Assembly (NCBI GenBank): GCA_018240525.1 | Contig: JAFEFN010000013.1 | Location: forward strand, 930,001-994,000 | DNA length: 64,000 nucleotides | Direction: 5' to 3' | Origin: Pseudomonadota bacterium | Lineage (GTDB): Bacteria; Pseudomonadota; Gammaproteobacteria; Steroidobacterales; Steroidobacteraceae | Shown here: positions 1-64,000 of the stretch, in pieces | Layout of the letters: each line of letters starts with the position of its first letter | Numbering within the stretch: position 1 is the stretch's first letter | Position numbers and translations under genes: made by a program | The notes under the pieces: generated by a model | What the model saw: the letters and a program-made list of their open reading frames with translations, nothing else | Database searches by the model: none | What the model was told of the DNA's origin: nothing

Positions 1-212
1 ATGCCGAAGCCGGCGTCGGTGTCGGTCGAGACCGAGGAGCCGTGCTCGAAGTTGATGTCCTTGGCGAAGATGAAGCGAGCCTCGCCGTACCACTCCCAGC
101 TGCCCGTCCGGTTGGAACTGCCCTGGAACTGCGCGGCAGCCGTGCCACTGTAGGCGGCCCCCAGGGCGGCCAAGGCCAGCAGGGTCAGGAGATTTCGCAT
201 CGATCGCATCAT
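1..212 (-). CDS. outer-membrane beta-barrel protein, N-terminal part (window-edge partial)
   Basis: Only the first 70 residues lie in the window; the gene runs off the left edge. The start is ATG at 212 (an ATG-ATG pair), with GGAGGAG about 8 bases upstream. Residues 1-28 form a signal peptide: basic MMRSMRN, then a Leu/Ala-rich core ending in TAAAQ. After it comes a Trp/Tyr-rich segment (GSWEWYGEARFIFAKD) that looks like the first strand of a small OmpW- or OmpA-like barrel. Family knowledge: such proteins sit in the outer membrane. The substrate is unknown. A perfect 16-bp palindrome lies about 100 bp upstream and may control it. An outer-membrane location is likely; the exact family is not fixed. 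Confidence 0.7.
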   Translation of the reverse strand, partial: MMRSMRNLLTLLALAALGAAYSGTAAAQFQGSSNRTGSWEWYGEARFIFAKDINFEHGSSVSTDTDAGFG

Positions 213-537
213 GGGTCGGCTCCTCCGTGAGGCTCCGTGCGGCAGTGTGGCCGCGGAGACACACCTTTAAACGTTTCTGCGGCGGAGCTTAGCGAATCGA
301 TCAGCCCCGAACACTTCCCCTAGGGGAAGAACCGGAAAGCCGCACGACCAACAGCTCCGCCTACGGCCATGTTAATGGAAGTCAACCGCGCCCCGCAAAA
401 GGGTCCGCCCGGCGGGCACCCGGCGGTTCTCGCCGCGGGACGGATTCGGGCGGTGGGGCCGCACCGGCGGGGACCGAGGCCGGCGGCCGCCGCGGGGCCT
501 GCGCAGCGCCGAAAGGCTGCCCCGGGGTGCGCGATGC
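213..537. other. gene-free interval between barrel gene and first SnoaL-like gene
   Basis: This 325-base stretch holds the leader and presumed promoter of the barrel gene, the palindrome at 314-329, and a GC-rich segment (about 380-530) with no convincing ORF. No T-run terminator was seen after the SnoaL-like gene, which ends at 538. Confidence 0.6.
314..329. promoter_or_regulatory. perfect 16-bp palindrome, candidate operator
   Basis: CTTCCCCTAGGGGAAG is perfectly self-complementary. It lies upstream of the minus-strand barrel gene. A -10-like TAAGCT reads on the minus strand at 291-286, which would put the palindrome centre near -43. That is where a LuxR/NarL-type activator normally sits over the -35 region. 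The promoter and the regulator class are inference. Confidence 0.5.
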
Positions 538-984
538 TCAGGAGATCTCGACGTTCAGATGGTCGCTCATGTTGCCCAGCAGGGTGACCTCGATGTGCTT
601 GGACCGGAAGCGCCACCCGGACGGGCCCCGCTCGAACACATCGTCGTAGCGGCCACAGGCAATCGGCTGCAGCGGCACCTTGCCGGTGGCCTGCAACACG
701 GTGAAGCACGACTTCACGTGGACCTCGTTCCCGCCCCCGGGGCAGTCGAACTCGAGGTTGGTGACCACGTGGTGGGTCCTGGGTGTGCCCTCCTCGAACC
801 GCTTGTTGCTCATGCGCCAGTAATCACGCACCTGGGCGGCGCCGCGGAAGCGCTCGGTGGTCTTGTTGGCGGTGATGACGGCATCCGCAAACAGCGCGCC
901 GAGGGCTTCGTACTGCGCGGTGTCGACGAAGCGGGCGTAGCGGAAGATGAGGTTTTCGATCGCGATGCGGTCTTCGGCGGTCAT
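538..984 (-). CDS. SnoaL/NTF2-like protein A
   Basis: 148 residues. The start chosen is ATG at 984, because GGAAGAGAG lies about 7 bases upstream; an in-frame ATG at 1020 would add 12 residues without such a site. The N-terminus (EDRIAIENLIFRYARFVD) and the later motif YDDVFERGPSGWRF are typical of the SnoaL-like cone-shaped NTF2 fold. Members are polyketide cyclases, dehydratases, ketosteroid isomerases or ring-hydroxylating dioxygenase beta-like proteins. The reaction cannot be read from the sequence. It is clearly paralogous to the divergent gene at 1190: both carry PLQP followed by a G-x-Y-x-D-x-FE-x-x-x-x-x-WRF block. The two may be co-regulated from the 205-bp gap between their starts. 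Confidence 0.8.
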   Translation of the reverse strand: MTAEDRIAIENLIFRYARFVDTAQYEALGALFADAVITANKTTERFRGAAQVRDYWRMSNKRFEEGTPRTHHVVTNLEFDCPGGGNEVHVKSCFTVLQATGKVPLQPIACGRYDDVFERGPSGWRFRSKHIEVTLLGNMSDHLNVEIS

Positions 985-1189
985 CGGTTCACTCTCTTCC
1001 GGGGCATCCGCCCCCGTCAATCACCGGATTGGGCTATCACGGCAGGCGGCCCGGGCGCGTCTGCTCATCCGGGTCGCGGCCGCCTGCCGCGGTGCTAATT
1101 CGTTCCGGTGATCCACGCGGGCCGCCCACTGGCGGATTATCTGCATCCGCGGGCGCCGTTTGCGCCTCGCAGCCACCCGGGAGATAGCC

Positions 1190-1657
1190 ATGGAGTTCGC
1201 CGACTACCTGCAGATCCAGAACCTGCTGCACCGTTACGCGCACCTGATGGACCAGGCGGATTTCGATGGCGTCGGGCAGCTGTTCGCGCACGCCGACGTC
1301 TACATGCCCGGGGACGCCGGCGACTTCTTCAAGGACGCGGCGGGACTGGCGAACCTGTGGCGCAAGTGGAACCGCGTGTACGCGGACACCGGCACGCTGC
1401 GCACGCGTCACATCACCACCAACCTCATCCTCGAGGCCGACGGCCCCCACCGCGCGAAGGGGCAGTGCTACGTACTGGTGGTGCAGGCCACGCCGAGCTT
1501 CCCGCTGCAGCCGGTGATCGCCGGCACCTACCAGGACACCTTCGAGAAGGTCGACGGCACCTGGCGCTTCGCCGAGCGCCGCGAGACGTTCAAGAACTTC
1601 GAGCTGGTGGGGGACCTGAGCGCGCATCTCGCCCTGGAATACAAGGTGCCCGGTTAG
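1190..1657 (+). CDS. SnoaL/NTF2-like protein B
   Basis: 155 residues. The start is ATG at 1190, preceded by GGGAGATAGCC; a longer reading from 1160 is possible but lacks a ribosome site. Features of the SnoaL-like fold are the N-terminal helix FADYLQIQNLLHRYAHLMDQ, a pocket-lining RTRHITTNL strand and the C-terminal TFEKVDGTWRFAERR strand. It shares the overall pattern of its divergent neighbour, so the pair probably arose by duplication. They may act on related small molecules or as a heteromer. No dioxygenase alpha subunit or steroid gene lies beside them, so the substrate stays open. It converges with gltD (17-bp gap). Confidence 0.8.
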   Translation: MEFADYLQIQNLLHRYAHLMDQADFDGVGQLFAHADVYMPGDAGDFFKDAAGLANLWRKWNRVYADTGTLRTRHITTNLILEADGPHRAKGQCYVLVVQATPSFPLQPVIAGTYQDTFEKVDGTWRFAERRETFKNFELVGDLSAHLALEYKVPG

Positions 1658-1674
1658 CGCAGCCTACCGATGCC

Positions 1675-7558
<5,884 letters not shown>

Positions 7559-7767
7559 GCTTGGCCCCTCGGCGTGGTCTGGGTGCGGCAGGCAGGCCCG
7601 CCCCGCGGGCAGGCACGCACCGCAGGTCCCCGACAAACCGGCAATTCTTGCGCTCGGGAGATCCGCCGGACTCATGGAAAGTCCGCGAATGAGCAGTCGC
7701 GGCCCGGTGCGGGCAGGTCTGCCGCGCACGTTCAGGTCGACTGTCTTACACCGTCACTATGCGTTCG

Positions 7768-7795
7768 ATAATACCGGGCCACGAGGCGCTTGCAA
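7768..7795 (-). promoter_or_regulatory. candidate sigma-70 promoter of gltBD
   Basis: Reading the minus strand, TTGCAA (7795-7790) and TATTAT (7773-7768) are separated by 16 bases. Transcription would start near 7761 and give gltB an untranslated leader of about 200 bases. The leader contains small inverted repeats such as GGACT...AGTCC around the ATG at 7672. The promoter is inferred from consensus match only. Confidence 0.5.
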
Positions 7796-7835
7796 GCGCG
7801 AAACCAGCCGTTTTTCCACGCCCGTGATCACCAGG

Positions 7836-8399
7836 ATGCATGAGCTCAGCACCGCGCGCCTGCAGCTGCGCGGCTGGCGCGCGCAGGACCTCGCGCCGTT
7901 TGCCGCGCTCAATGCCGACCCGGAGGTGATGCAGTTCATGCCCTCGCGCCTGTCGCGTGCGGACAGCGATGCCTTGGCGGCCGCCTGCCACCGCCAGCTG
8001 GTGCGCGAGGGCTTCGGGCTGTGGGCGGTCCAGGTCCGCGGCGCGCTGCCCTTCATCGGCTACGTCGGCATCAAGGCCCCGTCCTTCGTGGCGCCCTTCA
8101 CCCCCTGCATCGAGATCGGCTGGCGGCTGTGCCGCGCCAGCTGGGGCTGCGGTTACGCGACCGAGGCGGCGCGCGCCTGCCTGGCGTTCGCCTTCGGCCG
8201 CCTGGCGCTGAGCGAGGTGGTGGCCTTCACGGTGCCGGCGAACCAGCGCTCGCGCGCGGTGATGCGGCGTCTGGGTATGCTCGAGGACGTGCCGGGTGCG
8301 TTCGAGCACCCGCGCCTGCCGGCCGGCCACCCGCTGCGCCACCACCTGCTCTATCGCATCCGCCGGGAGCACTGGGCGGGTGCGCCTTTCGCCGGCTGA
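7836..8399 (+). CDS. GNAT-family N-acetyltransferase (RimJ/RimL type)
   Basis: 187 residues from ATG at 7836; a GTG at 7824 in frame is an alternative. It opens with STARLQLRGWRAQDLAPFAAL. The GNAT core motif near the middle reads EIGWRLCRASWGCGYATEAARA, the acetyl-CoA pyrophosphate-binding loop of the Acetyltransf_3 subgroup, followed by FTVPANQRSRAVMRRLGM. Members acetylate ribosomal protein N-termini, antibiotics or small amines; the substrate here is unknown. It stands alone, divergent from gltB and convergent with the HtrA-like gene. The protein is cytoplasmic. Confidence 0.88.
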   Translation: MHELSTARLQLRGWRAQDLAPFAALNADPEVMQFMPSRLSRADSDALAAACHRQLVREGFGLWAVQVRGALPFIGYVGIKAPSFVAPFTPCIEIGWRLCRASWGCGYATEAARACLAFAFGRLALSEVVAFTVPANQRSRAVMRRLGMLEDVPGAFEHPRLPAGHPLRHHLLYRIRREHWAGAPFAG

Positions 8400-8422
8400 C
8401 CGGCCCGGTTCGCGGCGGCGGC

Positions 8423-9433
8423 TCAGCCGGGCGGCTCGCGTGCGGTCAGCCCCACCGTGAGCCGCTGCGTGCGCCGCACCAGCGCCAGCGCCAGCTCGGT
8501 GCCCGGCGGCACGCGCGCCAGCGCCCGGTGCAGCGCATCGATGCCATCCACGGGCTGATCGTTCACCCCGATGATCAGGTCGCCCGGCTGCAGGTCGGCG
8601 GCGGCGGCCGGTCCCTGGCTCTCGCGCGACAGCACCTCGACCGCCCGGGTGCAGTCCAGGCCGAGCGCGCGCACCAGGCGCAGGTCGAGAGGCCGGTCGC
8701 GCGCGGCGACGCCCAGCCAGGCGCGCCGCACGCGTCCCTGGGTGAGGATCTCGGTCAGCACCCACTGCGCGGTGCTGGCCGGCACGGCGAAGCCGATGCC
8801 CTGCGCCATGGCGATGATCGCGGTGTTGATGCCGCCGACACGGCCCTGCGCATCCACCAGGGGACCGCCGGAATTGCCGGGGTTGAGCGAGGCGGTGTGC
8901 TGGACCACCCCGTCGATCAGCCGCCCCTGGCGGCTGCGCAGCGAGCGGCCGAGTGCGCTGACGACGCCCGCGGAGACGGTGGATTCGTAGCCGTACGGGT
9001 TGCCGAGGGCGACCACCAGCTGCCCGGTGCGCAGGCGCTGCGTCGCGGAGAGCTCCGCGTAGGGCAGTGCGCCGGCCTGCGCGCGCAGCACCGCAAGATC
9101 AGTGGCCGCATCGCGCCCGGCCACCACCGCGGCGACGGTGCGCCCGTCCACGAAGCGCACGCGGGCCTGGGCGACGTTGCCGACCACGTGCTCGTTGGTG
9201 AGCAGGTAGCCGTCCGGGGTGACCACGACGCCGGAGCCGGCGCCGCCGCGGGCCTGTTCGGCCTCCGCCGCGCCGCCGACGTAGACGCTGACCACCGCCG
9301 GCCCCGCCCGCTCGACCGCGCCGACGACGGCGGCCGAGTAGGCATCGAGGGGGTCGGCCATCGCCGGGCCGGGCCCGATCGCTTCGCTGTCCTGCATGCG
9401 CGCAGGCATGGGGACCGGCGCCGCCGAACTCAA
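8423..9433 (-). CDS. HtrA/DegP-like serine protease with PDZ domain, no signal peptide
   Basis: 336 residues. The trypsin-like S1C domain shows the catalytic His in LLTNEHVVG, Asp in AATDLAVLR and Ser in NPGNSGGPL. One C-terminal PDZ domain follows, including AADLQPGDLIIGVNDQPVDG. Family members usually carry a signal peptide or membrane anchor and work in the periplasm. Here the first 40 residues (MSSAAPVPMPARMQDSEAIG...) have no hydrophobic stretch, and later starts (M13, M25) do not add one. The enzyme therefore appears cytoplasmic, unless the true start lies elsewhere. It is divergent from the antiporter gene, 41 bp apart. Confidence 0.88.
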   Translation of the reverse strand: MSSAAPVPMPARMQDSEAIGPGPAMADPLDAYSAAVVGAVERAGPAVVSVYVGGAAEAEQARGGAGSGVVVTPDGYLLTNEHVVGNVAQARVRFVDGRTVAAVVAGRDAATDLAVLRAQAGALPYAELSATQRLRTGQLVVALGNPYGYESTVSAGVVSALGRSLRSRQGRLIDGVVQHTASLNPGNSGGPLVDAQGRVGGINTAIIAMAQGIGFAVPASTAQWVLTEILTQGRVRRAWLGVAARDRPLDLRLVRALGLDCTRAVEVLSRESQGPAAAADLQPGDLIIGVNDQPVDGIDALHRALARVPPGTELALALVRRTQRLTVGLTAREPPG

Positions 9434-9474
9434 GGGCTGATGGGGTCAGGGCATTCCTGCCAGAATCCGCCCCC

Positions 9475-11259
9475 ATGATCACGATCCGCGAGACTGCGAT
9501 CCTGCTCACCGCCGCCGTCATCGCGGTGTCGCTGTTTCGCCTGATGCGGCTGTCCTCGATCCTGGGCTACGTGACCGCGGGCATCGCCATCGGCCCGTGG
9601 GGCCTGAACCTGATCAGTGACGTCGCCCGGCTTTCGCAGGTCTCCGAGTTCGGCATCGTGCTGCTGCTGTTCGTCATCGGGCTGGAGCTGCAGCCGACGC
9701 GCCTGTGGGTGATGCGCCGCAACGTCTTCGGGCTGGGCGCCGCGCAGGTCCTGCTGTGCGCCAGCGTCCTGGGAATCCTCGCCTGGGCCTGCGGGCAGCC
9801 GCCGGTGACCGCCGCGGTCATCGGCTTCGGCCTGTCGCTGTCCTCCACGCCGCTGGTGCTGCAGGTGCTGGCCGAGCGCAAGCAGCTGAAGAGCCCCCAC
9901 GGCCGGGCGGCCTTCGGCATCCTGCTGTTCCAGGACCTGGCGGTGCTGCCGGTGCTGGCGATCCTGCCGCTGCTGGTGCCGCACGATGCCGGCAGCGCGC
10001 ATGGCCCCTGGGGCACCCAGCTGCTGAAGCTGTTCCTGGTCATCGCTCTGGTGGTGATCGGCGGCGGCCGCATCGTCTTGCGGCCGCTGCTGCGCATCGT
10101 GGCGCGCATCCAGGTGACGGAGGTGTTCTCCGCGGCGGCCCTGCTGGTGGTCATCGCCACCTCGCTCTTGGCCAAGTTCGTCGGCCTGTCGGCCTCGCTC
10201 GGCGCCTTCCTCGCCGGCGTGCTGCTCGCCGACAGCGAGTTCCGCCACGAGCTCGAGGCCGACCTCGAGCCGTTCAAGGGACTGCTGCTCGGCCTGTTCT
10301 TCATCGCCGTGGGCATGGACGCCAACCTCGGCCTCCTGCGGCTCGAGCCGCTGACCGTGCTGGGGGTGACCGCCGGCTTCCTCGCCGTCAAGGTCCTCGC
10401 CATCACCCTGGTCGGCCGCCTGGGCGGCCTGCGCCCCGAGTCGGCGCGGCGCCTCGGGTTCTCGCTGCCCACCGGCGGCGAGTTCGCCTTCGTGCTCTTC
10501 ACGCTGGCCGCCGGACAGCGGCTGTTCGAGCAGCGCACCGCCGACCTGCTCATCCTCGCGGTCACGCTGTCGATGATGCTGGGCCCGCTGCTGCTGCTCG
10601 CCTACGAGGCCGTGCAGAGAAACTGGCTGACGCCCGCCAAGCCCGCCTTCGACCCCATCGACGAGCCCGACAGCCCGGTCATCATCGCCGGCTTCGGCCG
10701 CTTCGGGCAGATCGTCGCCCGCGTGCTGCGGGTCAAGGGCATCGCCTTCACCGCCCTGGACAACAACCAGACCCACGTCGACTTCGTGCGCGGCTTCGGC
10801 AACCAGGTGTACTACGGGGACGCCTCGCGCCTGGACCTGCTGCGCGCGGCCGGCGCGGCCACTGCGCAGTTCCTGGTGCTGGCCATCGATGACACCGAGG
10901 CCTCCACGCGCACCGCGGTGGTGGTGCGCGAGCAGTTCCCGCACCTGACCATCTTCGCGCGCGCCCGCAACCGGCAGCACGCCTTCGCACTCATGGACGC
11001 CGGCGTGAAGGAGGCGAACGTGGTGCGCGAGACCTACGCCTCGAGCCTGGAGATGGCCGGCGCGGTCCTCGAGGCGCTAGGCGAGGAGCCGGCGCGGGTG
11101 AGCGAGGCGGTGCGGCGCTTCCGCCAGCACGATGAGCAGACGCTGCTCGCCCAGTACGCGGTCAAGGAGGACGAGGAGAAGTTCAAGGCGACGTCCCGCG
11201 AGGCGGCCGAGCAGCTGGAGAAGCTGTTCGAGTCGGACCGCAGCACCGAGGCGCGCTAG
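9475..11259 (+). CDS. KefB/KefC-type monovalent cation:proton antiporter (CPA2) with RCK domain
   Basis: 594 residues. The N-terminal 380 residues hold a 12-13-helix Na+/H+ exchanger domain (for example LLLLFVIGLELQPTRLWVMR and GFGLSLSSTPLVLQVLAERK). Residues about 400-520 form a TrkA_N/RCK nucleotide-binding domain beginning VIIAGFGRFGQIVARVL. Family knowledge: such inner-membrane proteins export K+ or Na+ in exchange for protons, often gated by glutathione or nucleotides. Which of KefB, KefC or YbaL it matches cannot be settled here. The stop codon overlaps the GTG of the next gene, so the two are translationally coupled. Confidence 0.92.
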   Translation: MITIRETAILLTAAVIAVSLFRLMRLSSILGYVTAGIAIGPWGLNLISDVARLSQVSEFGIVLLLFVIGLELQPTRLWVMRRNVFGLGAAQVLLCASVLGILAWACGQPPVTAAVIGFGLSLSSTPLVLQVLAERKQLKSPHGRAAFGILLFQDLAVLPVLAILPLLVPHDAGSAHGPWGTQLLKLFLVIALVVIGGGRIVLRPLLRIVARIQVTEVFSAAALLVVIATSLLAKFVGLSASLGAFLAGVLLADSEFRHELEADLEPFKGLLLGLFFIAVGMDANLGLLRLEPLTVLGVTAGFLAVKVLAITLVGRLGGLRPESARRLGFSLPTGGEFAFVLFTLAAGQRLFEQRTADLLILAVTLSMMLGPLLLLAYEAVQRNWLTPAKPAFDPIDEPDSPVIIAGFGRFGQIVARVLRVKGIAFTALDNNQTHVDFVRGFGNQVYYGDASRLDLLRAAGAATAQFLVLAIDDTEASTRTAVVVREQFPHLTIFARARNRQHAFALMDAGVKEANVVRETYASSLEMAGAVLEALGEEPARVSEAVRRFRQHDEQTLLAQYAVKEDEEKFKATSREAAEQLEKLFESDRSTEAR

Positions 11260-11879
11260 TGGACGAGGCGCGCAGCGTGCGGGATTTCTGGTTCGGCACG
11301 CTGCCCCTGACGCCGCCGCAGCTGCGGGAGCGCATGCGTTTCTGGTTCGGCAGCGAGCCGACGCCGCTGCGGCGCGAGCGTGACCAGGCGATCCGCAGCC
11401 GCTTTGCGCCCCTGCTCGAGCGCGCCGCCGCCGGCGAGCTCGCCAGCTGGGCGGACGGGCCGCGGCGCCGGCTGAGCCTGGTCATCCTCCTCGACCAGTT
11501 GCCGCGCAACATCTTCCGCGGCACGGCGCGCGCCTTCGCCTACGACAGCCAGGCCCTGGCCCTCACGCTCTCGGGAATGCAGTCCGCGGCGGATGCGACG
11601 CTCGATGTGGTGGAGCGCCTCTTCTTTTACATGCCGCTGCAGCATGCCGAGAGCCGCGAGGTGCAGGAGGAGTCCCTGGCCGCCTACCGGCGGCTGCTGG
11701 CCGAGGCCCCGGAGCCCTTGCGGGAGTTCTTCGCCAGCTCCCTGCGCTCGGCCGAGTATCACCGCAGCCTCATCGAGCAGTTCGGGCGCTTCCCCCACCG
11801 CAACAAGGTGCTCGGGCGCCCGGACACCCCGCCCGAGCAGGAGTGGCTGGCCCGGCACACGGGCGCCTTCGGTCAGTGA
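11259..11879 (+). CDS. DUF924 family protein
   Basis: 206 residues starting with GTG inside TAGTG, so its first base is the last base of the antiporter stop. It begins VRDFWFGTLP and carries FEHAES-like (MPLQHAESREVQEES) and FGRFPHRNKVLGR blocks that define DUF924. These are helical, TPR-like cytoplasmic proteins of unknown role. Coupling to a cation antiporter suggests linked expression, but the family is found in many contexts. It converges with cbpM and overlaps it by 7 bases. Confidence 0.9.
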   Translation: MDEARSVRDFWFGTLPLTPPQLRERMRFWFGSEPTPLRRERDQAIRSRFAPLLERAAAGELASWADGPRRRLSLVILLDQLPRNIFRGTARAFAYDSQALALTLSGMQSAADATLDVVERLFFYMPLQHAESREVQEESLAAYRRLLAEAPEPLREFFASSLRSAEYHRSLIEQFGRFPHRNKVLGRPDTPPEQEWLARHTGAFGQ

Positions 11880-12199
11880 CCGTTCGCGAGGCGTTCCAGG
11901 TCGGCGATGCGCCGCTCGAGGACGCGCTGCGTCTCGAGCAGCTCCAGTGCCAGCGCCGCGCCGCTGGCGTTCACGCCGAGGTCGCGCATGAGCGCCCCGA
12001 CGATGCGCAGCCGCGGCAGGGTGCTGGCCGGCATCTGCCAGCCCGCGCCGCTGTCACGCACACCGACCACCACCCCGAGCTCCGCCAGCTCCTGCACGGC
12101 CGCGAGGTCGATGCGGCACAGCTGGCACACCTCGGTGGCGCTGATCCAGTCGCCCTCCCCGACCAGATGGGCCTCGTATACCTGCGTGATGCGTACCAT
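11873..12199 (-). CDS. cbpM: chaperone modulator CbpM
   Basis: 108 residues, the usual size. The MerR-like helix-turn-helix region (WISATEVCQLCRIDLAAVQELAELGVV) is followed by RLRIVGALMRDLGVNASGAALALELLE, the CbpM pattern. Family knowledge: CbpM binds the J domain of CbpA and inhibits both its co-chaperone and DNA-binding activity. Its ATG begins one base after the cbpA stop, so the pair forms an operon, as in Escherichia coli. Confidence 0.93.
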   Translation of the reverse strand: MVRITQVYEAHLVGEGDWISATEVCQLCRIDLAAVQELAELGVVVGVRDSGAGWQMPASTLPRLRIVGALMRDLGVNASGAALALELLETQRVLERRIADLERLANGH

Positions 12200-12200
12200 C

Positions 12201-13205
12201 TCAAACCCCCAGGTCGGCGCGCGGGTTGAAGGCGAGCTTCGCGCGCATCTCTTCGTAGACGGCCTTCGCCTCGGCGCTGCTCGCCGGCGGCAGGACGATC
12301 TTCAGCTGCACGTACTCGTCCCCCGGCGGATTGCCGGGCAGCCCGCGCCCGCGCAGGCGCAGCTTCTGGCCCGTCTGCGAACCGGCCGGGATCTGCATGC
12401 TCACCGAACCTCCCAGCGTCGGCACGGTGACCGAGGCGCCCAGTGCGGCCTCCCAGGGCGCCAGCGGCAGTGTCAGCGTGACGTCGCGCCCATCGAGTGC
12501 GTAGCGCGGGTCGGGCAGGATGTGGGCCTCCAGGTACAGGTCCCCCGCCGGGCCGCCGCCGCCGGCCGCGGCGCCCTGGCCGGCCAGCCGGATCAGCTGG
12601 CCCTCGGTCACGCCGGCCGGGATCGTCACCCGCACCGTATGGTTGGTCAGTTCCACCCGTCCGTCGGCGCCCAGGGACGGACGCCGCAGCTCCAGGGTGC
12701 GGGTCGTCCCGTGGAAAGCCTCCTCGAGCTGGATGTCGACCCGCGCGTGGTGGTCGCGCGCGGCGCGGCCGCCGTCCTCCTCCGCGCCCGCCTCCGCGAA
12801 GGGCGAGCCCCCGCCGAACAGCGAAGAGAAGAAGTCACTGAACTGCTCCTGCGAGAACTGCGCCCCCCCGGAATTGCCCGCGCCCTGCGCGCGGGAGGTG
12901 CGGCCCCGGCGAGCCCCGGGCGGCGGGCCGCCGGAGAACTCGTAGCCGGCACCCCAGTCCGGCGGCGGCCGGAACTGTTCGCCGGACTTCCAGTTGGCGC
13001 CGAGCTGGTCGTAGGCGGCGCGCTTCTCGGGGTCCTTCAGGACCTCGTAGGCCTCCTGGACCTCCTTGAAGCGGGCCTCGGCATTGCTTTCCTTGCTGAC
13101 ATCGGGATGGTACTTGCGGGCCAGTCGCCGGTACGCGGTCTTGAGCGCATCGGCGGTGACCGAGCGCTCGACCCCCAGCACCTTGTAGTAGTCACGGTAT
13201 TCCAT
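12201..13205 (-). CDS. cbpA: curved-DNA-binding DnaJ-class co-chaperone CbpA
   Basis: 334 residues from ATG at 13205. The J domain (residues 1-70, [15 protein letters not shown]) contains the HPD motif in [10 protein letters not shown] that stimulates DnaK ATPase. A Gly/Phe-rich linker (about 80-145, with [12 protein letters not shown]) precedes the two C-terminal substrate-binding beta domains. There is no zinc-finger Cys cluster, which separates CbpA from DnaJ. It also binds curved DNA in E. coli. Its partner cbpM follows at once. The start lies 190 bp from a divergent LysR gene. Confidence 0.95.
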
Positions 13206-13395
13206 CGCCCGGATCTTGGGGGCTCCCGCAGGCATATTCCAGCCGCACCGCGGCGGTGCAATCGCCACCCCGCGGCGCACCGGCGGCGGGCAGCCGCTCC
13301 CCGGGGCGGCGGCTGCCGCCGTGCCCCCTCCCCGCGCACGTCGCGAGGCACGGATATTGCTCGGCCAGCAGGTCGCACTACGGACCCCGTGGCTG

Positions 13396-14286
13396 ATGCG
13401 CCTATCCCGACCACCGCCTCTGAAGAACCTGCGCGCGTTCTGCGCGGCGGCCCGCCATCGCAGTTTCAAGCTCGCGGCGCACGAGCTGTGCGTGACGCCC
13501 TCGGCCATCAGCCACCAGATGAAGGAACTCGAGGAGGCCCTGGCGGTACGGCTGTTCGAGCGCAGGACGCGCTCGCTCGAGCTGACCACGGCCGCGCACC
13601 GGCTGCTCGAGGAGGTGGAACCGCTGCTCGAGGCGCTCGAGCGCACCCTGGCGCAGTTCGCGCGCCGCAACGGGCGACTCAGCCTGCGCCTGCGGATGCC
13701 GGCGGTGTTCGCCAACGAACTCTTCATTCCGCGACTCGGCGGCTTCTGCGAGGCACACCCGCAGATCGACCTGCAGCTGGACACGCGCGACCCGCTGCCG
13801 GCAACGCACGCCCCCGCTGCGGACGTGTCCGTCCTGCTGGCGGCCGCACCGCCGCCGGGCCTGAGGAGCCTGCGCCTGTTTTCCTCGCCGCTGATCGCGG
13901 TGTGCGCGCGCGCACACGCCGCGCTCATCGCGCAGCGGGGCCGCGCGGTGTTCGGCTCGCTCGCCCTCATCGTCGATCGCACCCGGCCGTTCGCCTGGGA
14001 CAGCTGGGCGGAGGAGGTCGGCCTTGAGGCCCCGGAACCCCGGCAGGTCATCGAGCTCGACACGATGAGCGCGGCGCTGCGCGCGGCCGAGCGCGGGCTC
14101 GGCATCGCGCTCGTACCCGCGGCCCTGTGCGAGTCGTTGCTGCGCGCCGGCGCCCTGGTGCGCGTGTTCGCCACCGAGCTGCCCACCCCGAATGCCTACT
14201 ATCTGGTGACCCGCGCGAAGGATGCGGAGAAGCCGCAGGTGAAGGCGCTGCTGCGCTGGGCGCAGGCGCAGTACCCGCCCGGGTGA
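13396..14286 (+). CDS. LysR-family transcriptional regulator (GcvA-like)
   Basis: 296 residues from ATG at 13396. The N-terminal helix-turn-helix reads [27 protein letters not shown], very close to GcvA-type regulators ([19 protein letters not shown] start). The C-terminal periplasmic-binding-like effector domain follows, with an [22 protein letters not shown] segment typical of the group. The divergent position toward cbpA suggests the 190-bp gap may hold its binding site, but its regulon is not visible. A large non-coding gap follows the gene. Confidence 0.9.
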
Positions 14287-14319
14287 GCCCCCGTCACGCA
14301 TCGGGCGAATTCGTTTCGT

Positions 14320-14348
14320 TTGTCGCCCCTGCCCCCGGTTCGTATCGT
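14320..14348 (+). promoter_or_regulatory. candidate sigma-70 promoter
   Basis: TTGTCG (14320-14325) and TATCGT (14343-14348) are 17 bases apart, each matching 4 of 6 consensus bases. Transcription would begin near 14355, about 50 bases before the ATG of the 20-codon ORF. It depends on consensus similarity only. Confidence 0.35.
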
Positions 14349-14406
14349 CTCCCCGCGGCGTGCAGCGCTGCACGGAAACCGAAGCGCACCGACAGGAGCA
14401 CGCACC

Positions 14407-14469
14407 ATGGTCATCCCCCGCAAGCGCGGCAGGAACGCCCCCGCGGCAGGTCTTCGACTTCTCGAATGA
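14407..14469 (+). CDS. possible 20-residue peptide
   Basis: ATG at 14407 follows AGGAG at a spacing of 8-9 bases, behind a candidate promoter. The 20-residue peptide is MVIPRKRGRNAPAAGLRLLE. It is basic and has no signal peptide or known motif. The stop lies four bases before the stem of the first large hairpin, an arrangement that recalls leader peptides or dual-function RNAs. Translation is unproven and the peptide matches nothing I recognise. Confidence 0.3.
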   Translation: MVIPRKRGRNAPAAGLRLLE

Positions 14470-14472
14470 ACG

Positions 14473-14535
14473 GAGCGGGAGACGGGGCCGCGCCTTCGAT
14501 CCCCCTCGGGCGCAGGCCTCGTCTCCTCTCCGCTC
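14473..14535 (+). repeat. tandem hairpin A with C-rich apex
   Basis: The arms pair as 6 bp (GAGCGG/CCGCTC), then 11 bp after a 4-base bulge, then 5 bp (GCGCC/GGCGC). They close the apical sequence TTCGATCCCCCTCG. The same 14-base apex recurs in hairpin B. No U-run follows, so a plain terminator is unlikely. The biological strand is uncertain; on the minus strand the loop would read GGGGGA. Confidence 0.65.
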
Positions 14536-14580
14536 GGCGCACGAGGCGGCCAGTCCACGGAAGGACTTCCGCGCCTGAAT

Positions 14581-14650
14581 GACCGGGGTGGGAGACGGGG
14601 CATCGCTTTCGATCCCCCTCGAGCCTTTGGCCCGTCTCCCGCCCCGGCTC
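14581..14650 (+). repeat. tandem hairpin B with the same C-rich apex
   Basis: A 17-bp stem (14583-14599 with 14631-14647, one G-U pair) encloses TCGA-TCCCCC-TCGA. The upstream flank (GAATGAnCGG), the stem core (GGGAGACGGGG) and the apex (TTCGATCCCCCTCG) all recur in hairpin A, about 108 bases away. The two are therefore diverged copies of one element. REP-type palindromes or RNA-domain duplication would both explain this. Confidence 0.65.
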
Positions 14651-14691
14651 ACCGCGACTGACGGTGGCGCGGCGGAGCCTTCGCGGGGCCC

Positions 14692-14733
14692 AAAAAAATG
14701 CGCCGCGAGGCGGGGGAAATCGCATCGCGGCGC
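14692..14733 (-). terminator. intrinsic terminator of the sigma-54-driven RNA
   Basis: On the minus strand a perfect 9-bp stem GCGCCGCGA/TCGCGGCGC encloses a 16-base loop and is followed by A then T7 (14698-14692). The T-run exists only for minus-strand transcription. It lies about 194 bases beyond the stop of the SPOR lipoprotein gene, so it could also end that message. Confidence 0.85.
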
Positions 14734-14768
14734 GCAGGAGCGAACACGGGGAAGTTGTTCGCAACTGA
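14692..14768 (-). ncRNA. candidate sigma-54-dependent small RNA with C-rich loops
   Basis: The predicted 77-nucleotide transcript starts near 14768, 12 bases after the GC of a consensus sigma-54 promoter, and ends in the T7 run. It folds into two hairpins. The first has a 7-bp stem, GCGAACA/TGTTCGC (14762-14740), with loop ACTTCCCCG. The second is the terminator, whose loop contains TTTCCCCCG. The linker contains TCCT. All three single-stranded segments could pair with G-rich Shine-Dalgarno regions. C-rich loops of this kind are known in Xanthomonas sX13, and sigma-54-driven sRNAs are known as Qrr, CrcZ and GlmY/Z. I recognise no Rfam family. Existence and role are inference from promoter plus terminator. 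Confidence 0.65.
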
Positions 14769-14777
14769 GCTAGTACA

Positions 14778-14795
14778 AAGCAAGGCCTGTGCCAG
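14778..14795 (-). promoter_or_regulatory. consensus sigma-54 (RpoN) promoter
   Basis: The minus strand reads CTGGCACAGGCCTTGCTT. TGGCAC and TTGC are spaced exactly as in the -24/-12 consensus (YTGGCACRnnnnTTGC), with GG at 14793-14792 and GC at 14781-14780. It is intergenic and points at a short structured transcript rather than a protein gene. Open-complex formation needs an enhancer-binding ATPase. The NtrX-like regulator in this window lacks the required motif. Confidence 0.8.
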
Positions 14796-14848
14796 CCGCA
14801 GAGGCTAATGAAAACAGCAAGTTAGATGGCCTCCCGGCCGCAGGGCAC

Positions 14849-14865
14849 GTGACCGGAATTGTCAC
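14849..14865. promoter_or_regulatory. inverted repeat upstream of the sigma-54 promoter
   Basis: GTGAC-N7-GTCAC lies about 60 bp upstream of the -24 element, a normal distance for a bacterial enhancer site. The matching activator is unknown. Half-sites of five bases can occur by chance in GC-rich DNA. Confidence 0.35.
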
Positions 14866-14926
14866 TTTGGGACCTTGGGCACACGAGGGTGCCGCTACGG
14901 GCCTGGGCGCAGGCGGCGCGGCCCGG

Positions 14927-15727
14927 TCAGCGCGGCAGGACCGGCACGCAGGCCTGCGCCTGCTCCTTCAGTGAATCGCACAGCGCACGCGCCTCGGCTT
15001 CGCCGGCGGTCGGTGTCTGCAGGCGGTACAGGGCGCCGGAGCTGGTGCTGGCGATGACGATGCGCGGGGACTTGCCCTGCAGCTGCGCGGCGAAGCGGCC
15101 CTGCAGGCGCTCCCACTCGCGGCCCGCGCTGGCCTGGCTGCCGAAGGCGCCGAGCTGGATCCCGTAGCCGCCGCCGACGCGGGTGGTGGCGATCGCGCGC
15201 GTCTCCTCGCTGGCCGGCGCCGGCTGCGCCTCATCTTCCCGCCGCGCGGCCAGGACTGCAGCTGCGGCAGGCACCGCCTCCTGCGCAGGGGCGGGCGTTG
15301 CGGCGGTGGCGGCCGGCGCGGCGGTGCCGGTGGCCAGCTGCAGCGCGCGCACGCCCACGCGGGCGGCCGACACCGGACCCTCGCGCGGCGCGTGCGGGGC
15401 GGAGCCGAGCGAAAATCCCTCGATGCGGATGCGCGCTTCCTCGGTCCATTTGCCGTGCGGATGCTCGGCGAGGAACCTGCGGTAGGCGTCCACCGTGCCG
15501 ATGCCGTCGGCGCGCTGCCACTCGCGGTCCTCGTCCAGCTGCGCGATGCGGGCCTGGGCCTGCCGGGCCAGCTCGCTGTCGGCGTGCTGCTCGAGGAAGT
15601 GGCGGTACGCCTCGGCGGTGTCGGCGGACTCGGCGGAATGCCAGTCCTGCTGCTCGCGGCTGCACCCGGCGGCCAGGGCCGTCAGCAGCGCGATAAGCAT
15701 CACCCGGGGTGCCCAGACTGTGATCAT
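14927..15727 (-). CDS. SPOR-domain lipoprotein
   Basis: 266 residues from ATG at 15727. The first 22 residues form a lipoprotein signal (MLIALLTALAAGC), so the mature protein starts at that Cys. Two repeats follow, AEAYRHFLEQHADSELARQAQARI and VDAYRRFLAEHPHGKWTEEARIRI (about residues 38-100), TPR-like outer-membrane lipoprotein units. A long Ala/Pro linker leads to a C-terminal SPOR domain (about 190-266, GGYGIQLGAFGSQASAGREWERL) that binds denuded septal peptidoglycan. A role at the division site or in envelope maintenance is likely. It is divergent from the bactofilin gene, which also fits cell-shape work. Confidence 0.85.
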   Translation of the reverse strand: MITVWAPRVMLIALLTALAAGCSREQQDWHSAESADTAEAYRHFLEQHADSELARQAQARIAQLDEDREWQRADGIGTVDAYRRFLAEHPHGKWTEEARIRIEGFSLGSAPHAPREGPVSAARVGVRALQLATGTAAPAATAATPAPAQEAVPAAAAVLAARREDEAQPAPASEETRAIATTRVGGGYGIQLGAFGSQASAGREWERLQGRFAAQLQGKSPRIVIASTSSGALYRLQTPTAGEAEARALCDSLKEQAQACVPVLPR

Positions 15728-15789
15728 GGTCGGCCTTTTACGGCTCTTTGGACACGTATTATGACTGGGCAGTTCCCCTGGAGCACCGG

Positions 15790-16182
15790 ATGAATGACAA
15801 GCGGCGGCTGATCGACCAGATCGGCGATTCACCGACCTTTGTCGCCGAGGGCGTCCGCCTGACGGGCGACCTGGAGACCCCCGGCCCGCTGGTGGTGTGC
15901 GGCACCCTGCGCGGGGATGGCCGTGTCGGGGGCACCCTGCACATGTCCGTCACGGCCCAGTGGGAGGGGGAGATCCACGCCGCGGCCGCCGTGATCGCCG
16001 GCCGGATCACCGGGCGGCTGGTCATCGAGGGCAAGCTGGAGGTGGCCGCCACCGCCGTGATCCGCGCCGACATCGACGCCCGCAACATCGCGGTCGCCAA
16101 GGGCGCCGTCATCGACGGCGTCGTCACCGTCACCAGCGGCCAGCCGGTCGTGCAGTTCGAGGAAAAGCGGCACGCGAAGTAA
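15790..16182 (+). CDS. bactofilin (polymer-forming cytoskeletal protein)
   Basis: 130 residues from ATG at 15790, preceded by GGAG at 7-8 bases. The central part is a right-handed beta-helix of short repeats (GPLVVCGTLRGDGRVGGTLHMS, then AAAAVIAGRITGRLVIEGKL), the DUF583 signature, with short charged ends. Bactofilins polymerise without nucleotide at the inner membrane face and position cell-wall enzymes. A TATTAT -10-like box at 15757-15762 could drive the gene. The divergent neighbour is a SPOR lipoprotein, so the pair may act together in envelope shape. Confidence 0.9.
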   Translation: MNDKRRLIDQIGDSPTFVAEGVRLTGDLETPGPLVVCGTLRGDGRVGGTLHMSVTAQWEGEIHAAAAVIAGRITGRLVIEGKLEVAATAVIRADIDARNIAVAKGAVIDGVVTVTSGQPVVQFEEKRHAK

Positions 16183-16191
16183 CCCCGCGCT

Positions 16192-17271
16192 TCAGGTCGC
16201 GCTGGCGAGCCGCTCCTCGGCCACCGTGCCGGCCCCGAGCAGGCCGAGGATCCGCCGCTCGAGCCAGGTCGGCCCCGACAGGTGCTCGAAAAAACCGCAA
16301 TGACCGCCGTGGCGCGTGATGGTCAGCGTCAGCGCCGGCGGCCGCGCCAGCTGCTCCAGCCCGTTCGGCGGGATGATCGGGTCATCCAGCGAGGTGATGA
16401 TGTGCGAGGGCACCTCCAGGTCCGCCAGGCGCGTCCCGGTGATGGCATACCCGTTCAGGTAGTCCTCGAGCGAGGCGAAGTCGGTGTAGCGGCGCACCAG
16501 CTCGTCGGTCATGTGGGTGAGGTTGCGCTGGGCAAAGTCGCCGAAGTCGTAGTGCTCCGGCCACGCGGCCTGCTTCTTCACCAGCGAGCGCATCCACTTG
16601 CGCACGAAGTACGCCTCGTAGCCGGGGATGCTCTTCTGCAGCGCCCTGAGGGTGGCGACCGGGTCAAGCACCGGGGAGACGGCCACCACGCGCGCGATCT
16701 GCAGCTTGGCCGCGCGCGCCTGCGCGGCCACGCGCAGCCAGAAGTTGCCGCCGAGGGAGAATCCGGCCAGCTGCAGCGCGCGGTGCGGGAAGTGCTGCTG
16801 CAGCGATCGCACCGCCCCGATCACCTCCGGCAGCAGGCAGGAGTGGAACAGGCCGCGGTTCAGCTGGTGGGTCTCGCCGTGATCGCGCAGGTTCAGCCGC
16901 ACCACGTCGAAGCCGCGGGCGAAGAAGCGCTGCGCGAGCGAGAGGATGTACAGCGAGTCGGCGCTTCCCTCCCAGCCGTGCATGAGCACGACCGGCAGCC
17001 CGCCGCTGCGGGCGGGGCGCGAGACGAAGCACTGCAGGCGCACCCCGTCGCCACAGTCGAGCAGCACCTCGCGCGCGGCCGCGAGCAGCGGCTGCGCGCG
17101 CGCCAGCACGCGGCCGCGGCGCCAGGAGGTGCTGGAGAGGATCGACTGGACGTGATGGTTGCGCAGCCACCAGGGTGGCCGGAAGTCATCATCGGCGGTC
17201 GGCGCGAGCAGGCTTGAGTTCAACGCAGGCGGATTTCTATGCGGTTGTTGGCGCTTGCCGCGCGGTTCCAT
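16192..17271 (-). CDS. YheT-family alpha/beta hydrolase
   Basis: 359 residues from ATG at 17271, which overlaps the upstream gene by 52 bases. A TTG at 17223, inside that gene's stop codon, would give 343 residues. Family marks are FRPPWWLRNHHVQSIL near the N-terminus, PVVLMHGWEGSADS, the nucleophile elbow GFSLGGN, the acid in SLDDPIIPP and the final His in RHGGHCGFFE. YheT-type enzymes are cytoplasmic esterases of uncertain substrate, related to eukaryotic ABHD1/3 proteins. It is translationally linked to the membrane receiver-domain gene. Confidence 0.92.
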   Translation of the reverse strand: MEPRGKRQQPHRNPPALNSSLLAPTADDDFRPPWWLRNHHVQSILSSTSWRRGRVLARAQPLLAAAREVLLDCGDGVRLQCFVSRPARSGGLPVVLMHGWEGSADSLYILSLAQRFFARGFDVVRLNLRDHGETHQLNRGLFHSCLLPEVIGAVRSLQQHFPHRALQLAGFSLGGNFWLRVAAQARAAKLQIARVVAVSPVLDPVATLRALQKSIPGYEAYFVRKWMRSLVKKQAAWPEHYDFGDFAQRNLTHMTDELVRRYTDFASLEDYLNGYAITGTRLADLEVPSHIITSLDDPIIPPNGLEQLARPPALTLTITRHGGHCGFFEHLSGPTWLERRILGLLGAGTVAEERLASAT

Positions 17272-18482
17272 TCGCCCGCCGTCAGGTAAGTCCCCGGTGG
17301 CGGATAGGGCGCGACCAGGTTGGCAGGATCGCCCACCGAGGCCTCAACATCCAGTGCCCCGTGGGTGGAGCTGCGGATGTCACCGATCAGGTTGACCAGC
17401 GGCAACGGCACGCGCTGCATGGCCGTGAGCGCCTCGTCGGCCGGGTTGCCGACCACGTCGCAGCGCGCGTACGGCATCTCCTCGGGCGCCACGGAATAGC
17501 CCTCGGCGGCGCTGCCCACCATGCAGAAGCGCCCCGCGTAGGACTTGATCTCGACGAGGCCGGTGGTGCCCTGGCGCGCCAGGCGGTAGAGCAGCTTGCT
17601 GATGACCTCCAGGCGCGGGCCGCCGAAGGCATCCGCTCCGTAGGGCACCAGTGCACTGAGCAGCCGGGTCTCGACCGCGTGCGCGGGCGCGGTCGCGGCG
17701 GCGACCGGGAGCGCCGGCTGCGGCGCGCTCGCCGCCGGCGCGCTGCGCAGCTGCGCGAGCTGCACCCCCAGGGATTCCAGCGCCCGCTCGCTGCGCCACC
17801 ACAGCGCGGTGCTCGCCAGCGCCACGGCGAGGGCGAGGCCGGCGATCGCCCACGCCCAGGGGGTGGGCGGCGCCGGCGGCGGCAGCGGCTCGGCCGGCGG
17901 CGGCAGGGTCTCGCGCAGCGAGGCGCGCACCTCGGCGGTGATGCGGTCGGTCTGCGTGTCGACCACGGCGATGAGTGCGCGGCGCAGCTCCGCGAAGTGC
18001 TCGCGCAGGGTGCTGTCGGTGAGCGGGCGGGTGCCGGTGGGCGTGTGCTCGAAGGCCACGGCGGCGGGACCGACGGGCGTGAAGCTCGACTGCTCGGGGA
18101 TGCGGCGGTCGGGCACCAGGTGCAGCTGGTAGAGCACCTTGGAGACGTCGGCGGGCTTGATCTGCTTGGGCAGCACGCCCAGGGCGCCCAGGGCGCGCGC
18201 CTGCCCCAGGTAAAGCTCACCCTCCTGGGAGGTGTACATCATGATGGGGATGGTGGCGGTGCGCGGGTCGTTCTTGATCGCCTGCACCGCCTGCAGGCCA
18301 TCCATGCCCGGCATCTGGTGATCCATGAAGATCACGTCGGGCCGGTTGCTGCTGAGGTAGTCGATGGCCGCCTCGGCGGTCTCGGCAGAGTCGACGTCGA
18401 TCTCGAAGTCCTGCAGCACCCGGGCGAGGAACAGGCGCGCGGACTTCGAATCGTCCACGATCAACGCCCGCTTTGCGCCCAT
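17220..18482 (-). CDS. membrane-anchored response-regulator receiver protein
   Basis: 420 residues from ATG at 18482 (GGAG 6 bases upstream). Residues 4-120 are a complete receiver domain: acidic pair in LIVDDSKSA, phospho-acceptor Asp54 in IFMDHQMPGMDG, and Lys in VLPKQIKPAD. A linker with a Pro-rich stretch ending near 207 precedes one transmembrane helix (about 209-229, WAWAIAGLALAVALASTALWW). The last 190 residues should then be periplasmic and contain two Cys. No output domain such as HTH, GGDEF or kinase is present. Receivers fused to a periplasmic domain are uncommon. The C-terminal part recalls OmpA-like or envelope domains only vaguely. Function unknown. Confidence 0.75.
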   Translation of the reverse strand: MGAKRALIVDDSKSARLFLARVLQDFEIDVDSAETAEAAIDYLSSNRPDVIFMDHQMPGMDGLQAVQAIKNDPRTATIPIMMYTSQEGELYLGQARALGALGVLPKQIKPADVSKVLYQLHLVPDRRIPEQSSFTPVGPAAVAFEHTPTGTRPLTDSTLREHFAELRRALIAVVDTQTDRITAEVRASLRETLPPPAEPLPPPAPPTPWAWAIAGLALAVALASTALWWRSERALESLGVQLAQLRSAPAASAPQPALPVAAATAPAHAVETRLLSALVPYGADAFGGPRLEVISKLLYRLARQGTTGLVEIKSYAGRFCMVGSAAEGYSVAPEEMPYARCDVVGNPADEALTAMQRVPLPLVNLIGDIRSSTHGALDVEASVGDPANLVAPYPPPGTYLTAGEWNRAASANNRIEIRLR

Positions 18483-18575
18483 GTCCTGCTCCAGCACCCG
18501 CGCGCCCGAGACGCGCCGAAAGTGTAGCTCAGAACCCGAAGGATGCAGCGCTGTCGCGGAGTTACGACGGGTGTT

Positions 18576-19754
18576 TCAGGCCGCCACGCGCTGCGGCGGT
18601 GACACCGCGCACAGTTCGCCGTAGAGCCGCGCCAGGCGGTGCGCCATCACCGCCGAGGACCAGGTGCGGGCGTGGGCGCGACCGCGCGCGGCCATGCCCT
18701 CGCGCAGGCCGGGATCGCTCAGCACCCGTACCACCGCGGCCGCGAAGGTGCCGGCCTCCTCGGGCACCACCAGCGCGCCGCTGCCTTCGACCAGGATCGA
18801 GCGCGTGCCCAGCTCCGCGGTGGAGACCACCGGCGCGCCCTGCGCCATCGCCTCGAGCAGCACCAGGCCCTGGGTCTCCGTGCGCGAGGCAAACACGAAG
18901 GCGTCGGCGGCGGCATAACAGTCGAGCAACTCGCGGTCGCGCGGCAGGTACCCGGCGAAGTGCACGCTGCCGGCGAGCCCGAGGGAGGACACCCGGGCGC
19001 GCAGGCCCTCGCGCGCCGGGCCCTCGCCGGCGATGACCAGCACCGCCTCGGGGAGCTCGCGCAGCACGCGGGCGAGCACCTGCACCAGGAAGCCGATGTT
19101 CTTCTCGTGCGCCACGCGGCCGATGTAGGTCATGAGCGGGCGGCGCGGCGCGATGCCCGCCCTGCGACGGAAGGCGGCACCGTCCCCGGCACGGAAGCGG
19201 TCGGCCGCCAGCCCGGTGGGCAACACGTGGATGGGGGTGCGCACCCCGTAGGCCTCGAGGACCACGCGCATCGGCTCCGACGGGGCGATGAGTGCCTGCA
19301 CCTGCGCGCACTGCGCGCGCGTGAAATGCCGCGCGATGAAGCGCCCCGCGCTCCGGGGCAGCACCGGCAGGTAATGGTGCAGGTACTCCTCGAAGAAGGT
19401 GTGGTAGGTGGCGATGCAGGGGATGCCGGCGCGGCGCGCGAAGCGCACGCCCGCATAGTGGGCGATGAACGGGGTGTGGACGTGCACCAGGTCGAACGCG
19501 CCGCGCGGCAGCCCAGCGAGCTCCCGCTGCAGCCTGCCCCAGGCCATGCGCCGGTCCTCCGGATCCCCGGGGACACCGGCCGCGGGCACCCGCAGCACCG
19601 GCAGGGCATCGGGGCTGTCCGGGCCGGCATAGCGCGGCGCCACCAAGAGCGTCTGCACGCCCGCCTCCGCCAGGTCCTGGCGGAAGGTGCGGATGGAGGT
19701 GGAGACGCCGTTGACGCGCGGGAAGTAGACGTCGGAGACGAACAGGACGCGCAC
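18576..19754 (-). CDS. glycosyltransferase family 4 (MgtA-like)
   Basis: 392 residues. It starts MRVLFVSDVYFPRVNGVSTS, the Gly-rich N-terminal loop of GT-B enzymes. It has DLVHVHTPFIAHYAG and ATYHTFFEEYLHHY in the acceptor domain, TYIGRVAHEKNIGFL at the domain junction, and the nucleotide-sugar EX7E motif in SRTETQGLVLLEAMAQG. This pattern matches mannosyl- or glucosyl-transferases that build glycolipids (MgtA, PimB-like). It is cytoplasmic or peripheral at the membrane. The PAP2 phosphatase gene just upstream suggests a shared lipid or polyprenyl context. Confidence 0.92.
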   Translation of the reverse strand: MRVLFVSDVYFPRVNGVSTSIRTFRQDLAEAGVQTLLVAPRYAGPDSPDALPVLRVPAAGVPGDPEDRRMAWGRLQRELAGLPRGAFDLVHVHTPFIAHYAGVRFARRAGIPCIATYHTFFEEYLHHYLPVLPRSAGRFIARHFTRAQCAQVQALIAPSEPMRVVLEAYGVRTPIHVLPTGLAADRFRAGDGAAFRRRAGIAPRRPLMTYIGRVAHEKNIGFLVQVLARVLRELPEAVLVIAGEGPAREGLRARVSSLGLAGSVHFAGYLPRDRELLDCYAAADAFVFASRTETQGLVLLEAMAQGAPVVSTAELGTRSILVEGSGALVVPEEAGTFAAAVVRVLSDPGLREGMAARGRAHARTWSSAVMAHRLARLYGELCAVSPPQRVAA

Positions 19755-19801
19755 GCGCTAGGGGTGGCGCCGCCGCCCGGGAACCGGAGGGGTCTGCATG
19801 C

Positions 19802-20341
19802 TCAGCCCAGCGCCAGCCCGGCGGCGGCGAGCGCCGCGCCCAGGCCGGCGCCGGCGAGCACGTCCGAGGGGTAGTGCAGGCCGAGCACCACGCGCGAGGC
19901 GGCGATCATCGCCGCGAGCGGCAGCAGCACCCACAGCAACTCCGGGAAGTGCGCTCCGGCCTGCCAGGTGAAGGACACCGCGTGCAGGGTGTGGCCGGAG
20001 GGGAAGCTGTAGCGATCCAGGGGCGCGCCCGCCCGGTCGATCGCCCGGTGCGTGATGAACGGACGCTCGCGCACGAAGATGCGCTTGAGCAGGGAATAAA
20101 GCAGTACGCCCACCGAGCCGGTGAGCGCCATCACCAGGACCGGGCGCAGCGCCGCGGCGCCATACAGCAGCGGCAGCAGCGCGAGCAGCACGTACCAGAT
20201 GATGCCGTCGCCCAGGCGGCTGGCCACCTGGAAGAGCCGCCGCGGCAGCGCCAGGGCGGCAGCGCGGTTGAGCGTGCGACACAGGCCGTACTCGGCCGCA
20301 TCCACGCGCGCCATGAAGGCATTGAGTCCCGTCGCTTTCAT
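19802..20341 (-). CDS. PAP2-family membrane phosphatase
   Basis: 179 residues with about five hydrophobic helices. All three phosphatase signatures are present: KRIFVRERP (K-x6-RP), PSGH and SRVVLGLHYPSD (SR-x5-H-x3-D). Such enzymes remove phosphate from phosphatidic acid, phosphatidylglycerophosphate or undecaprenyl pyrophosphate at the membrane. The substrate is undefined. It lies 47 bases ahead of the glycosyltransferase gene in the same direction and may share its transcript. Confidence 0.92.
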   Translation of the reverse strand: MKATGLNAFMARVDAAEYGLCRTLNRAAALALPRRLFQVASRLGDGIIWYVLLALLPLLYGAAALRPVLVMALTGSVGVLLYSLLKRIFVRERPFITHRAIDRAGAPLDRYSFPSGHTLHAVSFTWQAGAHFPELLWVLLPLAAMIAASRVVLGLHYPSDVLAGAGLGAALAAAGLALG

Positions 20342-20474
20342 GTGTCACCGCCTCCGGTGCGTGGACCGCTGTCCGTGACGCGCCCAGCCTGGGCTTGCCG
20401 CGCTGCAGCGCGATGACGGGCGTGTGAAACTTTCGTGGCGCCGGGGGTTTAGGCGGGACTGCGGCGGCTCCAGG

Positions 20475-21395
20475 TCACACCACGGCCGCGGCCGGCCTGG
20501 CCGGGGCCTCGCCGAGCCTTGCGAGCGTCGCGCGGGCGAGCTTCCGGGCCGAGTCGGCCCCGTGCTGGAAGTACAGCGACGGCTCGGCGAGCTCCAGCTC
20601 GAGCACGCAGGGTGCGTCCTGCGCCCCGCGGATGAGGTCGATGCGGGCGTACAGCAGGTCGCCGAAGGGAATGCCGGCGAGCACGCGCTCGCCCACGGCA
20701 CGCTCGTCGGCAGCCGGTGTCCGCGCGGTGATCTCCTCGGTCGCGAACAGGCCGGCCGTGGCACCGGCGCCCAGGGGCAGGAGCGCACCCTTGCGGAACG
20801 CATGGCTGAAGCTGCCGCCGATGTACACCAGCGCCGTCTCCCCGTACCGGTCGACGCCCGGCAGGTACGGCTGCATGAGGACGCTGCGCCCGGCGGCCAG
20901 CAGCGGGCGGATGTGGCCGAGGATCTCGCCGCGCGCATCGCGGTGGTGGCGGCGCGCATCGCGCGAGCCTGCGCCGACGGCCGGCTTCACCACCAGTTCG
21001 TGGCAGCCATGGCGCGCCAGCAACTCGTCCAGCCGCGCCGCCGGGTCCTGCCCCGGCTCGACGAACTCGCTCGGGACGATCGGCAGGCCGGCGCGCTCGA
21101 GATCGAGCAGGTAGTGCTTGTCGCAGTTCCAGCGCACCACCGCGGGCGGATTGAGCAGGCGGGTCAGCGCCGCGGTGCGCTCCACCCAGGCGAGGAACTC
21201 GCCGATGCGCTCGGTGTAGTCCCAGGCCGAGCGCAGCAGCACTACGTCGAAACCTCCCCAGTCCACCTGCGGGTCGTCCCACACGGCCACCTCAGCGTGC
21301 GCGCCCTGGACAGCGAAGGCGGCCACCAGGGGCGGCAGGTCCTCGTCCAGGTCGCGCGCCCCGCGCGCCGTGACCAGCGCGATGCGTGCGCTCAT
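20475..21395 (-). CDS. ATP-grasp domain protein (RimK/glutathione-synthetase-like)
   Basis: 306 residues. The start is ATG at 21395, which overlaps the upstream permease stop as ATGA. The N-terminal pre-ATP-grasp part includes VDWGGFDVVLLRSAWDYTERI, and ATP-binding elements include RWNCDKHYLLDLE, ELVVKPAVGAGSRDARR, VLMQPYLPGV and the metal site LELELAEPSLYF. These resemble a family of uncharacterised RimK-type ligases that join a carboxylate to an amine using ATP. Translational coupling to an ABC exporter suggests the product may be exported, or that the enzyme modifies the exporter's cargo. That link is inference. Confidence 0.85.
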   Translation of the reverse strand: MSARIALVTARGARDLDEDLPPLVAAFAVQGAHAEVAVWDDPQVDWGGFDVVLLRSAWDYTERIGEFLAWVERTAALTRLLNPPAVVRWNCDKHYLLDLERAGLPIVPSEFVEPGQDPAARLDELLARHGCHELVVKPAVGAGSRDARRHHRDARGEILGHIRPLLAAGRSVLMQPYLPGVDRYGETALVYIGGSFSHAFRKGALLPLGAGATAGLFATEEITARTPAADERAVGERVLAGIPFGDLLYARIDLIRGAQDAPCVLELELAEPSLYFQHGADSARKLARATLARLGEAPARPAAAVV

Positions 21396-22204
21396 TCGCG
21401 GATGCCGGCGCCGCGGCCCATGAGGAACACGCAGGCGCTGAACAGCACCACCGCCGCGAGCGCCATGAGCGCGAAGGCGCCGCCGACGTGCACGTCGGAC
21501 ACCCCCAGGAAGCCGTAGCGGAAGGCGTTCACCATGTAGAGCACCGGGTTCACGAAGGAGAGCTGGCGCGCCCACTGCGGCAAGAGCTCGATCGAGTAGA
21601 ACACGCCGCCGAAGTAGGTGAGCGGGGTGAGCACGAAGGCCGGGATGAAGTTCACCTGGTCGAAGTTCTTGGCGAACAGCGCGTTCAGGAACCCGGCGAG
21701 GCCGAAGGTCACCGAGGTGAGCAGCAGCGCCACGATCACCAGCAGCGGGTGCTCGACGTGCAGGTGCGTGAAGACGAGCGAGACCGCCGTCACCGCCGCG
21801 CCCACCAGCAGGCCGCGCACGACGCCGCCCACGGCGTAGCCGGCGACGATCAGCCAGTTGGGCAGCGGCGAGACCAGCAGCTCCTCGATGTGCTTGCCGA
21901 ACTTGGCGCCGAAGAAGGAGGCCACCACGTTGCCGTAGGAGTTGGTGATCACCGACATCATGATCAGCCCCGGGGCGATGAACTGCTTGTAGTCGAAGCC
22001 GCCCATGACCCCGACACGCCGCCCGATCAGGCTGCCGAAGATGGCGAAGTACAGCACGGCGGTGACCGCCGAGGGCACGATGGTCTGCCCCCAGATGCGG
22101 ATGATGCGTCCATATTCGCGGATCACGATGGTGCGGAAACCGACCCAGCGCACCGCGTTCATGTCCGTGCGCGCAGCGAGGGGCGACTCGGCCACGGCGC
22201 TCAC
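21392..22204 (-). CDS. ABC-2 type transporter permease (YadH-like)
   Basis: 270 residues with six predicted membrane helices, from TIVPSAVTAVLYFAIFGSLIG to ALMALAAVVLFSACVFLMG. The ABC-2 signature region reads LTPLTYFGGVFYSIELLPQWARQLSFVNPVLYMVNAFRYGFLG. It overlaps the ATPase gene upstream and the ATP-grasp gene downstream by four bases each (ATGA), so the three are made together. YadGH-type exporters are widespread and their substrate is not established. Confidence 0.92.
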   Translation of the reverse strand: MSAVAESPLAARTDMNAVRWVGFRTIVIREYGRIIRIWGQTIVPSAVTAVLYFAIFGSLIGRRVGVMGGFDYKQFIAPGLIMMSVITNSYGNVVASFFGAKFGKHIEELLVSPLPNWLIVAGYAVGGVVRGLLVGAAVTAVSLVFTHLHVEHPLLVIVALLLTSVTFGLAGFLNALFAKNFDQVNFIPAFVLTPLTYFGGVFYSIELLPQWARQLSFVNPVLYMVNAFRYGFLGVSDVHVGGAFALMALAAVVLFSACVFLMGRGAGIRE

Positions 22205-23169
22205 CGGGCCACCGCGGCGGGCACGCGCGTGGCGCCGTCGGCGGCCGGGCGGGCGGCGGCGCCGCCCTCGACCAGGCGCATGAAGATCTCCTCCAGGCGG
22301 TTGACCTTGTTGCGCATGCTCATGACCACGACGCCGAGCGCCGAGAGGCGCGCGAAGATTTCGTTGAGGCTCTCCTCCTTGGAAACCTCCACCTCCAGGG
22401 TGTGATCGTCCACCAGGCGCACGACGTAGCCCTCCAGCAGCGGCGCCTCGGCCAGCGCGTCACGCAGGTTGAAGACGAAGGTCTCCACGTGCAGGCGTCG
22501 CAGCAGGCTGCTCATGCGGTCGCGCTCGACGATCTGGCCACCGCTGATGATGGCGATGTTGCGGCACAGCGTCTCGGCCTCCTCCAGGTAGTGCGTGGTG
22601 AGGATGATGGTGGTGCCGCGCTGGTTGATCTCGCGCAGGAAGTCCCACATGGAGCGGCGGATCTCGATGTCCACCCCCGCGGTCGGCTCGTCCAGGATCA
22701 GCAGGCGCGGCTCGTGCATGAGCGCGCGCGCGATCATCAGGCGGCGCTTCATGCCGCCGGACAGGCCGCGCGAGATGCTGTTGCGCTTGTCCCAGAGCTG
22801 CAGCTGCTTGAGGTACTTCTCGGCGCGCTCGCGCGCCACCGCGCGCGGGATGCCGTAGAAGCCGGCCTGGTTCACGGTGATCGTGAACGGCGTCTCGAAC
22901 ATGTTGAAGTTGATTTCCTGCGGCACGATGCCGATGCAGGCCTTGGCAGCCTCCAGCTCGCGGTCGATGTCGTGATCGAAGACGCGGGCGGTGCCGGCGC
23001 TCTTGTTCACCAGGGAGGTGATGATGCCGATCAGCGTGGTCTTGCCGGCGCCGTTCGGCCCGAGCAGCGCGAAGAAATCGCCCTGCTCCACGTCCAGGTC
23101 GATGCCCTTGAGCGCCTGTACGCCGTTTCTGTAGGTCTTGGTGAGGCCGCGGACCGAGAGTGCATTCAT
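22201..23169 (-). CDS. ABC transporter ATP-binding protein (YadG-like)
   Basis: 322 residues. Walker A is GPNGAGKT, the Q-loop is VPQEINFN, the signature is LSGGMKRRL, Walker B is LLILDEPTAG and the H-loop is TTHYLEEAE. The C-terminal extension (about 230-322) is the usual tail of drug/polysaccharide-type ABC-2 ATPases. It pairs with the permease immediately downstream. The export direction follows from the ABC-2 class; the cargo is unknown. Confidence 0.93.
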   Translation of the reverse strand: MNALSVRGLTKTYRNGVQALKGIDLDVEQGDFFALLGPNGAGKTTLIGIITSLVNKSAGTARVFDHDIDRELEAAKACIGIVPQEINFNMFETPFTITVNQAGFYGIPRAVARERAEKYLKQLQLWDKRNSISRGLSGGMKRRLMIARALMHEPRLLILDEPTAGVDIEIRRSMWDFLREINQRGTTIILTTHYLEEAETLCRNIAIISGGQIVERDRMSSLLRRLHVETFVFNLRDALAEAPLLEGYVVRLVDDHTLEVEVSKEESLNEIFARLSALGVVVMSMRNKVNRLEEIFMRLVEGGAAARPAADGATRVPAAVAR

Positions 23170-23309
23170 GGAGCGAAGGATCAGGGGTGGCGCCCGGGAG
23201 CGCAAGTAAGGCGAGCCGCGGCAGCGGCGCGCGGCGTCGATGATTGTCCCGCCGCGCGGCCGGCGCGGCCCATGCCTCGGCCGGGGTATTGACGGGCCAG
23301 GCCCCGCGC

Positions 23310-24632
23310 TCAGCTGGCGGTCTTGAGGAACTGGGGCAGCAGGACCTCGGGGATCTCGTCGCTCTCGCCGTGGAAGGACCAGCCGTCGCGGCCGCGTGCC
23401 TTGCGCACGTACAGGGCGATGTCGGCGCGGCGCACGGCGCGGTCGTGCGAGTACTCCCCGCCCGGCTCGACGCTGGACACCCCGACGCTCACGGAGAGCT
23501 GCGGCCGGGTGGCGGAGCCGGCGTGCGCGATGCCGAGGTCCGCCACGGCCCGCAGCACCCGCTCGGCGGCCAGCACCGCCTGGTCGCGACCCCCGCCCAC
23601 CAGGATGGCGATGATTTCCTCGCCGCCGTAGCGGGCGACGATATCGAGCGGGCGCCGCGGCGCGGCCTGGCTGATCGCGCCGGCGACCGCCTGCAGGCAG
23701 CGATCGCCGGCCTGGTGGCCATAGCAGTCGTTGAAGGCCTTGAAGTGGTCGATGTCGATCAGCAGCACCGCGACCGGCAGCCCGTCTTCCCGGGCGTGCT
23801 GCCAGAGGTGGCGGGCCTGCTCCTCCAGCGCGGCGCGGTTGAGCAGCCCGGTGAGCCCGTCGTGCATGGCCGCCTCGGCCAGGCGGCGCCGCTCGAGGAA
23901 GGCGAGGCGGCTGGCGTACTCGAGCGCGTAGCAGCCGGCGGCACCGATGACGTTGGCGGAGCCCAGCACCAGGAGCGAGTAGAGCACCATCGACTGCGGG
24001 ATCAGTCCCAGCAGGGCCGCGCCCGCGTACACCGCCAGCAGCAGCAGGTTCGTGCGCAGGGCCGCCCCGAAGCTCAGTCCGATCATGAAGTAGATGTAGA
24101 AGGCGGTGAGCAGCAGTCGGGCGGCCACCACCGGCAGCTGCGCGGGGGCGGCCTCCGCTGCCATGAGCAGCGTGCCGATGCCGAACAGCGGCGCGACGAC
24201 CTGCACGGCGCTGGGATACCAGCGCTGGTACAGGCGCCGGTCGGTGAGCGCCAGCATGAGCACCACCAGCGGCAGCTGCAGGGCGAAGCGCCACAGGTCG
24301 GGCTTGGTCAGGTGTGCACCGAGCAGCAGCAGGTGATCGATGATGGCGAAGCCGAGGACGCTGGAGAGTGCGACGACCAAGCTGACGCGCACCATGAGGC
24401 GCGCGGCGGCGCGGTGGCTCAACAGGAACTGCTGCTCGAGAGTCGCGTCGCGGAAGCGCAGGCGCAATCGCTCGAGGTGGAGACCTTCGGTCGCGGTGGC
24501 GTCAGCCTCCGAAGTGCGCAAGTGCCGCCCTCCGGGGCGACCGCCGCGACTCAGCGTCGCGGGTCGGCCTCGTGCTCGTTTCTCGACGCCGAGCCCTTCA
24601 CGCGGGTCCGCCATACATCGTACGGATCCCAA
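23310..24632 (-). CDS. membrane-bound diguanylate cyclase (GGDEF)
   Basis: Up to 440 residues. Six membrane helices occupy about residues 77-237. A GGDEF domain follows, with DGLTGLLNRAALEE, DIDHFKAFNDCYGHQAGD and the active-site motif GGEEI at 336-340. The final Ile replaces the usual Phe; GGEEx forms are normally active. An RPLD (RxxD) inhibitory site sits exactly five residues before it, so product feedback by c-di-GMP is expected. The start is unsure: ATG at 24632 or 24614 overlaps the small gene upstream by 64-82 bases, while a TTG at 24521 would avoid overlap. Confidence 0.88.
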   Translation of the reverse strand: MGSVRCMADPREGLGVEKRARGRPATLSRGGRPGGRHLRTSEADATATEGLHLERLRLRFRDATLEQQFLLSHRAAARLMVRVSLVVALSSVLGFAIIDHLLLLGAHLTKPDLWRFALQLPLVVLMLALTDRRLYQRWYPSAVQVVAPLFGIGTLLMAAEAAPAQLPVVAARLLLTAFYIYFMIGLSFGAALRTNLLLLAVYAGAALLGLIPQSMVLYSLLVLGSANVIGAAGCYALEYASRLAFLERRRLAEAAMHDGLTGLLNRAALEEQARHLWQHAREDGLPVAVLLIDIDHFKAFNDCYGHQAGDRCLQAVAGAISQAAPRRPLDIVARYGGEEIIAILVGGGRDQAVLAAERVLRAVADLGIAHAGSATRPQLSVSVGVSSVEPGGEYSHDRAVRRADIALYVRKARGRDGWSFHGESDEIPEVLLPQFLKTAS

Positions 24633-24751
24633 CCCGAGCGCGCCCCTGATGGCGGCTCGATGACCTCCCCGGCACCGGCGAAGTCGTCATTCGCGGCCCG
24701 TGACCGCGGCTCTGCACCGGGAAATCCCTCCACGGTCTTGCCCTGCATCAT
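24551..24751 (-). CDS. small hypothetical protein (66 residues)
   Basis: It starts at an ATG-ATG pair (24751) with CAGGAG about 8-9 bases upstream, a good ribosome site. The protein is hydrophilic with a conserved-looking C-terminal segment (GWDPYDVWRTRVKG) and no signal peptide or membrane helix. I do not recognise the family. It reads just ahead of the GGDEF gene, partly overlapping its longest reading, so the two probably form an operon behind the palindrome at 24899-24913. Confidence 0.55.
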   Translation of the reverse strand: MMQGKTVEGFPGAEPRSRAANDDFAGAGEVIEPPSGARSGWDPYDVWRTRVKGSASRNEHEADPRR

Positions 24752-24898
24752 CGTGCGCTCCTGCTTGTTATCGACGTATCCGACGTTCGAGTTCTTGTCT
24801 ATCCGTGTCCCCGGACGCCCTTCCATAGCGCGGCCTGGGGACGACAAGTCTAGGTGGTCTGCAGGTCAAAAGCGAATGTCAAACCAACTGATTATGTT

Positions 24899-24913
24899 AC
24901 GTAAAGGTTACGT
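24899..24913. promoter_or_regulatory. perfect inverted repeat, candidate operator
   Basis: ACGTAA-AGG-TTACGT is a perfect 6-bp inverted repeat. The overlapping direct repeat GTTACGT occurs twice, 11 bases apart. On the minus strand a CATAAT -10-like box (24896-24891) follows, so a bound protein would cover the -35 area of a promoter for the small gene and the diguanylate cyclase. It lies just past the gshA stop. Confidence 0.5.
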
Positions 24914-24939
24914 TGCGCGTTCCCAACACCGACGCCGCG

Positions 24940-26523
24940 TCAGTTAGAAAAATAGCGCTTGAGGTAGTCCTCGAAGCTGCCCCGGTCGCTCTCCTCGATC
25001 GCCTTCTGCGCGGACAGCGACTCCTGGGCCTGGCGGGCGAATTCGGACAGCCGCTCCTCGTTGGGCGGATACAGGTCCAGGAAATAGGCCTTGTGCTCCG
25101 TGGACATACGCAGCGCCAGCTTGAAGAAGGACTCCCCGGAGCTCAGCTCAGCCATGAGCCTCGCCGAGGGGGTCAGGGCGACATCGCCGACCTTCGCCGC
25201 CTGCAGCGCCAGGGCCTGGGCGTACGGGCGGGCCGGATCCCCCTGGTCGAGCAGCTCGCAGATCCCTGACATGGAGTCGAGCAGTTCCCGCGCCCACTCG
25301 AGCATCGGCACCTGCCGCCCGCCGCGTGTCAGGGTCAGCCCGGGCTCGCGGCCGCGGCGCGCGACGGTGATGTGGTTCTGATCGAGCGCGGCCTGCTCGG
25401 CATCCGCGATCGGCTCGCTCTCCTTCATCAGGCACAGGGCGAGGAAAGCCTCGAGGAAGCGCAGCTTGTTCTGGTTGACGCCGACCGGGTCGAAGGCACT
25501 GACGTCCAGCGCGCGCACTTCCACGTACTCGACCCCGGCGCGCCGCAGCGCCTTGGTCGGACGCTCGCCCGAGCGCGCCACGCGCTTGGGCCGGATGAAG
25601 CTGTAGTACTCGTTCTCGATCTGCAGGATGTTGGCGTTGAGCTGCCGGTAGTGCCCGTCGACCTTCACGCCGAGCGCCTCGTACGCTGGGTGCGGCGTGG
25701 AGATCGCCCGCGACAGGTCGCGGTTGTATTCCTCCAGGCTGTTCACCGAGACCGCCAGTCCCGCCTGGTTGCGGTTGCGGTAGCCGACGTCGCTCATGCG
25801 CAGGCTGGTCGCGTAGGGCTCGTAGGCGGTGCCCGGGCTGAAGTCCGGCAGCGCGACATCGTCGCGGCCGCGCAGGAAGGACTTGCAGACCACCGGGGAG
25901 ACGCCGAAGAGGTACAACACCACCCAGCCGTAGCGGCGGTAGTTGCGCAGCAGCTCGAAGTAGCTGTCCGAGACGAACGCGGCGCCGCGCTCGCGCGACT
26001 CCCGCACGGCGGCATACGCCTCCCAGAAGGGCTGCGGGAACGAGTAGTTGAAGTGCACGCCGGAGATCGCCTGCATCATGCGCCCGTAGCGCAGTCCCAG
26101 GCCGTTGCGGTAGACGGTCTTCATCTGGCCGACGTGCGAGCTGCCGTACTGTGCCAGCGGTATGTCCGCATCGCGCTCGATCGCGCAGGGCATGCTGGTT
26201 GCCCAGAGCAGCTCGTCCCCGAGGTGGCGGTAGACGAACTGGTGCAGGTCGAGCAGGTACTGCAGCAGCTCCCAGGTCTGGGTGAACGCCGGCGTCACCA
26301 GCTCGATGAGGCTCTCGGAGAAGTCGGTGGTGATGTTCTCGTTGGTCAGCGCCGAACCCAGCGACCGTGGGTGCGGGGTGTGGGCAAGCTTGCCGCCGGC
26401 CGCCACGCGCAGCGACTCCTTCTCCACGCCCTTGCGGCCGCCCTGCAGGATGCGCGGGGCACCGCTGTTGACGAGCGCGGATAGGCGTCGTTCGAAGACG
26501 CGGTCGATGCCGGGTCTGCTCAT
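24940..26523 (-). CDS. gshA: glutamate-cysteine ligase
   Basis: 527 residues, typical for the proteobacterial type 1 enzyme. It joins L-glutamate to L-cysteine with ATP, the first step of glutathione synthesis, in the cytoplasm. Visible motifs are GRKGVEKESLRV near residue 30, the conserved ITTDFSESLIELVTPAF, and the substrate region GVHFNYSF. FIRPKRVARSGERPTKALRRAGVEYVEVRALD follows further on and is characteristic of GshA. A KefB/C-type antiporter, a class often gated by glutathione, lies elsewhere in the window. The upstream DUF962 gene is 16 bases away. Confidence 0.97.
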   Translation of the reverse strand: MSRPGIDRVFERRLSALVNSGAPRILQGGRKGVEKESLRVAAGGKLAHTPHPRSLGSALTNENITTDFSESLIELVTPAFTQTWELLQYLLDLHQFVYRHLGDELLWATSMPCAIERDADIPLAQYGSSHVGQMKTVYRNGLGLRYGRMMQAISGVHFNYSFPQPFWEAYAAVRESRERGAAFVSDSYFELLRNYRRYGWVVLYLFGVSPVVCKSFLRGRDDVALPDFSPGTAYEPYATSLRMSDVGYRNRNQAGLAVSVNSLEEYNRDLSRAISTPHPAYEALGVKVDGHYRQLNANILQIENEYYSFIRPKRVARSGERPTKALRRAGVEYVEVRALDVSAFDPVGVNQNKLRFLEAFLALCLMKESEPIADAEQAALDQNHITVARRGREPGLTLTRGGRQVPMLEWARELLDSMSGICELLDQGDPARPYAQALALQAAKVGDVALTPSARLMAELSSGESFFKLALRMSTEHKAYFLDLYPPNEERLSEFARQAQESLSAQKAIEESDRGSFEDYLKRYFSN

Positions 26524-26538
26524 GTGCTCGTGCGTGCG

Positions 26539-26859
26539 CTACCAGCGCATGCGTCCGCTCAGTATCTCGCCCAGCATGGTGAAGTCGCCGCGCAGGCTGT
26601 AGAGCGGGTGGCGGAAGGTGGCCGGGGTGTTGTGTTCGAAGAAGTAGTGCCCGACCCAGGCGGGCAGGTAGCCGGCCAGGAGCGCGGCCAGCAGCCAGGC
26701 GGGCTCGGCGCGCAGCAGCGCCAGCACGGCGATGAGCAGCGCCAGCAGCGTGCCGACCACGTGCAGCCGCCGCGAGGTGCGATGGGTGTGCTGCGCAAGG
26801 TAGTACGGGTAGAACTCGCGAAAGCTTGCATAGCCGGGCGTTGCTGCGGTGTTTGCCAT
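26539..26859 (-). CDS. DUF962 / Mpo1-like membrane protein
   Basis: 106 residues from ATG at 26859. The opening FREFYPYYLAQHTHRTSRRLHVVGT and the later GHYFFEHNTPATFRHPLYSL hold the paired His motifs of the DUF962 family, with two hydrophobic stretches between them. The yeast homologue Mpo1 is an iron-dependent dioxygenase that shortens 2-hydroxy fatty acids, and bacterial members are assumed similar. It precedes gshA by 16 bases and may share a transcript. Confidence 0.85.
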   Translation of the reverse strand: MANTAATPGYASFREFYPYYLAQHTHRTSRRLHVVGTLLALLIAVLALLRAEPAWLLAALLAGYLPAWVGHYFFEHNTPATFRHPLYSLRGDFTMLGEILSGRMRW

Positions 26860-27089
26860 GTTGGTCGTGCGGTCGGCGCACTGTCCTGGCACCGGTCCGA
26901 GGCATCTTGCCGCCTCCGCACTCGTTCGCGCAATTCCCCCTAAGGAGTGGGGCGCCGCATGCATGCCAGGCAACATCGGCGGAACGGGCGTCGGCGTGCT
27001 GCCGGGCCTCGGGTCGGTCCGAGCGCGGGAGGTGCCGCCGGCGCCCCGCGCGGGTCGGTGCGGCGGATGCGGCGGCGACGGACCGCGCT

Positions 27090-28373
27090 TTAGCGCTCGA
27101 GGATCGCCGTGACGCCCATGCCGCCGGCCGTGCACACCGAGATCAGCCCGCGCTTGGCATTGGCATCCCCGGCCAGGAGCTTCGCGAGCGTGCCGAGGAT
27201 GCGCGTCCCGGTCGCGGCGAAAGGATGGCCGAGCGCGACGCTGCCGCCCTTGATGTTGAGCTTGCTGCGATCGATGCTGCCCAGCGCTCCGGGCAGGCCG
27301 AGCGCCTGGCGGCAGTAGTCGGCCGACTCCCACGCCTTCAGCGTGCACAGCACCTGCGCGGCAAAGGCTTCGTGGATCTCGTAGTAGTCGAAGTCCTGCA
27401 GCGCGATGCCGGCATCGCGCAGCATCGCCGGCACTGCGTAGGCGGGTGCCATGAGCAGGCCTTCCTTGCCGCTGGCGAAGTCCACGGCCCAGACCTTGCC
27501 GTAGCGCAGGTACGCCAGCACCGGCAGGTTGTGCCGCGCCGCCCACTCCGGCGTGGCGAGCAGCACGGCGCTGGCGCCGTCGGTGAGCGGCGTGCTGTTG
27601 CCCGCGGTGAGCGTGCCGTCGGGTGCGAAGCTCGGGTTGAGCTTGCCCAGCTTGTCGAGGCTGGTGTCGGGGCGCACGTTGTTGTCGGTCTTCAGACCCA
27701 GGTACTCCACGACCAGGTCATCGTAGAAGCCGGCGCGCCAGGCCGCCGCCGCCTTGAGGTGGCTGTCGTAGGCCAGCAGGTCCTGCTCGGTACGGCCGAT
27801 CTGCCAGCGCCGCGCCATGATTTCGGTGCTCTGTCCCATCGACAGTCCGGTGCGCGGCTCGACCACCGCGGGCAGCACGGGCTTGAAGTGCTTGGGCCGC
27901 AGGTCGAACCAGGGCGCGAGGCGCTGCATGGCGGTGCGGCCGCGGTAGCTGCGCAGCAGCAGCTGCTGGTAGGCGTGCGGGTAGACGAGGGGCGCATCGC
28001 TCACCGAGTCCACGCCGCCGGCGATGCCCGCCTCGATCTGGCCGAGCGCGATCTTGTTGCCGATGTCGATCGCCGCCTCCAGGCCGGTCCCGCAGGCACG
28101 CTGCAGGTCAAGGCCGGGGGTCTGCGGGTCGAGCGCGGTCGAGAGCACGCTCTCGCGCACCAGGTTGTAGTCGCGCGGGTGCTTGATGACCGCGCCGGCG
28201 GCCACGTCACCGAGACGCTCGCCCTGCAGCTTGCAGCGCTCGACCAGCGCCCGGAGCACGGCCGTCAGCATGTCCTGGTTGCTGGCACTCGCATAGGCGG
28301 TATACGAGCGGGCGAAGGGGATGCGTACGCCACCGACGATAGCGACGCGCCTGATTGCGGGTCCGACCAGCAT
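27090..28373 (-). CDS. acetyl-CoA C-acyltransferase (thiolase, FadI-like)
   Basis: 427 residues from ATG at 28373, with GCAGGAG 6 bases upstream. The thiolase residues are all present: nucleophilic Cys in LQRACGTGLEAA, His in ALGHPFAATGTR and the second Cys in SVCTAGGMG. The NEAFA box reads YEIHEAFAAQ, and a longer loop region (KHFKPVLPAVVEPRTGLSMG) resembles FadI/trifunctional beta-subunit thiolases. It cleaves or forms 3-ketoacyl-CoA in fatty-acid degradation. No fadJ partner lies next to it. It is divergent from the dienelactone hydrolase gene. Confidence 0.92.
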   Translation of the reverse strand: MLVGPAIRRVAIVGGVRIPFARSYTAYASASNQDMLTAVLRALVERCKLQGERLGDVAAGAVIKHPRDYNLVRESVLSTALDPQTPGLDLQRACGTGLEAAIDIGNKIALGQIEAGIAGGVDSVSDAPLVYPHAYQQLLLRSYRGRTAMQRLAPWFDLRPKHFKPVLPAVVEPRTGLSMGQSTEIMARRWQIGRTEQDLLAYDSHLKAAAAWRAGFYDDLVVEYLGLKTDNNVRPDTSLDKLGKLNPSFAPDGTLTAGNSTPLTDGASAVLLATPEWAARHNLPVLAYLRYGKVWAVDFASGKEGLLMAPAYAVPAMLRDAGIALQDFDYYEIHEAFAAQVLCTLKAWESADYCRQALGLPGALGSIDRSKLNIKGGSVALGHPFAATGTRILGTLAKLLAGDANAKRGLISVCTAGGMGVTAILER

Positions 28374-28443
28374 GAACTGCTCCTGCGTGCGTCGCGGGTT
28401 AGAATGCCACGAGGCATGCTGCGAAAGCCATGGAGTCAACACC

Positions 28444-29133
28444 GTGGGCAAGTTCAACACGATCATGGCCCGCGACGGCCACGAACTGCAGGCGTGGTTG
28501 GTCGCCCCGCCCGGGCGCCCGCGCGGGGCGGTGGTGTTGCTGCAGGAAATCTTCGGTGTAAATGGGCACATCCGCGCGGTGGCCGAGGATCTGGCTGCGC
28601 AGGGCTACACGGTCATCGCCCCCGCCCTGTTCGACCGGATCCGCCGCGGCATCGAGCTGGGCTATTCGCAGGCCGAGGTCCAGGAGGGCGCCGGCTACCG
28701 CGCCCAACTCAAGCCCGAGACTACGTTGAAGGACATCGCGGCCGCCGCCGCGGTGGTCCGGCACTCCGGGCGCACGGCCACGGTGGGGTACTGCTGGGGC
28801 GGCACGATGTCCTATCTTGCGGCCTGCCAGCTGCCGCTCAGCTGTGCCGTGGTGTATTACGGCAAGCTGGCCGGATACCTTGACCAGAAGCCGCGCTGTC
28901 CGGTGCTGTATCACTTCGGCGCGCACGACCAGAGCATCCCCATGGCGGACGTCGAGGCGGTGCGCGCGGCCGTCCAGCCGCCGTCGATGCTGCACGTCTA
29001 CGCCGATGCCGGCCATGGCTTCAACTGCGACCAGCGCAGCAGCTACCACCCGCAGGCCGCCGCGCTGGCGCGGACCCGCACTCTCGAGTTCCTCGCCCAC
29101 TACCTGGCCGGGGATCCCACCGCGAAGGAATGA
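28444..29133 (+). CDS. dienelactone hydrolase family protein
   Basis: 229 residues from GTG at 28444, chosen because GGAG lies 8-10 bases upstream; ATG at 28465 is an alternative. The fold opens VVLLQEIFGVNGHIR. The catalytic Cys lies in VGYCWGGTMSY, the Asp in FGAHDQSIP and the His in DAGHGFNC, as in dienelactone hydrolases. These hydrolyse cyclic enol lactones or related esters in the cytoplasm. It runs into gabD with 7 bases between, so the two are likely co-expressed in the breakdown of an aromatic or lactone compound. Confidence 0.9.
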   Translation: MGKFNTIMARDGHELQAWLVAPPGRPRGAVVLLQEIFGVNGHIRAVAEDLAAQGYTVIAPALFDRIRRGIELGYSQAEVQEGAGYRAQLKPETTLKDIAAAAAVVRHSGRTATVGYCWGGTMSYLAACQLPLSCAVVYYGKLAGYLDQKPRCPVLYHFGAHDQSIPMADVEAVRAAVQPPSMLHVYADAGHGFNCDQRSSYHPQAAALARTRTLEFLAHYLAGDPTAKE

Positions 29134-29140
29134 CAAGCTC

Positions 29141-30592
29141 ATGAAACTGCGTGATCCGGATCTGCTGTGCAGCCGCGCCTTCATCGGTGGCGAATGGGTG
29201 GATGCCGACAACCAGGCGACCCACGGCGTCATCAACCCGGCGACGCGCCAGGTGCTCGGCACCGTGCCGGTGATGGGCGCGGGCGAGACGCGGCGTGCGA
29301 TCGCCGCGGCCGCGGCCGCCCAACCCGCCTGGGCGGCGCGCACGGCCAAGGATCGCGCGCTGGTGCTGCGCCGCTGGTACGAGCTGCTCATGGCGAACCA
29401 GGACGACCTGGCGACGATCATGACCGCCGAGCAGGGCAAGCCGCTCGCCGAGTCCAAGGGCGAGATTGCCTACGGCGCCTCGTTCATCGAGTGGTTCGCC
29501 GAGGAAGGCAAGCGCCTGTACGGCGATACCATCCCCGGCCACGCCACCGACAAGCGCATCCTGGTGCTGCGCCAGCCGGTCGGTGTGGTGGCGGCGATCA
29601 CCCCCTGGAACTTCCCGCTGGCGATGATCACGCGCAAGGCCGGACCGGCGCTGGCCGCCGGCTGCACCTTCGTGTGCAAGCCGGCGACGCAGACGCCCTA
29701 CTCCGCGCTCGCCGCGGCGCTGCTGGCCCAGCGCGCCGGCGTACCGGCCGGGGTCCTCAACATCGTCACCGGCGAGGCGAGCGCGATCGGCGGGGAGATG
29801 ACCTCGAACCCGAGCGTGCGCAAGGTCACCTTCACCGGCTCGACCGGGATCGGCAAGAAGCTCATGGCGCAGTGCGCCGGCACCATGAAGAAGATCTCGC
29901 TCGAACTCGGTGGCAACGCGCCGTTCATCGTTTTCGCCGACGCGGACCTGGATGCTGCCGTTGCCGGTGCCATCGCCAGCAAGTACCGCAACACCGGCCA
30001 GACCTGCGTGTGCGCCAACCGGCTGCTGGTGCAGGCGCCGGTATACGAGGCCTTCGCGACCAAGCTGGCGGCGGCGGTCGCCAAGCTGCGCGTCGGCGAC
30101 GGCCTGGCCGGGGCGACCGACCAGGGCCCGCTGATCGATGACAAGGCGCTCGCCAAGGTGGAGGAACACCTGGCGGACGCCCTCGCCAAGGGCGCGCGCG
30201 TGGTGCAGGGCGGCAAGCGCCACGCACTCGGCGGCACCTTCTTCGAGCCGACCGTGGTCACCGGGGTCACCCCGCAGATGATGGTCGCGCGAGAGGAGAC
30301 CTTCGGGCCGATCGCGCCGCTGTTCCGCTTCGAGACCGAGGCCGATGCGATCCGCATGGCGAACGACACCGAGTTCGGGCTCGCCGCGTACTTCTATACC
30401 CGTGACCTCGCCCGCTCCTGGCGCGTCGCCGAGGCGCTCGAGTACGGCATCGTCGGCCTGAACACCGGGCTCATCTCCACCGAGGTCGCCCCCTTCGGCG
30501 GCATCAAGGAGTCGGGCACCGGGCGCGAGGGCTCCAAGTACGGCATCCTCGACTACACCGAGCTCAAGTACCTGTGCGTCGGTCTTTCCTGA
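29141..30592 (+). CDS. gabD: NADP-dependent succinate-semialdehyde dehydrogenase
   Basis: 483 residues. The aldehyde dehydrogenase fold shows the nucleotide site PWNFPLAMITRKAGPALAAGC, FTGSTGIGK, the general base in SLELGGNAPF, and the catalytic Cys in NTGQTCVCANR. The second Cys two residues later is the redox pair typical of GabD. The ending GGIKESGTGREGSKYGILDYTELKYLC is also GabD-like. It oxidises succinate semialdehyde to succinate, feeding the citric acid cycle. It follows the dienelactone hydrolase gene. Other semialdehydes remain possible substrates. Confidence 0.93.
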   Translation: MKLRDPDLLCSRAFIGGEWVDADNQATHGVINPATRQVLGTVPVMGAGETRRAIAAAAAAQPAWAARTAKDRALVLRRWYELLMANQDDLATIMTAEQGKPLAESKGEIAYGASFIEWFAEEGKRLYGDTIPGHATDKRILVLRQPVGVVAAITPWNFPLAMITRKAGPALAAGCTFVCKPATQTPYSALAAALLAQRAGVPAGVLNIVTGEASAIGGEMTSNPSVRKVTFTGSTGIGKKLMAQCAGTMKKISLELGGNAPFIVFADADLDAAVAGAIASKYRNTGQTCVCANRLLVQAPVYEAFATKLAAAVAKLRVGDGLAGATDQGPLIDDKALAKVEEHLADALAKGARVVQGGKRHALGGTFFEPTVVTGVTPQMMVAREETFGPIAPLFRFETEADAIRMANDTEFGLAAYFYTRDLARSWRVAEALEYGIVGLNTGLISTEVAPFGGIKESGTGREGSKYGILDYTELKYLCVGLS

Positions 30593-30631
30593 GGGCGGCG
30601 CCATCGGCATCCGCAGAGCTGCTGCGCTAGG

Positions 30632-30904
30632 ATGACCGCCGTGCGCCATACCGGCCAGGACGCGCGCGGGGAGCCCAGCCCCGGGTGCATCGGCATCCTG
30701 CCGAACCACGCGGGAGCCCCGACCGCGCCGACGCCGGCCGCGGTGCGTGCCTCCCTGGGCCACTTCCTGGCTCGCTTCATGGCTTGCTTCCTGGCCGAAT
30801 CGGCCGTGCTCGGACTGCCGTGGTTCATGGTCCGGGTGCTCGGGGCGCCCGAGCACCGGCGCGCCGGCGCCGCGGCATTGCCGCAAGGCGCCGTAGCCCG
30901 ATGA
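30632..30904 (+). CDS. possible small protein (90 residues)
   Basis: An ORF from ATG at 30632 ends in TGA overlapping the ATG of the next gene (ATGA), which favours real coupling. The product has a hydrophobic middle (FLARFMACFLAESAVLGLPWFMV) and an Ala/Pro-rich first half. No family is recognised. It may be non-coding leader of the VOC gene, since GC-rich DNA often leaves frames open. Confidence 0.3.
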   Translation: MTAVRHTGQDARGEPSPGCIGILPNHAGAPTAPTPAAVRASLGHFLARFMACFLAESAVLGLPWFMVRVLGAPEHRRAGAAALPQGAVAR

Positions 30905-31629
30905 GCGGCGCGCCGCTGCCCCTGCTGGGCACGTTCCATGAGCTCAGCATCGTCGTGCAGGACATGCGCGCCAGCGTCGAGTTCTACGAGCGCCTGGGCT
31001 TCTCTCAGGCGACGACCACGGACACCTTCACCCATCCGTACGGGGTGCTGACCGACGGCCGGCTGTTCGTCGGGCTGCACGAACGCCCGGGACCCTCGCC
31101 CGTGCTCTGCTTCGTGCGCGCCGGCATCGCCGCGGCGCTGCCGCAATTCGCCGCGGCCGGCATCGAGCTCAGCGTACGCCACACCGGCGATGAGGAATTC
31201 AACGAGGTGGGGTTCCTGGACCCCGCCGGCCATGCCGTGGCCGTGCTCGAGGCGCGCACCTACTCGCCCGTCGACCGTGCCGAGAGTGCGGTCAGCCTGT
31301 GCGGGGACTTCGCGGAAGTCAGCCTGCCGGCGAGCAACTTCGCCGCGGCCCGGGCATTCTGGGAGCCGCTCGGCTTCGTCGCCGCGGACGAGGCCGCTCC
31401 CTATCCGCACCTGGCTCTGACCAGCGACCACCTGGACTTGAGCTTTCACCGTCCGCGACTGCAGACGCAGCCGCTGCTGGTCTTCCGCGACGCGCAGATG
31501 GCCGAGCGGATCGCGCGGCTGCGCGAGCGCGGCTTCGAGCTGCTGGCGTGCCCGGGCGCGGGCAACGGGGCCGCCTTCCTGGAGAGTCCGGACGGCACCA
31601 TGCTGCTGCTGGCGGGCGCGGATGCGTAG
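30901..31629 (+). CDS. VOC (glyoxalase/dioxygenase) superfamily protein
   Basis: 242 residues with two vicinal-oxygen-chelate modules. The first begins FHELSIVVQDMRASVEFYERLGFSQ and the second FAEVSLPASNFAAARAFWEPLGFVA. Each ends in an acidic strand (VGFLDPAGHAVAVLE, AAFLESPDGTMLLLAG). Members bind a metal and act as lyases, dioxygenases or resistance binding proteins. The substrate is not evident. It is cytoplasmic. Confidence 0.85.
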   Translation: MSGAPLPLLGTFHELSIVVQDMRASVEFYERLGFSQATTTDTFTHPYGVLTDGRLFVGLHERPGPSPVLCFVRAGIAAALPQFAAAGIELSVRHTGDEEFNEVGFLDPAGHAVAVLEARTYSPVDRAESAVSLCGDFAEVSLPASNFAAARAFWEPLGFVAADEAAPYPHLALTSDHLDLSFHRPRLQTQPLLVFRDAQMAERIARLRERGFELLACPGAGNGAAFLESPDGTMLLLAGADA

Positions 31630-31793
31630 CGGGCCGCCTGAGGATGCGGTGAACCGCCACGGACGTGCGATGACCCGTGGAGCCACCGGACCGCCCGCCG
31701 GCGGAGAATCGGCGCGGCGCCGTGCCAACCCCATCGCGCATAATCGACAACCAGTGCCGCAGAGCACGCCTTCTCCAACCTGAAAGGGATTCC

Positions 31794-33869
31794 ATGCGCC
31801 GCAGCCCACTGCTCGCCGCCTTGCTGGTGCTGTTCACTTCCTGCGCCTTTGCTGACGAGGGCATGTGGACCTTCGACAACGTCCCCCATGAGAAGATCAA
31901 GGCCGCGGTGGGGGTCGACCTCGACGCCGCCTGGCTCGACCGGGTGCGCATGTCGACCATCCGCCTGTCCAACTGCACCGCCTCGTTCGTCTCCCCGGAT
32001 GGTCTGATCCTCACCAACCACCACTGCGCCGAGAGCTGCCTGGACGACAACTCCAGCGCCGGCCACAACCTGGTGGCCGATGGCTACCTCGCGCGCAGCC
32101 GCGAGCAGGAGCTCAAGTGCGGCCAGCAACTGGCGGACGTGCTCATGGAGATGGAGAACGTCACCGCCAAGGTCCAGGCGGCCACCGCGGGGCTGCCGGC
32201 CAAGGCGGCCAACGACAAGCGCAAGAGCACCATCACGGCGCTGGAACAGCAGTGCGAGCAGCAAAGCCGCACCGCCAAGGGCGGGCCGCGCAAGTGCGAG
32301 ATGGTCAACCTGTACGAAGGCGGCCAGTTCTGGCTGTACAAGTACCAGCGCTACACCGACGTGCGCCTGGTGTTCGCCCCGGAGCGGGCCATCGCCGCCT
32401 TCGGCGGCGACCCGGACAACTTCCAGTTCCCGCGCTGGTGCCTGGACATGTCGGTGCTGCGCGCCTACGGGCCGGACGGCAAGCCGGCCGCGACCCCGAA
32501 TTTCCTGCGCTTCCGGGCCGACGGGCCGCGGGCCGACGAGGCCGTGTTCGTCTCCGGCCACCCCGGCAGCACGCAGCGGCTGCTGACCGTGGCGGAGCTG
32601 GAGTACCTGCGCAACAGCTACCTGCCGCGCTGGCTGCAGCGCTACTCGGAGCTGCGCGGCCGCCTGATCCAGTACGGCAAGACCGGCCCCGAGGCCCACC
32701 GCATCGTCGAGGATCCCCTGAACGGGATCGAAAACTCGATCAAGGTCCGCCGGGGTCAGCTGGACGCGCTGCTCGATGAGCGGCTGATGAAGGCCAAGCG
32801 CGGCGAGGAGGCGGACCTGCGTGCCAAGGTCGCCGCCAACGCGCAGCTGGCCGCGCTCACCGGCGACCCCTGGGCGGACATCGCGCGCGCCCAGGCCCGT
32901 GGCGCGGAGCTGTACATGCCCTACCTCTATGTCGAGCAGGGCGCGGGCTTCAACAGCCGGCTGTTTGGCTATGCGCGCACGCTGGTGCGCGCGGCCGCCG
33001 AGCGCCCCAAGCCCAATACCAGCCGCCTGCCGGAGTACGCCGAGGCCGCGCTGCCGCGCGTGCTGCAGCGCCTCGAGGCGCCGGTTCCGGTGTATCCGGA
33101 GCTGGAGAAACTCACCCTGTCCTTCTCGCTCGAGCGCATGCGGGAATGGCTCGGCCCGGATGCCGCGATCGTCCGCCAGCTCATGTCGAACGAGTCCCCG
33201 GACAGCCTGGCCGCACAGCTGGTCGGCGGCACGCAGCTCGCCGACCCCGCGGTGCGCAAGCGCCTCTGGGACGACGGCGCGACCGCGGTGGATGCCTCGA
33301 CCGACCCCATGATCGTGCTGGCGCGCAGCATCGATGCGCAGGCGCGCAGCCTGCGCAGCACCTACGAGGACGAGGTCGAGGCACCGACCGAGGCGGCGTC
33401 GGAAAAGATCGCGCACGCCCGCTTCGTGGCCTACGGCACGAGCCTGGCGCCGGATGCGACCTTCACCCTGCGGCTGAGCTACGGCACCGTGCGCGGCTGG
33501 ACCGAGCAGGGCCAGCCGGTCGAGCCGTTCACCCACCTGTCGCGCCTGTTCGAGCGGGCCACCGGCCAGGAGCCGTTCCGCATCCCCGACAGCTGGATGA
33601 AGGTGCGCGACCAGCTGGACATGCAGACCCGGTTCGACCTGTCGACCACCAACGACATCACCGGCGGCAACTCGGGCAGCCCGCTCATCGATGCGCACGG
33701 GCAGCTGGTCGGGCTGATGTTCGACGGCAACTTCCACTCCATCGCCGGCGACTACTGGTACGACCCGGAGCTCAACCGCGCCGTGGCCGTGGACCCGACG
33801 ATCATGTTCGAGGCGCTGGGCAAGGTGTACCAGGCGCAGGAGCTGCTCGCCGAGCTGCGCGGCCGGTAA
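31794..33869 (+). CDS. S46 family dipeptidyl peptidase (DPP7-like)
   Basis: 691 residues. The signal peptide is MRRSPLLAALLVLFTSCAFA, so the enzyme is periplasmic or outer-membrane associated. The chymotrypsin-like triad is visible as His in ILTNHHCAES, Asp in FGGDPDNFQFPRW and Ser in GGNSGSPLID. A large helical domain separates the two halves, as in S46. The residue that sets specificity is Gly in GLMFDGNFHS; DPP7 has Gly there and DPP11 has Arg. Cleavage after hydrophobic residues at P1 is therefore expected rather than after Asp/Glu. It feeds on peptides and needs no visible partner. Confidence 0.93.
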   Translation: MRRSPLLAALLVLFTSCAFADEGMWTFDNVPHEKIKAAVGVDLDAAWLDRVRMSTIRLSNCTASFVSPDGLILTNHHCAESCLDDNSSAGHNLVADGYLARSREQELKCGQQLADVLMEMENVTAKVQAATAGLPAKAANDKRKSTITALEQQCEQQSRTAKGGPRKCEMVNLYEGGQFWLYKYQRYTDVRLVFAPERAIAAFGGDPDNFQFPRWCLDMSVLRAYGPDGKPAATPNFLRFRADGPRADEAVFVSGHPGSTQRLLTVAELEYLRNSYLPRWLQRYSELRGRLIQYGKTGPEAHRIVEDPLNGIENSIKVRRGQLDALLDERLMKAKRGEEADLRAKVAANAQLAALTGDPWADIARAQARGAELYMPYLYVEQGAGFNSRLFGYARTLVRAAAERPKPNTSRLPEYAEAALPRVLQRLEAPVPVYPELEKLTLSFSLERMREWLGPDAAIVRQLMSNESPDSLAAQLVGGTQLADPAVRKRLWDDGATAVDASTDPMIVLARSIDAQARSLRSTYEDEVEAPTEAASEKIAHARFVAYGTSLAPDATFTLRLSYGTVRGWTEQGQPVEPFTHLSRLFERATGQEPFRIPDSWMKVRDQLDMQTRFDLSTTNDITGGNSGSPLIDAHGQLVGLMFDGNFHSIAGDYWYDPELNRAVAVDPTIMFEALGKVYQAQELLAELRGR

Positions 33870-33897
33870 GCGGGACCGGCGCGCGCCGGGCCCAGGC

Positions 33898-34632
33898 TTA
33901 CCGGGCCGGCACCGCCACGAGGTTGAACTTCACCCGCAGCTCGTCCTGCACCTGCAGCGCGCCGAGCATCGCGCTGTAGGGCGTGAGGCCGAGCTGCGTC
34001 TGGGTGAGCGCCGCCTCGCCGTGCAGCACCAGCCGCGCACCCTCGTAGCCGTAGTGCACCGGCACCTCGATGAGGTGCGCACTGTCGCGCACGGTCACCT
34101 GCACCTGCGCGGAGACTGACTGCGCATCGCCTGCGACCGGTGCGAGCCTGACGGCGCGCAGGAGGATGAGCGGGCTGTGCACGGCATCGAGCTGGTCGGG
34201 GCCGAGCATGTGCTCGCGCGTTCCCTGGCGTGCCGAGTCGGGCACGCCCGGCGGGAACTCGCCGCTGTGCTGTGCGGCGCGCAGCGGTTCCTCGTCGATC
34301 GTGAAGCCGGCCACCGGGATGCGCACTTCGAAGCTGGACTTGAGCGGGTCATCGGCGACGTAGACGGTGCCTTCCACGGCATGGGAGGCGATCACGTGGT
34401 TGTGGCCGGCGCTGGCGAGGGCGCCGGCGCGGTATACCAGCACCACGAGCAGCGACTGGCCGGAGTCGAGCGTGTACGGCCTGCCCAGGTGCGGCGCCGG
34501 CTGCGGCGCCGTCGCCGCCGCGGCGGGAACGGGCGCGCGCACCGGGCACCCGGCGAGGGCGAAGGCCGGCAGCAGCGCCAGTGCGCGCCGCAGGTTTCCT
34601 TGCCGCCTCAGGCCGCTTAAGCTTGTGTGCAT
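33898..34632 (-). CDS. YceI-family lipoprotein
   Basis: 244 residues from ATG at 34632; an ATG at 34638 adds two residues. A lipoprotein signal ends in PAFALAGC. The lipocalin-like YceI domain starts near RPYTLDSGQSLLVVLVYRAG and includes the usual GHNHVIASHAVEGTVYV. YceI proteins bind isoprenoid lipids in the periplasm; here membrane anchoring is expected. Its start codon shares two bases with the divergent cybB start (CATG), so each gene's promoter must lie within the other. A second yceI follows cybB. Confidence 0.85.
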   Translation of the reverse strand: MHTSLSGLRRQGNLRRALALLPAFALAGCPVRAPVPAAAATAPQPAPHLGRPYTLDSGQSLLVVLVYRAGALASAGHNHVIASHAVEGTVYVADDPLKSSFEVRIPVAGFTIDEEPLRAAQHSGEFPPGVPDSARQGTREHMLGPDQLDAVHSPLILLRAVRLAPVAGDAQSVSAQVQVTVRDSAHLIEVPVHYGYEGARLVLHGEAALTQTQLGLTPYSAMLGALQVQDELRVKFNLVAVPAR

Positions 34633-35197
34633 GTCCATTCGCAACACCACGCGCCGCTGGGGTGTGATCGCCCAGCTGCTCCACTGGGTCATCCTCGTGC
34701 TGATCATTGCACAGTTCGTGCTCGCCATCATGGCGGACGACCTGCCCAACAACATGAAGAAGCTGGTGCTTCTGTCGCGCCACAAGTCCATCGGCCTCAC
34801 GGTGTTCGCCCTGGCGCTGGTGCGCCTGGGCTGGCGCTGGGGCAATGCCACGCCACCCCTGCCTTCCACGCTCAAGCCCTACGAACGCCTGCTGGCGCGC
34901 GGCACCCACGCGCTGCTGTACGTGCTGCTGCTCGTGGTTCCCTTCACCGGCTGGATCATGTCCTCGGCGCACGGCTTCCCCGTCAGCTGGTTCGGCGTAT
35001 TCCAGCTGCCGGACCTGGTGGCCAAGAACCACGACCTGTCCGAGGTACTCGAGGAGACGCACGAGACGCTGGCGTGGACGCTGGCGGCCCTCGTGGCCCT
35101 GCACGCCGGTGCGGCGCTGAAGCATCACTTCATCCTCAAGGACGACGTGTTGCGCCGCATGCTGCCTTCCTCCAAGCCCGAAGGAACCGAGCCATGA
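34631..35197 (+). CDS. cybB: cytochrome b561
   Basis: 188 residues with four membrane helices. Haem-ligand His residues are seen in AQLLHWVILVL, SRHKSIGLTVF, RGTHALLYVLL and AALHAG/LKHH positions, the normal b561 set. It moves electrons from quinol in the inner membrane, and in E. coli it acts as a superoxide:quinone oxidoreductase. The start is fixed by RNTTRRWGVIAQLLHW, the usual beginning. It overlaps the following yceI gene by ATGA, and cybB-yceI pairs are common. Confidence 0.93.
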   Translation: MSIRNTTRRWGVIAQLLHWVILVLIIAQFVLAIMADDLPNNMKKLVLLSRHKSIGLTVFALALVRLGWRWGNATPPLPSTLKPYERLLARGTHALLYVLLLVVPFTGWIMSSAHGFPVSWFGVFQLPDLVAKNHDLSEVLEETHETLAWTLAALVALHAGAALKHHFILKDDVLRRMLPSSKPEGTEP

Positions 35198-35787
35198 GGA
35201 TCACCGCGCGCCGCCTGGTGCCGGCCCTCGCCCTGCTCGCGCTGGGGTGGGGTCGCGCGCCGGCAGCCGATGCCCCCGGCGCGGCCTACGTCCTCGACCC
35301 GGCCAAGAGTTCCCTGGAATTCTCCTTCACCCAGGCGGGCGCCCGGAACAACGGCAGGTTCACGCGCTTCCCGGTGAGCTTCGTGTTCTCACCCGAGGCG
35401 GCGAGCGGGCGGCTGGAAGTGACCATCGAGGTCGGCTCGCTGGATACGGGCGACAAGGACCGCGACGATACCCTGCGCGGCGCCGACCTGTTCGCCGTCG
35501 CCAAGTACCCGAAGGCGCAGTTCCTGGCGACGCAGTTCACCAGGACCGCCGCCGGCTACGAAGCCATCGGCAAGCTCACCATCCGCGACGTCACGCGCGA
35601 TGCGCGGGTGCCCTTCACGTTCCGTACCGCGAACGAGGGCGGCGCAAACGTCGCCTACATGGCCGGCAAGACCGGCCTCAAGCGCCTCGACTTCGGCGTC
35701 GGCCAGGGCGACTGGAAGGACACCGGCCAGGTCGGCAACGAGGTCGGCGTGTCATTCAACCTGCGCCTGGTTCCTGCCACGCACTGA
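35194..35787 (+). CDS. YceI-family periplasmic protein
   Basis: 197 residues. A cleavable signal (MRITARRLVPALALLALGW...APAAD) leads to the YceI domain: YVLDPAKSSLEFSFTQAGARNNGRF, later LRGADLFAVAKYPKAQF and GKLTIRDVTRD. These are the hallmarks of the family. It binds long polyisoprenoids or quinone-like lipids in the periplasm. Its coupling to cytochrome b561 suggests a redox or quinone role for the pair. It differs from the lipoprotein YceI on the other side of cybB in lacking a lipobox. Confidence 0.92.
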   Translation: MRITARRLVPALALLALGWGRAPAADAPGAAYVLDPAKSSLEFSFTQAGARNNGRFTRFPVSFVFSPEAASGRLEVTIEVGSLDTGDKDRDDTLRGADLFAVAKYPKAQFLATQFTRTAAGYEAIGKLTIRDVTRDARVPFTFRTANEGGANVAYMAGKTGLKRLDFGVGQGDWKDTGQVGNEVGVSFNLRLVPATH

Positions 35788-35789
35788 GC

Positions 35790-36266
35790 TCACCACGGCG
35801 TGCCGTCGCGGCGCGTGAACCTGCGGCGCGCGTGCGGCGGGCTGTACACCAGGTCCACGTCCGCGTCGGAGTAGCTGCCCGTATCCTCGGCATCGCGGTT
35901 GCTCACCACCAGGTACACGACCGGCCGGGCGGAGCGGTTGATGAGCTGGTGGCCGTCGCTGCTGCCGGCGGGGAAGCCGGCGCACATGCCCGCGCGCAGC
36001 GGTTGTTCCCCCGCGTCGGTGCGCAGCACCGCCTCGCCCTCCAGCACGTACACGAATTCGTCCTCGTGGGTGTGCCAGTGGCGCATCGAGGACTCCTTGC
36101 CCGGCAACAGCGTGGTGAGATTCACGCCGATGCGCGTCAGCCCGAGCCGCTCGCCGAGGCGCCGCACCTCGCGCGGCAGCACGCGCGCGGCGTAGGGCGG
36201 CGGATAACCGCTGCGCGATTCGGGTTCGACGGTGCGCGGGTCGAGCGCCGGCTTTTCCGCTGACAT
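35790..36266 (-). CDS. cupin-domain protein
   Basis: 158 residues. The cupin core carries both metal motifs: motif 1 in MRHWHTHEDEFVYVLEGEAVLRTD (HxH...E) and motif 2 around GFPAGSSDGHQLINRS. The N-terminus is a short polar arm with PPPYAARVLPREVRRLGERLG. Similar single-domain cupins bind Mn or Zn and act as sugar isomerases, dioxygenases or sensors; the function here is unknown. It converges with the yceI gene and is divergent from the acetyl-CoA hydrolase gene. Confidence 0.85.
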   Translation of the reverse strand: MSAEKPALDPRTVEPESRSGYPPPYAARVLPREVRRLGERLGLTRIGVNLTTLLPGKESSMRHWHTHEDEFVYVLEGEAVLRTDAGEQPLRAGMCAGFPAGSSDGHQLINRSARPVVYLVVSNRDAEDTGSYSDADVDLVYSPPHARRRFTRRDGTPW

Positions 36267-36335
36267 GTCCACCTCCGCGAGCGCCGGCGCGCGATTGACG
36301 CGGCCCGCGTGCTTCGGGGAGCATGATACAACTGC

Positions 36336-38509
36336 ATGCCTGAAATACTCGATGACGTCGGCAACTGCGTCGAAGCGGTGCTGCGGCGCGTGGGACCGCG
36401 CATCGTGCTGGCGCTGCCGCTGGGCATCGGCAAGCCGAGCCCGATCGCCAACGAGTTCTATCGCCGCGCGCAGCGCGATCCTGCCATCGACCTGACCATC
36501 ATCACCGCGCTGTCGCTGCTGAAGCCGGTGGCGCGCTCGGCGCTCGAGCAGCGCCTGGTCGGCCCGCTCGTGGAACGCGTCTTCGGCAGCTACCTCGAGC
36601 CGGAATACGCGCGCGCGATGCGTGCGGGCACGGTCCCCGCCAACGTGAGGATCATCGAGTTCTACCTGGCGCCGGGCGCCTTCCTCGGCGCCGCCCACGC
36701 GCAACGCAACTACCTGAGCGCCAACTACACGCAGGTGGCACGCGAGCTGCTGCCGCGCGGGGTGAACGTCATCGCGCACCTGGTGGCGCGGCGCGGCGCC
36801 GGCGGCCAGATGCAGCTGAGCCTGGGCTCCAATCCGGACATCACCGCCGACCTGCTGCCACAGGTCGAGGCCGCGCGCCGCGCCGGCCGCGACATCGTCA
36901 TGCTGGCGGAAACGCACGCGCAGATGCCGTTCATGGGCGGCCATGCCCTCGTGGACCCGCAGATGTTCGACTTCGTGCTCGACCATCCGCGCTACGACTA
37001 TGACCTGTACGCGCCGCCGAACGCGGCGCTCGGCGACGTCGACCATGCGATCGGGTTGCACGCCAGCGCCCTGGTCCGGGACGGCGGCACGCTGCAGGTC
37101 GGCATCGGCGAGCTGGGCGATGCGCTGGTCTATGCGCTGCTGCTGCGTCACCAGCAGACCGCGGCCTGGCGCGGGGCCCTGGCCGCGCTCGGCGCCGGCG
37201 CGGCCTCAGGCGCAGTCGCAGCCGGCGGCGGTGACGGCGCCTTCGTGCGCGGCCTGTTCGCCTGCAGCGAGATGTTCGTCGACGGCCTGCTGGAGCTGTA
37301 TCGCGCCGGCATCCTGCGCCGGCGGGCCTACGACTGCCTGGTGCTCGAGCGCGCGCTGCGGGCCGGGCAGACCGAGCGCTTCGGAGCTTCGATGCTGGAC
37401 GCGCTGCTCGCCGCCGGCGCGGGGCCTGAGCTCGACGAGGACACCTTCACGCGGCTGCGCTGCCACGGCGTGTTCCGCGAGGGCACCGAGTTCCGCGGCG
37501 GCCGCGTGCGCATGCGGGGCGGCGAGTGGATCGCCGCCGATCTGGGCGATGCGCGCGCCCGCCGGCAGATGGCCGAGGAGTGCCTGGGACGCGAACTGCG
37601 CAACGGCCAGGTGCTGCACGCGGGCTTCTTCCTCGGCCCGCGCGGGTTCTACGCCGCGCTGCGCGAGCTGCCCGAGGACCAGCGCGCCCAGTTCGGCATG
37701 CGGGGCGTCGGCTACGTCAACCAGCTGTACGGGGAGGACCAGGAACTGCGCGTCCTGCAGCGGCGCGACATGCGCTGCATCAACACCGCGATGATGGTGA
37801 CGCTGCTCGGCGCCGCCGTCTCCGATGCGCTGGAGAGCGGCCAGGTGGTCAGCGGCGTCGGCGGCCAGTACGACTTCGCCGCCATGGCGCATGCGCTGCC
37901 GGGCGCGCGCTTCATCCTGTGCGTGCGCGCGACGCGCACCCACCAGGGGCGCACCACCTCCAACATCCGCTGGAACTACGCGCACGCGACCCTTCCGCGG
38001 CACCTGCGCGACATCGTCGTCACCGAGTACGGCATCGCCGACCTGCGCGGGCGCACCGACGAGGAGGTGATCGTGGCGATGCTCAACGTCGCCGACTCGC
38101 GCTTCCAGGAGGAGCTGCTCGCCCGGGCACAGGCGGCGGGCAAGATCGGGGCTGACTACCGCATCCCGCCGCAGTTCCGCGACAACCTGCCGGGGCGGCT
38201 GGCACGCGGGCTGGGTGCGCTGCGCGCGCGGGGGTTCTTCAGCGAGTACCCCTTCGGCACCGACCTCACCGCCGAGGAGGTCGCGCTTGCGCGGGCACTG
38301 AGATTCCTCGAGGCCCACACGCACGGTGGCCCGGCACGGGCGCGCCTGCTGGCCGCCGCGCTGCTGCGCGGCACCCCCGGGAAGCCGCACGCGGCGGCAT
38401 TGCAGCGCATGGGCCTCGCGCAGCCACGCGGGCTGGCGGAGCGCCTCCAGCAGCGCCTGGTGGTGCTGGGGCTTGAGGCGACGGCGCAGACCCGCGCCCC
38501 GGCCAGCGC

Positions 38510-38513
<4 letters not shown>
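36336..38513 (+). CDS. acetyl-CoA hydrolase/transferase family protein
   Basis: 725 residues, longer than the 500-650 common in the family. The N-terminal CoA-transferase half includes [21 protein letters not shown] and [13 protein letters not shown]. The C-terminal catalytic half has [45 protein letters not shown] and [18 protein letters not shown], where the AcH/4-hydroxybutyrate CoA-transferase active-site region lies. The last 80 residues are helical and Ala/Arg-rich. It hydrolyses acetyl-CoA or moves CoA between acetate and another acid. It is convergent with acs, the stops overlapping by four bases, so the two opposing acetate reactions sit side by side. Confidence 0.87.
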
Positions 38514-40711
<2,198 letters not shown>

Positions 40712-40802
40712 GACTTTCTCTCGTTGTTTCGTGTCGGCGACGCACCCGCGCTTCGCGCCGAAGCATAGCCAATCGACCTCCCGTTGTGCCCGGGGGCCTC
40801 CC

Positions 40803-40825
40803 GGGTCCGGAAGGCCGCCGGACCC
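40803..40825. repeat. inverted repeat upstream of acs
   Basis: GGGTCCGG-N7-CCGGACCC is a perfect 8-bp inverted repeat about 92 bp before the acs start. It may be an operator or a leader hairpin; neither is proven. Confidence 0.4.
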
Positions 40826-40943
40826 ACGCCCCGGACGGCCACGCATACGCTGCCACGCGGGCATATTTCAGATGAAACACCGGGGGAACGCTGGACGCGT
40901 TGTTGCGCCGCAGACACATTTTGTATCCGTTCCCCGTTGCAGG

Positions 40944-40973
40944 TTGATGACGTGCCCTGCAACACGGCACAAT
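40944..40973 (+). promoter_or_regulatory. candidate promoter of TonB receptor gene
   Basis: TTGATG and CACAAT are separated by 18 bases. Transcription would start near 40980, leaving a leader of about 120 bases. The call rests on consensus similarity only. Confidence 0.35.
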
Positions 40974-41101
40974 GGCTTAAAAGTGCGGTGAAGCGTGGGT
41001 AACCGGCGGTGATCAGTGTCGCCGGACGCGAGGGAAATTCCACTTCGGAAACATCGCACGGCGCCATGTGGCGCAGTTCGTACACACCGGGAGAATAAGA
41101 C

Positions 41102-43924
41102 TTGAACAAAACGCTTACACGGGTGCTCGCCAAGGGCGGCGCCGCCGCCATCGCCGTGCTGGGAATCATCGCGCTGCCGGCCCAGGCGCAGACTGCGTCT
41201 AAGAAAGACGCCACCGGCGAGCCGCTCCAGGAAGTGGTGGTCACCGGCTCACTGATCCCGCAGACGGAGAAGGAGACTTCACAGCCCCTCACCGTCATCA
41301 CCACGGATGACATCCAGAAGAAGGGCTTCGCCTCGGTCGCCGAGGCGCTGCAGCACACCTCCTTCGCCACCGGCAGCGTGCAGGGGCCGCAGTTCTCGGT
41401 CGGCTTCACCCCCGGCGCGGAAGTGCTCAGCCTGTTCGGCTTGTCGCCTGCCTATACGAAGTACCTGATCGACGGTAAGCCGATCGCCGACTACCCGGCG
41501 CTGTACAACGGCACGGACACGATCACCAGCATCAGCGGCATCCCGAACGTGATGCTGGACCGCATCGACGTGCTGCCCGGCGGCCAGTCCTCGATCTACG
41601 GTTCCGACGCCATCGCCGGCGTGGTCAACATCATCCTGAAGAAGAAGATGGAGGGCCCGGAGGCGGACCTGCGCTACGGCTGGACCAAGGACGGCGGCGG
41701 CAACCAGCTGCGCCTCGGCCTGGCCGATGGCTTCTCCGCCGGCAACTTCAACCTGCTCGTGGGCGGGCAGTACGAGACGATCGACCCGATCTGGGGCTAC
41801 CAGCGTCCCCCGACCAACGCGTACTTCAACGGCAACCCGAACTCACCGGCCGTCGGCGAGCGTGACTGGCTGGTCATCGGCAACCCCTACGACTTCAGCA
41901 ACACCAACTACCAGTTCCTCGACCCGACCGGCAACTGCTCGAACCTCGCCGGGCAGTTCGGCGGCACCGTGGGCGTGCAGACACGCCCGGGACGCAGCCC
42001 CGCGGGTGACGGTGGCCCGGGCACCTTCTGCGGCACGAAGCGTGCCGGCTTCTACACCATCGACAACGGGCAGGAGAACACCCAGCTCTACCTGCACGCC
42101 ACCTACGACTTCACGCCGAACGTGCAGGTGTTCGGTGACGTGCTGTACAGCCACGAAGTCATCCGCTACAGCCCGGGCACCTCGGCCCTGCTGACCGCCA
42201 GCGACGGCGGTCCCTACTACTACTTCGAGGACCCCTCGGTCCCGGGCCAGTACCTGAACCTGCAGCGCATCTTCTCCCCCGAGGAGGCGGGTGACCTGAG
42301 CAAGGAGATGAACAAGAACACGACCAACTCGACGCGTGCGACCCTCGGCCTGCAGGGCGGGTTTGGCGCGACGAACTGGAAGTACATCGCCGACTTCACG
42401 TTCACGGAGAACAAGCTGACCGAGGCGACGCACCTGGCCTTCACCCAGAAGATCTGGGACTTCTTCTCCACGATCATGGGCCCGCAGCTCGGCTTCGGCC
42501 CCGGTGGGCAGCCGCTGTACTCGCCGGACTGGAGTGCCTACTACACGCCGATCACCCCGGCTGATTACGCCAGCTTCACCGGCTATGCCTTCTCCTACTC
42601 GAACACGCAGGACAGCCTGGGGCGCATCCAGCTGACCAATTCCTCGCTGTTCGCGCTGCCCGGCGGCGATGCCGGCATCGCGGTCGTGGCCGAGGGCGGT
42701 CGCCAGGGCTGGCGCTACGACCCGGACCCGGCCTTCCTGAACGGGGATGCGTACCTGTACACCGCGGTCGCCGGCGACGGCCACCGCACGCGCTACGCCG
42801 GCACCACCGAGATCCGCCTGCCGGTGCTCAAGCAGGTGACCATCGACCTGTCGGGCCGCTACGACGACTACAAGCTCGACGACGGCAGCTTCAACAAGTT
42901 CACCTACAACATCGGCCTGGAGTACCGTCCGCTGCGCAGCCTGCTGGTGCGCGGCCGCTACGGCACCGCCTTCAAGGCACCGACGCTGTCGGATGAGTTC
43001 CAGGGCAACAGCGGCTTCTTCACCAGCAGCAGCAACGACTACTACTACTGCTACACGCACGGCTACAACAGCAGCAACATCGCCGGCTGTGCGCAGGCGG
43101 GCATCTCGGTCGCCGGCTCGACCCAGGGCAATCCCGGCCTGAAGCCGATCAACGCCACGGTGTGGGACGGCGGGCTGGTGTGGTCGCCGCTCGAGCGCAG
43201 CTCCTTCTCGATCGACTACATGCACTGGCACATCACCAACGAGGTGCAGACGCTCAGTGACGATCAGCTGCTGCGCACCGAGGCGGCCTGCCGCCTGGGG
43301 CAGATCGACATCAACTCGCCGACCTGCGTCCAGGCCTTGGCGGATGTCACGCGTGACCCGACCACCGGCTTCATCACCTCGATCTTCACGCCCAAGGAGA
43401 ACCTGGCGGAGGAGAACCTCTCGGTGCTGGTCTTCCAGGGCAACTACCTGTGGAACATCGGCTCCTTCGGCACGATGGGCGCGCAGCTGTCGTACACGCA
43501 CACGCTCAACCACAGCATCATCAACTTCCCGGGCGACCCGACGATCGACCTGCTCACGAACCCGTTCTACAGCACGGAGTTCCGCGACAAGGGGAACGCC
43601 TCGCTCACCTGGAACTACGACAAGTTCACGACCACGCTGTACGGGGAGTACTACGGCACGAGCCCCAACAACCAGGCCACGCTCGACAACAGCCTGACCA
43701 CCCCGAACGCAGGCAAGCTGCATCCGTGGTGGATCGCCAACGCGAGCGTCAGCTACGAGCTGCTCAAGGGGCTGACGGTGACGGCGAACGTGAACAACCT
43801 CTTCAACAAGATGCCGCCGATGGACCCGACCTACAAGGGCATCGACAACCAGCCGTATAACTTCGAGAACTACAACCCGTACGGCACCAGCTACTTCATC
43901 GGGGCGTACTACAAGTTCAAGTAG
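41102..43924 (+). CDS. TonB-dependent outer-membrane receptor
   Basis: 940 residues from a TTG start at 41102, with GGGAG about 9 bases upstream; no in-frame ATG fits the signal peptide. Residues 1-30 form the signal (AVLGIIALPAQAQ). A TonB box-like PLQEVVVTGS follows, then a plug domain with PLTVITTDDIQKKGFASVAEALQ and VLPGGQSSIYGSDAIAGVVNIILKKK. The rest is a 22-strand barrel with many aromatic and Asn/Gly-rich loops. It takes up a ligand using TonB energy. The ligand is unknown; the PGGQSSIYGSDAIAGVVN type is common in large carbohydrate/peptide-like receptor families. A strong terminator follows. Confidence 0.93.
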   Translation: MNKTLTRVLAKGGAAAIAVLGIIALPAQAQTASKKDATGEPLQEVVVTGSLIPQTEKETSQPLTVITTDDIQKKGFASVAEALQHTSFATGSVQGPQFSVGFTPGAEVLSLFGLSPAYTKYLIDGKPIADYPALYNGTDTITSISGIPNVMLDRIDVLPGGQSSIYGSDAIAGVVNIILKKKMEGPEADLRYGWTKDGGGNQLRLGLADGFSAGNFNLLVGGQYETIDPIWGYQRPPTNAYFNGNPNSPAVGERDWLVIGNPYDFSNTNYQFLDPTGNCSNLAGQFGGTVGVQTRPGRSPAGDGGPGTFCGTKRAGFYTIDNGQENTQLYLHATYDFTPNVQVFGDVLYSHEVIRYSPGTSALLTASDGGPYYYFEDPSVPGQYLNLQRIFSPEEAGDLSKEMNKNTTNSTRATLGLQGGFGATNWKYIADFTFTENKLTEATHLAFTQKIWDFFSTIMGPQLGFGPGGQPLYSPDWSAYYTPITPADYASFTGYAFSYSNTQDSLGRIQLTNSSLFALPGGDAGIAVVAEGGRQGWRYDPDPAFLNGDAYLYTAVAGDGHRTRYAGTTEIRLPVLKQVTIDLSGRYDDYKLDDGSFNKFTYNIGLEYRPLRSLLVRGRYGTAFKAPTLSDEFQGNSGFFTSSSNDYYYCYTHGYNSSNIAGCAQAGISVAGSTQGNPGLKPINATVWDGGLVWSPLERSSFSIDYMHWHITNEVQTLSDDQLLRTEAACRLGQIDINSPTCVQALADVTRDPTTGFITSIFTPKENLAEENLSVLVFQGNYLWNIGSFGTMGAQLSYTHTLNHSIINFPGDPTIDLLTNPFYSTEFRDKGNASLTWNYDKFTTTLYGEYYGTSPNNQATLDNSLTTPNAGKLHPWWIANASVSYELLKGLTVTANVNNLFNKMPPMDPTYKGIDNQPYNFENYNPYGTSYFIGAYYKFK

Positions 43925-43948
43925 TCTTCAGACGCCGCAGCAAAAGGA

Positions 43949-43982
43949 GGGGTCCCGCGCAAGCGGGACCCCTTTTTCTTTT
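43949..43982 (+). terminator. intrinsic terminator after TonB receptor gene
   Basis: A 10-bp perfect stem GGGGTCCCGC/GCGGGACCCC with a GCAA tetraloop is followed by TTTTTCTTTT. It starts 25 bases past the stop. The minus strand has only a short T-run, so the plus direction is favoured. Confidence 0.93.
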
Positions 43983-43997
43983 CCGGCGCGTGTCGCG

Positions 43998-44885
43998 CTA
44001 GCCGACGGGCAGCTGCGCCAGGCGCTCGCCCTGGCGGCGCAGGAAGGGGCCGAAGCCCAGCGTGTCGTACAGCCCGGACAGCGCCGGCAGGTCCGGCGGC
44101 GCGCGTAGCAGCTCATCGATGCCGACGTTCAGCTTCATGTCGCAGACGACGTGGGTCAGGCGGCGGCTGAGGTAGAGCGCCTCGCGGTGCTCGGCGAGGC
44201 GCTGGGCGAGCGTGCCGGCCCCGCGGCACTTGAGCTTCGCCACGCTCTGAAGGTCGGCGAAGATCTCATCGAGCGAGCCGAAGGCCTTCATGAGCGAGGC
44301 CGCAGTGCGATGGCCGATCCCCGGCACGCCCGGGATGTTGTCGACCTCGTCGCCGGTGAGGGCGAGGTAGTCGGCGAAGCGCTCCGGCTGCACGCCGAAG
44401 TGGCGCTCGATGTCGTGGTAGCCGAACTGGTCGCGCGCCCCGTAGTCCCAGAAGAGGTCGCCCTTGCGCATCAGCTGCGCGAGGTCCTTGTCGCGCGTGA
44501 TGTACGCCGAATGCACGCCCTCCTCGCGCATCAGGAGCGAGAGGCTGCCGATGATGTCGTCGGCCTCGTATTCCGGGTCGACGAACATGGCGACCCCGAG
44601 CGCCTGGCACAGCTCGCGGCAGCGCTCGAACTGCAGCACCAGGTCCGCCGGGGCCTTGTTGCGGTTGGCCTTGTACGGCGGGTAGATGCGCCCGCGGTAG
44701 GAGTTGGCGCTGCGCTGGTCGAAGGCGACGGCGATGTACTTCGGGCGCGCGCGCTCGATCAGGTCGCCCAGGAAGCGCGCGAAGCCGAATACCGCGTGCA
44801 TCGGGTTGCCGTCCGGGTCGTGCATGGGCAGCGCCGAGTGGTAGGCGCGGAAGACGTACACCGAGGCGTCGATGAGGAAGATCAA
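43998..44885 (-). CDS. 5'-3' exonuclease / flap endonuclease (ExoIX-like)
   Basis: 295 residues. It starts MIFLIDASVYVFRAYHSALP, the metal-binding Asp of the PIN-like 5'-nuclease domain, followed by VAFDQRSANSYRGRIYPPYKANR. More acidic metal ligands come in DPEYEADDIIG and ITRDKDLAQLM, and the helix-hairpin-helix (H3TH) DNA-binding part is in LTGDEVDNIPGVPGIGHRTAASLM. Family knowledge: such proteins cut 5' flaps in replication or repair, like the N-terminal domain of DNA polymerase I. No polymerase domain follows. It is cytoplasmic. Confidence 0.92.
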   Translation of the reverse strand: MIFLIDASVYVFRAYHSALPMHDPDGNPMHAVFGFARFLGDLIERARPKYIAVAFDQRSANSYRGRIYPPYKANRNKAPADLVLQFERCRELCQALGVAMFVDPEYEADDIIGSLSLLMREEGVHSAYITRDKDLAQLMRKGDLFWDYGARDQFGYHDIERHFGVQPERFADYLALTGDEVDNIPGVPGIGHRTAASLMKAFGSLDEIFADLQSVAKLKCRGAGTLAQRLAEHREALYLSRRLTHVVCDMKLNVGIDELLRAPPDLPALSGLYDTLGFGPFLRRQGERLAQLPVG

Positions 44886-44964
44886 GGCTTAAGTGCACTC
44901 CGGCTCACGCGGCGCACGATAGCAGCGGCGCGGCCGCCGGTCACGGGCGGCAAGGCTCGCCGCC

Positions 44965-45636
44965 TCAGGACAGCCAGCGCTGGATGCGGTCGTGCAGCGG
45001 GCTCGTGCGCGGGAAGTGCGCGATGAGGTATTCCATCTGGTCGGCGAGCACGCGGCGGCCCTTCAGAAAGATGTACTCGGCGTAGGTCGGGGTGAAGGGC
45101 ACCGCGATCAGCTGCATCTTCGCCTGCTCGGGCGTGCGCGAGGCCTTCTGGTTGTTGCAGCGGCGGCAGGCGGTGACGACGTTGGTCCACACATCCACGC
45201 CGCCCTGGCTGAAGGGCCGCACGTGGTCGCGCGACAGCTCACGCGAGGAAAAGCGCTCGGCGCAGTACATGCACAGGTAGGCGTCGCGGCGGAACAGCGT
45301 CTGGTTGTTCAGCGGGGGCACGTAGTCGTGGCGGGTGTTCCCGGGGTTGCCGGTGTGCCCGATCGTGGCCACGATGGAGTTGACCTCGAGGATGGTGCGC
45401 CGGCCGGTGCGGGCGTTGGTGCCGCCGTACAGCTCGTACAGGGGCGAGCCGCACGTGTAAGCGACCTGTTCCTGATGGTACAGTCGCGCGGCCTCCTTGT
45501 AGTCGATCCACTCGAGCGGCATCCCGGCGATGTCCGTGCGCAGTACCAGCTGGGAGAGCCCGCGCGCGTGGTTAGCGACGATGCGCAGGTCCTGCAGCTG
45601 TCCGTGGTCGGCGCGTTCGAGGTCGATCCCTAGCAT
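44965..45636 (-). CDS. HNH endonuclease family protein
   Basis: 223 residues from ATG at 45636; ATG at 45678 would add 14. The nuclease core reads CMYCAERFSSRELSRDHVRPFSQGGVDVWTNVVTACRRCNNQKASRTPEQ. It has two CxxC zinc pairs and the HNH-type DHV...N...H-like metal site. The N-terminal region includes MPLEWIDYKEAARLYHQEQVAYTCG, found in a widespread group of small proteobacterial HNH proteins. The role is unknown; no restriction or phage partner is near. A -10/-35 pair just upstream would give an almost leaderless message at this start. Confidence 0.85.
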   Translation of the reverse strand: MLGIDLERADHGQLQDLRIVANHARGLSQLVLRTDIAGMPLEWIDYKEAARLYHQEQVAYTCGSPLYELYGGTNARTGRRTILEVNSIVATIGHTGNPGNTRHDYVPPLNNQTLFRRDAYLCMYCAERFSSRELSRDHVRPFSQGGVDVWTNVVTACRRCNNQKASRTPEQAKMQLIAVPFTPTYAEYIFLKGRRVLADQMEYLIAHFPRTSPLHDRIQRWLS

Positions 45637-45645
45637 GACCGCTGT

Positions 45646-45675
45646 AAGATACGGCACTTTTGTGCAAGAATTCAA
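45646..45675 (-). promoter_or_regulatory. candidate promoter of HNH gene
   Basis: On the minus strand TTGAAT (45675-45670) and TATCTT (45651-45646) lie 18 bases apart. Transcription would begin a few bases before the ATG at 45636, supporting that start and a leaderless or near-leaderless message. Confidence 0.4.
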
Positions 45676-45708
45676 CATCGCAAGATCTTCATTCGATTGG
45701 AAAATTTC

Positions 45709-45737
45709 AAAAGCGTGACAGACCAGCCACGCTTTTT
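45709..45737 (+). promoter_or_regulatory. hairpin with T-run in the pntAA leader
   Basis: AAAAGCGTG and CACGCTTTT form a perfect 9-bp stem with a 10-base loop, ending in TTTTT. It lies 13 bases before the pntAA ATG. It looks like a short intrinsic terminator or attenuator, and it sits so close that folding would also affect ribosome access to the G-rich site TTCGGGGGG. Confidence 0.45.
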
Positions 45738-45750
45738 CGGGGGGCCGTGA

Positions 45751-46875
45751 ATGCCAGTTACGATCGGTGCGCTGCGCGAGAGCGCGCCACAAGAGATCCG
45801 CGTCAGTCTATCTCCGGAAATCGCCGACAAGCTCGCCAAGGAAGGTGCCCGCGTGCTGCTTGAGCGCGGAGCCGGCGAGCGCGCCAGCTTCCCCGACGCG
45901 CTGTACAAGAACGTCACCTGGGCGGACTCGGCCGCGCAGGTCCTGGCGGAGTCCGACATCCTGCTCACCGTGCAGCCGCTCAGCGTCGCGCAGGTCCAGC
46001 AGCTCAAGAGCGGCGCCGTGGTGGTGGGCTTCATGCAGGCGCACTCGCGCCTGGCCGAGGTGCGCGCGCTGCAGGCGCGCGGGGTGACGGCCTTCGCCAT
46101 GGAGCTGGTGCCGCGCATCTCGCGTGCCCAGTCGATGGATGCCCTGTCCTCGCAGGCCGCCATCGCCGGCTACAAGGCGGTGCTCATTGCCGCCAGCCAC
46201 GTGCAGAAGTTCTTCCCGATGCTGACCACGGCCGCCGGCACCATCCGTCCGGCCCAGGTGCTGGTCATCGGCGCGGGCGTCGCGGGCCTGCAGGCGATCG
46301 CCACCGCGCGCCGGCTCGGGGCCGTGGTCGAGGCCTACGACGTGCGCAGCGCCACGCGCGAGCAGGTCAAGTCCCTCGGCGCCAAGTTCGTCGATACCGG
46401 CGTCAGCGCCGAGGGCAGCGGCGGCTATGCACGCGAGCTCACCGCCGAGGAGAAGGCGAAGCAGCAGGAGGTGCTGGATGCGCGCATCGCCGCGGCGGAC
46501 GCGGTCGTGACCACCGCCTCGGTGCCCGGGCGGCCGGCACCCAAGATCATCTCGCGCGGCGCGGTGGAGCGCATGCGCGCCGGCTCGGTGGTGGTGGACA
46601 TCGCCGCCGAGCAGGGCGGCAACTGCGAGCTCACGCGCGCCGGCGAGCTCGTGCAGCACAACGGCGTGAAGATCGTCGGTGCGGTCAACCTCGCCTCCGA
46701 CCTGGCCTACAACGCCAGCGAGATGTACGCCCGCAACCTCTTCAACTTCCTCAAGCCGGCGCTGGCCAAGGGCGAGCTCGCCATCGACTGGAACGACGAG
46801 GTGTTCGCCCAGTCGTGCCTTACGAGCGGCGGGCAGATCAAGCACGAACCGACCAAGAAGGCGCTGGAGGCGTGA
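45751..46875 (+). CDS. pntAA: NAD(P) transhydrogenase alpha subunit, part 1
   Basis: 374 residues, the soluble NAD(H)-binding domain I. It begins MPVTIGALRESAPQEIRVSLSPE, has QVLVIGAGVAGLQAIATARRLGAVVEAYDVR as the NAD-binding fold, and ends with IAAEQGGNCELTRAGE and AVNLASDLAYNASEMYARN segments typical of PntA/AlaDH. The membrane part found in E. coli PntA is a separate gene here, so this is the three-subunit form. The complex makes NADPH from NADH using the proton gradient. A potential attenuator precedes the gene. Confidence 0.95.
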   Translation: MPVTIGALRESAPQEIRVSLSPEIADKLAKEGARVLLERGAGERASFPDALYKNVTWADSAAQVLAESDILLTVQPLSVAQVQQLKSGAVVVGFMQAHSRLAEVRALQARGVTAFAMELVPRISRAQSMDALSSQAAIAGYKAVLIAASHVQKFFPMLTTAAGTIRPAQVLVIGAGVAGLQAIATARRLGAVVEAYDVRSATREQVKSLGAKFVDTGVSAEGSGGYARELTAEEKAKQQEVLDARIAAADAVVTTASVPGRPAPKIISRGAVERMRAGSVVVDIAAEQGGNCELTRAGELVQHNGVKIVGAVNLASDLAYNASEMYARNLFNFLKPALAKGELAIDWNDEVFAQSCLTSGGQIKHEPTKKALEA

Positions 46876-46876
46876 C

Positions 46877-47179
46877 ATGACCGGGATAGTGGCCCTCTAC
46901 ATCTTCATGCTCGCCGCCTTCACCGGCTACGAGGTGATCGCCAAGGTGCCGGTGATCCTGCACACCCCGCTCATGTCCGGCTCGAACTTCGTGCACGGCA
47001 TCGTGCTGGTCGGGGCAATGGTGGCCCTCGGCAGCGCGCACACCCCGCTCGAGAAGGGCATCGGCATCCTCGGGGTGGCGCTGGCCGCCGGGAACGCCGT
47101 GGGCGGCTACGTGGTCACCGAGCGCATGCTGGAGATGTTCAAGTCCAGCGGCAGCCGCGCGAAGAAGGGGACGCACTGA
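46877..47179 (+). CDS. pntAB: NAD(P) transhydrogenase alpha subunit, part 2
   Basis: 100 residues with three hydrophobic helices (IVALYIFMLAAFTGYEVIAKVP, HGIVLVGAMVALG and a third near ILGVALAAGNAVGGYVVTERML). It is the membrane domain II half belonging to PntA. It starts two bases after the pntAA stop region and overlaps pntB by one base (TGATG), so expression is tightly coupled. Confidence 0.95.
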   Translation: MTGIVALYIFMLAAFTGYEVIAKVPVILHTPLMSGSNFVHGIVLVGAMVALGSAHTPLEKGIGILGVALAAGNAVGGYVVTERMLEMFKSSGSRAKKGTH

Positions 47180-48564
47180 TGCCGAGCTGGCTGTCCGCGG
47201 ACCTGCTGATCCAGGCGAGCTACTTTCTGACCGCGGCGCTGTTCATCTTCGGGCTCAAGCGCATGAGCTCGCCGGTGTCGGCGCGCAGCGGCATCCTCTG
47301 GGCCGGCGCCGGCATGCTGGTGGCCACGCTGGTCACCTTCCTCTACCCCGGCATGTCCAACTACGAGCTCATCGTGCCGGCGATGTTCGCGGGCGCGGCC
47401 ATCGCCTGGTGGAGCGGCAAGCGCGTCGCCATGACCGACATGCCGCAGATGATCGCGCTCTACAACGGCATGGGCGGCGGGGCGGCCGCGGCCATCGCCG
47501 CGGTCGAGCTGTACCGCGGCGAGGCGACCGGCTACGCGATCAGCACGCTGGCCGTGGCCGGCGGCATCATCGGCGCGGTCTCCTTCTCCGGCAGCCTGAT
47601 CGCCTTCGGCAAGCTGCAGGGCCTGATCAACCGCAGCTTCCGCTTCGGCGGCCAGCAGCTGCTCAACCTGCTGCTGCTCCTGGCGGCGCTGGTGGCGGGC
47701 GCGCTCATCGCGGCGCACTACAACGCCTCCCCGGCGATGGTCAGCACGCTGTTCGCGCTCGCCCTGGTGCTGGGACTGGCCATGACGCTGCCGATCGGCG
47801 GCGCCGACATGCCGGTGGTCATCTCGCTGTACAACGCCTTCACCGGCCTTGCCGTCGCGTTCGAGGGCTTCGTGCTCAACAACGCCGCCATGATCATCGC
47901 CGGCACCGTGGTGGGCTCTGCCGGCACGCTGCTCACGCAGCTGATGGCCAAGGCGATGAACCGCTCGCTCGGCAACGTGCTGTTCTCGGGCTTCGGCGAT
48001 ACCGGCGGCGCGGCCACCGGCACGGTCACCGGCTCCATGAAGGCCATCGAGGCCGCCGACGTCGGCGTCATGATGGCCTTCGGGCAGAAGGTCATCATCG
48101 TGCCCGGCTACGGCATGGCCGTCGCCCAGGCGCAGCACAAGATCTGGGAGCTGTGCCAGCTGCTCATCGACCGCGGCGTGACGGTGAAGTTCGCGATCCA
48201 CCCGGTGGCGGGGCGCATGCCCGGGCACATGAACGTGCTCCTGGCTGAGGCCGGCGTGCCCTACGACCTCATCGCCGACCTCGACGAGATCAACTCCGAG
48301 TTCGAGACCGCGGACGTGGCCCTGATCATCGGCGCGAACGACGTCGTGAACCCGGTGGCGCGCACCGACAAGTCCAGCCCGATCTACGGCATGCCGATCC
48401 TGAACGCCGACAAGGCCAAGAACGTCATCGTCATCAAGCGCGGCAAGGGCGCCGGCTTCTCGGGCATCGAGAACGCACTCTTTTATCTGGACAACACGCG
48501 CATGCTGTATGGCGATGCGCAGAAGGCGGCGGCGGAACTGATCCAGGCAGTCAAGGCGGTCTGA
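47179..48564 (+). CDS. pntB: NAD(P) transhydrogenase beta subunit
   Basis: 461 residues. The first 270 form about nine membrane helices that complete the proton channel (MIALYNGMGGGAAAAIAAVE, LPIGGADMPVVISLYNAFTG). The last 190 are the NADP(H)-binding domain III with VIIVPGYGMAVAQAQHKIWEL, HPVAGRMPGHMNVLLAEA and IGANDVVNPVARTDKSSPIYGMP. With PntAA and PntAB it forms the proton-pumping transhydrogenase of the inner membrane. It ends the operon; the next gene is 42 bases on. Confidence 0.97.
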   Translation: MPSWLSADLLIQASYFLTAALFIFGLKRMSSPVSARSGILWAGAGMLVATLVTFLYPGMSNYELIVPAMFAGAAIAWWSGKRVAMTDMPQMIALYNGMGGGAAAAIAAVELYRGEATGYAISTLAVAGGIIGAVSFSGSLIAFGKLQGLINRSFRFGGQQLLNLLLLLAALVAGALIAAHYNASPAMVSTLFALALVLGLAMTLPIGGADMPVVISLYNAFTGLAVAFEGFVLNNAAMIIAGTVVGSAGTLLTQLMAKAMNRSLGNVLFSGFGDTGGAATGTVTGSMKAIEAADVGVMMAFGQKVIIVPGYGMAVAQAQHKIWELCQLLIDRGVTVKFAIHPVAGRMPGHMNVLLAEAGVPYDLIADLDEINSEFETADVALIIGANDVVNPVARTDKSSPIYGMPILNADKAKNVIVIKRGKGAGFSGIENALFYLDNTRMLYGDAQKAAAELIQAVKAV

Positions 48565-48606
48565 CCGCGCCCGCGCGGCGGCGCGGCACATGCCAGGGAG
48601 GTACGG

Positions 48607-50424
48607 ATGCGGCGCAGAGATCTACTGCGGGGCGCGGCAGCACTGCCGCTGGCGGTGCTGAGGCCGTGGCCTGCGCCCGGCAAGGCCAGGGCCGCGCCCG
48701 CCCGCAAGAAGGCCGCGCTCTTCAAGCGCGTGCGCCCCGCCGACAAGCTCTGGCCGAGCACCGCCCGCTGGCAGGAACTCGACGCCGCCACCGGTGGCAG
48801 CCTGCTGCACGTGAAGCCGCTGTTCGCCGCCTGCGCCGGCGCGCCGCAGACCGCGGCCTGCACGGAAGTGCTCGGCGGCATCCACAACCCCTTCTTCCTC
48901 GGCGACCAGGCCGCCGGCACGCAGGTCTCCGGCTGGCTCGGCGCCTGGACGCCGGGCGTCGGCCCGTACGCGGTGCGCGCCCGCAACGCCACCGACGTCG
49001 CCGCCACGATCAACTTCGCGCGCAGCAACAACCTGCGCCTGGTGGTCAAGGGCGGCGGACACAGCTACCTCGGCACGTCCAACGCCGCCGACTCGCTCCT
49101 GCTCTGGACGCGCGCGATGAACACGGTGACCCTGCACGAGGCCTTCGTGCCCACCGGCTGCGCCGGCAAGCAGCCGGCCGTGCCGGCGGTGAGCGCGGGC
49201 GCCGGGGCGATGTGGATCGACCTGTACAGCGCGGTGACCACGCTCGGCGGCCGCTACGTGCAGGGCGGCGGCTGCACCACGGTGGGGGTCGCAGGTCTCG
49301 TCCAGAGCGGCGGCTTCGGCAGCTTCTCGAAGGCCTTCGGCAGCGCCGCCGCCAGCCTGCTGGAGGCGGAGATCGTGACCGCCGACGGCAGCATCCGCAT
49401 CGCCAATGCCTGCAGCAACCCGGACCTGTTCTGGGCCATCAGGGGCGGCGGCGGGGGCAGCTGGGGGGTCCTCACGCGACTCACGCTGCGCACGCACGAG
49501 CTGCCCGCCTTCTTCGGGCATGCCGAGGGCACGATCCGCGCGAGCACCGATGCCGCCTTCCGCCGCCTGCTGGCGCGCTTCGTCGACTTCTATGCCAGCG
49601 CGCTGTTCAACCCGCACTGGGGCGAGCAGGTCGCCATCAACCCGGACAACACGCTGCGCCTGTCGCTGGTGTGCCAGGGGCTCGGACAGGCCGAGGCCGC
49701 CGCCGTGTGGCAGCCCTTCTTCAGCTGGGTGCGCTCGCTGCCGGCGGACTATGCGGTGACCGACGAGTTCCACACCGGCGTGCGCGAGTCGCAGCACTGG
49801 TGGGACCTGCGCAGCCGCGGCGCGATGCAGGCGGACACCCGACCCGGCGCCTCCCCGGAGCACGGCTGGTGGAAGGGCGACCAGGAACAGGTGGGCGCCT
49901 ACCTGCACGGCTACGAGTCGCTGTGGCTGCCGGCCACGCTGCTCCAGCCGGCGCAGCAGCCGCAGCTGGTCGATGCGCTGCTCGCGGCGAGCCGCATCAA
50001 GTCGGTCGAGCTGCACTTCAACAAGGGACTGGCCGGCGCGCCGGCCGCGGTGATCAATGCGGCCGCGACGACCGCCATGAATCCGGCGGTCACCGGCGCC
50101 TTTGCGCTCGCGATCATCGCCGACGGCGAGGGGCCGGCCTACCCGGGCATGCCGGGCGCCAAGGTCAAGAAGGACGCCGCGGCCAGGGATGCACGCGCCA
50201 TCGATGCCGCGACCGCGCAGCTCGCACAGGTGGCCCCGCGGGGCGGCTCGTACGTCTCGGAGAGCAACTACTTCAATCGCAACTGGCAGCAGGCCTACTT
50301 CGGCGATCACTACGCCCGGCTGCGCCAGGTCAAGGGCCAGTACGACCCGGAGGGGCTGTTCTTCGTCCACCATGGCGTCGGCAGCGAGGACTGGAGCCCC
50401 GATGGCTTCACGCGGCTGGCCTGA
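48607..50424 (+). CDS. Tat-exported FAD-linked oxidase (berberine-bridge-enzyme-like)
   Basis: 605 residues. The N-terminus [18 protein letters not shown] is a twin-arginine signal, so the folded flavoprotein is exported. The FAD-binding PCMH domain has [23 protein letters not shown] and [22 protein letters not shown]. The latter lacks the usual second covalent Cys unless GGGC supplies it; GGGHSY holds the His that commonly binds FAD. The C-terminal BBE motif appears as [37 protein letters not shown]. It oxidises sugars, alcohols or alkaloid-like compounds with oxygen. The substrate is unknown. A cyclophilin gene follows and may help folding. Confidence 0.9.
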
Positions 50425-50458
50425 GCGCGCACCCGATTCCCGCCAACGAGTACCCGCG

Positions 50459-51391
50459 ATGAAACACCCCGACTTGCGATTCGTACCCGCCTGCGTGGCC
50501 CTGGCCGGCGCGCTGCTCGCCTGCAGCGCCGCCCCGGCCGCCACGCCGGTCGCCGCCGCGGCGGTGAAGAAGCCCGCCACCACCGCCGAGGTGCTGGCCG
50601 CCTCCAGCGCCGCCGACTGGCGCCCGCTCGATCCGAAGAACACGCTGTACATGGAGCTGCCGGCGGGCCGCGTCGTCATCGAACTCGCCCCGCAGTTCGC
50701 CCCGCGGGTGGTGGCCAACGTGCTGACGCTGGTGCACGGCAACTACTTCGACGGCATCCCCATCGAGCGCTCGCAGGACAACTACGTCGTGCAGTGGGGG
50801 GATCCTGAGGGCAAGAAGCCGATCGGGGCGGCGCTGCGCACGGTTCCGGCCGAGTTCGAGCGGCCGCTGCGCGGACTGACCATCACCAAGCTGGCCGACC
50901 CTGACAGCTACGCGCCCGTGGTCGGGTTCGTGGACGGCTTCCCGGTCGCGGCGGACCCGCAGCTCGGGCGCGCCTGGCCGGTGCACTGCTACGGCATGGT
51001 GGGTGCCGGGCGCGACAACGACGTCGACACCGGGCCGGGCACGGAGCTGTACGTCGTCATCGGCCAGGCCCCGCGCCACCTGGACCGCAACGTGACGCTG
51101 CTCGGCCGCGTCGTGCAGGGGATGGAGCTGCTGTCGGTGATGCCCCGCGGCGATGCCGGGAAGATGGGCTTCTACCAGAAGCCCGAGCAGCTGCTGCCGA
51201 TCAAGTCGATCCGCGTGGCGGCGGACGTGCCGGCTGCGCAGCGCACCGAGCTCGCGGTGCTGCGCACCGATACGCCGACGTTCCTCGCCTACGTCAACGC
51301 CCGCGCCAACCGCGTCGAGGAGTGGTTCAAGGTGCCGGCCGGCCACGTCGATGTGTGCAACGTGCCGGTGCCGGTGCGCGCGAGGCACTGA
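50459..51391 (+). CDS. peptidyl-prolyl cis-trans isomerase, cyclophilin type (lipoprotein)
   Basis: 310 residues. The signal [22 protein letters not shown] ends in a lipobox-like LLAC, so it is probably membrane-anchored in the periplasm. The cyclophilin domain shows [53 protein letters not shown] and later [18 protein letters not shown]. The active-site Arg/Phe/Gln pattern is partly changed, as in divergent bacterial forms. The protein is longer than simple PpiA (about 190) because of insertions. It sits 34 bases behind the Tat oxidase gene, which suggests shared expression. Confidence 0.87.
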
Positions 51392-51395
51392 CCCC

Positions 51396-51926
51396 TCAGC
51401 GGCGCGGGCGCGGCTCCTTCGGCGGGTGCGGCTCGCGCAGCCGCTGGACCATCTGCTTGCGCTCCGCCGGGGTGGCGTTGCGCCAGCGCTCGCGCAGCGC
51501 CTGGCGCTGCGCCGGTGGCAGCTGCTGGAAGCGGTGGAAGTTCTGCCGGACCGTCTCGCGCTGCTCCGGCGGCAGTGCCTGGAACTGCTGCCAGCGGCTG
51601 CGCAGCTGCTGGCGCTGCTCGGGCGGCAGCGTGCGCCAGTGGGCGAAGCGCTGCTGTGCCTGCTCGCGCTGCTCCGGGGACATCCGCAGGTAGCGCTCGC
51701 TGCCGCGCGCCAGCGCCTGCTGGCGCTCCGGCGGCAGGCTGCTCCACTGGCCGCCGAACCGGGACAGGAGCTGTTGCTGCTGCGGGGACAGGCTTGACCA
51801 GTTCACCGGCGCGGCCGGTGCGGCCGGCGCCGCGGAGGCCGGGGGCGCACTCTCCTGGGCCGGCAGCGCGAGCGGTGCGCACAGCAGCACGGCGGCGGCC
51901 AGCGCGATGTGGCGCCCGCTACTCAT
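51396..51926 (-). CDS. DUF3106 protein
   Basis: 176 residues. A signal peptide (ALAAAVLLCAPLALPAQ) precedes a Gln/Arg-rich helical region. This holds repeats of the form LPPEQRQxLRxRWQxFxxLPPEQRE (about residues 45-165), the DUF3106 pattern. It ends in a basic Pro/Arg tail. It is exported and likely periplasmic; the family has no known activity, but resembles Spy/CpxP-type chaperone helices in its LPPEQR repeats. It is the last gene of the ECF sigma operon, overlapping the upstream small gene by 8 bases. Confidence 0.9.
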   Translation of the reverse strand: MSSGRHIALAAAVLLCAPLALPAQESAPPASAAPAAPAAPVNWSSLSPQQQQLLSRFGGQWSSLPPERQQALARGSERYLRMSPEQREQAQQRFAHWRTLPPEQRQQLRSRWQQFQALPPEQRETVRQNFHRFQQLPPAQRQALRERWRNATPAERKQMVQRLREPHPPKEPRPRR

Positions 51927-52203
51927 CGCTCTTCACCTTCGGGACGCCCGCCGCCGGTGGCGGCGCGGGCGTTACCGGCGGCGAGGCCGGCGCTGAGGCC
52001 GGTGGCGTGCCCGGATGCGCCGCGCCCGCCTGCGCCAGGTAATCCGGGTTCACCTCCGCCAGCCCGTCCACCCCGCCCAGAAACTCCAGGAAGCCGGCAT
52101 CCGGGTCCGGTGCCGGCCCCGGCTTGCGCGCATCGTCCGCGCACACGGCCCCGCTGGCCAGCGCCACCACCCACGCCGCCACTGCCACCGGCACGTTGGG
52201 CAT
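51919..52203 (-). CDS. small exported hypothetical protein in the ECF sigma operon
   Basis: 94 residues from ATG at 52203. The signal peptide MPNVPVAVAAWVVALASGAVCA is clear. The mature part is Pro/Ala-rich with a short conserved-looking core (DAGFLEFLGGVDGLAEVNPDYLAQA). The FLEFLGGVD stretch is common in small proteins encoded between DUF3619 and DUF3106 genes. The start overlaps the DUF3619 stop by one base (TGATG). Function unknown. Confidence 0.75.
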   Translation of the reverse strand: MPNVPVAVAAWVVALASGAVCADDARKPGPAPDPDAGFLEFLGGVDGLAEVNPDYLAQAGAAHPGTPPASAPASPPVTPAPPPAAGVPKVKSDE

Positions 52204-52604
52204 CAGCCGTCGCTCTGGCCATTGGCGTCGGCCTGGGCAACGGCCCACTCGTAGAAGGAACCGGAGCCGTCGCCTTGCTCCACCAGGTCCAGTCCCTCGC
52301 TGTCGGCAAGCAGATCCATGTCCTCCACGGTCAGGTGCTGTCCATCGACGAGGCCCATGTTACCGGCCGGCGGGTGATGCCACAGCAGCACGGCCGCGAG
52401 CACCACCACGGCGGCCCCGGCGACGGGCATCAGCCCCAGTCCGCCCAGCCAGCGCCGCTGCGGTCGCGCGGCCGCGGCAAGCGCCGCGTGACGCGCCTGG
52501 TTCAGGCGCGAGCGCGTGCGTGCATCGATGCGCTGCACGCTTTCGGCGAGCACCGCGCGGGCATTGCGCTCGAACTCGCTCAGAGGTTCATCCGCCGGGC
52601 TCAT
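52203..52604 (-). CDS. DUF3619 protein, possible anti-sigma factor
   Basis: 133 residues. The cytoplasmic N-terminal part (SEFERNARAVLAESVQRIDARTRSRLNQARHAAL) is followed by one membrane helix (VAGAAVVVLAAVLLWH, about residues 60-76) and a short acidic periplasmic tail. This one-helix layout and direct coupling to an ECF sigma gene (ATGA overlap) fit a membrane anti-sigma factor. That is inference; DUF3619 itself is not experimentally defined here. Confidence 0.82.
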   Translation of the reverse strand: MSPADEPLSEFERNARAVLAESVQRIDARTRSRLNQARHAALAAAARPQRRWLGGLGLMPVAGAAVVVLAAVLLWHHPPAGNMGLVDGQHLTVEDMDLLADSEGLDLVEQGDGSGSFYEWAVAQADANGQSDG

Positions 52605-53230
52605 GTGGAGAGCTCTCCCAGTTGCGCGCGCAGTGCCTGCACCGCGCGGAAGTAATGTGTCTTGACGCTGCCCTCCGAGCAACCCATCGCCCGCGCGGTC
52701 TCGGCGACGTCGAGTCCCTCCAGGGAACGCAGCAGGAAGGCCTGCTGCTGCCGCCGGGGCAGCGCGGCGAGGGCCTTCTCCAATGCGCCCATCGCCTCGT
52801 CGATCTCCAGGCGCCGCACTGGCTGCGGCTCGCTGCTGGGGGCCTGCTGGATCGGGTCCGGCTCGTCCTCGTCCTCCTCCCCGCCGCGCCCCGGCAGCCA
52901 GGCGATGATGCGGCCGCGCACGGTGCGCCGGCGCTGCATGTCGCGGATCCGATTCTCGAGGATGCGGTAGAAGAGGGGCTTCCACTCCTCCGCCGGCCGC
53001 GTCGCATACGCGCGCGCCAGCTGCAGCATGGCATCCTGGACCGCATCCAGGGCGTCCTCCTCGTTGCGCAGTCCCGCCTGGGCGATCCGGAATGCCTTCA
53101 GTTCGACGCTGGCCAGGAACTGGTTCAGCGCGCGGCTGCGGCTAGCGTCTGGGGAATCGGTACGGTCCACGTCGCCGTGTAGTGCGGCCGGCATGCTATA
53201 AGGCGACGCGAGGGTAGCAAACTCCGACAT
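52601..53230 (-). CDS. ECF-type RNA polymerase sigma factor
   Basis: 209 residues from ATG at 53230; ATG at 53194 is an alternative. Region 2 includes GLRNEEDALDAVQDAMLQLARAYATRPAEEWKPLFYRILENRIRDMQRRR. An acidic linker follows (GEEDEDEPDP), then region 4 with ALPRRQQQAFLLRSLEGLDVAETARAMGCSEGSVKTHYFRAVQALRAQL. It steers RNA polymerase to a small regulon, probably including its own operon. A TTATAC box about 5-10 bases upstream of 53230 would make this message leaderless. It is divergent from priA. Confidence 0.92.
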   Translation of the reverse strand: MSEFATLASPYSMPAALHGDVDRTDSPDASRSRALNQFLASVELKAFRIAQAGLRNEEDALDAVQDAMLQLARAYATRPAEEWKPLFYRILENRIRDMQRRRTVRGRIIAWLPGRGGEEDEDEPDPIQQAPSSEPQPVRRLEIDEAMGALEKALAALPRRQQQAFLLRSLEGLDVAETARAMGCSEGSVKTHYFRAVQALRAQLGELST

Positions 53231-53304
53231 GGCCCGTATAACGCGCGGCGGCCCGTCGCGGTTGACCCACTCTCGCCCTCGCAAACCCTTGATTTAACTT
53301 AGAC

Positions 53305-55506
<2,202 letters not shown>

Positions 55507-55575
55507 CCATGGCCAATCCGCGCGCCGCTTTGGGGTAAACTCGCGCGCTGCCGGCCACGCGGAAACCCCCCTCCT

Positions 55576-57333
55576 TTGAAGCCAGAAATCGAGCGGCTGC
55601 TCAACGCCGCGCTCGCCCGACTGACCGGCCCGGTGCTCGCCGAGGCCCCCGCCCCGGCCAGCGTGGTCATCGAGCGCACCCGCGATCCGCAGCACGGTGA
55701 ATTTGCCACCAACATCGCCCTGCGCCTGGCCAAGGCCGCCCGCAAGAACCCGCGCGAGCTCGCCGCCGCCATCGTCGCCGCGCTGCCGGCGAGCGAACTG
55801 ATCGCGCGCACCGAGGTCGCCGGCGCCGGCTTCATCAACTTCCACCTCGCCCCCGGGGCCTATGCCGCCGAACTCGCCCGCATCCACGCCCAGGGGGAGG
55901 CCTATGGCCACAGCACCCGCGGCGGCGGCGAGCGCGTGCTGGTGGAGTTCGTCTCGGCCAACCCGACCGGGCCCCTGCACGTCGGCCACGGCCGCCAGGC
56001 GGCCTTCGGGGCGACGCTGGCGAACCTGCTGCGCGCGACGGGCCACGACGTGGCGCGCGAGTACTACATCAACGATGCCGGCCGGCAGATGGACATCCTC
56101 GCGGTGAGCGTGTGGGTGCGCTACCTCGAGGCCGGCGGCGAGGTGCTGGCGTTTCCGGAGAACGGCTACCGCGCCGCCTACGTCCTGCCGCTGGCGCAGG
56201 CCCTGCGCGAGCGGGTCGGCGCGCGGCTGCAGCACGGCGCCTCGGCCGTGCTCGCCGGGCTGCCCGCCGATGCCCCGGCCGGGGACAAGGAAGCCTACAT
56301 CGACGCGCTGATCGAGCGCTGCCGCGCCCTCATCGGCGCGGCCGGATTCCGCGAGGTGCTGGACCTGTCGCTGGCGCTGATGCTCGCCGACATCCGCGGC
56401 GACCTGGCCGAGTTCGGCGTGGTCTTCGAGCAGTGGACCTCGGAGCGCGAGTTCGCCGAGAGCGGCGCGATCGACCATGCGCTGGAGGTACTGCGCCGGC
56501 AGGGGCGGCTGCTCGAGAAGGACGGCGCCACCTGGTTCCGGGCCACCGAGTTCGGCGACGAGAAGGACCGGGTGGTGGTGCGCGAGAACGGCGTCAAGAC
56601 CTACTTCGCCTCCGACATCGCCTACCACCTGAGCAAGTACGAGCGCGGCTTCACGCGCCTGCTCGACGTGCTGGGCGCCGACCACCACGGCTACGTGGCG
56701 CGGGTACGCGCGGGCCTGATCGCCATGGGCTGCCCGGCCGACTGCCTCGAGGCGACGCTGATCCAGTTCGTCAGCCTGTTCCGCGGCACCGAGAAGATCC
56801 CGATGGGCAAGCGCGAGGGGCAGTTCGTCACCCTGCGGCAGCTGCGCGAGGAAGTCGGCAACGATGCCTGCCGCTTCTTCTACCTCATCCGCAGCCACGA
56901 CCAGCCGCTCGACTTCGACCTGGAGCTGGCCAAGTCGCGCACCAACGAGAACCCGGTGTACTACATCCAGTACGCGCACGCGCGCGTGGCGAGCGTCATG
57001 AAGCAGCTGAGCGCGCGCGGGCTCAGCTTCGACCGCGCGCAGGGCCTGGCGCACGCCGGCGCGCTGGCGAGCCCGCACGAGCAGGCGGTGTTCAGCGCAC
57101 TCACCCGCTACCCGGAGATCCTCGAGCAGGCCGCCATCGGCCGCGCGCCGCACGTGCTGGCGCACTACCTGCGCGAGCTCGCCAACACCCTGCACACCTA
57201 CTACAACGCGGAAGTGTTCATCGTCGAGGATGCCGCGGTGCGCAACGCGCGCCTGGCGCTGGTGCTCGGCGTGCAGCAGGTGCTGCGCAACGGACTTGCG
57301 TTGCTGGGCGTCTCCGCACCGGAGAGCATGTGA
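55576..57333 (+). CDS. argS: arginyl-tRNA synthetase
   Basis: 585 residues. The start is TTG at 55576, fixed by the usual beginning KPEIERLLNAALARL. No purine-rich ribosome site lies ahead; the upstream bases are a C/T tract (CCCCCCTCC). The HIGH motif is HVGHGRQ, in SANPTGPLHVGHGRQ. The KMSKS equivalent is GKREG. The DALR anticodon-binding end includes LANTLHTYYNAEVFI. It charges tRNA-Arg. The initiation signal is unusually weak for an essential gene. Confidence 0.96.
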   Translation: MKPEIERLLNAALARLTGPVLAEAPAPASVVIERTRDPQHGEFATNIALRLAKAARKNPRELAAAIVAALPASELIARTEVAGAGFINFHLAPGAYAAELARIHAQGEAYGHSTRGGGERVLVEFVSANPTGPLHVGHGRQAAFGATLANLLRATGHDVAREYYINDAGRQMDILAVSVWVRYLEAGGEVLAFPENGYRAAYVLPLAQALRERVGARLQHGASAVLAGLPADAPAGDKEAYIDALIERCRALIGAAGFREVLDLSLALMLADIRGDLAEFGVVFEQWTSEREFAESGAIDHALEVLRRQGRLLEKDGATWFRATEFGDEKDRVVVRENGVKTYFASDIAYHLSKYERGFTRLLDVLGADHHGYVARVRAGLIAMGCPADCLEATLIQFVSLFRGTEKIPMGKREGQFVTLRQLREEVGNDACRFFYLIRSHDQPLDFDLELAKSRTNENPVYYIQYAHARVASVMKQLSARGLSFDRAQGLAHAGALASPHEQAVFSALTRYPEILEQAAIGRAPHVLAHYLRELANTLHTYYNAEVFIVEDAAVRNARLALVLGVQQVLRNGLALLGVSAPESM

Positions 57334-57378
57334 GGGGCGCGCGCATCCTCCGCCACCGGGAGCACCGCCGTTAGCGCC

Positions 57379-57693
57379 GTGAGCCGCGACTACAAGGTCA
57401 GGCGCGCGGCGCCGCTGCAGATGCGCCGCCTGCGCGACTTCGGCGCCGGCGCGGCCGCAGGCACCGTGCTGACGGCGCTCGTCTTCGTCGCCCTGCACGG
57501 GGCCGCCCGGCGCGACGCCGCCGCCGGCCCCGCGCCGCCACCGCTGCCCCCGCCCGCCACCGCGCCGGCGGCGGGTTCCGTGCGATCGCCGTCCACGGAC
57601 AACACCTTCTACAAGGACCTGGTTCACCCCGAGGCCGAGCAGGCGCGGCGCGAGCGGGAGCTGCAGCGCAATGCCGCCGCGGCTGCCCGGTGA
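57379..57693 (+). CDS. small membrane protein sharing the N-terminus of the SPOR gene
   Basis: 104 residues from GTG at 57379. It begins MSRDYKVRRAAPLQMRRLRDFGAGAAAGTVLTALVFVALHG, a short cytoplasmic arm and one membrane helix (about 22-40). A Pro-rich linker and NTFYKDLVHPEAEQARRERELQRN follow. The next gene has the same layout (SRDYK, basic arm, DF/EFG, helix, then DFYQML) but adds a SPOR domain. This gene looks like a duplicate of its first part, or an FtsN-like helper without peptidoglycan binding. Confidence 0.65.
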   Translation: MSRDYKVRRAAPLQMRRLRDFGAGAAAGTVLTALVFVALHGAARRDAAAGPAPPPLPPPATAPAAGSVRSPSTDNTFYKDLVHPEAEQARRERELQRNAAAAAR

Positions 57694-57715
57694 GCGACCG
57701 CACCCCTCCCACCGC

Positions 57716-58297
57716 ATGCCGAAGCTGACCAGCCGCGACTACAAGACCAGCCAGCGCAGCTCGCTGGAGGTGGGCCGCTACAAGGAGTTCGGCTGGGGCG
57801 TCGCCGTGGGCGCCTTCGCCGCGAGCGTCGCGTTCATGTACTTCAACGCCCGCGCCCACAAGCTGGCAGAGCTGGCCGACGCACCGCACCCCGACCCGCA
57901 CCACGTGGCGCGCTCCGCCCCCGACAGCGGCGAGGCCGGCGCGGCCAAGCCGTCCGAGAAGTACGACTTCTACCAGATGCTGCCGAACTTCGAGGTGGTG
58001 GTCCCGGAGAAGGAGAAGGACGTCAAGCGCGACTTGCCCGCCACGTCCAAGGTGGAGCGCCCCGGCGTGTACGTGCTGCAGGTCGGTTCCTACCGCGCCG
58101 AGTCCGAGGCGGACGGCATGCGCGCGCGGCTGGGCAAGCTCGGCGTGGAGGCCAAGGTGCAGCGCGTCGCGGTGGATGCCGATGTCTGGCACCGCGTGCG
58201 CATCGGCCCGATCAGCAACCTCGACGAGCTCAACCGGGTGCGCAAGCAACTGCAGGGCGCCGACGTGGACGCCATCGTCATCCGCATCGGCGACTGA
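57716..58297 (+). CDS. FtsN-like SPOR-domain membrane protein
   Basis: 193 residues from ATG at 57716. Layout: cytoplasmic SRDYKTSQRSSLEVGRYKEFG, a membrane helix (WGVAVGAFAASVAFMYFNA), the motif EKYDFYQMLPNFEVVVPEKEKD, and a C-terminal SPOR domain (about 115-193, GVYVLQVGSYRAESEADGMRARLGKLGVEAKVQ). This is the usual gene after argS in gammaproteobacteria, related to FtsN. It should bind septal peptidoglycan and support division. Confidence 0.88.
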   Translation: MPKLTSRDYKTSQRSSLEVGRYKEFGWGVAVGAFAASVAFMYFNARAHKLAELADAPHPDPHHVARSAPDSGEAGAAKPSEKYDFYQMLPNFEVVVPEKEKDVKRDLPATSKVERPGVYVLQVGSYRAESEADGMRARLGKLGVEAKVQRVAVDADVWHRVRIGPISNLDELNRVRKQLQGADVDAIVIRIGD

Positions 58298-58391
58298 CCG
58301 GCCACCCGCCGCGCCGCAGGATCGACGGGAGAGCCGGCGCCCTGCGAGAATGCGCACGGCGCCGCACGCCGGCAAGCCACCGGGAGCCGCG

Positions 58392-58952
58392 ATGAAACTC
58401 ATGCCACCGATGCTCGCCATCGCCACGGCGCTGCTGGCCGCAGCCCCGCTCGCCGCACAGGACAGCCGCCCGAGCGAGGCCTCGGTGCGCCGGGTGCTCG
58501 CCGCCTCGCATCGCGACACGGTGCTCGATGCCTACACCGCGCAGGTCGAGGACAACATGCGCAGCGCCATGCAGCACGAGCTCGCCGGCCAGCCGCTGAA
58601 CGCGCAGCAGCGCGCCATCATGGACCACATGCAGGACCAGCTGGTGGCGCTCATGCGCGAGGAGATGGACTGGAAGCGGATGGAACCGCAGGTGATCGCG
58701 CTGTACCGCAACACCTTCACCCAGCAGGAAGTGAACGCCATGCTCGCCTGGTACACCTCGGCCGCCGGCAAGGCCGTGCTCGCCAAGGAGCACCTGCTGA
58801 CGCAGCAGATGGCCGACTACGCGCAGGCGCGCGTGCAGGACCTGGTGCCCAAGCTCATGCACCTGCAGAAGGAGACGATCGTGCAGCTGCGGGCGGCCGC
58901 CTCGCCGCCGGAAGGGGCCGCCGCGCCCCCCGCGCCCCCCGGCCAGCCCTAA
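58392..58952 (+). CDS. DUF2059 exported protein
   Basis: 186 residues. A signal peptide (LAIATALLAAAPLAAQ) leads to a helical domain. It holds VLDAYTAQVEDNMRSAMQHELAG, QVIALYRNTFTQQEVNAMLAWYTSAAGKAVLAKEHLLTQQMADYAQ and a C-terminal MHLQKETIVQL, the DUF2059 pattern. Members are periplasmic and uncharacterised. The coding end is Pro/Ala-rich. It converges with the TfoX gene, the stops overlapping by four bases. Confidence 0.9.
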   Translation: MKLMPPMLAIATALLAAAPLAAQDSRPSEASVRRVLAASHRDTVLDAYTAQVEDNMRSAMQHELAGQPLNAQQRAIMDHMQDQLVALMREEMDWKRMEPQVIALYRNTFTQQEVNAMLAWYTSAAGKAVLAKEHLLTQQMADYAQARVQDLVPKLMHLQKETIVQLRAAASPPEGAAAPPAPPGQP

Positions 58953-59341
58953 CGGCGCTGCGGCGCCGGCCGCGAGCGCACCGCACGCAGCGCGCGCCGC
59001 GCCGGCTTGTGCCCGCTCGCGGTGCGGGCAGCGGCGATCGACTCGGCCGCCCATAGGGCCAGCTCGGCGCCGTCCTCGAGCACCTCGGCCGGCACCTCGT
59101 AGTAGTTCATCGAGAGCTCGGGGCGGTCGGCATACGGGCGGAAGCGCCCCATGCCGCGCGTGACGTAGCGGGCGCGGTTGGCATCGTCGACCCGCAGGTA
59201 CAGCGTGTCGGCGGCGATCAGCCCGAAGAAGCATTCGTGGCTGTACAGCCCCGCCCCGCCGAACATGCGCCGCGAGCTCACCCCCTCGACGCGGCCGAGC
59301 TGGTCGAGGACGTAGGCGAGGTAGTCCGCGCTCACGGCCAC
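58949..59341 (-). CDS. TfoX N-terminal domain protein
   Basis: 130 residues. The TfoX_N fold is recognised in YLAYVLDQLGRVEGVSSRRMFGGAGLYSHECFFGLIAADTLYLRVDDANR. Only this half is present; the C-terminal TfoX domain of Sxy is missing and the tail is basic (KPARRALRAVRSRPAPQRR). Sxy/TfoX is a competence co-activator with CRP in Haemophilus and Escherichia. Stand-alone N-terminal forms have no fixed role. It follows ntrX by 13 bases. Confidence 0.88.
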   Translation of the reverse strand: MAVSADYLAYVLDQLGRVEGVSSRRMFGGAGLYSHECFFGLIAADTLYLRVDDANRARYVTRGMGRFRPYADRPELSMNYYEVPAEVLEDGAELALWAAESIAAARTASGHKPARRALRAVRSRPAPQRR

Positions 59342-59354
59342 GACGACCTCGTCC

Positions 59355-60722
59355 TCAGTCGTCGCTGATGTTGCGGAAGTCGACCCCGAGCGAGCGCAGC
59401 TTGCGGTACAGGTGGGTGCGCTCCATGCCGACCCGCTTGGCCAGCTGTCCCACCTTGCCGCTGCACAACAGCAGCTGCTGCTGCAGGTAGGCGCGCTCGA
59501 ACTGCTCGCGCGCCTCGCGCAGCGGCAGGGCGAGCAGGTCCTGCTTCACCAGCGGCTCATCCGGCGGGGTCTGCACGGCAAGCTCGCGCTCGATCTCCTC
59601 CAGGCGGATCTCCTCCGGGCCGCCGTGGATCAGCAGGCGGTGCACCAGGTGGCGCAGCTCTCGCACGTTGTCCGGCCAGGGATAGTTGCGCAGCCGGTTC
59701 TGCGCCGCGACGCTGAAGCGGCGGAACTGCAGCCCGTCGGTGTCGACCATGCGGTCGACCTGGTGGCGCAGCAGGTCGGGCACGTCCTCGGCGTACTCGC
59801 GCAGTGGCGGCACGCGCACGATGAGCGCATTGAGGTGGGCGAGCAGGTCCTGGCGCAGCACCGTCCCGCCGGCGCGCTGCTCGACGCCGGGCTGCGCCGA
59901 GGACAGCACGCGCGCGCGCAGCGGCACCGGCTCGCTCCCGCCCAGGCGCGTGAACTGCCCGGACTCGAACACCCCGACCAGCAGGCGCTGCACTCCCGGG
60001 GGCAGGTCATCGAGCTCGTGGATGAAGAGCGTGCCGCCGGCGGCCTCCTCGAGCACGCCGGCGACTTTCGTGCCATCGGGCAGCTCGCGCCCGAACAGGC
60101 GCGCCTCGGCATCCTCCTCGCGCAGCCCGCTGGCGATGAGCGGCACGAACGGCGCGGCGGCACGCGGGCCCTGCTCGTGCAGGTAGCGCGCGAAGGCCTC
60201 GCGCCCGGAGCCGGGCTCACCGATGAGCAGCACCGGCGAGGGGTGCGCGGCGATCTGCTGCAGCTCGGTGCGCAGCTGCTGCATCAGGCGGCTCTTGCCC
60301 ACTGGCACGGTGAGCGGCGAGCCCAGCAGGCGCCCCGACTGGCGGTGGCGCCGCCCGGCATCGAGCGCGCGCTCCACGGTGCGCAGCAGCTTGGCCAGCG
60401 ACAGCGGCTTCTCGACGAAGTCGAAGGCGCCCAGGCGCGTCGCCTCCACCGCGGTTTCGACCGTGCTGTGGCCGGACATCATGACGACCGGGCAGCCGTC
60501 GCTGGCCCCGGCGGACCACTCTCGCAGGAGCGTGATGCCATCGACGTCCGGCATCCAGATGTCCAGCAGCACCAGGTCCGGCACCTGGCGCGCGCGCGAG
60601 GCGCGTGCCTGGGCGGCGTTGGCGGCCACGTCGACCTCGTAGCCCTCCTCGGACAGGATCTCCTTGAGCAGCCCGCGGATGTCTGCTTCGTCGTCGACTA
60701 CGAGAATGTGTGAACTGCTCAT
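59355..60722 (-). CDS. ntrX: NtrX-like response regulator with degenerate sigma-54 domain
   Basis: 455 residues. The receiver domain (1-120) keeps Asp54 in VLLDIWMPDVDG. The central AAA+ domain (about 135-375) is present but altered. The P-loop reads GEPGSGREA with Arg174 for Lys, and the GAFTGA loop that contacts sigma-54 is absent after RLFGRELPDG. Walker B reads TLFIHELDD with His235 for Asp. The C-terminal Fis-type helix-turn-helix (GKVGQLAKRVGMERTHLYRKLRSLGV) is intact. It can bind DNA and be phosphorylated by NtrY, but ATP-driven sigma-54 activation looks impossible. A sigma-70 repressor or activator role is inferred. Confidence 0.9.
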   Translation of the reverse strand: MSSSHILVVDDEADIRGLLKEILSEEGYEVDVAANAAQARASRARQVPDLVLLDIWMPDVDGITLLREWSAGASDGCPVVMMSGHSTVETAVEATRLGAFDFVEKPLSLAKLLRTVERALDAGRRHRQSGRLLGSPLTVPVGKSRLMQQLRTELQQIAAHPSPVLLIGEPGSGREAFARYLHEQGPRAAAPFVPLIASGLREEDAEARLFGRELPDGTKVAGVLEEAAGGTLFIHELDDLPPGVQRLLVGVFESGQFTRLGGSEPVPLRARVLSSAQPGVEQRAGGTVLRQDLLAHLNALIVRVPPLREYAEDVPDLLRHQVDRMVDTDGLQFRRFSVAAQNRLRNYPWPDNVRELRHLVHRLLIHGGPEEIRLEEIERELAVQTPPDEPLVKQDLLALPLREAREQFERAYLQQQLLLCSGKVGQLAKRVGMERTHLYRKLRSLGVDFRNISDD

Positions 60723-62956
60723 GCCCGTTCTCTCCTTAACTGATCGCGCCGCTCGCGTACGCCGCCGGCCGCCGAGCGCGTGCTGTCTTTCACCGGCAGC
60801 ACGACGCGCACGCGTGCCCCGCCCTCGGGCCGGTTGTCGGCATCGATCCGGCCGCCGTGTTCCTCGACGATCTTCTTCACGATGGCGAGGCCGAGGCCGG
60901 TCCCCTTCGGCTTGCTGGTGACGTAGGGGTCGAAGACCCGGCCCAGCAGCTCCCGCGGGAATCCCGGTCCATTGTCACACACGCTCACCACGACGTACTC
61001 GGCATCGCCGCTCGACTCGCTGCGCGTACTGACCTCCATCCGCGCAGAGCCAACCCCATCAAGCGCTTCCAGTGCGTTGGTCAGGAGGTTGTTGAGGATC
61101 TGGCGCACCCGGCCGCGGTCGGCCTCGATGCTGCCGACGTCCGCGCCAAGGTCCAGCTGGATCTGCGCGCGCGGGTCCTGCGCGCGGTACAGGTCGGCCA
61201 CCTCGGTGACCAGGTGATTGACGTCGAAGCGGCTGATCTGCATCTCGGGGGCGCGCGCGTACTCGCTGAAGGCGTTCACCATCTGCTGCATGGTCTCCAC
61301 CTGCTGCACGATGGTGCGCGTGCCGCGCTCGAGGATGTCGGCGTCCTTCTCGTTCATGCCCGTGGACAGGCGCCGGCGCATGCGCTCGGCCGAGAGCTGG
61401 ATCGGGGTGAGCGGGTTCTTGATCTCGTGCGCCAGGCGCCGCGCCACCTCGCCCCAGGCGGCATCGCGCTGCGCCTGCAGCAGCGCGGTGATGTCGTCGA
61501 ACACGATGACGAAGCCGACGTCGCTCCCCTCCCCCGGCAGCGCCGTGCAGGCGCACATGAGCGTGCGCCGCCCGCCGGAGCCATCCAGGTCCAGCTGCTC
61601 GCGCCACTCCTCGCGCCCGGCGGCAAAGCGCACGGCGAGCGCGGCCACGAACTGGCCGAGCCGCTCGTTGCCGGCGGCCAGCTCGGGGAGCGCGCGGCCG
61701 GTGGCCGCCGACAGGTCGGTGCCGAGGATGGCGCCGGCGGCCTCGTTGGCGGTGCGCACCGTGAGCGTGCGGTCGATGGCCAGCACCCCGGTGGACAGGC
61801 GCGCCAGGATGATGGCGAGGCGTTGCCGCTCGCGCTCCACCGCCTGCTGGCTCTGCGTGGTCTCGGCGCGGGCGCGCCGCAGGCGCTTGGTCATGTCGTT
61901 GAAGGAGTGCACCAGGAAGCCCATCTCGTCGCGCGATGGCAGCGGCAGGCGCGTGGCGAAGTCCCCCTTGCCGACCGCCCGCGTGCCCTCGATCAGGTCC
62001 TGCACCGGTCGCACCAGGCGCTGCGCGGAGTAGATGGCGCCGTAGATCGCCGCCAGCATCGCCAGCAGCACCACCAGGGTGAGCGTCACGCGGAAGGATG
62101 CCTTGAGCGGCTCGCGGATCGCGGCGAGGTTGCCGTACTGGTTGTAGGTGGCCTGCACCGCCTCGGACAGCGCCGCCAGCTGCGCCGGCACCGGATAGAT
62201 GGCCACCACGAAGCGCGCCCCGCGGGCGCTCGGGCGCGGCAGCACCGCGGCGGTGCGGATGACGTAGCGCCCGCCGCTCTGGGGCTCGAGGCTGACGTAC
62301 GGCAGGCGCTGCTCCATCTGCCGCAGCAGGTCCGGCGGGGGCTGCGAGGGCAGGTTCTCGAAGGCGTTCTCGAGGCTCGCGCCGAGGATGCGCCCGTGCA
62401 CGCCGAACACGGAGATCTCCAGCGCCTGGCTGGCGCGGCGCTGCGTGTCGAGGCTCTCCTGCAGGTGCTCGGCATCGGCTTCGGCCAGCTCCTCGGCGAA
62501 GGCCACGGTGCGCGTGGAGTACTCGCGCATGCGCAGTTCGAGCGCCGAGCGCGACAGGTCCAGGGCGTCGTTGAGGCCCTGCTTCACCTCCACGGTGAAC
62601 CAGCTGTCGATGCCGCGGTTGATGAACTCGAGCGAGGACATGTACACGATCAGGAGCGGCGCGATCACCAGCGCGCCGAAGATCACCACCGTGCGCGCGG
62701 TCAGGCGCGAGCCGGGCACGTGCGCGCGGTAGTCGCGCACCAGGCGCCACAGCTTGTGCGCCAGCAGCACGCTCAGGGCGAGCACCCCGCACAGGTCGAT
62801 CGCCAGGATCCACAGCTGCAGGCGGCCGAACTCGGAGGAGTTCTGCACGCTCTTGGCGAGCAGCAGGAAGGCGCCGCCGCCGATCACCACCCACAGGAAC
62901 GCCTGGCCGACCGCGATCCAGCGGAAGCCGCGGTTGGCCTGGCGCTCCTGCCTCAT
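60719..62956 (-). CDS. ntrY: NtrY-like sensor histidine kinase
   Basis: 745 residues from ATG at 62956, which overlaps the DUF4390 stop as ATGA. Order: three membrane helices near 12-110, a periplasmic sensor segment (about 115-285), a fourth helix, HAMP (QRLVRPVQDLIEGTRAVGKGDFATRLPL), PAS (about 385-480), the H-box RRLAHEIKNPLTPIQLSAERM, and an ATPase domain with DNGPGFP and GTGLGLAIVKKIVEEHGG. It phosphorylates NtrX. The pair answers nitrogen or redox state in other proteobacteria. It overlaps ntrX by four bases. Confidence 0.93.
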   Translation of the reverse strand: MRQERQANRGFRWIAVGQAFLWVVIGGGAFLLLAKSVQNSSEFGRLQLWILAIDLCGVLALSVLLAHKLWRLVRDYRAHVPGSRLTARTVVIFGALVIAPLLIVYMSSLEFINRGIDSWFTVEVKQGLNDALDLSRSALELRMREYSTRTVAFAEELAEADAEHLQESLDTQRRASQALEISVFGVHGRILGASLENAFENLPSQPPPDLLRQMEQRLPYVSLEPQSGGRYVIRTAAVLPRPSARGARFVVAIYPVPAQLAALSEAVQATYNQYGNLAAIREPLKASFRVTLTLVVLLAMLAAIYGAIYSAQRLVRPVQDLIEGTRAVGKGDFATRLPLPSRDEMGFLVHSFNDMTKRLRRARAETTQSQQAVERERQRLAIILARLSTGVLAIDRTLTVRTANEAAGAILGTDLSAATGRALPELAAGNERLGQFVAALAVRFAAGREEWREQLDLDGSGGRRTLMCACTALPGEGSDVGFVIVFDDITALLQAQRDAAWGEVARRLAHEIKNPLTPIQLSAERMRRRLSTGMNEKDADILERGTRTIVQQVETMQQMVNAFSEYARAPEMQISRFDVNHLVTEVADLYRAQDPRAQIQLDLGADVGSIEADRGRVRQILNNLLTNALEALDGVGSARMEVSTRSESSGDAEYVVVSVCDNGPGFPRELLGRVFDPYVTSKPKGTGLGLAIVKKIVEEHGGRIDADNRPEGGARVRVVLPVKDSTRSAAGGVRERRDQLRRERA

Positions 62957-63549
62957 ACCGGGAGCGTCCAGGTGTACCACTCCGAGACGCGCGCCCAGTC
63001 ATCGGTCCAGAACAGGATCGCGCGCATGGCCGAGGGCAGGTTGCCGCGCCGCACCCCGGCGCGCACGCTGATGGTGTAGTTGCCGTTGTCGAGCTGCGGC
63101 TCGACGACGATCGGCCAGGCGTCCACCTTGCCCAGGAAGTCCAGGGCATCGTCGAGCGTGGCGAAGGTGGTCTGGTCGCCGTTCTTGGTGTCGCGCACCA
63201 CGTAGCGGTCGCTGACGGCGTGGTAGGTGAGCTCGCGCCGCAGCGTCAGGTCGACGACGGCGGCGCTGAACCACAGGTGGCGATCGCGCTCCACGCGCGC
63301 ATCCAGGTCGAAGGTGAGCGTGATGCCGTCGCGCAGTGCATCGCGGATGGCGGCGCTCTCCGGGTATTCCACGCGCGCGTGCAGCAGGAACACCCCCTTG
63401 TCGATGTTGACGTAGGCCGAGCGCACCTCCAGCACCCCGTCCAGGGCGGCCGCGCGGGCCAGGCCGCACGTCCCCAGGGCGAGCAGCCACAGCAGGATCA
63501 GCCGCAGGGGGCGGCGGGCGGTCAGGGCAGTTGTATCGGCGCGTGGCAT
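62953..63549 (-). CDS. DUF4390 exported protein
   Basis: 198 residues from ATG at 63549, with CAGGG 6 bases upstream. A signal segment (PLRLILLWLLALGTCGLARAA) precedes a beta-rich domain, with LEVRSAYVNIDKGVFLLHARVEYP, VVDLTLRRELTYHAVSDRYVVRD and the ending ILFWTDDWARVSEWYTWTLPV, all typical of DUF4390. The gene is regularly found between rsmB and ntrY in gammaproteobacteria. It may feed an envelope or redox signal to NtrY, but the function is unproven. Confidence 0.9.
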   Translation of the reverse strand: MPRADTTALTARRPLRLILLWLLALGTCGLARAAALDGVLEVRSAYVNIDKGVFLLHARVEYPESAAIRDALRDGITLTFDLDARVERDRHLWFSAAVVDLTLRRELTYHAVSDRYVVRDTKNGDQTTFATLDDALDFLGKVDAWPIVVEPQLDNGNYTISVRAGVRRGNLPSAMRAILFWTDDWARVSEWYTWTLPV

Positions 63550-63571
63550 GAATCCCTGCGACGGCAGGCGT

Positions 63572-64000
63572 TCAGCTTCCAGCCGTTGTCTTTTCGAGAC
63601 AAGCATAATAGAAGCCGTCCGTCCCCGCCTGCCCGCCGGGCAGGAGCTGCACGCCGATGGCGCGCCCGACCGCCCCGGGCGCGAGCGCCGCCGCCGGCGG
63701 CATCGGCGCCACGGAAAGGCCCGGCTCACGCTCGAGCAGTCGCTCGATCACCGCCTCGTTTTCCGCCGGGAGGACCGAACAGGTGCAATAGACCAGCCGG
63801 CCGCCCGGTGCCAGCCGCGCCGCGGCGGTGCGCAGGATCTGCAGCTGCTCGGCGGCGAAGGCGGGGATGTCGCCCGGGCGGCGCAGCAGCTTGATGTCCG
63901 GGTGGCGGCGGATCACCCCGGTCGAGGAGCACGGTGCATCGACCAGGATCCGGTCGAAGGGCGGCTCGCCGGAGAAAGCCGCCGGGTCGCGCAGGTCCGT
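63572..64000 (-). CDS. rsmB: 16S rRNA m5C967 methyltransferase, C-terminal part (window-edge partial)
   Basis: The last 142 residues lie in the window; the gene continues past the right edge. The catalytic motif ILVDAPCSSTGVIRRHPDIK includes the PC Cys, and the second conserved Cys occurs in LVYCTCSVLPAENEAVIERLL. These are the two Cys used by RsmB/Sun enzymes to methylate cytosine 967 of 16S rRNA. The ending (DGFYYACLEK) matches the family. It leads the rsmB - DUF4390 - ntrY - ntrX cluster. Confidence 0.95.
   Translation of the reverse strand, partial: TDLRDPAAFSGEPPFDRILVDAPCSSTGVIRRHPDIKLLRRPGDIPAFAAEQLQILRTAAARLAPGGRLVYCTCSVLPAENEAVIERLLEREPGLSVAPMPPAAALAPGAVGRAIGVQLLPGGQAGTDGFYYACLEKTTAGS

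Follow-up and report, generated by a model that had tools for sequence, protein, structure and literature searches.

An exactly spaced -24/-12 element with no protein gene in front of it, found in the genome of what we take to be a soil-type bacterium, raises the question of which transcript it serves, which activator would control it and on what such a transcript might act. Working from sequence alone, the initial annotation had proposed a sigma-54-dependent small RNA with C-rich loops on the minus strand at 14795-14692 of the window, as the whole 64-kb stretch of DNA analysed is called here. The elements that it named and their coordinates all held as stated, and the features of the locus are as follows.

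14692 to 14768, minus strand: predicted ~77-nt small RNA, start at 14768-14766 and end in T7; covariance model R1 gives 95.9 bits at 14692-14762
14762 to 14740, minus strand: hairpin 1, 7 bp, GCGAACA-ACTTCCCCG-TGTTCGC, from fold and alignment
14755 to 14747, minus strand: loop of hairpin 1, ACUUCCCCG, from fold and alignment
14739 to 14734, minus strand: variable linker TCCTGC (UCCUGC in the RNA), 74% identity
14692 to 14733, minus strand: terminator hairpin with a 9-bp outer stem, a 3-bp inner helix, a C-rich loop and T7
14794 to 14779, minus strand: -24/-12 sigma-54 promoter TGGCACAGGCCTTGCT, an exact match to the consensus TGGCACRNNNNTTGCW
14812 to 14824, minus strand: IHF-type site TAACTTGCTGTTT, between the UAS and the promoter
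14850 to 14873, minus strand (that of the small RNA): enhancer (UAS) GTCCCAAAGTGACAATTCCGGTCA, which reads TGACCGGAATTGTCACTTTGGGAC on the plus strand
14927 to 15832, minus strand: SPOR-domain protein gene (PF05036), upstream of the small RNA on the same strand, a conserved neighbour; start codon uncertain
15748 to 16182, plus strand: bactofilin gene (PF04519), divergent to the SPOR gene; an ATG near 15790 is its likely start

The promoter is the sole exact match to TGGCACRNNNNTTGCW within the 64-kb window and is conserved in orthologs, and the claim of a -24/-12 element with exact spacing held; shuffled sequence yields about one match even with one mismatch permitted. The predicted transcription start lies at 14768, and a search for a sigma-70 promoter near the small RNA found none. 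Together with the IHF-type site, the enhancer, whose architecture is GTCC-N5-TGAC-N7-GTCA, completes a sigma-54 control region upstream of the small RNA, and rpoN is encoded in the genome (PF04552, E 6.7e-67). The TGAC-N7-GTCA core is kept in 23 of 23 small RNA promoters, ~55-66 bases upstream of the -24 box, and the IHF-type pattern YAAN4(T/C)TG(A/T) is present in 18 of 23 homologs as compared to 3% of shuffled sequences, beginning in those 18 at 30-32 nt upstream of the TGG of the -24 box. A scan of 246 genomes of the order recovered the enhancer and promoter pattern in 46 genomes belonging to 24 genera, and very few matches were obtained with the reversed control pattern.

The predicted RNA of 77-79 nt has a fold energy of -37.4 kcal/mol (z = -6.6), which was equalled by none of 200 shuffles. 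CUUCCCC is present in the loop of hairpin 1, and the loop of the terminator hairpin, whose stem GCGCCGCGA/TCGCGGCGC spans 14733-14700 and is followed by T7 at 14698-14692 on the minus strand, carries UUUCCCCC. The terminator loop as first described held only in part, for the predicted fold adds a 3-bp GCG/CGC helix within it; the apical loop is therefore predicted to be AUUUCCCC, with the final C of the C-run base-paired. An ORF overlapping the RNA (14411-14764, minus strand, 117 aa, TTG start) was considered and rejected as non-coding, since 1-nt indels in loop 1 and the linker disrupt all frames among relatives, and on the same grounds a protein-coding reading of the small RNA is excluded.

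A DNA search covering 60 related genomes identified homologs of the small RNA unit in 19 same-genus genomes including the window's own (BLAST, E 3e-55 to 1e-7), and when GTDB contigs were searched by pattern, the unit also turned up in records titled Gammaproteobacteria, Proteobacteria or Steroidobacteraceae, the taxonomy being that of the record titles. The initial annotation would have been refuted had neither the -24/-12 bases nor the stems been conserved in relatives, which is not the case. The -24/-12 is kept throughout the 19 same-genus genomes and in all homologs with a readable promoter, with the four bases between the boxes free to vary. Aligning 27 sequences shows little or no change in the CCC(C) of loop 1, the TTCCCC of loop 2 and the stems, the last of which are unchanged or still pairing in nearly all sequences; rare stem changes mostly preserve pairing, and with so little variation in the stems there is only slight covariation. 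Compared with the window, stem 1 is 97-99% identical and loop 1 92%, and the linker, the least conserved part, only 74%. The suggested role of the linker TCCT in pairing is thus unsupported. For the SPOR protein encoded next to the RNA, identity across the same genomes is mostly ~46-60%; several near-complete same-genus genomes contain no match to model R1. At the sequence level a real, conserved, sigma-54-driven small RNA is shown, and the comparative data support the claim of such an RNA with C-rich loops; its transcription is inferred, there being no transcript data. An extra leader of 30-100 nt lies between start and hairpin 1 in L007, L008, L010, L012, L014, L017-L019, L105, L119 and L127, with an additional hairpin, such as GCGGTGATGATCACCGC, ahead of hairpin 1 in several cases.

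As for the activator, in one locus (L098) the enhancer and -24/-12 unit drives a type IV pilin, and two further units adjoin pilins divergently, because of which pilin genes were collected from 30 genomes of the order and their promoters inspected. In nearly all of them the -24/-12 is preceded by TGAC-N7-GTCA-N5-TGAC, which is the small RNA enhancer inverted: TGACCGGAATTGTCACTTTGGGAC is the same motif as TGACGCGCCGGGTCACTTTGTGAC of pilA, and in this genome the CTTTG between the half-sites is identical. The inverted enhancer stands upstream of the pilA -24/-12 in 21 training promoters across the order, and a matrix derived only from these 21 pilA enhancers scores 22.5 bits at the small RNA site, with the runner-up in the window at 4.9. 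This test is not fully blind, since the training sites were chosen by the TGAC-N7-GTCA core first seen at the small RNA; the expected chance of such a core in a random 170-base stretch is well below 1%, and the choice took no account of the third half-site of the pilA enhancer. The full enhancer has four exact matches in the genome, with a -24/-12 also present only at pilA and the small RNA. PilS, PilR (with a GSFTGA loop) and two pilins are encoded adjacently in this genome, and the pilA enhancer lies directly after the pilR stop codon. The sharing of the control region with pilA is established by the sequence, as are the promoter, the IHF-type site, the enhancer and the structure and conservation of the RNA. 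PilR is the standard activator of pilA (PMC6058289), and it is the best-supported activator here because the enhancer is common to pilA and the small RNA and the pilA site follows pilR immediately. Co-regulation of the small RNA with pilA, inferred from the shared sites, is almost certain; PilR, of the PilS-PilR system, is very likely its activator, an inference from shared sites and gene order without binding data. This enhancer pointing to PilR, like the 3'-UTR relatives in sister genera described below, goes beyond what was initially annotated.

Another enhancer-binding protein (GlrR, PrsR, NtrC or one of two receiver-less ones) could instead be the activator. At least six enhancer-binding proteins are encoded in the genome, and GlrR drives the sRNA GlmY in enterics. 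Against this stand the identity of the enhancer with that of pilA right after pilR, the GTCT/TGTC-type elements described as PilR sites in Pseudomonas (PMC6058289), and the absence from the genome of any sigma-54 promoter, besides those of pilA and the small RNA, with an exact enhancer match, and we regard this alternative as unlikely. GlmY-type (GlrR) and NrsZ-type (NtrC) activators were considered initially, since GlrR and NtrC are encoded, and were dropped once pilA and the small RNA were seen to have an identical enhancer. Elsewhere in the window, at ~59823-60302 on the minus strand, an NtrX-like regulator with a weak AAA+ match adjoins an NtrY-like kinase.

Among known RNAs, no Rfam family was matched in the window at the gathering threshold. 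The best Rfam match of the small RNA is sX13 of Xanthomonas (RF02232), at full length with 27.1 bits and E 0.002-0.003, and the possibility must be considered that it is a divergent representative of sX13 or of the related ar7 group of Alphaproteobacteria, since the RNA also shares with sX13 its C-rich loop design: both are short and strongly structured, with CCCC/CCCCC hairpin loops in sX13 (PMC3771888). However, the score is below the gathering score of 50, and the model match partly covers promoter DNA rather than RNA. sX13 has three hairpins (4C, 4C and 5C loops) and its gene lies downstream of polA, whereas the 77-nt RNA has two C-rich-loop hairpins and is found at the SPOR/bactofilin locus on contig C4 with polA on contig C8. 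It is also under sigma-54/PilR-type control, whereas two sX13 genes scoring above the cut-off (L185, 117 bits; L186, 103 bits) have neither a -24/-12 nor an enhancer upstream. Membership is therefore very unlikely, and the claimed likeness to sX13 held as a design, not as a family relationship; the weak Rfam matches (sX13, ar7, ncS54 and microRNA models) were set aside as shared design or chance.

Precedents for RpoN-dependent sRNAs under NtrC are NrsZ (PMC8395346) and GlnZ (PMC9731577). NrsZ of Pseudomonas is likewise sigma-54-dependent, controlled by a two-component enhancer-binding protein and linked to surface motility, but is ~226 nt long, NtrC-controlled and located beside ntrC, whereas the 77-nt RNA has the PilR-type enhancer of pilA, with ntrC on another contig (C3). 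GlnZ resembles the form found in sister genera in that this sRNA depends on RpoN and is linked to the 3' UTR of glnA, a gene of the regulon; it differs in belonging to the NtrC regulon and in being processed from a coding mRNA, while the RNA studied here stands alone without an ORF. GlmY/GlmZ, CrcZ and Qrr1-4 are sigma-54-dependent sRNAs too, with other activators and another mode of action, and the GlmY/GlmZ, CrcZ and Qrr models of Rfam did not match the small RNA up to E 5, in agreement with the initial claim that it is none of these.

We consider it likely that 14768-14692 on the minus strand is a stand-alone, sigma-54-dependent regulatory RNA of the PilS-PilR regulon, PilR binding, transcription, action in trans and repression all being inferred. 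In the proposed mechanism, phosphorylated PilR would bind the GTCC-N5-TGAC-N7-GTCA enhancer at 14873-14850, IHF would bend the DNA at 14824-14812, and sigma-54 RNA polymerase would start at ~14768 and stop at the T7. Through its exposed C-rich loops the RNA would then, most likely, pair with one or more mRNAs in G-rich regions at their translation starts, repressing them, so that target levels would change upon type IV pilus induction. In sX13, C-rich loops bring about Hfq-independent repression of mRNAs that have G-rich motifs close to the start codon (PMC3771888), and by this analogy CUUCCCC(C) may pair with start regions of the CGGGG(G)AAG type. Repression as the mode of action is likely, though unproven, and the initially claimed pairing with GGGGA- or AGGA-type ribosome sites remains an inference. 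Duplex energies of the loops at pilA leaders and nearby start regions were within background, no better than with random sequence; no target was identified among these, nor does pilA stand out as one.

PilS-PilR is a sensor of the pilin pool that drives pilA; little is known about its other outputs. No PilR-controlled sRNA was found in the open-access literature searched, which is weak evidence, as most subscription journals lay outside the search. If the proposal is true, the PilR regulon gains a non-coding arm; if it is confirmed, pilin production would always be accompanied by a fixed dose of a C-rich-loop RNA, coupling pilus control to the translation of genes with G-rich starts.

Bactofilin is a conserved neighbour of the enhancer/promoter/RNA unit across families f1, f4 and f6. 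Behind the small RNA there is a second conserved stem-loop with a long paired stem, duplicated in the window (14470-14535 and 14583-14650) and present as a single copy in L063, L067, L070, L071, L081, L040 and L044; its invariant loop is CGAUCCCCCUCG on the plus strand and CGAGGGGGAUCG on the minus strand, that of the small RNA, and changes occur on both sides at six stem pairs. Which strand is transcribed is unknown; if it is that of the small RNA, this loop could pair with the C-runs of the small RNA. Instead of pairing with mRNAs, the RNA might serve as a decoy that captures an RNA-binding protein, or another RNA such as this GGGGGA-loop element. The conserved stem-loop directly behind the RNA in several relatives speaks for a decoy; its absence there in many relatives and the unknown transcribed strand speak against it, and we hold this to be improbable compared with mRNA pairing.

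Where the RNA came from is suggested by matches in other genera. Of the order's 246 genomes, 42 had a match to model R1 at E <= 0.01; outside the genus these matches ranged from strong to marginal, many being weak. In several other genera the R1 match lies 240-390 bases past the promoter, just after a small ORF, which encodes a protein of 83-88 aa in family f10 and a related one of 96 aa in L118 (together small-protein family A), and the terminator of the f10 mRNA (TTCGCTCTGGCGCCGCGGTCAGCTTCCCCC) is nearly identical to that of a stand-alone RNA in L120. In sister genera the same unit thus drives small-protein mRNAs with homologous C-rich hairpins at their 3' ends, at the same bactofilin-linked locus; part of g1 has long leaders without an evident ORF, and the window has the bare RNA. 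The simplest history would be loss of the ORF, in the lineage of the window, from an mRNA that carried C-rich hairpins at its 3' end; the small RNA would then probably descend from what was once the 3' UTR of a small-protein mRNA driven by PilR. That the change went from mRNA to bare RNA is inferred because the small-protein form is the more widespread, and does not rest on a tree. A bolder reading, towards which we remain slightly more sceptical than favourable, is that of an ancient bactofilin-linked PilR/sigma-54 locus passing from a small-protein mRNA to a stand-alone regulatory RNA, with the ORF lost and the C-rich 3'-UTR hairpins retained under an unchanged promoter. Should this be confirmed, the series seen across the order, with small-protein mRNAs at one end and the bare RNA at the other, would be a clean example of how a 3' UTR becomes a stand-alone sRNA with its promoter unchanged.

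The same relatives allow a further objection, namely that the PilR/sigma-54-driven transcript is real but represents no more than the promoter and terminator that a lost small-protein gene left behind, with no function in trans. This is supported by the use of the same unit for small ORFs with similar terminators in sister genera and by the lack of a target among pilA leaders and nearby starts. However, hairpin 1 and both C-runs are better conserved than the linker and leader, even where leaders differ by 0-80 nt, and an unpaired CUUCCCC would not stay identical while the neighbouring protein diverges to ~50% identity, which makes a mere remnant unlikely and leaves a regulatory RNA as the preferred reading.

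C-rich loops are not universal, since the C-runs are gone from both loops of the RNA-like element at L058 and the terminator loop in L110-L113 is no longer C-rich; the loss in L058 possibly reflects a change of target. L058 (family f4, 1678-1741), which lies beside bactofilin, otherwise shares the enhancer, the promoter and the arrangement of two hairpins, here with UCCUU as the linker. In L109-L113 a 67-aa ORF (MSTRTLTLLMPALRPSDCVRHWPVALLLAA..., clear in L110-L113) lies between the promoter and sRNA-like hairpins; in this genus (g25) substitutions number 75, 51 and 164 by codon position, and the ORF is probably translated, because they fall mostly at third positions.

Small proteins of family A (~75-96 aa), ending in GCFRRGKPIxDPxxxEVIGYEMEEV, are encoded downstream of a -24/-12 with the PilR-type enhancer in several families (L059, L061, L062, L095-L097, L099-L102, L118, L121-L124, L128-L131 and L133). 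The members tested had no Pfam or NCBIfam match, and with no Pfam match among them they appear to constitute an undescribed family. A second small-protein family (~92-95 aa), of which one member tested had no Pfam match, has the same enhancer/promoter unit in L082, L083, L094, L103, L104 and L132, and its unit is divergent to a pilin gene in G091 and G139.

Follow-up and report, generated by a model that had tools for sequence, protein, structure and literature searches.

The gene considered here lies on the reverse strand of the window (the whole 64,000-nucleotide stretch of Steroidobacteraceae DNA that was analysed) and occupies one open reading frame, 17220-18482(-), which starts with ATG and encodes 420 amino acids plus a stop codon (Table 1). 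A sequence-only reading of this DNA had placed a gene for a membrane-bound receiver protein at this position, and since its relatives are 34-77% identical over the whole protein, the gene is not a product of chance. Response_reg (residues 7-115, E 8e-24) was the only Pfam family above cut-off in the 420-aa protein, and no DNA-binding, enzymatic or kinase domain was found above cut-off, in agreement with the earlier claim that such an output is absent. NCBIfam gave partial receiver matches only, the best 25 of 94 all lying far under their cut-offs. The Pro-rich linker, the single helix and the approximately 190 C-terminal residues described before are likewise present in the sequence. The full-length AlphaFold2 model consists of the receiver (5-119), a helix (156-192), a long helix (209-247) and an outer domain (274-419), with long disordered and Pro-rich linkers; its pTM of 0.45 is low, and the placement of the domains relative to one another is therefore not fixed.

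Table 1. Positions of the genes, domains and residues discussed (window coordinates unless a locus is named).
Feature	Position	Strand	Basis or remark
Response regulator gene (receiver, helix, Pro-rich linker, transmembrane helix, OmpA-like domain)	17220..18482	-	420 aa
Receiver domain, residues 5-119	18126..18470	-	Pfam Response_reg E 8e-24; five active-site residues in 81/81
D54 codon of the receiver	18321-18323	-	
Val103 codon of the receiver	18174-18176	-	
Predicted cytoplasmic helix 156-192, putative dimerisation stalk	17907..18017	-	AlphaFold2 model
Pro-rich linker, residues 193-208	17859..17906	-	Sequence
Single hydrophobic helix, predicted transmembrane, about residues 209-229	17796..17858	-	KD at least 1.6 in 80/81; model
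C-terminal OmpA-like domain (predicted), residues 274-419, b-a-b-[insert]-a-b-a-b	17226..17663	-	AlphaFold2; Foldseek; VIA-align
Cys320-Cys341 pair in the insert, spacing 21, probable disulfide	17460..17525	-	Conservation 81/81
YheT-like alpha/beta hydrolase, overlapping the receiver gene	16192..17271	-	Start ATG 17271 or TTG at the TTGA overlap
Bactofilin, convergent neighbour	15748..16182	+	Pfam PF04519; functional link with the receiver putative
SPOR-domain protein, wall-related neighbour	14927-15832	-	Pfam E 6.7e-10; in 36/80 loci
Pil-Chp-type chemosensory cluster	L166 5937-15217 (own genome, C8)		Two receiver proteins, CheW protein, MCP, 1861-aa kinase

The longest frame of the hydrolase gene begins with the ATG at 17271 and shares 52 nt with the receiver gene; an in-frame TTG that overlaps the receiver stop codon (TTGA) could equally well be the start. 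In 14 of the 32 loci examined, hydrolase starts were found exclusively in overlap with the receiver gene. The extent of the overlap that had been proposed is thus either the 52 nt or that of the TTGA start. The link to the hydrolase holds within the order but does not extend to distant relatives. At one locus (L082, 5001-7322) the receiver frame continues in frame into the hydrolase, which may be a natural fusion or may result from a sequencing error. Counted over the 80 loci of closer relatives, up to 5 kb a side and with loci cut by contig ends included, the neighbours were the hydrolase (47), bactofilin (42), an ABC permease (38), the SPOR-domain protein (36) and a glycosyltransferase (24).

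In 18 of 20 distant loci from the class-wide search the immediate neighbours, judged by eye and partly on short contigs, were varied; in the remaining two the gene caller had not picked the receiver gene. A possible hydrolase was seen in one of the 18 loci read, a locus of the same family. In view of this variation in the loci read, a conserved operon partner was set aside as an explanation. No kinase gene adjoins the receiver gene in the window, and none was seen in the distant loci read. Among the more distant loci, bactofilin follows the receiver gene directly and convergently in eight (L083, L085, L088, L089, L092, L094, L102 and L104), in two of which it is confirmed by Pfam. The convergent bactofilin gene thus stays near the receiver gene across distant lineages, yet convergent genes share no promoter.

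Receiver domain and distribution of the family

A scan of contigs yielded 80 loci. Among 40 related genomes, the full protein was found in 16, the genome of the window included; the other 24 showed generic receivers only. The 81 full-length proteins from these two sources were aligned. The scan loci, all from metagenome assemblies, are assigned to Steroidobacteraceae, Woeseiaceae, Nevskiaceae, unclassified Gammaproteobacteria or Proteobacteria or, for a few, to other bins. Of the 369 genomes sampled from the class, 25 were found to carry the outer domain, so that the architecture, which the sequence-only reading had suggested looking for elsewhere, does recur. In the sample of the phylum it was present in 2 of 398 genomes, namely the genome of the window and one genome of the same class that had already been found. 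Among the 26 matches of the class-wide search, 24 carry a receiver motif in the same frame, and the frames of the other two end at contig ends; in every case where the contig extends far enough, the outer domain is fused to a receiver.

The receiver is a complete CheY-like domain with Asp54 as phospho-acceptor, as had been stated before: D10, D11, D54, T84 and K106, which make up a complete acidic pocket, are identical in all 81 family members. A switch aromatic equivalent to Tyr106 of CheY is common in receivers, but not universal. The corresponding position is residue 103, three residues before K106, which is an invariant Val in the family, while the acidic pocket is intact. Without the switch aromatic, the coupling between phosphorylation and output may be unusual, or phosphorylation may not be read out at all.

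Membrane helix and outer domain

The segment at about residues 209-229 reaches a Kyte-Doolittle (KD) hydrophobicity of at least 1.6 over 19 residues in 80 of the 81 members, and in the AlphaFold2 model the helix extends beyond residue 229 to 247. A charged residue falls within the hydrophobic helix in four members, and a second segment of equal hydrophobicity exists elsewhere in the protein in one. No cysteines are conserved apart from Cys320 and Cys341 (81/81), both of which are located in the C-terminal domain; their spacing of 21 was found in all 26 matches of the class-wide search. The confinement of this conserved pair to the outer domain is as expected of a periplasmic disulfide. Together, the conserved hydrophobic helix, the two invariant cysteines and the OmpA-like predicted fold described below support a topology with the receiver inside and the C-terminal domain outside the inner membrane. 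The positive-inside rule adds no support, because the cytoplasmic side of the helix is not enriched in K/R (mean 1.95 for the 20 residues preceding the helix versus 2.59 for those following it). The periplasmic location previously proposed for the C-terminal part is therefore favoured by helix, cysteines and predicted fold, but not by charge distribution.

The C-terminal domain of the window protein matched no Pfam family at E<=1. When the C-terminal domains of 73 relatives were searched, only weak and scattered matches were obtained, and PF00691 was not among the families listed (25 of 38, including all families with at least two members). Two candidate identities were set aside: a known Pfam or NCBIfam family, to which no match was obtained, and a sequence relative of a solved structure, for which there was no credible match. 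The AlphaFold2 model of the outer domain, built from 73 sequences, has a mean pLDDT of 90.6 and the secondary-structure order b-a-b-(hairpin insert)-a-b-a-b, in which strand 2 and helix 2 are separated by an insert of approximately 44 residues that bears C320 and C341. The structure prediction that had been suggested for these residues thus gave an OmpA-like fold, with modest match scores. In Foldseek against the PDB the first rank was Acinetobacter baumannii OmpA (3td5, E 0.012, prob 0.97), and nearly all matches listed were OmpA-like (TagL, MotB, OmpA, Pal and others). The best VIA-align match was Pal (4g4w, Z 6.7, 98 residues, 3.7 A), and the best 50 rows consisted almost wholly of OmpA, Pal, MotB and related anchors, with a DegV protein as one clear exception; YfiB was among the structural matches of both programs. 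None of the matches passes E 0.001 in Foldseek or Z 8 in VIA-align, and the VIA-align Z-scores fall where chance resemblances occur.

The matches converge on one fold, cover the whole domain and share the same terminal motif, and for these reasons the domain is called divergent OmpA-like. This motif, NNR[VI]E at 412-416 (N412 in 79, N413 in 75, R414 in 81, V/I415 in 76 and E416 in 70 of 81 members), matches NRRVE of OmpA and was the sole stretch aligned in local hhalign (P 0.02). When the profile of the domain was compared with nine OmpA domains from the genome of the window, only 12 columns aligned, at the extreme end, so the homology to OmpA is based on the predicted fold, the topology and the motif. 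Compared with OmpA/Pal (PF00691), with which it shares the predicted b-a-b-a-b-a-b fold, the domain differs in its insert, in the missing Pfam match and, apparently, at the positions that contact diaminopimelate (DAP). According to a published account of PapS, the Arg contacting DAP is required in that protein (PMC11369160). The outer domain appears to be without this usual Arg, as in a secondary-structure register set by eye the position falls on residue 362 (F in 59, L in 21 and V in 1 of 81 members); in the same kind of register, the DAP-binding Asp after strand 2 corresponds to G317 (76/81). These apparent substitutions make canonical wall binding by the outer domain doubtful. R290, W405 and R414 are invariant and R357 is invariant or nearly so, and these four residues could form another binding site.

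Relation to Pil-Chp-type systems

The genome of the window gave 52 receiver matches; stretches covering most of them were analysed, and 41 domains passed the filter for a tree. When the receiver profile of the family was compared with these 41 domains, the top three scored 74.6, 73.7 and 65.4 bits and the next one 56.6 bits. The top three are the three receivers of a single chemosensory cluster, and in the tree they join the family, together with two further receivers, at 91/94, a support under the strict mark. The 1861-residue kinase of this cluster contains Hpt (four stretches), H-kinase_dim, HATPase and CheW domains and a C-terminal receiver. We take the gene arrangement to be that of Pil-Chp systems. 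The names follow a published description of Pil-Chp (PMC12632253). Under these names, the closest receivers to the family in its own genome are those of PilG, PilH and ChpA. In this genome, the proteins resembling PilG and PilH (196 and 121 aa) comprise a receiver and little else; in contrast, the family protein is encoded outside the cluster, has a membrane helix and an outer domain in addition to its receiver, and is without the switch aromatic.

ChpA-like kinases (E<=1e-119) co-occur with the family, being found in 23 of 25 family-bearing genomes and in 154 of 344 others (odds ratio 14, Fisher p 3e-6; cut-off chosen by eye after viewing the table). A stricter cut-off of 1e-160 gave 22/25 versus 120/344. 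The flagellar protein FlhA was used as a control for whether any motility gene co-occurs with the family, and was found in 19/25 versus 183/344 genomes (odds ratio 2.8, p 0.036; counted by eye, as was the kinase table). As FlhA also co-occurs, if weakly, part of the ChpA signal may reflect lifestyle. Genome G231 gave no strong ChpA-like match (2.6e-66 only) and is a fragmented assembly of 320 contigs; G378, which is 71% complete, gave none at 1e-60. Related genomes are not independent, and because shared ancestry and lifestyle inflate the co-occurrence figures, the link to Pil-Chp is regarded as a lead. On these sequence comparisons, the receiver of the family is perhaps an extra Pil-Chp output.

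Possible function at the cell envelope

The usual targets of response regulators are intracellular: DNA, enzymes or partner proteins. For the protein studied here, the sequence-only reading suggested that phosphorylation inside the cell could change an activity outside the membrane. We tentatively prefer a reading of this kind, which we consider plausible while standing short of calling it probable: the protein would be an orphan response regulator anchored in the inner membrane, whose OmpA-like periplasmic domain is altered through phosphorylation by a Pil-Chp-type kinase. Asp54 would be phosphorylated by a histidine kinase, for which the large CheA-like enzyme of the Pil-Chp-type system is the likeliest candidate, and the phosphorylated receiver would change its dimer state. 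This change would be relayed through helix 156-192 and the single membrane helix to the disulfide-braced outer domain, whose grip on the cell wall or on a wall-associated partner would be altered. The protein would then be a phospho-controlled link from the inner membrane to the envelope. The same data also fit a static tether or an inward signal.

The main rival to this outward phospho-switch is the static tether, in which the OmpA-like domain fixes the receiver at a wall site, e.g., the pole, and the output stays inside as that of a localised PilG relative. OmpA-like domains are wall anchors, the receiver is better conserved than the periplasmic domain in the alignment of 81 proteins, and the long disordered and Pro-rich linkers would weaken the transmission of a signal. 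In Pseudomonas aeruginosa, the localisation of PilG is reported to depend on the hub proteins FimV and FimL (PMC12632253). However, helices 156-192 and 209-247 could carry a signal, and the invariant R290, W405 and R414 exceed what an inert anchor may need. On balance, the tether is judged unlikely, though it deserves serious consideration.

Signalling from outside to inside is improbable. In this case the periplasmic domain would sense the state of the wall or the redox state, perhaps via the Cys pair, and adjust the receiver, which would act as a phosphate sink or docking site; the invariance of the pair and the occurrence of OmpA-fold domains in periplasmic signalling proteins such as YfiB are consistent with this, but a receiver usually serves as an output part, the family has kept its acidic pocket intact and the protein is without another output domain. 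It is still less credible that the receiver is a constitutive protein-binding module that stays unphosphorylated in vivo. Such a module would agree with the loss of the switch aromatic, with the invariant Val103 and with the failure to see an adjoining kinase, but without phosphorylation the five catalytic positions would be expected to drift, and they are invariant in 81/81. That the helix is no membrane span and the whole protein cytoplasmic is very improbable, since, despite K/R residues without inside bias and a moderate KD of 1.82 in the window protein, the hydrophobic segment is kept in 80/81 members with charges in only four, and the invariant Cys pair and the OmpA-like predicted fold argue against it.

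Returning to the outward phospho-switch, its parts can be compared with known systems. In MotB/PomB and TagL/TssL an OmpA-like periplasmic domain comes after a single membrane helix, and the membrane helix of MotB bears a charged, proton-binding Asp. MotB and TagL are the nearest anchors in topology; in contrast to them, the family has an N-terminal receiver, a charge in the helix in only 4/81 members and a divergent outer domain with a Cys-bearing insert. The nearest inside-out logic is that of LapD, which acts on the protease LapG via a c-di-GMP-binding EAL/GGDEF module. LapD is described in a published study as an inside-out c-di-GMP receptor, in which a cytoplasmic regulatory domain controls a periplasmic output across the inner membrane (PMC3032545). 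The family protein instead combines a phospho-receiver with an OmpA-like domain, and no GGDEF or EAL domain was found by Pfam above cut-off. No description of a receiver-TM-OmpA protein was found in the open-access papers searched, which is weak evidence of absence as subscription papers lie mostly outside them.

Given a conserved family in which a receiver is joined to a wall-type domain beyond the inner membrane, inside-out phospho-signalling to the envelope could be tested directly, and an intracellular signal may act on the cell envelope via a protein of this receiver-helix-outer domain type. The family would also suggest a further candidate output for Pil-Chp-type systems in little-studied Gammaproteobacteria. 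The more specific proposal, that members of an outward-signalling family are switched by a Pil-Chp kinase between a wall-bound and a free state of their OmpA-like domain, is rather unlikely at present; if it is true, the pilus chemosensory system would gain a cell-wall-directed arm beside PilG and PilH.
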